Below, in pieces: positions 1-34,263 of a stretch of 34,263 nt of DNA. Position 1 is the first letter of the stretch; the number at the start of each line of letters is the position of its first letter. This DNA is from Rhodoferax sp. (GTDB lineage Bacteria; Pseudomonadota; Gammaproteobacteria; Burkholderiales; Burkholderiaceae_C): NCBI GenBank assembly GCA_020048795.1, contig JAIFMA010000155.1:1-34263 (forward strand), in the 5' to 3' direction. Position numbers and translations under genes: made by a program. The notes beneath the pieces were generated by a model. That model did not search any database. It had not been told where the DNA came from and worked only from the letters and a program-made list of their open reading frames with translations.

Positions 1-297
1 CGTACCGATCTGGCCGAGCAGGTCAAGATGCAAATCGAGCGGCCCGCCAGCGACAGCAAGTTTTCAGACTGCATTCACCTGCCCAACCTGGGCGACAACC
101 CGGACGACCAGGCAGTGCTGCAATATGCCATGGGGCGCGAGCACGTTGCCATGACGCATTACACCGAGCTGGCAAAAACCGCGCCCACAGGTGCCATTCA
201 GGCGTTGTTTCAGTTTCTGGCCAGTGAAGAAACCACGCACAAACTGGAGCTGGAAAAGCTCTATTACGAAATCATTCACCGGGGTGGCGGCGTGTAG
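1..297 (+). CDS. Ferritin-like/rubrerythrin-type protein, C-terminal part (5' truncated by window edge)
   Basis: Frame is open from base 1 (RTDLAEQVKMQIERPAS...); contains EETTHKLELEKLYYE, a ferritin-like ExxH helix. Confidence 0.7.
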   Translation, partial: RTDLAEQVKMQIERPASDSKFSDCIHLPNLGDNPDDQAVLQYAMGREHVAMTHYTELAKTAPTGAIQALFQFLASEETTHKLELEKLYYEIIHRGGGV

Positions 298-318
298 CGG
301 TCCGCCACGACACGGCTG

Positions 319-714
319 TCAGTGTCTGGTGTGACGTGAGGGTTGTGACGGGCGCACCGATATTGTTTTACCGTGCGGCAAGCTGGCCAGGCGGGTGTAC
401 ATGTCAAGGCAATAGCCATCAATTTCCAGGCACTTGTTGATTTCGTCCACCGGCAACGGGCCTGACACCACCACGATGTCATTGGCGCGCTCCAAAGCGC
501 CACTGGCTCGCAGGCGTCGGCGCGTGTTGTTGGCCCAGGAGTGGATGCGCAGCGGGCTACCATGCTCACGCAGGGCACCGGTGCTGGCATCAAAGGCAAT
601 CGCCACAGTATCTGTTTTCAGACGCAGACGGTGCTCACCCGTCACCCGGCTGGTGGGTGTACTCAGGTCATACAGGTGGTAGTTACCTTCTTTGAGGGTG
701 TATTGCAGTGTCAT
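319..714 (-). CDS. Hypothetical protein (131 aa)
   Basis: Single ORF, MTLQYTLKEGNYHLYDLSTPTSRVTGEHRLRLKTDT..., with plausible amino acid composition; no family recognised. Confidence 0.5.
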   Translation of the reverse strand: MTLQYTLKEGNYHLYDLSTPTSRVTGEHRLRLKTDTVAIAFDASTGALREHGSPLRIHSWANNTRRRLRASGALERANDIVVVSGPLPVDEINKCLEIDGYCLDMYTRLASLPHGKTISVRPSQPSRHTRH

Positions 715-922
715 GAAGCCTCCGGACGTTGGACAGATTTTGCAGGACGCGCCGGTGCACTAAAGCTCAAAAAGCGGCCAGGAAGTTAGTTTCAGCCGAT
801 TTCGCGGGAAAACCCGTATAAATAAACAAGCCACCTGTGCCGGGGCGTGGCAATCTGACCACCCTTTTGCGGGATGGCATTAAACTGATTGCTGCTTCAT
901 TAGCCATTCTGATTCACCTGAC

Positions 923-1861
923 ATGAGTACTTTTGATCCGGACGCTCTGGAATGCCTGGCCGCGATTGTGGAAGAGGGCGGCTTTGAGCGCGCGGCGGTG
1001 CGTTTGTCGATCACCCAGTCGGCCGTGTCGCAGCGCCTGCGATCACTTGAAATCCAGGTCGGCACGGTACTGATTGTGCGAAGCCGACCACTCAAGGCCA
1101 CCACGGCCGGATGCCTGCTGCTCAAACACGCCATGCAGACGCGTCTGCTGCGCGCCGACCTGGACCGTGACCTGAAAGAGCTTGCACCTGGCGTTGCTGG
1201 TGCCGCCGGAGAAGACGAGCGCATCTCGATCGCCGTCAATGCCGACAGCATTGCCACCTGGGCCCTGCCCGCCCTGAGCCCGCTGGCCCGTCAGGGCTTG
1301 GGGCTGGAAATCATCACCGACGACCAGGACTTCACGTTCGAGTGGCTGCGCGAGGGGCGGGTGCTGGGTTGTGTGACCACGCTGCGCTCGGCCTTGCGCA
1401 GTTGCAAGATTGAACCTTTGGGGGCGATGCGGTATGTGGCGGTGGCCGAGCCTGCCTTTGCTGCCAAGCACTGCCCTGACGGGCTGAGTCAGCACAATTT
1501 CAGCAGTTTGCCGTTTGTCGCGTTCAACCGCAAGGACGATCTGCAAGCCGAGTTTGTGGCGCAAGCCTGCGGTCTCAAGCATGTGTCACTCAGACAGTTG
1601 TATGTGCCGAGTTCGCAGGGTCAGCTACAGGCCGTGCTGGCCGGCTGGGGAGTGAGCGTGCTACCGGAGCTCATCGTGCGCGACCGTCTGCGCAGCGGCA
1701 CACTGGTGAATCTGATACCCCGACACGACCTTCAAGTTGCCCTGTACTGGCATTGCTGGAATCTCGATTCGGCCGTGCTGGACACGCTGACCCACGCACT
1801 GCAATCAGCCGCCAGGGTGGCGTTGTTAGCCACCGAAATCAAAAGTAAAACCAAGGCGTAG
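923..1861 (+). CDS. argP: LysR-family transcriptional regulator, ArgP/IciA type
   Basis: N-terminal HTH FDPDALECLAAIVEEGGFERAAVRLSITQSAVSQRLRSLE, typical of ArgP; 312 aa. Confidence 0.8.
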   Translation: MSTFDPDALECLAAIVEEGGFERAAVRLSITQSAVSQRLRSLEIQVGTVLIVRSRPLKATTAGCLLLKHAMQTRLLRADLDRDLKELAPGVAGAAGEDERISIAVNADSIATWALPALSPLARQGLGLEIITDDQDFTFEWLREGRVLGCVTTLRSALRSCKIEPLGAMRYVAVAEPAFAAKHCPDGLSQHNFSSLPFVAFNRKDDLQAEFVAQACGLKHVSLRQLYVPSSQGQLQAVLAGWGVSVLPELIVRDRLRSGTLVNLIPRHDLQVALYWHCWNLDSAVLDTLTHALQSAARVALLATEIKSKTKA

Positions 1862-1899
1862 CCACTTTCCGGGTCGGTGATTTGCGGAAAAATACCACC

Positions 1900-1954
1900 A
1901 AAAAGCCCTTCAGCCCTTTTGTAGCTTGCGCTGAAAGCTATCAGTACAGTAGCT
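1900..1954. repeat. Dispersed intergenic repeat copy A
   Basis: aaaaagcccttcagcccttttgtagcttgcgctgaaagctatcagtacagtagct. Confidence 0.55.
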
Positions 1955-1965
1955 AGCCAGACAAC

Positions 1966-2385
1966 TCAGCGCACGATCAACACCGGGATTTTGCAGGCTG
2001 CCAGCACCTCGGTGGCGACCGAGCCGACCACCAGGTTGATCAGCGCACCGTGGCCATGTGAGCCCATGACGATCAGGTCAAACTTGCCTTCAGTGGCAAT
2101 CTTGCTGATCAATTCGCCGGGCTTTCCGATTTTCCAGATGTTTTCTGCGGTGATGCCATGACGCGCCAGGAACTTGGTCACCGGTGCCATCACGCGCATG
2201 GCCTCGTCTTCGTAATATTTACGAACCAGTTCCTTGCCTAACGCTGAGCGCGCCTGCGTCGGCAGTACCAACTGGGCGGTCAACACGGTGTACTGGTTTT
2301 TTGCCGAGTACATGTCGTGCGCAGCCAGGTAAGCCAGCATTTTCTTGGTGTAAGAACTGCCATCAACGGCCAGAAGAACATTCAT
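1966..2385 (-). CDS. Universal stress protein (UspA family)
   Basis: Start taken at MNVLLAVDGSSYTKKML; C-terminal GSHGHGALINLVVGSVATEVLAACKIPVLIVR is the USP ATP-binding motif. Confidence 0.9.
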   Translation of the reverse strand: MNVLLAVDGSSYTKKMLAYLAAHDMYSAKNQYTVLTAQLVLPTQARSALGKELVRKYYEDEAMRVMAPVTKFLARHGITAENIWKIGKPGELISKIATEGKFDLIVMGSHGHGALINLVVGSVATEVLAACKIPVLIVR

Positions 2386-2442
2386 GAAACAACTCCTTAA
2401 ACGGATGTCAAGTTTACCCAAGGGCCCCGCTTGTGTGTTGCT

Positions 2443-3663
2443 TCAAGTCAGGAATTTGTCGGCCGTTGCCATGTGGGTTGTCAGGCCCGCGCCCTGCAGG
2501 GCGGCGACCACCTCGTTGATGTGCTGCGGACCGCGTGTCTGGATGACCAGCTCGACCTCCACATTTTGTGCTGCCAGCGTGGTAAAGGCGCGCTGGTGGT
2601 GCACCTCGTTGATGTTGGCACCCGCCTGCGCCACTGTGGCGGTGATGACGGCCAGCGTACCTGGCACATCACGGGCACTGACCCGCAAGCGGGCGAGGCG
2701 GCCAGCGCGCACCATGCCGCGTTCGATGATGGCGGCCAGCAGCAGCGGGTCGATATTGCCGCCACACAGCACCAGGCCAACACGCTTGCCTTGGAAGCGT
2801 TCGGGGTACTTCAGCAGGGCTGCCAGCCCGGTGGCTCCAGCGCCTTCAACCAGGGTTTTTTCCACCTCCAGCAGCAGCACGATGGCTTGTTCAATGTCGC
2901 CCTCATCGACCAGCACCAGATCGTTGACCTGCTGACGAATGATGTCTTGTGGCAGCTTGCCGGGCGTGCCCACAGCAATCCCCTCAGCAATGCTGCTGCT
3001 TCCCAGCGGATGTTGGGTGCCCTTGATGGCGTTGAACATGGCCGGGAATCGCACGCTTTGCACACCAATGATTTCAATACCGGGTTGCATGGCCCGCGCG
3101 GCAGTGGCCATTCCTGCAATCAGTCCGCCGCCGCCCACCGCAATCACCAGCGTGTCAAGATCGGGCACGTCGGCCAACATTTCCAGCGCCACCGTGCCTT
3201 GTCCGGCCACGATGTCGGGGTCGTCATAAGGGTGAACAAACACCAGCCCCTGCTGGCTGGCCAACTGCAAGGCGTGGTTGCGCGCCTCGTCGAGCGTGTT
3301 GCCGTACAACACCACCTCGGCACCAAAACCGCGGGTGCGCTCAATCTTCACACCCGGCGTGAACACCGGCATGACGATCACGGCGCGCACCGCCAGCCGC
3401 TGGGCATGGTAGGCCACCCCTTGGGCGTGGTTGCCCGCGCTCATGGCGACAACCCCCCGGGCCCGCTCTGGTGCGCTCAAAAGGGCCAGCTTGTTGCAGG
3501 CACCACGCTCCTTGAACGACGCGGTGAACTGCAGGTTTTCAAACTTCAGGTAAACCTGCGCCCCGGTGATGTCCGACAGCGTGCGTGAAGCCACACAGGG
3601 TGTGTGCAGCAGGTGGCCTTGCAGACGCTCAGCAGCGGCTTGAATATCGGTGAGTTGGAGCAT
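2443..3663 (-). CDS. Threonine ammonia-lyase (PLP-dependent, C-terminal ACT domain)
   Basis: FENLQFTASFKERGACNKL PLP-lysine motif, GGGGLIAGMATAA, LCGGNIDP; C-terminal ACT-like segment. Confidence 0.9.
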   Translation of the reverse strand: MLQLTDIQAAAERLQGHLLHTPCVASRTLSDITGAQVYLKFENLQFTASFKERGACNKLALLSAPERARGVVAMSAGNHAQGVAYHAQRLAVRAVIVMPVFTPGVKIERTRGFGAEVVLYGNTLDEARNHALQLASQQGLVFVHPYDDPDIVAGQGTVALEMLADVPDLDTLVIAVGGGGLIAGMATAARAMQPGIEIIGVQSVRFPAMFNAIKGTQHPLGSSSIAEGIAVGTPGKLPQDIIRQQVNDLVLVDEGDIEQAIVLLLEVEKTLVEGAGATGLAALLKYPERFQGKRVGLVLCGGNIDPLLLAAIIERGMVRAGRLARLRVSARDVPGTLAVITATVAQAGANINEVHHQRAFTTLAAQNVEVELVIQTRGPQHINEVVAALQGAGLTTHMATADKFLT

Positions 3664-3674
3664 GATGTCAGTTC

Positions 3675-4598
3675 CTAGGACGAACGGGTACCAATCAGGG
3701 CGGCCGCCACAATCATCACCGCCGCCACCGCAATGTTCCAGCCAAAAGGCCGACCCGTCACCAGCACCAGCAGGGCGGTTGACAGCAAGGGTGTCAGGTA
3801 ACTCAAGATACCAATGTGGCGCGCGTCACCGGTTTTGAGCGCCTTGTCCCACAGAAAAAACGCCGCACCCATGGGCCCCAGGCCAATGATGCCTATTAAC
3901 GTCCAGTCGTGCAGATTCAGGGCCACGGCAGGCTCCATCAACCGGTGGCACAGCAGCGACAGCAAGCCTGACACCAGCGCAAAGCTGCCAATGGCCGCGG
4001 TTGGAAAAGCCGCCACCCGCTGTGTCAGCAAGGAGTAACTGGCCCAGATGAACGCCGCCCCCAGCGCCGGCAGGTAACCCCAGGCCAAGACCACGCCGGC
4101 CGTTCCGGTAGCGGGCAACCCGGCCGAAGCCCCCAAAATGACCACCGCCGCCCCCGCAAAGCCCAGCAGCGCCGCCACCAGATGCACCCCGCGCAGCCGG
4201 ATGCCCGGCAAAATGACCGGGGCCAGCACCACCATCAGCAGCGGCCACAGGTAGTTCACCAGGTTAGCCTGCACCGGCGGTGCGTGACGCAGCGCCAGAA
4301 ACAACAAAAAATGGTAGCTGAACAGCCCATACACGCCCAATGCCAGGGTTGACCAGGGCACCCGCCAGCGTGCCAGATTGAATCCTGACAGTGGCAGCGC
4401 AATCAGACTACCAATCAGCAGCGACAGGCCGGTGAGCAAAAATGGGGGAATATGGCCCAGCGCCACACCCAGCGTAGCCAGAGAGCTCCACAGGCCAATG
4501 GCCCCCAAGGCCAGCAAGGTGGGCGTGCGACCGGCTAGCACCACAGACGTGCCCGTCATGGTGTCCGGTGAGGGTTGGTCGAGCCATTCATTAGGCAT
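3675..4598 (-). CDS. DMT/EamA-family transporter (YddG-like)
   Basis: About ten hydrophobic TM segments, EamA-like; start chosen to avoid overlap with the upstream gene. Confidence 0.75.
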   Translation of the reverse strand: MPNEWLDQPSPDTMTGTSVVLAGRTPTLLALGAIGLWSSLATLGVALGHIPPFLLTGLSLLIGSLIALPLSGFNLARWRVPWSTLALGVYGLFSYHFLLFLALRHAPPVQANLVNYLWPLLMVVLAPVILPGIRLRGVHLVAALLGFAGAAVVILGASAGLPATGTAGVVLAWGYLPALGAAFIWASYSLLTQRVAAFPTAAIGSFALVSGLLSLLCHRLMEPAVALNLHDWTLIGIIGLGPMGAAFFLWDKALKTGDARHIGILSYLTPLLSTALLVLVTGRPFGWNIAVAAVMIVAAALIGTRSS

Positions 4599-4617
4599 GC
4601 CGTGGCGTACCAGGTCT

Positions 4618-5661
4618 TTAGCTTCTGACGCTGCTGGAGCGTTGCCACAGGTTGACACCGCCCTCTACCGCAAACTGGTCAATGGCAGCCAATTCATCGC
4701 TTGAAAAATGCAGGTTTTGCAGGGTGCCCACCAATTCGGTGATTTGGGCCGGGCGGCTGGCCCCAATCAGCGCCGAGGTGACGCGGGCATCGCGCAACAC
4801 CCAGGCAGTGGCCATTTGCGCCAGGCTTTGGCCGCGTGCCAGCGCCATGTCGTTCAAGGCTCGCACGTGTTTGAGGTTGCTGTCACTCAGGTGCTCGGGC
4901 TTCAATGAACCCCCGCCCGGCCGATTGATGCGGGCATCTGCCGGTGTGCCGTTGAGGTACTTGTCGGTCAGCAGGCCCTGCGCCAGCGGACTGAAGGCAA
5001 TGCAGCCCATACCGAGCTCGCCCAGCGCATCCAGCAGGTCTTCTTCGATCCAGCGATTGAGCAGGTTGTAGGACGGCTGATGAATCAGTGCCTGGATGCC
5101 CATGCTCTTCAAAATCGCGGCGGCTTCGCGCGTTTTGACGGCCGAGTAGCTGCTGACACCCACATAAAGCGCCTTGCCCTGCTGCACCGCGCTGGCCAGC
5201 GCACCCATGGTTTCTTCCAGCGGGGTGTCGGGGTCGAAACGGTGCGAGTAAAAGATATCGACATAGTCCAGCCCCATGCGCTGCAAGCTCTGGTCAAGGC
5301 TGGCCAGCACATATTTGCGCGAGCCGCCACCCTGGCCATAAGGTCCGGGCCACATGTCGTAGCCGGCTTTGCTGGAGATGATGAGCTCGTCACGGTAGGG
5401 TTTGAAGTCGCGGCGCAGGTGCGCGCCAAAGTTGGTTTCCGCGCCGCCATAAGGCGGGCCGTAGTTGTTGGCCAGATCAAAATGGGTAATGCCGGCATCA
5501 AACGCAGTGCATAACATGTCGCGTTGCATCTGCAGTGGTGTGGCATCGCCAAAGTTGTGCCACAGGCCCAGGGTGATGGCGGGAAGTTTTAGGCCGCTTT
5601 GACCGCTGCGGCGCCAGGTCATGCTGCTGTCGTAACGTTTGGGGTTGGCTTGGTAGGTCAT
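4618..5661 (-). CDS. Aldo/keto reductase, L-glyceraldehyde-3-phosphate reductase type (YghZ/MgrA-like)
   Basis: MTYQANPKRYDSSMTWRRSGQSGLKLPAITLGLWHNFGD..., FDLANNYGPPYGGAE, YVDIFYSHRFDP. Confidence 0.88.
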   Translation of the reverse strand: MTYQANPKRYDSSMTWRRSGQSGLKLPAITLGLWHNFGDATPLQMQRDMLCTAFDAGITHFDLANNYGPPYGGAETNFGAHLRRDFKPYRDELIISSKAGYDMWPGPYGQGGGSRKYVLASLDQSLQRMGLDYVDIFYSHRFDPDTPLEETMGALASAVQQGKALYVGVSSYSAVKTREAAAILKSMGIQALIHQPSYNLLNRWIEEDLLDALGELGMGCIAFSPLAQGLLTDKYLNGTPADARINRPGGGSLKPEHLSDSNLKHVRALNDMALARGQSLAQMATAWVLRDARVTSALIGASRPAQITELVGTLQNLHFSSDELAAIDQFAVEGGVNLWQRSSSVRS

Positions 5662-5681
5662 GGTGTCGGTCGGTATGGGAT

Positions 5682-5741
5682 AAAAAGTGCTTCCAGCCCT
5701 TACAGGTCATGCGCAACGAGCTATCAAATAAATAGCTATCA
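5682..5741. repeat. Dispersed intergenic repeat copy B
   Basis: aaaaagtgcttccagcccttacaggtcatgcgcaacgagctatcaaataaatagctatca. Confidence 0.6.
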
Positions 5742-5937
5742 CGGTACCGCTGCTGCAGGCTGAAGGGGCTGATTTTCAGTGGCCCGGGCGAACGATACAC
5801 CGCGCCGACGTGAATGGTGCGGGCCGCTGGCCTGGTGGCATCAAATTTGAGGCTGACCACGACAAAGGCCGGGTCTTCAGTGCCATACTGCAAGGCGTAA
5901 AAGTTGGCTCACCGAACACATTTTGCAAGAGGCATTC

Positions 5938-7209
5938 ATGGTTCAAACGGCTATATCGACCCTCAACTTCAAGCAAGCGGCGCTGGCACTGCTACCCATT
6001 GGTGCCAACTTCGAGGCCTGCCTGAGCTGTGGACTGTGCAGCTCAGGTTGTCCGGCCTCGGGCCTAGAAAACATGGATCCGCGCAAATTCATCCGCATGG
6101 CCATGCTGGGCATGAACGAAGAGCTCTCCAACACGCCCTGGATCTGGATCTGCACGCTGTGCAAGCGCTGCGAATATGTGTGCCCGATGAATATCGATGT
6201 CTCGAAACTGGTGTTTCTGGCGCGATCAAACTGGCCACAAGACCACAAACCCAAGGGCATCGTTCGCTCTTGCGAGATGACCCGATCCACCGACACCACC
6301 AGCGCCATGGGCATGTCACCGGCCGATTTTGAGTTTGTTGTGACTGATGTGCTGGAAGAAGTGCGCGCCAAGCAACCCGAATTCAGGCACTTGCAGGCAC
6401 CGATTGACAAACACGGCGCGCATTTTTTTGTCAACCAGAATTCACGCGAACCCATGAGTGAGCCCGACGAGATGGTGCCACTGTGGAAGATTTTCGACAT
6501 TGTGGGGGCCGACTGGACCTATGCCAGCAAGGGCTGGGCGGCAGAAAATTTTTGCATGTTCAGCGGCAACCAAGAGGCCTGGAAACAGGTGATCGAAAAA
6601 CGCGTCAACGCCGTCAATGACCTGGGTTGCGAGGTCTGGCTGAACACCGAATGCGGCCATAGCTACTACACCATGTGGCACGGCATCGAGCGTTTTGGCC
6701 TGCAGGCCAACTTCCGGCTGGAGAGCATCGTGACCTACTATGCGCAGTGGATTCGCGAAGGCTTGCTGCCAGTCGATGCGCGCTGGAACACCAAAAACAT
6801 CAAGTTCACGGTACAAGACCCCTGCATGATTGTGCGCAAGTCGTATGGCGATGCAATTGCCGACGACATGCGTTTTGTCGTCAAGACCCTGGTAGGCGCT
6901 GACAACTTCATCGACATGCAGCCCAACCGCAGTGCCAACTACTGTTGCGGTGGTGGTGGCGGTGCGTTGCAGGCCGGCATGACGGAGCACCGGCGCAATT
7001 ACGGCAAGCGCAAGTTTGACCAGATTGAGGCCACAGGAGCCGCCTATGTGCTGACACCCTGCCACAACTGCCATTCCCAGATGCACGACATCGGGCAGTT
7101 TTATGGTGGCCACTACGGCATCGTGCATCTGTGGACGCTGATTTGCCTGTCGCTGGGCATTCTGGGCAAAAACGAGCAACTCTATCTGGGTGCTGACCTG
7201 CTGGTCTGA
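5938..7209 (+). CDS. Fe-S oxidoreductase, HdrD/DsrK/TmcB-like (GlpC position), two 4Fe-4S motifs and one CCG domain
   Basis: CLSCGLCSSGCP and CTLCKRCEYVCP ferredoxin motifs; C-terminal NYCCGGGGGALQAG...TPCHNCHSQMHDI; Shine-Dalgarno-like agagg upstream of ATG 5938. Confidence 0.82.
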   Translation: MVQTAISTLNFKQAALALLPIGANFEACLSCGLCSSGCPASGLENMDPRKFIRMAMLGMNEELSNTPWIWICTLCKRCEYVCPMNIDVSKLVFLARSNWPQDHKPKGIVRSCEMTRSTDTTSAMGMSPADFEFVVTDVLEEVRAKQPEFRHLQAPIDKHGAHFFVNQNSREPMSEPDEMVPLWKIFDIVGADWTYASKGWAAENFCMFSGNQEAWKQVIEKRVNAVNDLGCEVWLNTECGHSYYTMWHGIERFGLQANFRLESIVTYYAQWIREGLLPVDARWNTKNIKFTVQDPCMIVRKSYGDAIADDMRFVVKTLVGADNFIDMQPNRSANYCCGGGGGALQAGMTEHRRNYGKRKFDQIEATGAAYVLTPCHNCHSQMHDIGQFYGGHYGIVHLWTLICLSLGILGKNEQLYLGADLLV

Positions 7210-7234
7210 ACCCTGCGCCAACACCGGAGCCACC

Positions 7235-8836
7235 ATGAGCGTTATTCCCATCCGCAGCGCCGCCAGCGACAGCATTCTTGAAACCGAGGTGCTGATCATC
7301 GGCGGCGGTGTCACTGGCGCAGGCATCATGCGCGATTTGGCGCTGCGCGGCATTCACAGCATCCTGATTGACAAACGCGACCTGTGTGCCGGTGCCTCGG
7401 GCGGCAACCACGGGCTGCTGCACTCAGGCGGGCGGTATGTCTCGACCGACCTCGAGGCGGCGATTGAATGCCGGCAAGAGGGTGCCTTGCTCAAACGGCT
7501 GGCGCCACAGTGCATCGAATCGGTCGGTGGCCTTTATGTCGCGGTGCAAGGCGACGACCTGGCTTTTGCCGACCAGTTTCCCACCCTGTGCCAGCGCGCC
7601 GCCATTGACTGTGAAGAACTGAGTCTGAACGAAGCACGGCGCCTGGAGCCACTGCTGTCAGACCGGATGATCAAAGTGGTTCGTGTGCCCGATGCCTCTA
7701 TTGACCCGTTTCACCTGGCGCTGCTCAACGTGGAACATGCCCGCCAAGCCCAAGGCAGTGTCTACCTGCCGCATACTGAAGTGCTGGGTTTTGAGAGGGT
7801 CGACGGTCACATCCGCTCAGCCACTTGTCGCGACCCTCTGAACCAGCGCCAGATCAGCATCCGGGCCCGCCAGTTCGTCAATGCCGGTGGTGCCTGGTCG
7901 ATGAACATTGCCCAGTTGGCTGGCTGCCAGGATGTGCACCTGTTGTACGCCAAAGGTACCCTGCTGGTCACCTCCGACCGGCTGACGCAGCATGTGGTGA
8001 ACCGTTTGCGCCCACCCGGTGATGGTGACATTCTGGTGCCCGGTGGCACGGTATCTTTACTGGGCACCACTTCGTCACGGATTGACGATCTGGAGAGCGT
8101 CGGACCCACCGTAGAGGAAGTTGACCGCAATATCCGCGAAGGCGCAGCGATGATTCCGGCGCTGGCCAACACACGCTACATTCGTGCCTTCAGCCGGGTG
8201 CGGCCGCTGTTGCAGGCTGCTGGCACTGCCTCGGACCGTGCCGCAACCCGTGGCTTTGCGCTGCTTGACCATCAGTCCCAAGGCTTGAGCAACTTTTGTA
8301 CCATCACCGGTGGCAAACTTACCACCTACCGGCTAATGGCTGAAAAAACCGCTGACCTGGTGGCTATGCGGCTGGGCAACCACCTGGCGTGCCGCACCGC
8401 CAGTGAGCCATTGCCCGACGACAGTGCGTGCAGTTGGAGCGAGGCCACCATGGCACCCAGAAAAGGGCAGCAACAGCGCGACGCCTGCGACCTGATTCTG
8501 TGCGAATGCGAAATGCTGCCACAGTCTGCCATTGCCCAAATCGCTGCTGGTGCGCCGGGTATTGACACACAACCCACTTTAGAGTCGATCGCCCTGCGTT
8601 CACGCGCAGGCAAGGGGCCCTGCCAGGGTTCGTTCTGTGGCATCCGCATTGGTTCATATTTGTACGATCAAGGCTACTATCAGGACGGCAATGGTCTGAC
8701 ACATTTACGTGACTTTTTCAACGAACGCTTCAAGGGCCAGCGCAGTATCAGTTGGGGCCAGCAGGCTGCACAGATCGAACTGGCCGAAGCGATGCATTGC
8801 GGGCTGCTGGGTCTGGACAAACTGGAGGACACTTGA
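7235..8836 (+). CDS. glpA: Anaerobic glycerol-3-phosphate dehydrogenase subunit A (FAD, C-terminal BFD-like 2Fe-2S)
   Basis: FAD motif VLIIGGGVTGAGIMRDLALRG, GASGGNHGLLHSGGRYV, C-terminal CECE...GPCQGSFCGIRI. Confidence 0.85.
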   Translation: MSVIPIRSAASDSILETEVLIIGGGVTGAGIMRDLALRGIHSILIDKRDLCAGASGGNHGLLHSGGRYVSTDLEAAIECRQEGALLKRLAPQCIESVGGLYVAVQGDDLAFADQFPTLCQRAAIDCEELSLNEARRLEPLLSDRMIKVVRVPDASIDPFHLALLNVEHARQAQGSVYLPHTEVLGFERVDGHIRSATCRDPLNQRQISIRARQFVNAGGAWSMNIAQLAGCQDVHLLYAKGTLLVTSDRLTQHVVNRLRPPGDGDILVPGGTVSLLGTTSSRIDDLESVGPTVEEVDRNIREGAAMIPALANTRYIRAFSRVRPLLQAAGTASDRAATRGFALLDHQSQGLSNFCTITGGKLTTYRLMAEKTADLVAMRLGNHLACRTASEPLPDDSACSWSEATMAPRKGQQQRDACDLILCECEMLPQSAIAQIAAGAPGIDTQPTLESIALRSRAGKGPCQGSFCGIRIGSYLYDQGYYQDGNGLTHLRDFFNERFKGQRSISWGQQAAQIELAEAMHCGLLGLDKLEDT

Positions 8837-10134
8837 TGCAGCACACGCAACAGTCAACCCGTCATTTCACCACCGAGCTCGCCGTGATTGGCTCTGGCAT
8901 CGCCGGTTTTGCCGCTTCCATCTTTGCGTTGAACCGTGGCATCAGCACGGCACAGGTAGGCAACACCGGTGCAGTGGCCTATACCACTGGTTATCTGGAC
9001 CTGCTGGGCCAACCCGATGGGGTTCCCCACACAATGACCGATCCCTGGCAAGCCCTGCAGACGCTACGCACAAGCTCACCTCAGCATCCGTTAAGCCGGA
9101 TAGCAGCCACTGACATTCAGCAGGCATTTGCCGAATTTACTGCGTTCCTGACGGAATTTGGCCTGACCTACACATCGCCGGGCAAGCAAAATATCATGGC
9201 GTTAAGCCCCATCGGCACACTCAAGCCCACGTTATGCGTGCCGCTCACCATGGCGGCCGGGCCCCAGGCACTGGCCGACAAAGCCGCTTGTGTGATCGTG
9301 GATATCCACGGACTCAAGGGATTCAGTGGTACCGAGATGGTGGCCAATTTACGCACTCAGTGGCCAGCGCTGAGCACCCGTCGGATCAGCTTTCCTGACA
9401 TGGAACGCGGTGAGGTTTACCCGGAAGTGATGGCACGCGCTCTGCAAGTGCCCGCCACCCGGGCCAGGCTGGCCGAGTTGCTCAAGGGCGTGGCTGGCCA
9501 TGCCACCGTGATGGGTCTGCCAGCCATTCTGGGCATGCATGACCCGGACCAGGTTCACGCTGAATTGGAGCGACTCACCGGTCTGACCATTTTCGAGATT
9601 CCCACCATGCCGCCGGCAGTCGCGGGCCTGCGGCTGCGCGAGCTATTCGAGCAGGCTCTGCCGCAACGAGGTGCCACGCTGATTCCACAGCAAAAAGTCA
9701 CAGCATTGACATTGGCCGCCGATGCTGCCACCCTGGAACTGAGCGACAGCTATGGTGCCATTCGCATCCACGCGCAAGCCGTGATACTGGCCACCGGACG
9801 GTTTTTGAGCGGCGGCCTTGACGCCCACCCTGACGGGATCACCGAGCACCTGCTGAACTTGCCGGTAACCCAACCCAGCAGCCGCGCCGAGTGGTACCGG
9901 GAACGTTATACCGATCCGCGTGGCCACCCCATTCATCGCGCCGGCATTGAAGTGGATCACCGTTTTAGGCCGCTGCGCAAAGACACCAGCATCTTTCACG
10001 AGAGGCTGTTCGCTGTCGGCTCCATTTTGGCCCACCATGACTGGATTCGCTCACGCAGCGGAGCGGGCATTGCCATTGCCACGGCTTACCAGGCCGTGGT
10101 AGGGGCACAACGGTTTATTAAGAAGCCTGAGTAG
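8836..10134 (+). CDS. glpB: Anaerobic glycerol-3-phosphate dehydrogenase subunit B
   Basis: TGATG overlap with glpA; ELAVIGSGIAGFAASIFALNRG, GYLDLLG; C-terminal AVGSILAHHDWIRSRSGAGIAIATAYQA. Confidence 0.8.
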   Translation: MQHTQQSTRHFTTELAVIGSGIAGFAASIFALNRGISTAQVGNTGAVAYTTGYLDLLGQPDGVPHTMTDPWQALQTLRTSSPQHPLSRIAATDIQQAFAEFTAFLTEFGLTYTSPGKQNIMALSPIGTLKPTLCVPLTMAAGPQALADKAACVIVDIHGLKGFSGTEMVANLRTQWPALSTRRISFPDMERGEVYPEVMARALQVPATRARLAELLKGVAGHATVMGLPAILGMHDPDQVHAELERLTGLTIFEIPTMPPAVAGLRLRELFEQALPQRGATLIPQQKVTALTLAADAATLELSDSYGAIRIHAQAVILATGRFLSGGLDAHPDGITEHLLNLPVTQPSSRAEWYRERYTDPRGHPIHRAGIEVDHRFRPLRKDTSIFHERLFAVGSILAHHDWIRSRSGAGIAIATAYQAVVGAQRFIKKPE

Positions 10135-10173
10135 CTATATTTTTAATAGCTAAATGTGATCTGGCGAGCGTCT

Positions 10174-10791
10174 TTATTTTGGTTTGTAAGTGGCACTTTG
10201 AACCACCAGATAGGTGACTGCGTTACGCAGGTCGGTATCACTCAGGTTGGCCATGCCAGCGCGTGATGGCATGGCTTTATGGCCGGTGATGGCTGACTGA
10301 ACCAATCCATCAACGCCTTTTTGCAAACGGGGTTTCCAGGCATTGAAGTCATCTATTCTTGGCGCACCCTCTTTACCTTCTTCGTGACAAGCCACGCAGC
10401 GCTCTTGAACGAGTTTTTCACCCGTGATGGATGTGGGTGAGGCGTAAGGCTTCTTGGGGTCAGCGGCGTTGCCAAAACTCACCATGAACGCTACCGCTCG
10501 ACTGATTTCCAGATCACTGAGGTTGGATTGCCCCCCGTGGGCTGGCATTTTTCCAATGCCGGCAATCGCGTTTTCAGTGAGTTTGATGAGTCCGTTTTTG
10601 GAATGCTGGGTCCAGGCCGTTACGTCACCAATCTTTGGAGCTCCATCTTTGCCGGTGGCATGACAATTGGCGCAGACTTCCTGAACCACCGCCTGACCCG
10701 TTTTGTCAGCCGCCTGTGCAGCACTGAAGAATAGGGAAGTCACGCCCATAAAAATCAGGCTCAGCGTGTTGATACCTTGATGCTTGCTCAT
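10174..10791 (-). CDS. Diheme cytochrome c5-type protein, secreted
   Basis: Signal peptide MSKHQGINTLSLIFMGVTSLFFSAAQA; two CxxCH motifs CANCH and CVACH; tandem domains. Confidence 0.88.
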   Translation of the reverse strand: MSKHQGINTLSLIFMGVTSLFFSAAQAADKTGQAVVQEVCANCHATGKDGAPKIGDVTAWTQHSKNGLIKLTENAIAGIGKMPAHGGQSNLSDLEISRAVAFMVSFGNAADPKKPYASPTSITGEKLVQERCVACHEEGKEGAPRIDDFNAWKPRLQKGVDGLVQSAITGHKAMPSRAGMANLSDTDLRNAVTYLVVQSATYKPK

Positions 10792-10864
10792 GATGGCTCC
10801 GTTTTAAACAGACTCAAATGCCTGTCTTTAGACGATGGATTTTAGGCCTCGCTTAACGTCAATG

Positions 10865-11125
10865 TTATCGTTTGTCAGGCAATTCAATCTTCACTTCCAG
10901 AACTTCCAGATTATCCTGACGCTCCAGGTTGACCCTGATGTCATCAGGATTGATTTTGACGTATTTACTGATGACGGCAATCAACTCACGCTGCAAATCA
11001 GGCAGATAGTCTGGCGTCGAGGGGTTGCGGCCACTGCGCTCATGCGCCAGGATAATCTGTAGCCGTTCTTTGGCAACACTAGCAGTTTTCTTTTTTTCGC
11101 CCAGGAAAAATGAAAAAAAGGACAT
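10865..11125 (-). CDS. minE: Cell division topological specificity factor MinE
   Basis: [39 protein letters not shown], adjacent to minD. Confidence 0.95.
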
Positions 11126-11128
11126 GAC

Positions 11129-11944
11129 TTACTTTCCCCCGAAGAGTCGCTTGAGCAAACCCTGCTTGGGTGGTTCGGTGAAACGCAGGGGTTTATCTTC
11201 GCCCAAAAAACGGTCAATCACGTCCTTGTAGGCTTCCGAGACATCACTACCTGCCATATGAACGGCTGGCACCCCTTGATTGGAGGCTTGCAGCACAGCT
11301 TCGCTTTCGGGTATCACACCAATGAGCTTGATGCGCAAAATGTCCTGAATATCCTGCAAGGACAGCATCTGTCCCTGATTAACCCGTGCCGGGTTGTAGC
11401 GGGTGATCAGCAAATGCTCCTTGATCGGCTCTGAACCCTGCATGGCGCGTTTGGTTTTACTCGACAACATGCCCAAAATTCGGTCTGAGTCACGCACCGA
11501 AGACACCTCGGGATTGGTGACCACCAAGGCTTCATCGGCAAAATGCATGGCCATCATGGCACCGGTTTCAATTCCGGCAGGTGAATCACAAATAATGTAT
11601 TCAAAGTCCATCGCAGCCAGGTCATTGAGAACCTTTTCAACGCCGTCCTGGGTCAGGGCATCTTTGTCTCGCGTTTGCGAGGCAGCCAATACGTACAGGT
11701 TTTCACATTGTTTGTCCTTGATCAGTGCCTGATTCAAATTAGCCTCACCATGAATGACGTTGATCAGGTCGTACACCACACGACGCTCACATCCCATGAT
11801 CAGGTCCAGATTACGCAGACCGACATCAAAATCAATGACGGCTGTTTTATGGCCCCGCAAGGCCAGTCCGGTTGAAAAGCTGGCGCTGGTGGTGGTCTTG
11901 CCCACACCGCCCTTGCCAGAGGTCACCACAATGATTTTTGCCAT
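11129..11944 (-). CDS. minD: Septum site-determining protein MinD
   Basis: MAKIIVVTSGKGGVGKTTTSASFSTGLALRGHKTAVIDFDVGLRNLDLIMGCERRVVYD. Confidence 0.97.
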   Translation of the reverse strand: MAKIIVVTSGKGGVGKTTTSASFSTGLALRGHKTAVIDFDVGLRNLDLIMGCERRVVYDLINVIHGEANLNQALIKDKQCENLYVLAASQTRDKDALTQDGVEKVLNDLAAMDFEYIICDSPAGIETGAMMAMHFADEALVVTNPEVSSVRDSDRILGMLSSKTKRAMQGSEPIKEHLLITRYNPARVNQGQMLSLQDIQDILRIKLIGVIPESEAVLQASNQGVPAVHMAGSDVSEAYKDVIDRFLGEDKPLRFTEPPKQGLLKRLFGGK

Positions 11945-11968
11945 GTCTACAAATTCTTTCAGTAAATA

Positions 11969-12724
11969 TCAGGAGTTCAAGGCTTCGAAAAGCAGCTTTT
12001 CCTGGCCGTCATTGCTTAAACGCACTTGTGCGGGCTTGCCTTGAATGTTGGTTGGCAACGGATTTTCGCTGGTTCGGTAAACGCCAGCTATCGAGATCAG
12101 TTCAGGTTCAAGACAAAGGGAAAAAATACGTGCCTGAGTGTTCCCATTGGCACCCGCCATGGCTTTGCCACGCAATGGCGCGTAGACGTGGATGTTGCCA
12201 TCTGCCACCACTTCAGCCCCCTGGTTGACCATGGCCAGAACCACCAGATCGGCCGAACGGGCATAAACTTTTTGTCCTGAACGAACCGGTTTGTCAATCA
12301 CCAAAGTAGCAGGTCCGGGCACTTCAACCCGTACTTCCTTGATGACTTCAGGGAGAGGTTCGTGGGCGACTGTGGCGACCGGTTTGGCCGCAGCCTTGCC
12401 ACGTGGCAAGTCCAGCGGTGCTTCCACCAGACCAAAAGTTCTCAACACCTGAATTTCGTCGCCCTTGCCACCCCGAAATGCCAGTGGTTTCAGGTGACAC
12501 ACTGACAGCTGATCGAGCAGGTTTTTTATATCTTCCGGGGCAACCTGGTCGTTTAGTCTGGAAAAATCAAGCACCAAAGCATCATCTTCAAAAAAACCAG
12601 CATTTTCGCTTGTCGGTCCGTATTGTCCCAGCAGATCAGCACCAAGCTGTTGCAAGTCGGCTGTTTTGAGTAAAAGCGACACCAAGGGTAACTGAGTGCT
12701 TTTGATTTCGAATGTATTTACCAC
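11969..12724 (-). CDS. minC: Septum site-determining protein MinC (GTG start proposed)
   Basis: FEIKSTQLPLVSLLLKTADLQQLGADLL..., C-terminal GNIHVYAPLRGKAMAGANGN; GTG GTA AAT at 12724 proposed instead of the ATG at 12787. Confidence 0.92.
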   Translation of the reverse strand: MVNTFEIKSTQLPLVSLLLKTADLQQLGADLLGQYGPTSENAGFFEDDALVLDFSRLNDQVAPEDIKNLLDQLSVCHLKPLAFRGGKGDEIQVLRTFGLVEAPLDLPRGKAAAKPVATVAHEPLPEVIKEVRVEVPGPATLVIDKPVRSGQKVYARSADLVVLAMVNQGAEVVADGNIHVYAPLRGKAMAGANGNTQARIFSLCLEPELISIAGVYRTSENPLPTNIQGKPAQVRLSNDGQEKLLFEALNS

Positions 12725-12759
12725 GGACCTGTTCTGCAACGAGTGAAAGAAGTTTGAGT

Positions 12760-12852
12760 CTAGGTGCTTGTGGGACTTATGGAACATCGGCTGCGAATCG
12801 ACCGCTGGGGCCGATTTTCGCTATCGATGGCATAAGTCCGACAGGCTCCTAG
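12760..12852. repeat. Long imperfect inverted repeat/hairpin element with CTAG ends
   Basis: ctaggtgcttgtgggacttatg (12760-12781) pairs with cataagtccgacaggctcctag (12831-12852), 19/22; nested catcg/cgatg and gcgaa/ttcgc pairs. Confidence 0.7.
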
Positions 12853-12924
12853 TGTGCTTGTTGGACCCCCAAATCTTACTTGATCAGGCCGGCTCAGCCA
12901 CGCGCAAGAACACCTCAATCCAAT

Positions 12925-13209
12925 TTATACACAGATGAAAACAAAAAATCTCTTTTGGAACTTTTCAGGGGCTGATGGACTTCGTTGTATTATTTTCTTT
13001 TCTGATTTTTAAGACAGTAGTAGTAATTAAGCTTTCAAAAAATTGTGGAAAAGTTATTTTTATTTTTTAAAATCAACATGTTATGAAATTTTTTTAACTG
13101 TTGATCAGTGTGCTTTCAAGAAGCCAACAAAAATGAACAAGTTGAAGATTTTTTAAAAACTGTGGATAACTGTCAGATTCAGGATAATTTATCCACAGTT
13201 TTATCCAGC
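12925..13209. other. AT-rich region with DnaA boxes (candidate oriC or DnaA-binding locus)
   Basis: TTATACACA 12925-12933(+), TTTTCCACA 13044-13052(-), TTATCCACA 13161-13169(-), TTATCCACA 13189-13197(+), near-box TTATCCAGC 13201-13209; A/T tracts 13053-13105. Confidence 0.6.
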
Positions 13210-13274
13210 TCTATTTGATTCATCTTTTAGCGAGGTTGTGGGTCAAAAGGCAAAAAAAAGCCTTAATGAATTCG

Positions 13275-14666
13275 CTATTTTTTACCCAGGCTTGCTTTGG
13301 CTTTCATGATCTCAGCCTTGACCTCTTCGAAATCAGGTGAACCTGGTGGTAACACGGTTAACACAGTTTCCCAGTGGTTGATCGCTTTGGCGTAATCGGC
13401 TGCTTTGTAAGCGGCTTGGCCTGCCATCATGAGCGCCATGGGATGCTTTGGATTGATGGTCAGTGCCTTGTTGATGAGCTGTTGTGGTTGGCCCTTGAAA
13501 TTACCGTTGGCACGGGTTGCCAGCAAGTCAGCGTATTGCGTCATCAGGTCGGCATCGCTGTCGAGCAACTGGCCGGTTTTGGCGTAGGCTACCACTGCAT
13601 CATCAAGCCGTCCCTGCACTTTGTAGGCCCGGGCCAGTCGTGCCCAACCAAGGACATCGCCAGGGTTTTGTTTCAGGCGTGCTGCCAGGCGGTCCACCAT
13701 CTGGTTGATCATTTCAGGGGTCATGCTGCCTGCTGCGCCCTGCGGCACTGGGGCTAACTTGCCGGTCTCGTTGGCTGCCTCAATGCGTTGCGCCGGGGCC
13801 GGGAGCAAGGCTTTAGGCGTTGGTGGCGCGATACCAGCCTTGACGCGTGCGTCAGCAATATCTGCCTCAATCTGCTGTGCATCCGGTGAACCCGGTGGTA
13901 GAACAGTCAACAACTTCTCCCATTGATTGATGGCCAGCTTGAAGTCAGAACGTCGATAAGCTGCAACGCCTGACATCATCAAGCCCATGGGATGCTGTGC
14001 ACTGATGCTTAAGGCCTGGTTGACCAACTCCAGTGGTTTGCCTTCCAGATTGCCTTGGGCCTGGACGGCGATGACATCGGCATAGTCCACCAGTAAATCA
14101 GGTTCGGTGTTTACCAGGGCTCCCGCTTTCTCGAAGGCGTGAATGGCTTCGTCAAATCGTCCCATCACCTTGTAGGAGCGAGCCAACATGACCCAGGCTT
14201 TAGGGTTGTCGGGATTGGCTTTGAGCCGTTCAGCCAGGGTGTCGATCATCTGTCTGATTTGCTGATCTTTGACATTGGCGGTTGTGACCGGGTCGATGGA
14301 GGCTGGTGTTCCCAACTGCATATACATACCAGCAGTCAGCATCGGCACACTCAAGCCAATGGCGGTGGCCGTGCGTCGTGCCGACCAAAAACCACGATTG
14401 ACCTGTTGAGTGGTGGGTGTCTCGAAGCTCTGGGTGTCATCAAGCAGGCGCAATTGCAGTTCATCGCGGGTGGTTTCAAAGTCCTGCTGGCTGATGACAC
14501 CTCGTGCCAGGTCGGTCTCCAAAGTCAGCAGTTGATCACGATGAATGGCAGCATTGAGGCGATTGCTGGAGACACCATGTCCTGTTTTGGAGCGTAGCAA
14601 GGGCCAAATCAGCCAAACCACCACCAACAGCGTCAACAGCACTGCAATACCAATAAAGAGCTTCAT
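13275..14666 (-). CDS. ccmI: Cytochrome c biogenesis TPR protein CcmI (CcmH C-terminal type), duplicated TPR unit
   Basis: Two N-terminal TM segments, TPR repeats, last gene of the ccm operon. Confidence 0.85.
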   Translation of the reverse strand: MKLFIGIAVLLTLLVVVWLIWPLLRSKTGHGVSSNRLNAAIHRDQLLTLETDLARGVISQQDFETTRDELQLRLLDDTQSFETPTTQQVNRGFWSARRTATAIGLSVPMLTAGMYMQLGTPASIDPVTTANVKDQQIRQMIDTLAERLKANPDNPKAWVMLARSYKVMGRFDEAIHAFEKAGALVNTEPDLLVDYADVIAVQAQGNLEGKPLELVNQALSISAQHPMGLMMSGVAAYRRSDFKLAINQWEKLLTVLPPGSPDAQQIEADIADARVKAGIAPPTPKALLPAPAQRIEAANETGKLAPVPQGAAGSMTPEMINQMVDRLAARLKQNPGDVLGWARLARAYKVQGRLDDAVVAYAKTGQLLDSDADLMTQYADLLATRANGNFKGQPQQLINKALTINPKHPMALMMAGQAAYKAADYAKAINHWETVLTVLPPGSPDFEEVKAEIMKAKASLGKK

Positions 14667-15130
14667 TTTTGGGAGTCAATGTCTTGAAGAAGGGTTTGGG
14701 CTTTGGCGCGCTGCTGGTCGTCGAGTGGCGGTAGGTCTGGTTCAAGCTGGTTGCGCCGTACCATGCTGATCAGTATCCACAGAGCACCCAGCAGCAATAT
14801 CAAGGGCCCGAACCATAACAGCCAGGTGGAAGGTTTGACGGGTGGGCGATACAGCACAAAGTCACCGTACCGACTAACCAGGAATTCCTTGATTTCTGCA
14901 TCAGTCTTGCCCGACTTGATCAAGGTGCGAACCTCACGCCGCAGATCCATGGCCAGGTCGGCACGTGAGCCTGCCAATGATTCGTTTTGGCAAACCAGGC
15001 AACGCAACTCTTCGGCAATGACGATCAGGCGTTGTTCAACCACTGGATCATCAGCCAGGGGTGTGGCTTCACTGGCATGCGCACCCATCGCGCATTGAAA
15101 TGCCAGAAACAGGGCTAGCCAATTTTTCAT
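14663..15130 (-). CDS. ccmH: Cytochrome c-type biogenesis protein CcmH (CcmL type)
   Basis: EELRCLVCQNESLAGSRADLAMDLRREV; LRCLVCQ heme-handling motif. Confidence 0.95.
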   Translation of the reverse strand: MKNWLALFLAFQCAMGAHASEATPLADDPVVEQRLIVIAEELRCLVCQNESLAGSRADLAMDLRREVRTLIKSGKTDAEIKEFLVSRYGDFVLYRPPVKPSTWLLWFGPLILLLGALWILISMVRRNQLEPDLPPLDDQQRAKAQTLLQDIDSQK

Positions 15131-15651
15131 TTTTGGAGCTCCCGTACCAAGGGCAGCAATTTGTCACGGATGGATTCTTCTGTAAAAGGACCAATTTGTT
15201 TGTAGCGGATGATCCCCATCTTGTCGATCAAGAAGCTCTCGGGCACCTTATAGACACCAAAATCAATGCCGATGCGGCCATCCCGGTCAGCAATGGACAC
15301 GTCATAGGGGTTGCCATAGCGGCTGAGCCATTTGAGACCATCAGCGTCTTTGTCCTTGTAATCGAGTCCGACGATGGGCAGCAGCTTGTTTTTAGACAAC
15401 TCAACCAGCAGGGGGTGTTCCTGGCGACAGGCGACACACCAGGAGGCCCAGGTGTTGAGCAACCAGACCTTGCCTAACATGTCATTGTTGGAAAATTGCA
15501 GGCCGGTGCCATCAAGCACCGGTGCGGTAAAGCTTGGTGCTGGTTTGCCGATCAGCGGAGAGGGAATTTCACTGGGGTCACGGGTCAACCCGATGGCCAG
15601 AAAAATGACCAGAATGATAAAAAGCAGCAGTGGAATCAGGGTTTTTTTCAT
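15127..15651 (-). CDS. ccmG: Thiol:disulfide interchange protein CcmG/DsbE
   Basis: Thioredoxin-like WASWCVACRQEHP, N-terminal TM anchor. Confidence 0.95.
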   Translation of the reverse strand: MKKTLIPLLLFIILVIFLAIGLTRDPSEIPSPLIGKPAPSFTAPVLDGTGLQFSNNDMLGKVWLLNTWASWCVACRQEHPLLVELSKNKLLPIVGLDYKDKDADGLKWLSRYGNPYDVSIADRDGRIGIDFGVYKVPESFLIDKMGIIRYKQIGPFTEESIRDKLLPLVRELQK

Positions 15652-17660
15652 GCTGGAATGGTTTGCGGTTTAGCCTTTGGCGGTTTGCCAGCGGCATCAA
15701 CCAGGGTGTTGCTGCTGCCATGCTTTGTGCTTTGTGCCAGGTTCTTGCGGTAACGCCTGTCCAGTGCTGCCATGCCGCCACCAAATGCCATGATCAGGCA
15801 GCCGACCCAGATCCAGGTCACAAACGGTTTGTGATAGACCCGCATGGCCCAGGCAGCCTTTGGGCCATCTTCGAGTTTTTCACCCAGCGAGACGTACACG
15901 TCCCGTGTCAATCCGCTGTCAATGGCCGCTTCAGTCATCGGCATGCTGGAGGAAAAATAGCTACGCTTTTCCGGATGCAGTGTTTTCAGTAGTTTGTCAC
16001 CCTGAAGCAATTCGACCGTGCCAACATCGGCCAGGTAGTTGGGGCCACGTCGCTCGCTGATACCTGTCAGACGGAAGGTATAACCACCCACCGAAACGGT
16101 GTCGCCAAAGGCCATGCGGACATCTTTTTCAGTCTCGTAGCCCTTGACCATGGTGATGCCAATGACACACACCGCAATACCAAGATGAGCCACATGCATG
16201 CCCCAGTAAGACAGTGGTGTAGTTCGCCCTGGTCCCATGTCCTTGACATGTCGGTAAATCTGAACCACTGAGGCCAGCATGATCCAGACTGACAGAGTCA
16301 GGCCCACAGCCACAATGGCTGACCACGGCCCAGCCAGCAGTGGCAAGCTGCAACCCAGCAGCACGGAAACAATGGCAATAGGACGCAGCTTTTTCACCAG
16401 TTCGGCCACACTGTCATTTTTCCAGCGGGCATAGGAGCCGATCACCATGAACAGCAGCACCGGCATCATGATCGGGGCAAACACGGCATTGAAGTAGGGC
16501 GGACCTACCGAGAGCTTGCCCAGATTCAAGGCATCTACAATCAGGGGGTACAAGGTGCCCAGCATGACACTGGCCGCTGCCGTGGTCAGCAAGACATTGT
16601 TGATCAGCAAGAAGGTTTCACGTGACACGAGAGCAAAGTTGCCACCGGCCCGCACTTTGCTGGCCCGTAGCGCAAACAAGATGAGTGAACCCCCCACCAC
16701 CACGGCCAGGAACAGCAGAATAAAAACGCCGCGTTTTGGGTCGGTGGCAAAAGCATGGACCGAGGTCAGAACACCCGAGCGCACCAAAAAGGTTCCCAAT
16801 AAACTCAATGAAAACGAGGTGATGGCCAGGATGATGGTCCAGTTTCTGAACAGGCCGCGTTTTTCGGTGACCGCCAGCGAGTGAATCAAGGCCGTGCTGA
16901 CCAGCCAGGGCAGGAACGAGGCGTTTTCGACCGGGTCCCAAAACCACCAGCCACCCCAGCCCAATTCGTAATAGGCCCACCACGAGCCCAGGGCGATGCC
17001 GACGGTCAGAAATATCCAGGCGGCAGTGGCCCAGGGGCGTGACCAGCGGGCCCAGGCCGCATCGAGTCGGCCATTGAGCAAGGCGGCAATGGCAAAGGCA
17101 AAGGGAATAGCCATGCCGACATAACCCATGTAAAGCAGCGGTGGGTGAAATACCAAACCTGGGTCTTGCAGCAGGGGATTGAGATCACGGCCGTCTTCAG
17201 GAATGTCGCTCAGACGCAGGAACGGGTTGGAGGTGATCAGCATGAACAGCAGAAAACCAACCGCCACCAGACCCAAAACCCCGAGCACGCGAGACACCAT
17301 GACATCGGGCAATTGACGGGAAAAGATCGACACAGCCATCATCCAGGTGCTGAGCATCATCAGCCAGAGCAGCAATGAGCCTTCATGGCCACCCCAGACC
17401 CCGGCGATGCGGTACAGGTCGGGCAATTTGGAATTGGAATGCTGGCTGACATACAGGACCGAAAAGTCATTGGTATAAAAGGCGTAGGTCAGGCAAGCAA
17501 AAGAAAACGCGGTCAATAGCCACATGGCCTGTGCGCCGGGTCGGGCAAAGGCCATCCAGTCAGCACGGTTTTGTTGTCCGCCGGCTGTGGCGATGATGCC
17601 CAGGCTCAAAGCCACCATCAGGGCAAGGATCAAGGCAAAGTGACCAAGTTCAGGGATCAT
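15648..17660 (-). CDS. ccmF: Heme lyase CcmF
   Basis: WGGHEGSLLLW; ELGWGGWWFWDPVENASFLPWL WWD signature. Confidence 0.97.
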   Translation of the reverse strand: MIPELGHFALILALMVALSLGIIATAGGQQNRADWMAFARPGAQAMWLLTAFSFACLTYAFYTNDFSVLYVSQHSNSKLPDLYRIAGVWGGHEGSLLLWLMMLSTWMMAVSIFSRQLPDVMVSRVLGVLGLVAVGFLLFMLITSNPFLRLSDIPEDGRDLNPLLQDPGLVFHPPLLYMGYVGMAIPFAFAIAALLNGRLDAAWARWSRPWATAAWIFLTVGIALGSWWAYYELGWGGWWFWDPVENASFLPWLVSTALIHSLAVTEKRGLFRNWTIILAITSFSLSLLGTFLVRSGVLTSVHAFATDPKRGVFILLFLAVVVGGSLILFALRASKVRAGGNFALVSRETFLLINNVLLTTAAASVMLGTLYPLIVDALNLGKLSVGPPYFNAVFAPIMMPVLLFMVIGSYARWKNDSVAELVKKLRPIAIVSVLLGCSLPLLAGPWSAIVAVGLTLSVWIMLASVVQIYRHVKDMGPGRTTPLSYWGMHVAHLGIAVCVIGITMVKGYETEKDVRMAFGDTVSVGGYTFRLTGISERRGPNYLADVGTVELLQGDKLLKTLHPEKRSYFSSSMPMTEAAIDSGLTRDVYVSLGEKLEDGPKAAWAMRVYHKPFVTWIWVGCLIMAFGGGMAALDRRYRKNLAQSTKHGSSNTLVDAAGKPPKAKPQTIPA

Positions 17661-17670
17661 GGAAAGGTCC

Positions 17671-18108
17671 TTATTTCAGCGTTTTGATGGTGTTCTGGGC
17701 TTGATCAACGGCGTGCTGGGCTTCAGGTGGCATGTAGTTTTCATCATGCTTGGCCAGCACTTCAGTGGCAGTGAAATGGCCCGTGGCATCGAGCTTGCCT
17801 TGTGCGACCACCCCTTTGCCTTCACGAAACAAGTCAGGCAGGATGCCGGTGTAAGCCACCTTGACATCCTGCGCGGTGTCGGTCACGACGAAGTTGACGG
17901 TCAGGTTGTCGCGCTTGACGCTACCCGTCTTGACCATGCCCCCGACCCGGAAGGTTCGGTTTTTTGGTGCTTCACCCGATGCAATCTGGCTTGGCGAAAA
18001 GAAAAACACCAGATTGCTCTCAAAGGCGTTCAGAACAAAATAGGTGGCAAGGGCAATGGCAGCCAGACCACCGCCAATCAAGGCAGCGCGTTTGTGACGA
18101 GGTTTCAT
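17671..18108 (-). CDS. ccmE: Heme chaperone CcmE
   Basis: [13 protein letters not shown]..., heme-binding [11 protein letters not shown]. Confidence 0.96.
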
Positions 18109-18296
18109 GGTGAACTTTGAGTGGGGTCAGCCTGTGACTCCTGGTCGTTGAAAAGGTTTCGCAAAAGTTCACGGTGCCGGGCCCGAACCTGCCAGATTTC
18201 GGCTGCAAAGACCAGTGCGGTGATGCCAAAACTGGCCCAGACATAAAAGGCGTAGCCGCCCATCGCAAAAAACTCTGAAACGTTATGCCACTGCAT
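18105..18296 (-). CDS. ccmD: Heme exporter protein CcmD
   Basis: Small single-[32 protein letters not shown], between ccmC and ccmE. Confidence 0.88.
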
Positions 18297-19020
18297 GTTT
18301 GACCCACTCCGTATGACGTTCCCGCTCAAGAATGATGTTGCGCACCCGCAGCAGCATCATGGCAATGGTGTACATCCAGAACGCCGCCACCATCACCAGC
18401 ATGCCGGTCAGCATGGTGCTGGCCATCGAGCTGCCTTTGAGAGAAACGGATGCCCCCTGGTGCAAGGTGTTCCACCATTTCACCGAAAAATAGATGATGG
18501 GTACGTTCACTACACCCACCAGCGCCAGCACAGCACCGGCCTTGTCGGCGCGCCGCGGGTCGTCAATGCTGGCTTGCAGCGCCATGAAACCCAGGTACAA
18601 AAACAGCAAAATCAGCGTGGAGGTCAGTCGCGCGTCCCACACCCACCAGGCACCCCACATTGGCTTGCCCCACAACGCACCGGTCAGCAGCGACAAAAAC
18701 GCAAACAGCGCACCGGTGGGGGCCAGGGCTGAGGCCACCATGCCTGACAGCCGGGTGTTGAACGCCAGCCCAATCCCGGCCCAGGCTGCCATGACCAGAT
18801 AGATGAACATCGACATTTGCGAAGCTGGCACATGCACAAAGATAATGCGGTAGCCCTGGCCCTGCTGGGCATCCACCGGGGCTACAAAAAAGCTGATCCA
18901 CAAGCCTGCCAGCATCAAAAGGGTGGCCAAACCAGCAAACCACGGCCACATTCTTCCGGCCAAATGGTAAAAGTTTTGCGGCGAGGCAAACTTGAACCAG
19001 TGAATCACACGATTATTCAT
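18283..19020 (-). CDS. ccmC: Heme ABC transporter permease CcmC
   Basis: MNNRVIHWFKFASPQNFYHLAGR...; GKPMWGAWWVWDARLTSTLILLFLYLG WWD motif; the longer 411 aa ORF upstream is out-of-frame read-through over ccmB. Confidence 0.95.
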   Translation of the reverse strand: MNNRVIHWFKFASPQNFYHLAGRMWPWFAGLATLLMLAGLWISFFVAPVDAQQGQGYRIIFVHVPASQMSMFIYLVMAAWAGIGLAFNTRLSGMVASALAPTGALFAFLSLLTGALWGKPMWGAWWVWDARLTSTLILLFLYLGFMALQASIDDPRRADKAGAVLALVGVVNVPIIYFSVKWWNTLHQGASVSLKGSSMASTMLTGMLVMVAAFWMYTIAMMLLRVRNIILERERHTEWVKHAVA

Positions 19021-19712
19021 TCCAAAGAAATCCTCAGGGCAGCAGCGGTGGCAAAAGGTGAAAAGAACAGCGAGAGTACCAGCAGGGCCGACAGCAGTGA
19101 CAGGTGGCCACCAAAGCCCAGCCCGGCGGCATCGGCCTCCACCGCACCAGCACCAAAAATAAGCACCGGAATATAGAGCGGCAGGATCAACAAGGAAAGC
19201 AATACCCCCGCGCCACGCACACCCAAGGTCAGCGCCGCACCAATGCTGCCAATCAGGCTCAAAGTAGGGGCGCCCAGCAGCAGCGTCAGCATCAAGATGC
19301 CCAGAGCGCGCGCATCCAGCCCAAACTGCAAGCCCAGCACTGGCGCAATCAGCACCAGCGGCAAGCCCGAGGTGATGAAATGCGCCAGCGCCTTGGCCAA
19401 CACCAACAGGCCCAGCGGCGTTGGCGACAGCACCATTTGCTCCAGCGAGCCATCGGCATAGTCGGTGGCAAACAGGCGCTGCAAACTCAGCATGGCGGCC
19501 AGCAGTGCGCTGACCCACAGCACACCGGGTGCCATGCGCAACAGCAGCCCGGTCTCGGCACCCACTCCCAGCGGGAACAGGCTGGCCACTACCATGAAGA
19601 ACACCAGTGGCGTAAGAACTTCGCCCTTTTGGCGCAGACCCAAGGAGATCTCGCGTTTCAGCACGGCCAGCAGGACCTGAGCTGGGCCAATGGATGGAAT
19701 GGCTTGGCTCAT
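19017..19712 (-). CDS. ccmB: Heme exporter permease CcmB
   Basis: Multi-TM 231 aa, QMVLSPTPLGLLVLAKALAHF, overlaps ccmC by ATGA. Confidence 0.93.
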   Translation of the reverse strand: MSQAIPSIGPAQVLLAVLKREISLGLRQKGEVLTPLVFFMVVASLFPLGVGAETGLLLRMAPGVLWVSALLAAMLSLQRLFATDYADGSLEQMVLSPTPLGLLVLAKALAHFITSGLPLVLIAPVLGLQFGLDARALGILMLTLLLGAPTLSLIGSIGAALTLGVRGAGVLLSLLILPLYIPVLIFGAGAVEADAAGLGFGGHLSLLSALLVLSLFFSPFATAAALRISLE

Positions 19713-20344
19713 GGGGTCTTGAGCTCCAGCATTTGCGCTGGAATAGTGCCGACAGGCACGCGCTGGTGACTGGTCAGCACCGCCAAACCACCGCGACTCA
19801 GATGACCGGCTATCAAGTCTGAGAGCATCAGGATGCCGGCATCATCCATGGCCACATACGGTTCATCCAGCACCCACAAACGGGCCGGGCTCAGTGCCAG
19901 TCGGGACAAGGCCACACGCCGCTTTTGTCCTTGCGACAAGTGGCGCACCAATTGTTGCGAGCGCCCGTGCAGGCCAAAACGCGCCAGCACATCCCTGGTC
20001 TGGCTGGTGTCAGGGGCCATGCCGCCCAGTGCAGCGTTGAAAATCAGGTTTTCCCTGACGGTCATGGACTCTTGCAGGGCGTTCAGATGGCCCAGGTAAC
20101 ACAGGTCTTGCCGGTACGCCTCGCGCTGCTGATGAATCGGCAGCTTGTTCCACAGAATGTCGCCTGATTCAATCGATGCCAAGCCGCAAACCATGCGCAA
20201 CAAACTGGTCTTGCCAACGCCATTGGCACCTGTTACATACAACCATTGGCCTGCTTGTAGTGTGCAAGTGACATTGGAAAACAAGGGTCTGCCGCCCTTG
20301 ACACAGCCAAGATTGCAAAAAGTCAGGGACAGTGAGGTGTTCAA
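19709..20344 (-). CDS. ccmA: Heme exporter ATP-binding protein CcmA
   Basis: Walker A GANGVGKTSLL, signature LSQGQKRRVALSRL, Walker B LWVLDEPY. Confidence 0.95.
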   Translation of the reverse strand: MNTSLSLTFCNLGCVKGGRPLFSNVTCTLQAGQWLYVTGANGVGKTSLLRMVCGLASIESGDILWNKLPIHQQREAYRQDLCYLGHLNALQESMTVRENLIFNAALGGMAPDTSQTRDVLARFGLHGRSQQLVRHLSQGQKRRVALSRLALSPARLWVLDEPYVAMDDAGILMLSDLIAGHLSRGGLAVLTSHQRVPVGTIPAQMLELKTP

Positions 20345-20676
20345 GAGACAGAGATACTTGCAGGGACAAAGGCGTGATTATCTTACGGTGCGCCCAGACC
20401 CATGCCTTAAGCAAGGCTTAAACCAAGTTTCCTCGGTTGACCGCTTGTTTTGATTTGTAAGTTTTCACGAGTATTGACTTTTTTAGCTTCGCTGGGGTTC
20501 ACCCATTGGGTCAAAGCGCTGCGCACCCGATTGAGCCAATGGCAACACGTCAAGGGTCGTTGCTCTTGCCTCGTCCGCCAGGACGACATACGGGCAGGAG
20601 TCCGCAGCGTTGTCGCACCTACCCAGGCACACCGGCCCAATCGGGCACGTCCAACCGAAGAATCTGGGTTAAAGGC

Positions 20677-21420
20677 TTATCGCGTGATCACCACTTTTTG
20701 GTACAAGCCGCCAAAGTAGGTTTGTTTTTCAATTTGGCCAAACTGCCCGTCATCAGGAAGCCAGTCAACAATCTGGTTGTTCCATAAATCCATGGCATAG
20801 GGTTCGAGCGTGCTCAGGATGGGCACCATGATGTAGCGAAACGGGCTGCGGGCCACCGGCTTGTGGTAGTCCACAAAAATCACCTTACCGCCTGGCTTGG
20901 TCACCCGCAGTGCCTCGGCGATGGTTTTTCGGCGTACCTCAACCGGCATTTCATGCAGCAGGAAAAACACCAGCACGGCATCATGACTGGCATTGTCAAA
21001 AGACAGGTTGGAGGCATCCTGCTGCAAGATGCTGACCTGGCGTTTGTCGGTCAACTTCTGGTGCAGGTTTTTGATTTGCACTGGTGCCACGTCGATGACG
21101 TTCAGATGGGCTTTGGGCCCCAGGCGGCGCACCAGGTGTTCGGTCAGGTTGCCATAGACACAGGCAACCTGCAGTACCTGGCCCTCGATGATGTGGCCCA
21201 TTTCCTGCAGGGCCAGATCGCGCAGGCGCGAGAAATTGCCCCACAAAATCAGGTTGACCAGCCACTGGCGCTCAAAGACACGCACCGCGTTGGGGTGCGT
21301 GTAGGCCCACCAATAGGTTTTTTCCAGGTAATCGGGAACCAGGACGGGTGGGCAATGTGCGGCCGTTCTGGCGACCAGATGGGTGTCACTTGGGACGATG
21401 CCGGTTTTTTCGAAAATCAT
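20677..21420 (-). CDS. rquA: Class I methyltransferase-like protein, rhodoquinone biosynthesis RquA type
   Basis: VPDYLEKTYWWAYTHPNAVRVFERQWLVNLILWGNFSRLRDLAL and QVACVYGNLTEHL in place of a canonical DxGxG SAM motif. Confidence 0.82.
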   Translation of the reverse strand: MIFEKTGIVPSDTHLVARTAAHCPPVLVPDYLEKTYWWAYTHPNAVRVFERQWLVNLILWGNFSRLRDLALQEMGHIIEGQVLQVACVYGNLTEHLVRRLGPKAHLNVIDVAPVQIKNLHQKLTDKRQVSILQQDASNLSFDNASHDAVLVFFLLHEMPVEVRRKTIAEALRVTKPGGKVIFVDYHKPVARSPFRYIMVPILSTLEPYAMDLWNNQIVDWLPDDGQFGQIEKQTYFGGLYQKVVITR

Positions 21421-21450
21421 GTACGGACCCCGTGCAATTTCAATGCCACT

Positions 21451-22059
21451 TTATTTAGTCAGACCTTCAGCGCGCAATGTTTCTTGCACCGCCGGTCGGA
21501 CACCGATGCGGGCAACAAAGGCGCTCAGGTTCGTCAGACCTGAAATATCGAGGTTCACATAGTTGCTCCAGCTGGCAACCACAAAGAGATAGGCATCTGC
21601 AACGGTGAAATACTCACCCATCAGGAAGTTCTTGCCGGCCAGCTCACCGTCCACCCATTGCAGGCGACCATTGACACGGGTCTTGGCCATTGCCCGTGCC
21701 TCATCGGGCATGCCCGGGGCGAACAACGGTGAGAAACCTTTGTGCAATTCAGTGGCAATGAAGTTGAGCCACTCTTGCAATTTGTAGCGTGCAAAGCTGC
21801 CATTGGCGGGTGCCAACTGCCGATCTGGCACCAAGTCTGCCACATACTGTAGGATAACCGCGCATTCATGCAACTGCTGGCCATCGTCTAGCACCAGCAA
21901 GGGCACATAGCCCAGCGGGTTGATGGTGTAGTAGTCAGTGCCGTCTGCCAGTCGGTGGGTTTTGGTGGGTGCCGCAATCGCCTTAAATGCCAGGCCGGAT
22001 TCTCTCAGGGCAATGTGGGGTGCCAGTGAGCAGGCACCAGGTGAGTAGTAGAGTTTCAT
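21451..22059 (-). CDS. Glutathione S-transferase
   Basis: MKLYYSPGACSLAPHIALRESGLAF, typical bacterial beta-class GST N-terminus. Confidence 0.9.
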   Translation of the reverse strand: MKLYYSPGACSLAPHIALRESGLAFKAIAAPTKTHRLADGTDYYTINPLGYVPLLVLDDGQQLHECAVILQYVADLVPDRQLAPANGSFARYKLQEWLNFIATELHKGFSPLFAPGMPDEARAMAKTRVNGRLQWVDGELAGKNFLMGEYFTVADAYLFVVASWSNYVNLDISGLTNLSAFVARIGVRPAVQETLRAEGLTK

Positions 22060-22194
22060 TTGGTTTATTTGTGCAGTGGTGGTGTCAGTTGCGCAACAGG
22101 AGCCCATTGCGGGCCAGACCGGACAAACTGACCCCCAAGTTTAAACGGCTTGACCAAAGCATCGGCTGAATCAGGGTTTAGCAGCCAAATCACC

Positions 22195-22245
22195 TTGTAG
22201 CCCTTAACAGATAAGCGCCGATAGCTATTTAAATAATAGCTATCG
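22195..22245. repeat. Dispersed intergenic repeat copy D
   Basis: ttgtagcccttaacagataagcgccgatagctatttaaataatagctatcg; ends in the perfect palindrome cgatagctatttaaataatagctatcg-like. Confidence 0.6.
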
Positions 22246-22306
22246 GCAATGTCCACCGCCAGATGCAGGGGTTTGGGAAGATCCAGCCGAAGCCCTCAAT
22301 CAATGC

Positions 22307-22357
22307 GCGGCATACGGTCTGCAGCTTATGGACGCTGCAGACCGCAAGCGATGCCGC
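22307..22357. terminator. Strong hairpin downstream of the phosphofructokinase gene (terminator or 3' stabiliser)
   Basis: CGGTCTGCAGC (22315-22325)/GCTGCAGACCG (22334-22344), perfect 11 bp, 8-nt loop; outer GCGGCAT/ATGCCGC; lies ~10 nt after the stop codon, no clear U-tract. Confidence 0.55.
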
Positions 22358-22367
22358 TGGGTCAGCC

Positions 22368-23582
22368 TTACTTGTGCAGCACCTTGGCCACCGGGTTGTG
22401 GCGCAGCCGGAACGCATCGGGCATGCCCGAGCCCAGCAGGGGGCGCAGGTACATGCGAAAGGCATCCGTCACGTCGGTTCCGCTGTCGGTGATGAACTCG
22501 TCTTCCATGGTGCGGGTTTTACCAGCCACGGCCGAGACCGGCAGCAGTTCGTAATCGACCGAGTAAAAACCGGTGCGCTTGATGGCGACCGAGCCATCTT
22601 TGGAGCCCCACATGGCAAACTGCACCGCTTTTTCCCCGACCTCACGGGCTTCGCGCTGATCGACATCCGACACGCAGCCGATGAACGCGCGCTGCATATA
22701 GCCCAAGGTGTCACCCCGCACACGCTTGATCTTGAGTTTGGATTTGATCTCTTCGCATAACAAATCGGCCAGCGCTCCGGTGCCAGAGAGTTGCACGTTG
22801 CCATGGGCATCGTGTTCCATCTCTTTGGCCAGAATCGCAGTGATCGGTGCACCAGCGGCATCGTGAATGCCCTCTGACACGGCAATCACGCAGCGGCCAT
22901 AACGCTCATAGGTGGCCTTGACATCGGCGAGGAATTTTTCAATCACAAAAACACGCTCGGGCATGTAGATCAGGTGCGGGCCATCCGCCGGAAATTTCTT
23001 GCCCAGGGCGGAGGCTGCGGTCAGAAAGCCGGCATGGCGACCCATCACGACACACACATAGACACCGGGCAGTGCAGCGTTGTCGAGGTTGGCACCGGCA
23101 AAAGCCTGCGCCACAAAACGAGCTGCCGAAGGGAAACCGGGTGTGTGGTCATTGCCGACCAGATCGTTGTCGATGGTTTTCGGGATATGGATCGAGCGCA
23201 GCGGGTAGTTGGCTGCCTGAGCCTCTTCGCTGACGATGCGCACGGTGTCGCTGGAGTCGTTGCCACCGATGTAGAAGAAGTGGCCAATCTTGTGCGCTTG
23301 CAATACCTTGAAAATTTCGTGGCAATAAGCGGCATCCGGCTTGTCGCGGGTTGATCCCAGAGCCGATGAGGGCGTGTTGGCGACTTGTTCCAGGTTATGG
23401 CTGGTCTCCTGGGTGAGATCGACAAAGTCTTCATTGATGATGCCGCGCACACCATGCAGTGCACCGTAGATATGGCCTATCTGGCCGAAGCGACGCGCTT
23501 CGAGCGCCACGCCCACCAGCGACTGGTTGATAACGGCGGTGGGGCCACCACCTTGTGCGACGAGAATTTTTCCGGTTGACAT
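22368..23582 (-). CDS. pfp: 6-phosphofructokinase, PPi-dependent type
   Basis: MSTGKILVAQGGGPTAVINQSL; FFYIGGNDSSDT; HIPKTIDNDLVGNDHTPGF. Confidence 0.85.
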   Translation of the reverse strand: MSTGKILVAQGGGPTAVINQSLVGVALEARRFGQIGHIYGALHGVRGIINEDFVDLTQETSHNLEQVANTPSSALGSTRDKPDAAYCHEIFKVLQAHKIGHFFYIGGNDSSDTVRIVSEEAQAANYPLRSIHIPKTIDNDLVGNDHTPGFPSAARFVAQAFAGANLDNAALPGVYVCVVMGRHAGFLTAASALGKKFPADGPHLIYMPERVFVIEKFLADVKATYERYGRCVIAVSEGIHDAAGAPITAILAKEMEHDAHGNVQLSGTGALADLLCEEIKSKLKIKRVRGDTLGYMQRAFIGCVSDVDQREAREVGEKAVQFAMWGSKDGSVAIKRTGFYSVDYELLPVSAVAGKTRTMEDEFITDSGTDVTDAFRMYLRPLLGSGMPDAFRLRHNPVAKVLHK

Positions 23583-23766
23583 GTGTTCTCCTGTTGTAAG
23601 GGTGTAGTGAAACTGCAAGCACGCATTGTGCCCGTGAAGTGAGCCTTTTGCTGGCTTGATGGCCAGTGGTGGGTGATGTTTTAGGGGGCTTCGGTAAAAT
23701 TGCCACTCGTCGTGCCGGCGCAGGGCGAGCGCCACTTTCTGTATCGTCCCATTTCGAGCGACCACC

Positions 23767-25890
23767 ATGCTTTATCCCCAACATTTTGACGTGATCGTTG
23801 TCGGCGGCGGCCATGCCGGAACCGAGGCTGCGCTCGCGGCCGCGCGGATGGGTTGCAAGACCCTGTTGCTGACACACAACATCGAGACATTGGGTCAGAT
23901 GAGTTGCAACCCATCCATCGGGGGTATTGGCAAAGGGCATCTGGTGAAGGAAGTTGATGCGCTGGGCGGTGCCATGGCCGCTGCCACCGATGAAGGTGGC
24001 GTGCAATTTCGCATTCTCAACGCCAGCAAGGGCCCGGCAGTGCGCGCCACACGAGCTCAGGCTGACCGTATTTTGTACAAGGCAGCAATTCGGCGGCGGC
24101 TGGAAAACCAGCCCAATCTGTGGCTGTTTCAACAGGCGGTAGATGACTTGATGGTCAAAGGCGATCAGGTGGTGGGTGCGGTGACGCAGGTCGGTATCCG
24201 GTTTGGAGCCAGCACAGTGGTGCTCACAGCAGGCACTTTTTTGGACGGCAAAGTGCATGTTGGGCTGAACAATTACCCTGCCGGGCGGGCTGGTGATCCG
24301 CCAGCGGCAAGTTTGAGCACGCGGCTGAAAGAACTGAAGTTGCCACAGGCACGCCTGAAGACCGGCACCCCCCCGCGCATTGATGGGCGCTCGATTGACT
24401 TCAGCAAATGCCAGGAGCAGGCCGGTGACGGCATGGCAAACCAAGGCGCAACTGTTACACCCGGCGGTGCGTCTTGTGGCCCGGGTGTGCCGGTGTTCAG
24501 CTTTTTGGGTCGCCCCGAACAGCACCCGAAGCAGATGTCGTGCTGGATCACCCACACCAACGAACGCACGCATGACATCATCCGCAGCGGCTTTGACCGC
24601 AGCCCGATGTTCACCGGCAAGATTGAAGGCATCGGGCCGCGGTATTGCCCCAGTGTTGAAGACAAGATCAACCGTTTTGCTGACAAGGACAGCCACCAGA
24701 TCTTCCTGGAGCCTGAAGGTCTGACGACGCACGAGTATTACCCCAATGGCATCAGTACCAGCCTGCCGTTTGATATTCAGTATGCGCTGGTGCGCAGCAT
24801 GGCCGGGCTGGAAAACGCCCACTTGCTGCGGCCAGGTTATGCGATTGAATATGACTACTTTGACCCGCAGCAACTCCGCAGCACCTTTGAAACCCGGGCC
24901 ATTTCTGGCCTGTATTTTGCCGGGCAGATCAACGGCACCACCGGTTATGAAGAGGCAGCGGCGCAGGGTTTGTTTGCCGGTATCAACGCCGCGTTGCAGG
25001 TGCGTGCCATGGGTGGTGGCGATGGCGGGCTGAGTGCCGCCGGCCGTATTGACTTCAGTGCCGATGTCTGGCTGCCCGCGCGCGACGAGGCTTACCTTGG
25101 GGTGATGGTGGACGACCTGATCACCAAGGGTGTCACCGAACCCTATCGCATGTTTACCAGTCGTGCCGAGTTCCGGCTGCAATTGCGTGAAGACAATGCC
25201 GACGCCCGTTTGACAGAAACGGGCCGCAAGCTGGGCTTGGTGGACGATGTGCGCTGGGATGCCTTTTGTCGCAAGCGTGATGCTGTTTCACGTGAAACAG
25301 AGCGCCTGCGTTCGATCTGGATCAGCCCGAAAAATCTTGCAGCAGCCGAGTCGGAGAGGGTGCTGGGCAAGGCTATCGAGCATGAATACAGCCTGGCTGA
25401 TTTGCTGCGGCGCCCGGATGTCACCTATGCGGCATTGATGTCGCTGGCCGGCGGCAGGTTTGCCACAGCCGAACTGCCAGTGTTTGTTTCACGTGAAACA
25501 CTGGGCTTGTCGGTCGATAGTGCGCTGGCGCTTTCGGTGATTGAGCAGGTGGAAATTTCGGCCAAGTATGCCGGCTATATTGACCGACAAAAGGTCGATG
25601 TGGGTAGGGCAGCACATTTTGAGAATCTGAAGCTACCGCAAGACCTGGACTACATGCAGGTCGCGGCATTGAGCATCGAGGCACGCCAAAAGCTCAACCG
25701 TCACAAGCCTGAAACCCTGGGCCATGCGTCGCGCATTTCTGGCATCACGCCAGCCACGATTTCCTTGCTGATGATTCACCTGAAAAAGACCAAGTTCAAG
25801 GGATTTGTGGTTGATGGCCGGCCTGGTTTATTGGCTGACGTGACGACCGAGCCACCTTCGGGCAGTAACCTCGTGACGGGCATCTGCTGA
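23767..25890 (+). CDS. mnmG: tRNA uridine-5-carboxymethylaminomethyl modification enzyme MnmG (GidA)
   Basis: [66 protein letters not shown]-like C-terminus. Confidence 0.97.
25284..25299. promoter_or_regulatory. parS: parS partition site (perfect), inside mnmG
   Basis: tgtttcacgtgaaaca, 16/16 match to TGTTTCACGTGAAACA. Confidence 0.92.
25485..25500. promoter_or_regulatory. parS: parS partition site (perfect), inside mnmG
   Basis: tgtttcacgtgaaaca, 16/16. Confidence 0.92.
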
Positions 25891-26579
25891 TGTCTGGGCT
25901 GGAACATGGTTTGCAACAGGGCCTGGTTGAACTTGGTCTGAGCTTGAGTGCCGGGCAAGTCGCCCAGTTGCTGGACTACCTGGCCTTGATCCGGAAGTGG
26001 ACCCAGGTCTATAACCTGACTGCCGTGCGTGACCCGACAGAGATCTTGTCGCACCACCTGCTCGATAGTCTGGCGGTGGTCAAACCCTTGCAGCAGCAGC
26101 TTGTTGGTTCCGGGGTCGGGCAGGGTCTGGCTGCAGCATTCGGCCATGCGCCGGCCAACCGTTTGCTTGATGTGGGTTCAGGTGCCGGTTTGCCGGGTGT
26201 GGTGATCGCGATCTGCTGTCCCTGGATCGAGGTGCACTGTGTCGATACCGTTGGCAAAAAAGCAGCGTTCATTCAGCAGGTGGCGCTGGCCCTGAAACTG
26301 CCTAAGCTGCGTGGCATCCACGCGCGGGTGGAGCGTCTGACCGACAAGTACCAGGTGGTCAGCGCGCGGGCCTTTGCTTCGTTGCCTGATTTCACCACCT
26401 GGTCGCTTGCGGCGCTGGCTGAAGATGGTGTCTGGATGGCCATGAAGGGCAAACATCCCGCGGCTGAAATCGCAGCATTGCCACGGGATGTCGAGGTGTT
26501 TCACGTGGAACCACTGAAGGTGCCGGGGCTGGCGGCAGAGCGTTGTATCGTGTGGATGCGTAAGTGGCCCAAGCCGTAA
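25890..26579 (+). CDS. rsmG: 16S rRNA (guanine527-N7)-methyltransferase RsmG (GidB)
   Basis: KWTQVYNLTAVRDPTEILSHHLLDSLAVV, LLDVGSGAGLPGVVIAI. Confidence 0.96.
   Translation: MSGLEHGLQQGLVELGLSLSAGQVAQLLDYLALIRKWTQVYNLTAVRDPTEILSHHLLDSLAVVKPLQQQLVGSGVGQGLAAAFGHAPANRLLDVGSGAGLPGVVIAICCPWIEVHCVDTVGKKAAFIQQVALALKLPKLRGIHARVERLTDKYQVVSARAFASLPDFTTWSLAALAEDGVWMAMKGKHPAAEIAALPRDVEVFHVEPLKVPGLAAERCIVWMRKWPKP
26497..26512. promoter_or_regulatory. Degenerate parS-like site, inside rsmG
   Basis: tgtttcacgtggaacc, 14/16 match to parS. Confidence 0.5.
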
Positions 26580-26636
26580 CGTAAACTCTGCGCCTCACCC
26601 GACATTGGTTTTGGGCCCCTTTTCAGAAAGATCTCC

Positions 26637-27251
26637 ATGCTCGGCATTACCGACTACGGCACATTTATTGTCACGGTCATCATTTTCCTGGCCATACCCG
26701 GCCCGGGCAATTTGGCCCTGATCACGTCCACCAGCAAGGGCGGCATACGGGGTGGCATCGCCGCCACTTTCGGGGTGATCCTGGGTGACCAGGTCTTGAT
26801 GTGGTCAGCAGTGGCCGGTGTGGCAGCTTTGCTCACCGCTTATCCGGATGCCTTTCATGCGGTGCAGTGGATTGGCGCGGCCTATTTAGCCTGGTTGGGG
26901 GCGCAGATGTTGCTGGCCAAACCCGGTGCCGCGCCCGTGCTCAACATCAAGCCGCACCATTTCTTGAAGCAGGCACTGATGATTACCTTGCTCAACCCCA
27001 AGGCGATCTTGTTTTACATGGCTTTTTTCCCTCTGTTTGTTGACCCGGCTCGCCAGCAGGGCTTGATCACTTATGGCTTTATGGCCACAACCATTGCGGT
27101 GCTGACCTTTCTGTACGGTCTGATTGCGGTGTTGTTGACCCACTTTTTGGCGGAGCGCGTGCGGGCCAATCCGATGATTACCCGTGTGCTTGAAAAAGTC
27201 GCCGGCTTGTTCCTGGTCGGCTTTGGTGTCAAGCTGGCACTGTCACGCTGA
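26637..27251 (+). CDS. LysE/RhtB-family amino acid exporter
   Basis: IPGPGNLALITSTSKGGIRGGIAATFGVILGD, LLNPKAILFYMAFFPLFV. Confidence 0.92.
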   Translation: MLGITDYGTFIVTVIIFLAIPGPGNLALITSTSKGGIRGGIAATFGVILGDQVLMWSAVAGVAALLTAYPDAFHAVQWIGAAYLAWLGAQMLLAKPGAAPVLNIKPHHFLKQALMITLLNPKAILFYMAFFPLFVDPARQQGLITYGFMATTIAVLTFLYGLIAVLLTHFLAERVRANPMITRVLEKVAGLFLVGFGVKLALSR

Positions 27252-27261
27252 TTTTTGTGTT

Positions 27262-27277
27262 TGTTTCACGTGAAACA
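27262..27277. promoter_or_regulatory. parS: parS partition site (perfect), intergenic upstream of parA
   Basis: tgtttcacgtgaaaca, 16/16, 42 bp before parA ATG. Confidence 0.93.
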
Positions 27278-27318
27278 TTGATTTTGGCTGCTCTCCCTTT
27301 TTCCCTGCTCGGTATCCT

Positions 27319-28104
27319 ATGGTCAAAATTTTCTGCATAGCCAACCAAAAAGGTGGCGTTGGCAAAACCACCACCACCGTCAACCTGGCTGCCGGCCTGG
27401 CCAAGGTGGGCCAGCGCGTGCTGATGGTCGATCTGGATCCGCAGGGCAACGCCACCATGGGCTCGGGCATTGACAAGCGCAAGCTTGAGTTCAGCGTCTA
27501 CGACGTGTTGCTGGAGTCGGCCTCAGTCAAAGAGGCCTGCGTGCAAAGTGCCAAGCTGGTAGACGCTGGTTGTGCCTATGACATCCTGGGTGCCAACCGC
27601 GAACTCGCCGGGGCTGAGGTTGAAATGGTCAGTCTGGAGCGGCGCGAAAAGCGCCTGAAAACCGCCTTGGCTGCAGTGGCTGCCGACTATGACTTCATTT
27701 TGATTGACTGCCCGCCGAGCCTGTCGCTGCTGACACTCAACGGCTTGTGCTGTGCGCATGGAGTCATTGTGCCAATGCAGTGTGAATACTTTGCACTCGA
27801 AGGCCTGGCTGATCTGGTCAACACCATCAAGCAGGTGCATGCCAACCTGAACAAGGACCTGGCGATCATCGGTTTGTTGCGCGTCATGTTTGATCCGCGC
27901 ATCACCTTGCAGCAGCAGGTCAGCGAACAACTCAAGACCCGTTTTGGCGACAAGGTTTTCAACACCGTGATTCCGCGCAATGTTCGCCTGGCTGAGGCAC
28001 CCAGCTACGGGGTGCCCGGTGTGGTGTTTGACTCTGGCAGCAAAGGTGCCCAGGCTTTTGTGGCGTTTGCCCAGGAAATGGTTGAGCGGATTGAAAAAAT
28101 GTAG
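27319..28104 (+). CDS. parA: Chromosome partitioning ATPase ParA (Soj)
   Basis: MVKIFCIANQKGGVGKTTTTVNLAAGLAKVGQRVLMVDLDPQGNATMGSGID. Confidence 0.97.
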   Translation: MVKIFCIANQKGGVGKTTTTVNLAAGLAKVGQRVLMVDLDPQGNATMGSGIDKRKLEFSVYDVLLESASVKEACVQSAKLVDAGCAYDILGANRELAGAEVEMVSLERREKRLKTALAAVAADYDFILIDCPPSLSLLTLNGLCCAHGVIVPMQCEYFALEGLADLVNTIKQVHANLNKDLAIIGLLRVMFDPRITLQQQVSEQLKTRFGDKVFNTVIPRNVRLAEAPSYGVPGVVFDSGSKGAQAFVAFAQEMVERIEKM

Positions 28105-28106
28105 CC

Positions 28107-28159
28107 AAATTGGCCTGTAGCCCAGATGGATCAAGCGCCAGCAGCTATTGAATTGAGCC
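28107..28159. repeat. Dispersed intergenic repeat copy E, 3' of parA
   Basis: aaattggcctgtagcccagatggatcaagcgccagcagctattgaattgagc. Confidence 0.6.
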
Positions 28160-28285
28160 TGGATCGCTCAAGCGGGTGCGTCGCGCTGTCACCCCTGAGG
28201 TGATCGGGATCGACGCTGAAATGGTCAATGGCCCGCTGCACTGATTGAAGAAAACAAGCGGTCAACTGAATCTAGGTCAAAAGTA

Positions 28286-28825
28286 ATGAAACCTGAGCAA
28301 ATCCTGATCCTGCCGGGCTGGCAAAGTTCTGGCCCGGCGCACTGGCAAAGCCTGTGGCGCGAGCGCTTGGGCTACCAGTGGGTTGAGCAGCACGACTGGA
28401 TGCGCCCGCTGCGCGGCGACTGGATTGCCCGCCTGGAAGATGTGGTGCTGGCCAGTGAGGCACCGCTGCTGCTGGTGGCACACAGCCTGGGCTGCCATCT
28501 GGTGGCGGCGTGGGCGGCGCATTCGCGCAATTCTGGCCGGGTCAAGGGCGCGCTGCTGGTCGCGCCGGGTGATGCCGAGCGCGACGAATTGCGCCCGCTG
28601 TTGCCGAGCTGGTGCCCCCCGGTGCTGCAACCCTTGCCGTTTCCTGGTGTGCTGGTGGCCAGCAGCAACGACCCCTATTGCAGCTTCGAGCGGGCTTGCC
28701 GGTTTGCCAAGGCCTGGGGCGCTGAGTTGTTTGATGCGGGGGCACTGGGTCACATCAATGCTGATTCGGGTTTGGGGTATTGGCCTCAGGGGCAGGGCTT
28801 GCTACAGGCGATGATTGACAGTTAA
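28286..28825 (+). CDS. RBBP9/YdeN-like alpha/beta hydrolase
   Basis: ILILPGWQSSGPAHWQSLWRE, LLVAHSLGCHLVAAWA nucleophile elbow, catalytic His in GHINADSGLG. Confidence 0.88.
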   Translation: MKPEQILILPGWQSSGPAHWQSLWRERLGYQWVEQHDWMRPLRGDWIARLEDVVLASEAPLLLVAHSLGCHLVAAWAAHSRNSGRVKGALLVAPGDAERDELRPLLPSWCPPVLQPLPFPGVLVASSNDPYCSFERACRFAKAWGAELFDAGALGHINADSGLGYWPQGQGLLQAMIDS

Positions 28826-28837
28826 CGAAAGAAAAAC

Positions 28838-29824
28838 ATGGTGACCAAAAAACCAAAAGGGCTGGGGCGTGGACTTGAAGCACTGCTCGGGCCAACGGCT
28901 GCCGAATCACTGGTGTTGGAGGGTGGCGACATCAACCTGGCCAACAGCGGCCAACCCTCGACCTTGTTGCTGACCGACCTGGTGCCGGGCCAATACCAGC
29001 CGCGCACCCGCATGGACGAAGGCGCACTCTATGAGCTGGCTGAATCGATCAAAGTACAGGGCATCATGCAGCCGATCCTGGTGCGACGCCTCAGTGATGC
29101 CGATGCCGAACTCAAACGCAGCCAGATGGCACCCGACACCGGTGGTGCCGTGCGGGCGCTGTACGAGATCATTGCCGGCGAGCGGCGCTTTCGGGCGGCC
29201 AAACTGGCCGGGCTGGACAGTGTGCCGGTGCTGGTGCGCGACGTGCCCAACGAATCGGCTGCGGCGATGGCGCTGATCGAAAACATCCAGCGCGAAGACC
29301 TCAACCCGCTGGAAGAAGCGCAGGGCCTGCAACGCCTGATCAAGGACTTTGGCCTGACACATGACACTGCGGCGCAGGCGGTTGGCCGTTCGCGCAGTGC
29401 CACCAGCAACCTGCTGCGCCTGCTGAACTTGGCCGAGCCGGTGCAAACCATGCTGATGGCCGGTGATGTTGAAATGGGTCATGCACGCGCCTTGCTGGCA
29501 TTGGACAAGGCGACCCAGATCACCGCTGCCAACCAGATAGCCGCCAAGAAAATGTCGGTGCGTGAGACCGAGAGCCTGGTGAAAAAACTCAGCGCCGAGT
29601 TTTCGCTGGTGGCCAGCAAACCCAAAAAAGAGAAGTCACGCGACCTCAAACGGGTGGAAGAAGAACTGTCCGACCTGCTGACCGCCGCGGTCGAAGTGCG
29701 CGTGAAAAAGCGCGTCAAACGCGCCGGTCGTATGGAAGAGGTGGGTGAGCTCAGCATCGGCTTTGGTTCACTTGACGAACTCAACGGCCTGATTGACCGG
29801 CTGCGTGGTACCGCCGGTCGCTGA
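28838..29824 (+). CDS. parB: Chromosome partitioning protein ParB (Spo0J)
   Basis: KPKGLGRGLEALLG, PGQYQPRTRMDEGALYELAESIKVQGIMQPILVR, EIIAGERRFRAAKLAG. Confidence 0.97.
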   Translation: MVTKKPKGLGRGLEALLGPTAAESLVLEGGDINLANSGQPSTLLLTDLVPGQYQPRTRMDEGALYELAESIKVQGIMQPILVRRLSDADAELKRSQMAPDTGGAVRALYEIIAGERRFRAAKLAGLDSVPVLVRDVPNESAAAMALIENIQREDLNPLEEAQGLQRLIKDFGLTHDTAAQAVGRSRSATSNLLRLLNLAEPVQTMLMAGDVEMGHARALLALDKATQITAANQIAAKKMSVRETESLVKKLSAEFSLVASKPKKEKSRDLKRVEEELSDLLTAAVEVRVKKRVKRAGRMEEVGELSIGFGSLDELNGLIDRLRGTAGR

Positions 29825-30089
29825 TCTGAAACTTGCCGAACATGATTATGGGCTGTGGTCGCACCGTGTTGGGTCTGGCAACTGGGCTTGAGTTAGCCCA
29901 ATCGGTTGATCTGGGCAGCGGCGTCGGACACGGTGCAAAAGGATGGGGATTCGATCCCGATTCGGTCCGCTCATGTCAAATGCTTTTCCAGCCTGAATCC
30001 GATTGGGGCGGTTACCCCAATTCAGCGGGCCAAACCGACAACGCCGGATCGGATGGTCAACAGATCCTGATCTCAGGCAGCTTGACAGC

Positions 30090-30842
30090 GTGAGCAATTC
30101 CACCCTTGACCGTCTGCCGTGGCCATTGCCCGCCGTGCTGGTGTGGGCCGGTGCCTGGGGTGTATTTGTCCTGCTGGCACGCGCCGGACCTGATGCCCTG
30201 GTGGCGTTGGGTGCCGCCTGCGCCTTTGGGGTTGTGGCGAGCATGCTCGGGCGCAACTGGTGGCGCAGGCTGATGATTGCGCTGGGCTTTCCGCTGTCGC
30301 TGGCGGTCTCGGGTGTGGTCAGTCTGCCGGCCTGGTCCTGGTTGCTGCCCTTGCTGATGCTGCTGTTGATCTATCCCCTGAACGCCTGGCGCGACGCGCC
30401 GCTGTTTCCTACTCCAAAAAATGCATTAAATGAGCTTGCAGCCCATGCGCCGCTTGCGCTAAATGCTCTCATTTTGGATGCGGGTTGTGGCCTCGGTGAT
30501 GGCCTCAAGGCCTTGCGCGGCGCTTATCCGCAAGCCCGCCTGCACGGCCTGGAGTGGAGCTGGCCGCTGCGCGCGCTGTGTGCCTTGCGCTGCCCCTGGG
30601 CCCGGGTGCGCCAGGGTGACATCTGGCAGGCCGACTGGTCAGGCTATGACCTGGTCTATCTGTTTCAGCGCCCTGAAAGCATGTCGCGTGCTGTTGGCAA
30701 AGCGTGTGCTGAACTCAAGCCGGGTGCCTGGCTCGTCAGTCTTGAATTTGAGGCCACCGAACTGCCAGCGCAGGCCCGTTTGCAAGCGCCTGATGGCAGG
30801 CCAATTTGGCTGTACAAGATGGTGCCAAAGCCAGCCGGGTAG
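30090..30842 (+). CDS. Membrane-anchored class I SAM-dependent methyltransferase (GTG start proposed)
   Basis: Hydrophobic N-terminal segments then ILDAGCGLGDGLKALRGAYPQARLHGLEWS. Confidence 0.75.
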   Translation: MSNSTLDRLPWPLPAVLVWAGAWGVFVLLARAGPDALVALGAACAFGVVASMLGRNWWRRLMIALGFPLSLAVSGVVSLPAWSWLLPLLMLLLIYPLNAWRDAPLFPTPKNALNELAAHAPLALNALILDAGCGLGDGLKALRGAYPQARLHGLEWSWPLRALCALRCPWARVRQGDIWQADWSGYDLVYLFQRPESMSRAVGKACAELKPGAWLVSLEFEATELPAQARLQAPDGRPIWLYKMVPKPAG

Positions 30843-30880
30843 GTTGTCTGGTGGTGACCGGCGGTTCCCGTTGGTGCTGG

Positions 30881-31681
30881 CTATTTGTCCAACGGAAAGT
30901 GGGTGCAGCCGAGTTGTGCCGAGATGTCCTTGGCAGCGGCTTGCAGCATGGCAACGGTTTCGGCCTCTTTGGATTCGTCATACCGAAACGTGGGAAATGA
31001 AATGCTCAAAGCGGCAATCGGTCGGTTGATTCGATCAAAAATGGGCACTCCAAGGCAACGGATATGGTCGTCGAACTCTTCACGGTCTTCCCCGTAGCCT
31101 TGGGCCTTGATACGCCCAAGCTCGGCCACAAACGCAACCGGATCGACAATGGTCTTTTCCCGAAAGCGCTTGAACTCTGCGCCCTTGAGCACCCGGTCGC
31201 GACGCTCGGGGTCTTCCCATGCCATCAGCACCTTGCCAATGGCTGTGCAGTGCAAGGGGGCGCGGCGACCCACACGTGAGTACATGCCCAGCATGTGACG
31301 CGAATCAACCTTGTGAATGTAGATGATCTCGCTGTCAATCAAGGCACCCAGATGCACCGTCTCACCCGTGGTATCGGCCAGTAGCTGCATGTGGTTTTTG
31401 GCCAGATCGACCAGGTCCGGGTACTGCAAGGCCTTGGTACCAAGTTCGAACACCTTCATGGTCAGTCCATAACGTTCGCTGTCTTTTTCCTGGCGTACGT
31501 AGCCCAGCGTCATCATGGTTTGCAAAAAGCGATAGACCGTGGCCTTGGGCATGGCCAGGCGGACCGACAGGTCTGAAATGCCGGTTTCATTGTTTTCCGA
31601 CAAAGCCTGCAACAGCGCAAATACCTTCAGCACAGCCGCAACCGACTCGGGCTGCCTGGCATCGTAGAGTTCTTCAGTCAT
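30881..31681 (-). CDS. kdgR: IclR-family transcriptional regulator, KdgR-like
   Basis: VAAVLKVFALLQALSENNETGISDLSVRLAMPKATVYRFLQTMMTLGYV; adjacent to kduD/kduI. Confidence 0.82.
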   Translation of the reverse strand: MTEELYDARQPESVAAVLKVFALLQALSENNETGISDLSVRLAMPKATVYRFLQTMMTLGYVRQEKDSERYGLTMKVFELGTKALQYPDLVDLAKNHMQLLADTTGETVHLGALIDSEIIYIHKVDSRHMLGMYSRVGRRAPLHCTAIGKVLMAWEDPERRDRVLKGAEFKRFREKTIVDPVAFVAELGRIKAQGYGEDREEFDDHIRCLGVPIFDRINRPIAALSISFPTFRYDESKEAETVAMLQAAAKDISAQLGCTHFPLDK

Positions 31682-31739
31682 TTGTTTTGATTTCCCTGGA
31701 AAAGTGTTTCAAATTATATTGCTGTGACAGTTTCTGCAT

Positions 31740-32501
31740 TTACCGTGCCAGCCACCCCCCGTCCACTGTCACGGTGGTGCCATTGACGTAGTTGGAGGCC
31801 TCACTGGCGAGGAATACCACCGGACCGGCCAGGTCGGCAGGTATGCCCCAGCGCCCGGCCGGGATGCGCTCCAGAATGGCGGTGTTTCGCACCTCGTCTG
31901 CGCGCAGGGCGGTGGTGTTGTCAGTGGCCATGTAGCCGGGTGCAATGGCATTCACGTGGATGTTGTGTTTGGCCCACTCGTTGGCCAGCGCCCGGGTGAT
32001 GCCCATCACGCCGCTTTTCGATGCGGTGTAGGAGGGCACACGCACCCCGCCCTGAAACGACAGCATCGATGCCACGTTGATGATCTTGCCGCCCGTGCCC
32101 TGCACCATGAACTGACGTGCTGCCGCCTGGGCGAAGAAAAACACCGACTTGAGGTTCAGGTCGACCACATCGTCCCAGTCCTTTTCCGTGAAATTGATGG
32201 CATCCTCCCGGCGGATGATGCCGGCGTTGTTGACCAGGATATGGATGCTGCCTGTGAGAGTCAGTGCCTGGCGGATCAACCCGTCAATGCTGCCAATGTC
32301 TGACAAATTGGCGCGCAGGTCCAGAAAACGATGCCCCAGTGCTTCGACTTGCATTTTGGTGTCGTCTGGCGTGCTGAGGTTGACACCGACGATGTCTGCA
32401 CCAGCCTGGGCCAATGCCAGCGCCATGCCTTGTCCAAGTCCGGTATTGCAACCGGTGACGATGGCCACCCGGCCGTCAAGTTTGAAGTTGTTAAGACTCA
32501 T
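31740..32501 (-). CDS. kduD: 2-dehydro-3-deoxy-D-gluconate 5-dehydrogenase KduD (SDR family)
   Basis: FKLDGRVAIVTGCNTGLGQGMALALAQAGADIVGVN, YTASKSGVMGITRALANEWAKHNIHVNAIAPGYMATDNT. Confidence 0.9.
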   Translation of the reverse strand: MSLNNFKLDGRVAIVTGCNTGLGQGMALALAQAGADIVGVNLSTPDDTKMQVEALGHRFLDLRANLSDIGSIDGLIRQALTLTGSIHILVNNAGIIRREDAINFTEKDWDDVVDLNLKSVFFFAQAAARQFMVQGTGGKIINVASMLSFQGGVRVPSYTASKSGVMGITRALANEWAKHNIHVNAIAPGYMATDNTTALRADEVRNTAILERIPAGRWGIPADLAGPVVFLASEASNYVNGTTVTVDGGWLAR

Positions 32502-32532
32502 GAATGTCCTCAATCGGTAGATTTTGCTGTGC

Positions 32533-33369
32533 TTATCGAAGCGTGCCCATCGGCACATGGTCCATGTCCTTGAACACCTGGTTTTCGCCCACCATGCCCC
32601 AGATGAAGGTGTAGGCCTGAGTGCCAACCCCTGAATGGATCGACCAGCTCGGGCTGATCACCGCTTGTTCGTTGCGCACCACGATGTGGCGCGTCTGGGT
32701 CGGTTCGCCCATCATGTGAAAGACGGCCGCGTCGGCCTTCATGTCAAAGTAGAAATACACCTCCATGCGCCGGTCGTGCGTATGGCAGGGCATGGTGTTC
32801 CACACGCTGCCAGGCTCCAGTTGGGTCATGCCCATGGCAAGCTGGCAGGTGGGCAGCACGTCGGGCACCAAAAACTTGAAAATGGTGCGCCGGTTGCTGG
32901 TGTCAGGTGCACCCAGGGTTTCCGGTGAGGCCTGCGCCAGGGTAACCTTGCGGCTGGGGTAGCGGGTGTGAGCAGGGGCACAGTTGAAATACAGCTTGGC
33001 CGGGCGCGAGGCATCCAGGCTGCTGAACTCCAGCCGCTGGCTTGCCTGTCCGATGTAAAGGGCTTCTCTTGCAGCAAGCTCAAAGTTCTGATCATCGACC
33101 ACGACACGGGCCGCACCCCCAATGTTGATCAGACCAAGTTCGCGGCGTTGCAAAAAGTAGTCAGTGCCGGTGTGGCGTCCCAAATCGGGCGAAAAGCTGA
33201 CCGCCTGACTCACCGGCATGATGCCCCCCACAATGATGCGATCAATCTGGCTATAGGTCAGAGTGGCCTGATCAGGCTTGAACAGGCCATCCACCAAAAA
33301 ATGGCGGCGCAGGCCCTCGGTGTCAAGCGTGCGGACGTGATCGCTGTGGATGGGTTGGCGAATTTCCAT
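32533..33369 (-). CDS. kduI: 5-dehydro-4-deoxy-D-glucuronate isomerase KduI
   Basis: [48 protein letters not shown] cupin metal ligands. Confidence 0.95.
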
Positions 33370-33413
33370 GTTTTCTCTCGGGTTAGACCGCTGTCGGCCT
33401 TGAACAAAGTTTT

Positions 33414-33450
33414 TGAAATACGGTTTTTATTTATTGAACCAGCGTTTCAA
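33414..33450. promoter_or_regulatory. Candidate KdgR-type operators upstream of kduI
   Basis: tgaaatacggttttt (33414-33428) and ttgaaccagcgtttcaa (33434-33450) resemble IclR/KdgR TGAAA-N-GTTTCA palindromes. Confidence 0.35.
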
Positions 33451-33672
33451 ATCGGCTGATGGATGATACATTATTGTCAATGTCTTGTGGCCACATCCCT
33501 GGCATTTATCTGCACTGCCTGCCTGCTTCAGGGACTAGGGAGTTGGGAATTACCATAGACTGTGACTCGTCGTCGCTAGCGTAGCGTGTCGATCTTTTTT
33601 TTGGGGCTCCGACATGGATTGCCGCACTGCGCTCGCCAGCACCGTGCTGGTACTTTTATAGCCCTCAATCAG

Positions 33673-33985
33673 ATGACTCACGTTATGCAACACTACTTTG
33701 ACAACAGCAACACGCCATGGACTGAATTGGGCGACGGCGTTCGGCGGAAAATTGTCGGACACACGCCGGATTTGATGGCCGTGCTGGTGCAGTTCGACAA
33801 GGGCTCCGTTGGGCTTGCGCATGCACACGATGCCCATGACCAGATCGCATTTGTGGTTGCTGGTGCCTTTGAGGTCGAAGTGGCGGGTTGTGGCGCCGCG
33901 ACGGGTGTGGCATGGTGTCGTTGCGCAGGAGCCAGCGAGCATGCTGCTTGATCAGTTTTCGCCGTGCCGGCTTGACTTTCTGTGA
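33673..33985 (+). pseudogene. KdgF-like cupin, frameshifted by an apparent internal deletion
   Basis: Frame 1: NTPWTELGDGVRRKIVGHTPDLMAVLVQFDKGSVGLAHAHDAHDQIAFVVAGAFEVEVAG; the expected C-terminus HGVVAQEPASMLLDQFSPCRLDFL* is in another frame at 33911-33985 after only ~22 nt. Confidence 0.7.
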
Positions 33986-34011
33986 CCGGGGCTTTAATCA
34001 ATACAAAAAAG

Positions 34012-34044
34012 GCTGCTAGCGCTTATGTAATAAGCGTTAGCAGC
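34012..34044. repeat. Dispersed intergenic palindromic repeat, terminator-like copy
   Basis: gctgctagcgcttat-gta-ataagcgttagcagc: 15-bp stem with one G:T mismatch. Confidence 0.8.
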
Positions 34045-34114
34045 TATTATTTTAATACCGACAATGAGCCGCATCCCGTCCTCGAGTGATCTGCCGCCCA
34101 ATGCCCGTGAGTCA

Positions 34115-34263
34115 TTAGCGGATGACGCGTGCGCCCTTGCCCTTCATGGCGGCCTCAACCTCTTCCACCCGTACCATGGACGTGTCACCGGGTGTGGTCA
34201 TGGCCAAGGCACCATGTGCCGCACCGTATTCGACCGCAGCCTGGGCACCCTTGCCCTCCAGGA
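34115..34263 (-). CDS. kdgK: 2-dehydro-3-deoxygluconokinase-like PfkB sugar kinase, C-terminal part (truncated by window edge)
   Basis: Reverse translation EGKGAQAAVEYGAAHGALAMTTPGDTSMVRVEEVEAAMKGKGARVIR*; PfkB-family C-terminus in a kdu cluster. Confidence 0.7.
   Translation of the reverse strand, partial: LEGKGAQAAVEYGAAHGALAMTTPGDTSMVRVEEVEAAMKGKGARVIR

Follow-up and report, generated by a model that had tools for sequence, protein, structure and literature searches.

The locus between minC and ccmI in Rhodoferax sp. raises the question of whether a chromosomal replication origin (oriC) can lie there, away from dnaA, or whether its DnaA boxes serve another end. The window analyzed (34,263 nucleotides) is the entire contig C213 of a Rhodoferax MAG of 2.66 Mb, with 258 contigs and a completeness of 72%. 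It encodes MinC, MinD, a CcmI-like TPR protein, CcmF, MnmG, RsmG, ParA and ParB. A preliminary description had named the flanking genes correctly, and had placed a parS cluster 12–14 kb from the gap with mnmG, rsmG and parAB near it; three perfect parS sites were indeed found at this distance. It had also noted that dnaA, dnaN and rpmH are absent from the window; the assembly has these three genes on another contig, C33, where a single full-length dnaA is found in the order rpmH-dnaA-dnaN-gyrB. The gap had been described as AT-rich and ~550 bp long. The AT-richness was borne out (GC 0.370 vs 0.573 window-wide, with 323 of the 400 lowest-GC 100-mers of the window beginning inside the gap), but the length is 487 bp. 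A search against Rfam gave no match within the gap.

The features of the gap are listed in Table 1. The DnaA boxes reported earlier are present as four TTWTNCACA sites, which are the only ones in the whole window, and the 14-bp inverted repeat (13156–13169 and 13189–13202) is an exact match with arms 19 nt apart. The earlier anatomy was sound for the boxes, but overlooked a trio-like repeat, an IHF site, and the fixed spacing of these elements. The repeat at 13015–13026 contains four 3'-GAT-5' trios running away from the neighboring DnaA box, in keeping with the basal unwinding system, for which three or more NAN trios directed away from a DnaA box are required. The IHF consensus sits between the R1-like box and the remaining boxes, and the T-richness of 12979–13014 is conserved in relatives. 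In 5000 dinucleotide shuffles of the gap, the mean number of TTWTNCACA sites was 0.09, no shuffle reached the observed four, and none contained a facing pair of perfect boxes.

Table 1. Features of the minC/ccmI gap and the parS cluster (window coordinates)
Feature	Position	Strand	Remarks
minC/ccmI intergenic region holding the proposed origin	12788..13274		487 bp, 37% GC
Outer DnaA box TTATACACA	12925..12933	+	minC side of unwinding region; TTATGCACA there in many relatives
Probable DNA unwinding element	12979..13014		T-rich, 22% GC; putative function
Core of the proposed origin, conserved	13012..13208	+	Leave-one-out profile (window withheld): 93 bits, E 1.7e-27
DnaA-trio-like repeat CAGTAGTAGTAA, consensus TAGTAGTAGTAG	13015..13026	+	Putative function, after PMC8287927
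DnaA box TTTTCCACA, R1-like, beside trios	13044..13052	-	Relatives mainly TTATCCACA, TTATCCACG or TTGTCCACA
IHF consensus WATCAANNNNTTR (AATCAACATGTTA)	13071..13083	+	Single match in window; predicted binding
Weak DnaA box	13099..13107	-	2 mismatches; within conserved TGTG block
Perfect DnaA box TTATCCACA	13161..13169	-	Left arm of inverted pair (arm 13156-13169)
Perfect DnaA box TTATCCACA	13189..13197	+	Right arm of inverted pair (arm 13189-13202)
Weak DnaA box TTATCCAGC	13201..13209	+	2 mismatches
parS cluster	25284..27277		Perfect TGTTTCACGTGAAACA at 25284, 25485, 27262; adjoins mnmG-rsmG-parAB

Outside this array, the sequence CAAATCTTACTTGAT (window 12870–12884, ~83 bp upstream of minC) is almost invariant, and was found only with minC adjacent. 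It was considered as an origin component and dropped, since it is present solely beside minC, which it probably serves as a promoter or leader element.

To investigate the conservation of the array, relatives were collected by a MinC scan, which yielded 80 loci with names mostly of Rhodoferax, Comamonadaceae or Burkholderiales; the assignment of the genus to Rhodoferax follows these names. A module of ~200 bp is present upstream of minC in 73 of these loci (window included), and contains, in order, an AT-rich stretch, TAGTAGTAG trios, a DnaA box, an IHF site, and an inverted box pair 19 bp apart. The facing box pair holds a 28-bp register in 73/80 upstream regions (window included), and a further reverse box lies ~118 bp from it, towards minC, in 73/80. 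At least three boxes were found in 46 of 79 upstream regions, compared with none of 1658 control blocks (700 bp, same loci). In the alignment of relatives, TAGTAGTAGTAGATAAG is followed by the reverse box, the IHF consensus, the TGTG block, and the pair. GTAGTA occupies the trio position in 71/74 loci, and TAGTAGTAG is almost restricted to the module position across the minC loci. The IHF consensus is perfect and at an identical offset in 46/74 loci, against a background of 79 matches in total on both strands of minC loci (1.3 Mb). A direct two-box pattern gave no useful signal among the relatives, because the actual pair faces inward. The neighbor of the module is ccmI in 29 of the 73 module-bearing loci and another gene in 44; with neighbors this varied, what is conserved is the module itself and not a particular pair of genes. 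Six minC loci (L161, L174, L178, L179, L204, L224) were without an upstream box array, and in L204 minC and minD are separated by ~2 kb.

A profile of the module was trained on 47 rows, the window among them, and a leave-one-out version was built without the window. The leave-one-out profile gave no match in the reversed or shuffled window, nor in the dnaA contig of the same assembly or 30 other Rhodoferax dnaA loci. The window copy is the sole profile match in its own assembly, in which, at 72% completeness and 258 contigs, a second copy is possible and a genome-wide skew cannot be drawn. In searches with stricter filters, for which a miss is not proof of absence, matches were obtained in 38/41 genomes of the genus (23/23 of good quality), in 195/201 genomes and 114/115 genera of the family, and, more weakly, in 51/150 sampled genomes of the order. 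Among the 30 best family loci, 10 have the module between dnaA and dnaN. When the modules of these loci, which are from other genera of the family, were aligned with the window, the trios, the box, the core of the IHF site and the box pair all corresponded. The dnaA-dnaN gap is the textbook position of oriC, and this homology is the strongest argument that the module would function as an origin.

The classical adjacency to dnaA was not found in the genome of the window: a profile search of the dnaA flanks on C33 detected no module, and the gap upstream of dnaA contains one exact and one near DnaA box. In the compared genomes of the genus with dnaA and the module on one contig, the two are 10–210 kb apart, with the exception of the divergent G062. 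In the closed genome OS-4, dnaA is at 198 and the module at 59,620; OS-4 and Rhodoferax antarcticus are cultured relatives whose single module lies apart from dnaA.

GC skew, proposed earlier as a check, was informative in the complete genome G036. In a 400-kb stretch, the cumulative G-C minimum lies at 3,191,059, which is 15–20 kb from two module copies (3,171,192 and 3,176,016) and 134 kb from dnaA (3,325,470), and coarse samples around the chromosome are consistent with an origin near this minimum. Three other genomes do not discriminate: G032 and G245 have their skew turn somewhere in the interval from dnaA to the module, and G010 has it beside dnaA, where a second module copy is located. 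The closed record of G062, one contig of 2.99 Mb, starts at dnaA, but its skew turn falls at ~1.9–2.5 Mb, roughly 0.5–1 Mb away, and thus the origin of this genome is distant from dnaA; a weak module match is present at 2.006 Mb.

Skew was also compared on the two sides of the module. At loci without ccm genes beside the module, the sign flips at the module, with the right side higher in 27/27 (mean −0.021 left and +0.053 right). The 29 ccm-type loci, which share the arrangement of the window, showed no switch within 9 kb, with the right side higher in 13/23. The ccm genes running towards the module may mask a local switch. The cumulative skew of the window itself reaches its minimum at 20,244 and falls almost as low around 13,000. 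The ccm genes of the window (13275–18108) point at the proposed origin, and are thus head-on to the fork, which is unusual this near an origin.

The box cluster, fixed spacing, conservation, dnaA-dnaN homology, and skew turn of G036, together with the proximity of parS, parAB and mnmG-rsmG, indicate that the minC/ccmI gap is very probably the chromosomal oriC of this Rhodoferax species. The preliminary description had considered an oriC separated from dnaA, and the conserved module, the homology to dnaA-dnaN modules and the G036 skew turn strongly support this reading. As a kind, the locus would be an ordinary oriC, and what is new is the address of the module and its apparent mobility (minC, gst/copA, dnaA-dnaN, two local copies). 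In the open literature, we found no paper on a Rhodoferax or minC-linked origin; subscription journals and DoriC lay outside this search, and an automatic prediction for some Rhodoferax may exist.

The anatomy suggests how such an origin would work. DnaA would bind the box at 13044–13052 and the inverted pair (13161–13197), and IHF would bend the DNA at 13071–13083, joining the two box groups. In E. coli, IHF bending between left and right boxes is helpful (PMC10380432). A DnaA filament could then extend from the 13044 box across the GAT trios at 13015–13026 and open the T-rich stretch 12979–13014, where the helicase would be loaded and from where two forks would depart. In other bacteria, a DnaA box beside GAT trios drives opening (PMC8287927). 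ParAB, acting at parS 12–14 kb away, would separate the newly copied origins.

The proposed origin resembles E. coli oriC in having, in this order, an unwinding region, a reverse box, an IHF consensus, and further boxes, the outermost of which faces the other way (PMC10380432), and in lying away from dnaA. It differs in having the trio repeat TAGTAGTAG in place of three 13-mers, in its tight facing box pair with 19 bp between, and in adjoining minC instead of mnmG/mioC. With the basal unwinding system (BUS) of Bacillus subtilis and other bacteria, it shares GAT trios on the expected strand and in the expected direction from the box (PMC8287927). The differences are the IHF site and the spacer between box and trios, which is 17 bp in the window and ~18 bp in the consensus of relatives, whereas the published rule is 0–16 bp (PMC8287927). 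The trio region may nevertheless resemble the BUS in its working, the window missing the search cut-off by one base.

Two other cases resemble the proposed origin in their position. In chromosome 1 of Cupriavidus metallidurans CH34, the skew turn is ~90 kb from dnaA, beside a 213-nt segment containing three perfect DnaA boxes, and this is the predicted origin (PMC2864759). CH34 belongs to the same GTDB-level family or order; the likeness is drawn from the published description, in which a minC context is not stated. The beta-proteobacterial Ralstonia pickettii 12D has two predicted oriC ~290 kb apart on one chromosome, beside hemE and dnaA (PMC4403523), and likewise combines an origin at dnaA with one elsewhere, but its two origins are not shown as copies of one module.

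In E. coli, datA contains DnaA boxes and an IHF site without an unwinding region, and is a modulator and not an origin. A comparable reading of the minC/ccmI gap is a datA- or DARS-like site that titrates or inactivates DnaA while the origin remains at dnaA; a datA-like titration or regulatory site had been offered as the alternative to oriC. Boxes plus an IHF site describe the module equally well, the region upstream of dnaA in the same assembly has its one exact and one near box, and some relatives have two module copies. However, the module also contains the trio repeat and the T-rich unwinding region, is near-universal in the family, and fills the dnaA-dnaN gap elsewhere. The upstream region of dnaA is without a module in the genome of the window and in 30 other Rhodoferax loci, no other module was detected in the assembly (72% complete), and the skew turn of G036 lies 134 kb from dnaA. 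We therefore consider a titration site very unlikely.

If the gap were a control region for minC (or ccmI), with DnaA as the transcription factor, this would account for an array immediately upstream of minC and for the block at 12870–12884 being confined to loci with minC adjacent, and a coupling of division to replication is plausible. The architecture is kept, however, without minC nearby, at the gst/copA and dnaA-dnaN loci, and a promoter needs neither a trio repeat nor an unwinding region; this explanation is highly improbable, and DnaA may regulate minC in addition to the function of the gap as an origin. We give just as little credence to a chance AT-rich gap, or a remnant of an old or integrated-plasmid origin now out of use. 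The genome of the window is a draft, and since several relatives have second copies close by, decaying copies must exist, but the window copy has perfect boxes, scores 93 bits with the leave-one-out profile, and is the only match in the assembly, and no plasmid replication gene was found among the window ORFs read.

The occurrence of the module was examined further in genomes with other gene contexts. In a set of Rhodoferax genomes, most of them without a MinC match, the module is flanked on one side by a gene for gst or a GMC-type oxidoreductase and on the other by one for a copper-type P-ATPase (copA); the oxidoreductase and P-ATPase names are our reading of the sequences, and gst is a match to a window gene. 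No MinC match was found in nine genomes of the same genus that are at least 96% complete (G001, G007, G012, G015, G017, G028, G030, G034, G063); among those of the nine that were inspected, the module tends to adjoin genes of gst/copA type. By a hand count of the table, roughly one in three family genomes gave two or more profile matches. Where a locus or genome contains two complete modules, their spacing is 0.4–22 kb. The two copies are 4.8 kb apart in G036, 22 kb in G032 and 0.6 kb in G004, and lie on two contigs in G014; in G010, where 15 kb separates them, the first lies immediately upstream of dnaA and the second upstream of minC. Tandem module pairs are present in L150, L175, L184, L216 (Rhodoferax sp. 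U11-2br), and L218.

The varied contexts and second copies suggest that the module may move by way of duplication. On balance, we lean towards the origin of the family being a self-contained module of ~200 bp that changes its address through a duplicated stage, in which a copy arises 0.3–50 kb away, both persist for a time, and one of them later disappears. The position beside minC would be one such address, with dnaA-dnaN, rpmH-dnaA, gst/copA, and more as others. A genus whose members are common in fresh water and groundwater would thereby gain a defined origin that can be tested, and with the profile the position of the origin could be read from almost all genomes of the family. Numbering or orienting genomes from dnaA would then misplace the start, by 50–150 kb in some species. 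The movement of the origin away from dnaA also becomes open to comparative study, including in two-copy strains. Over 80–290 kb of contig C3 in G032, the cumulative skew stays flat from dnaA (93.5 kb) to the modules (283 and 305.5 kb), which is what a recent change in the replication direction of this segment would be expected to produce.
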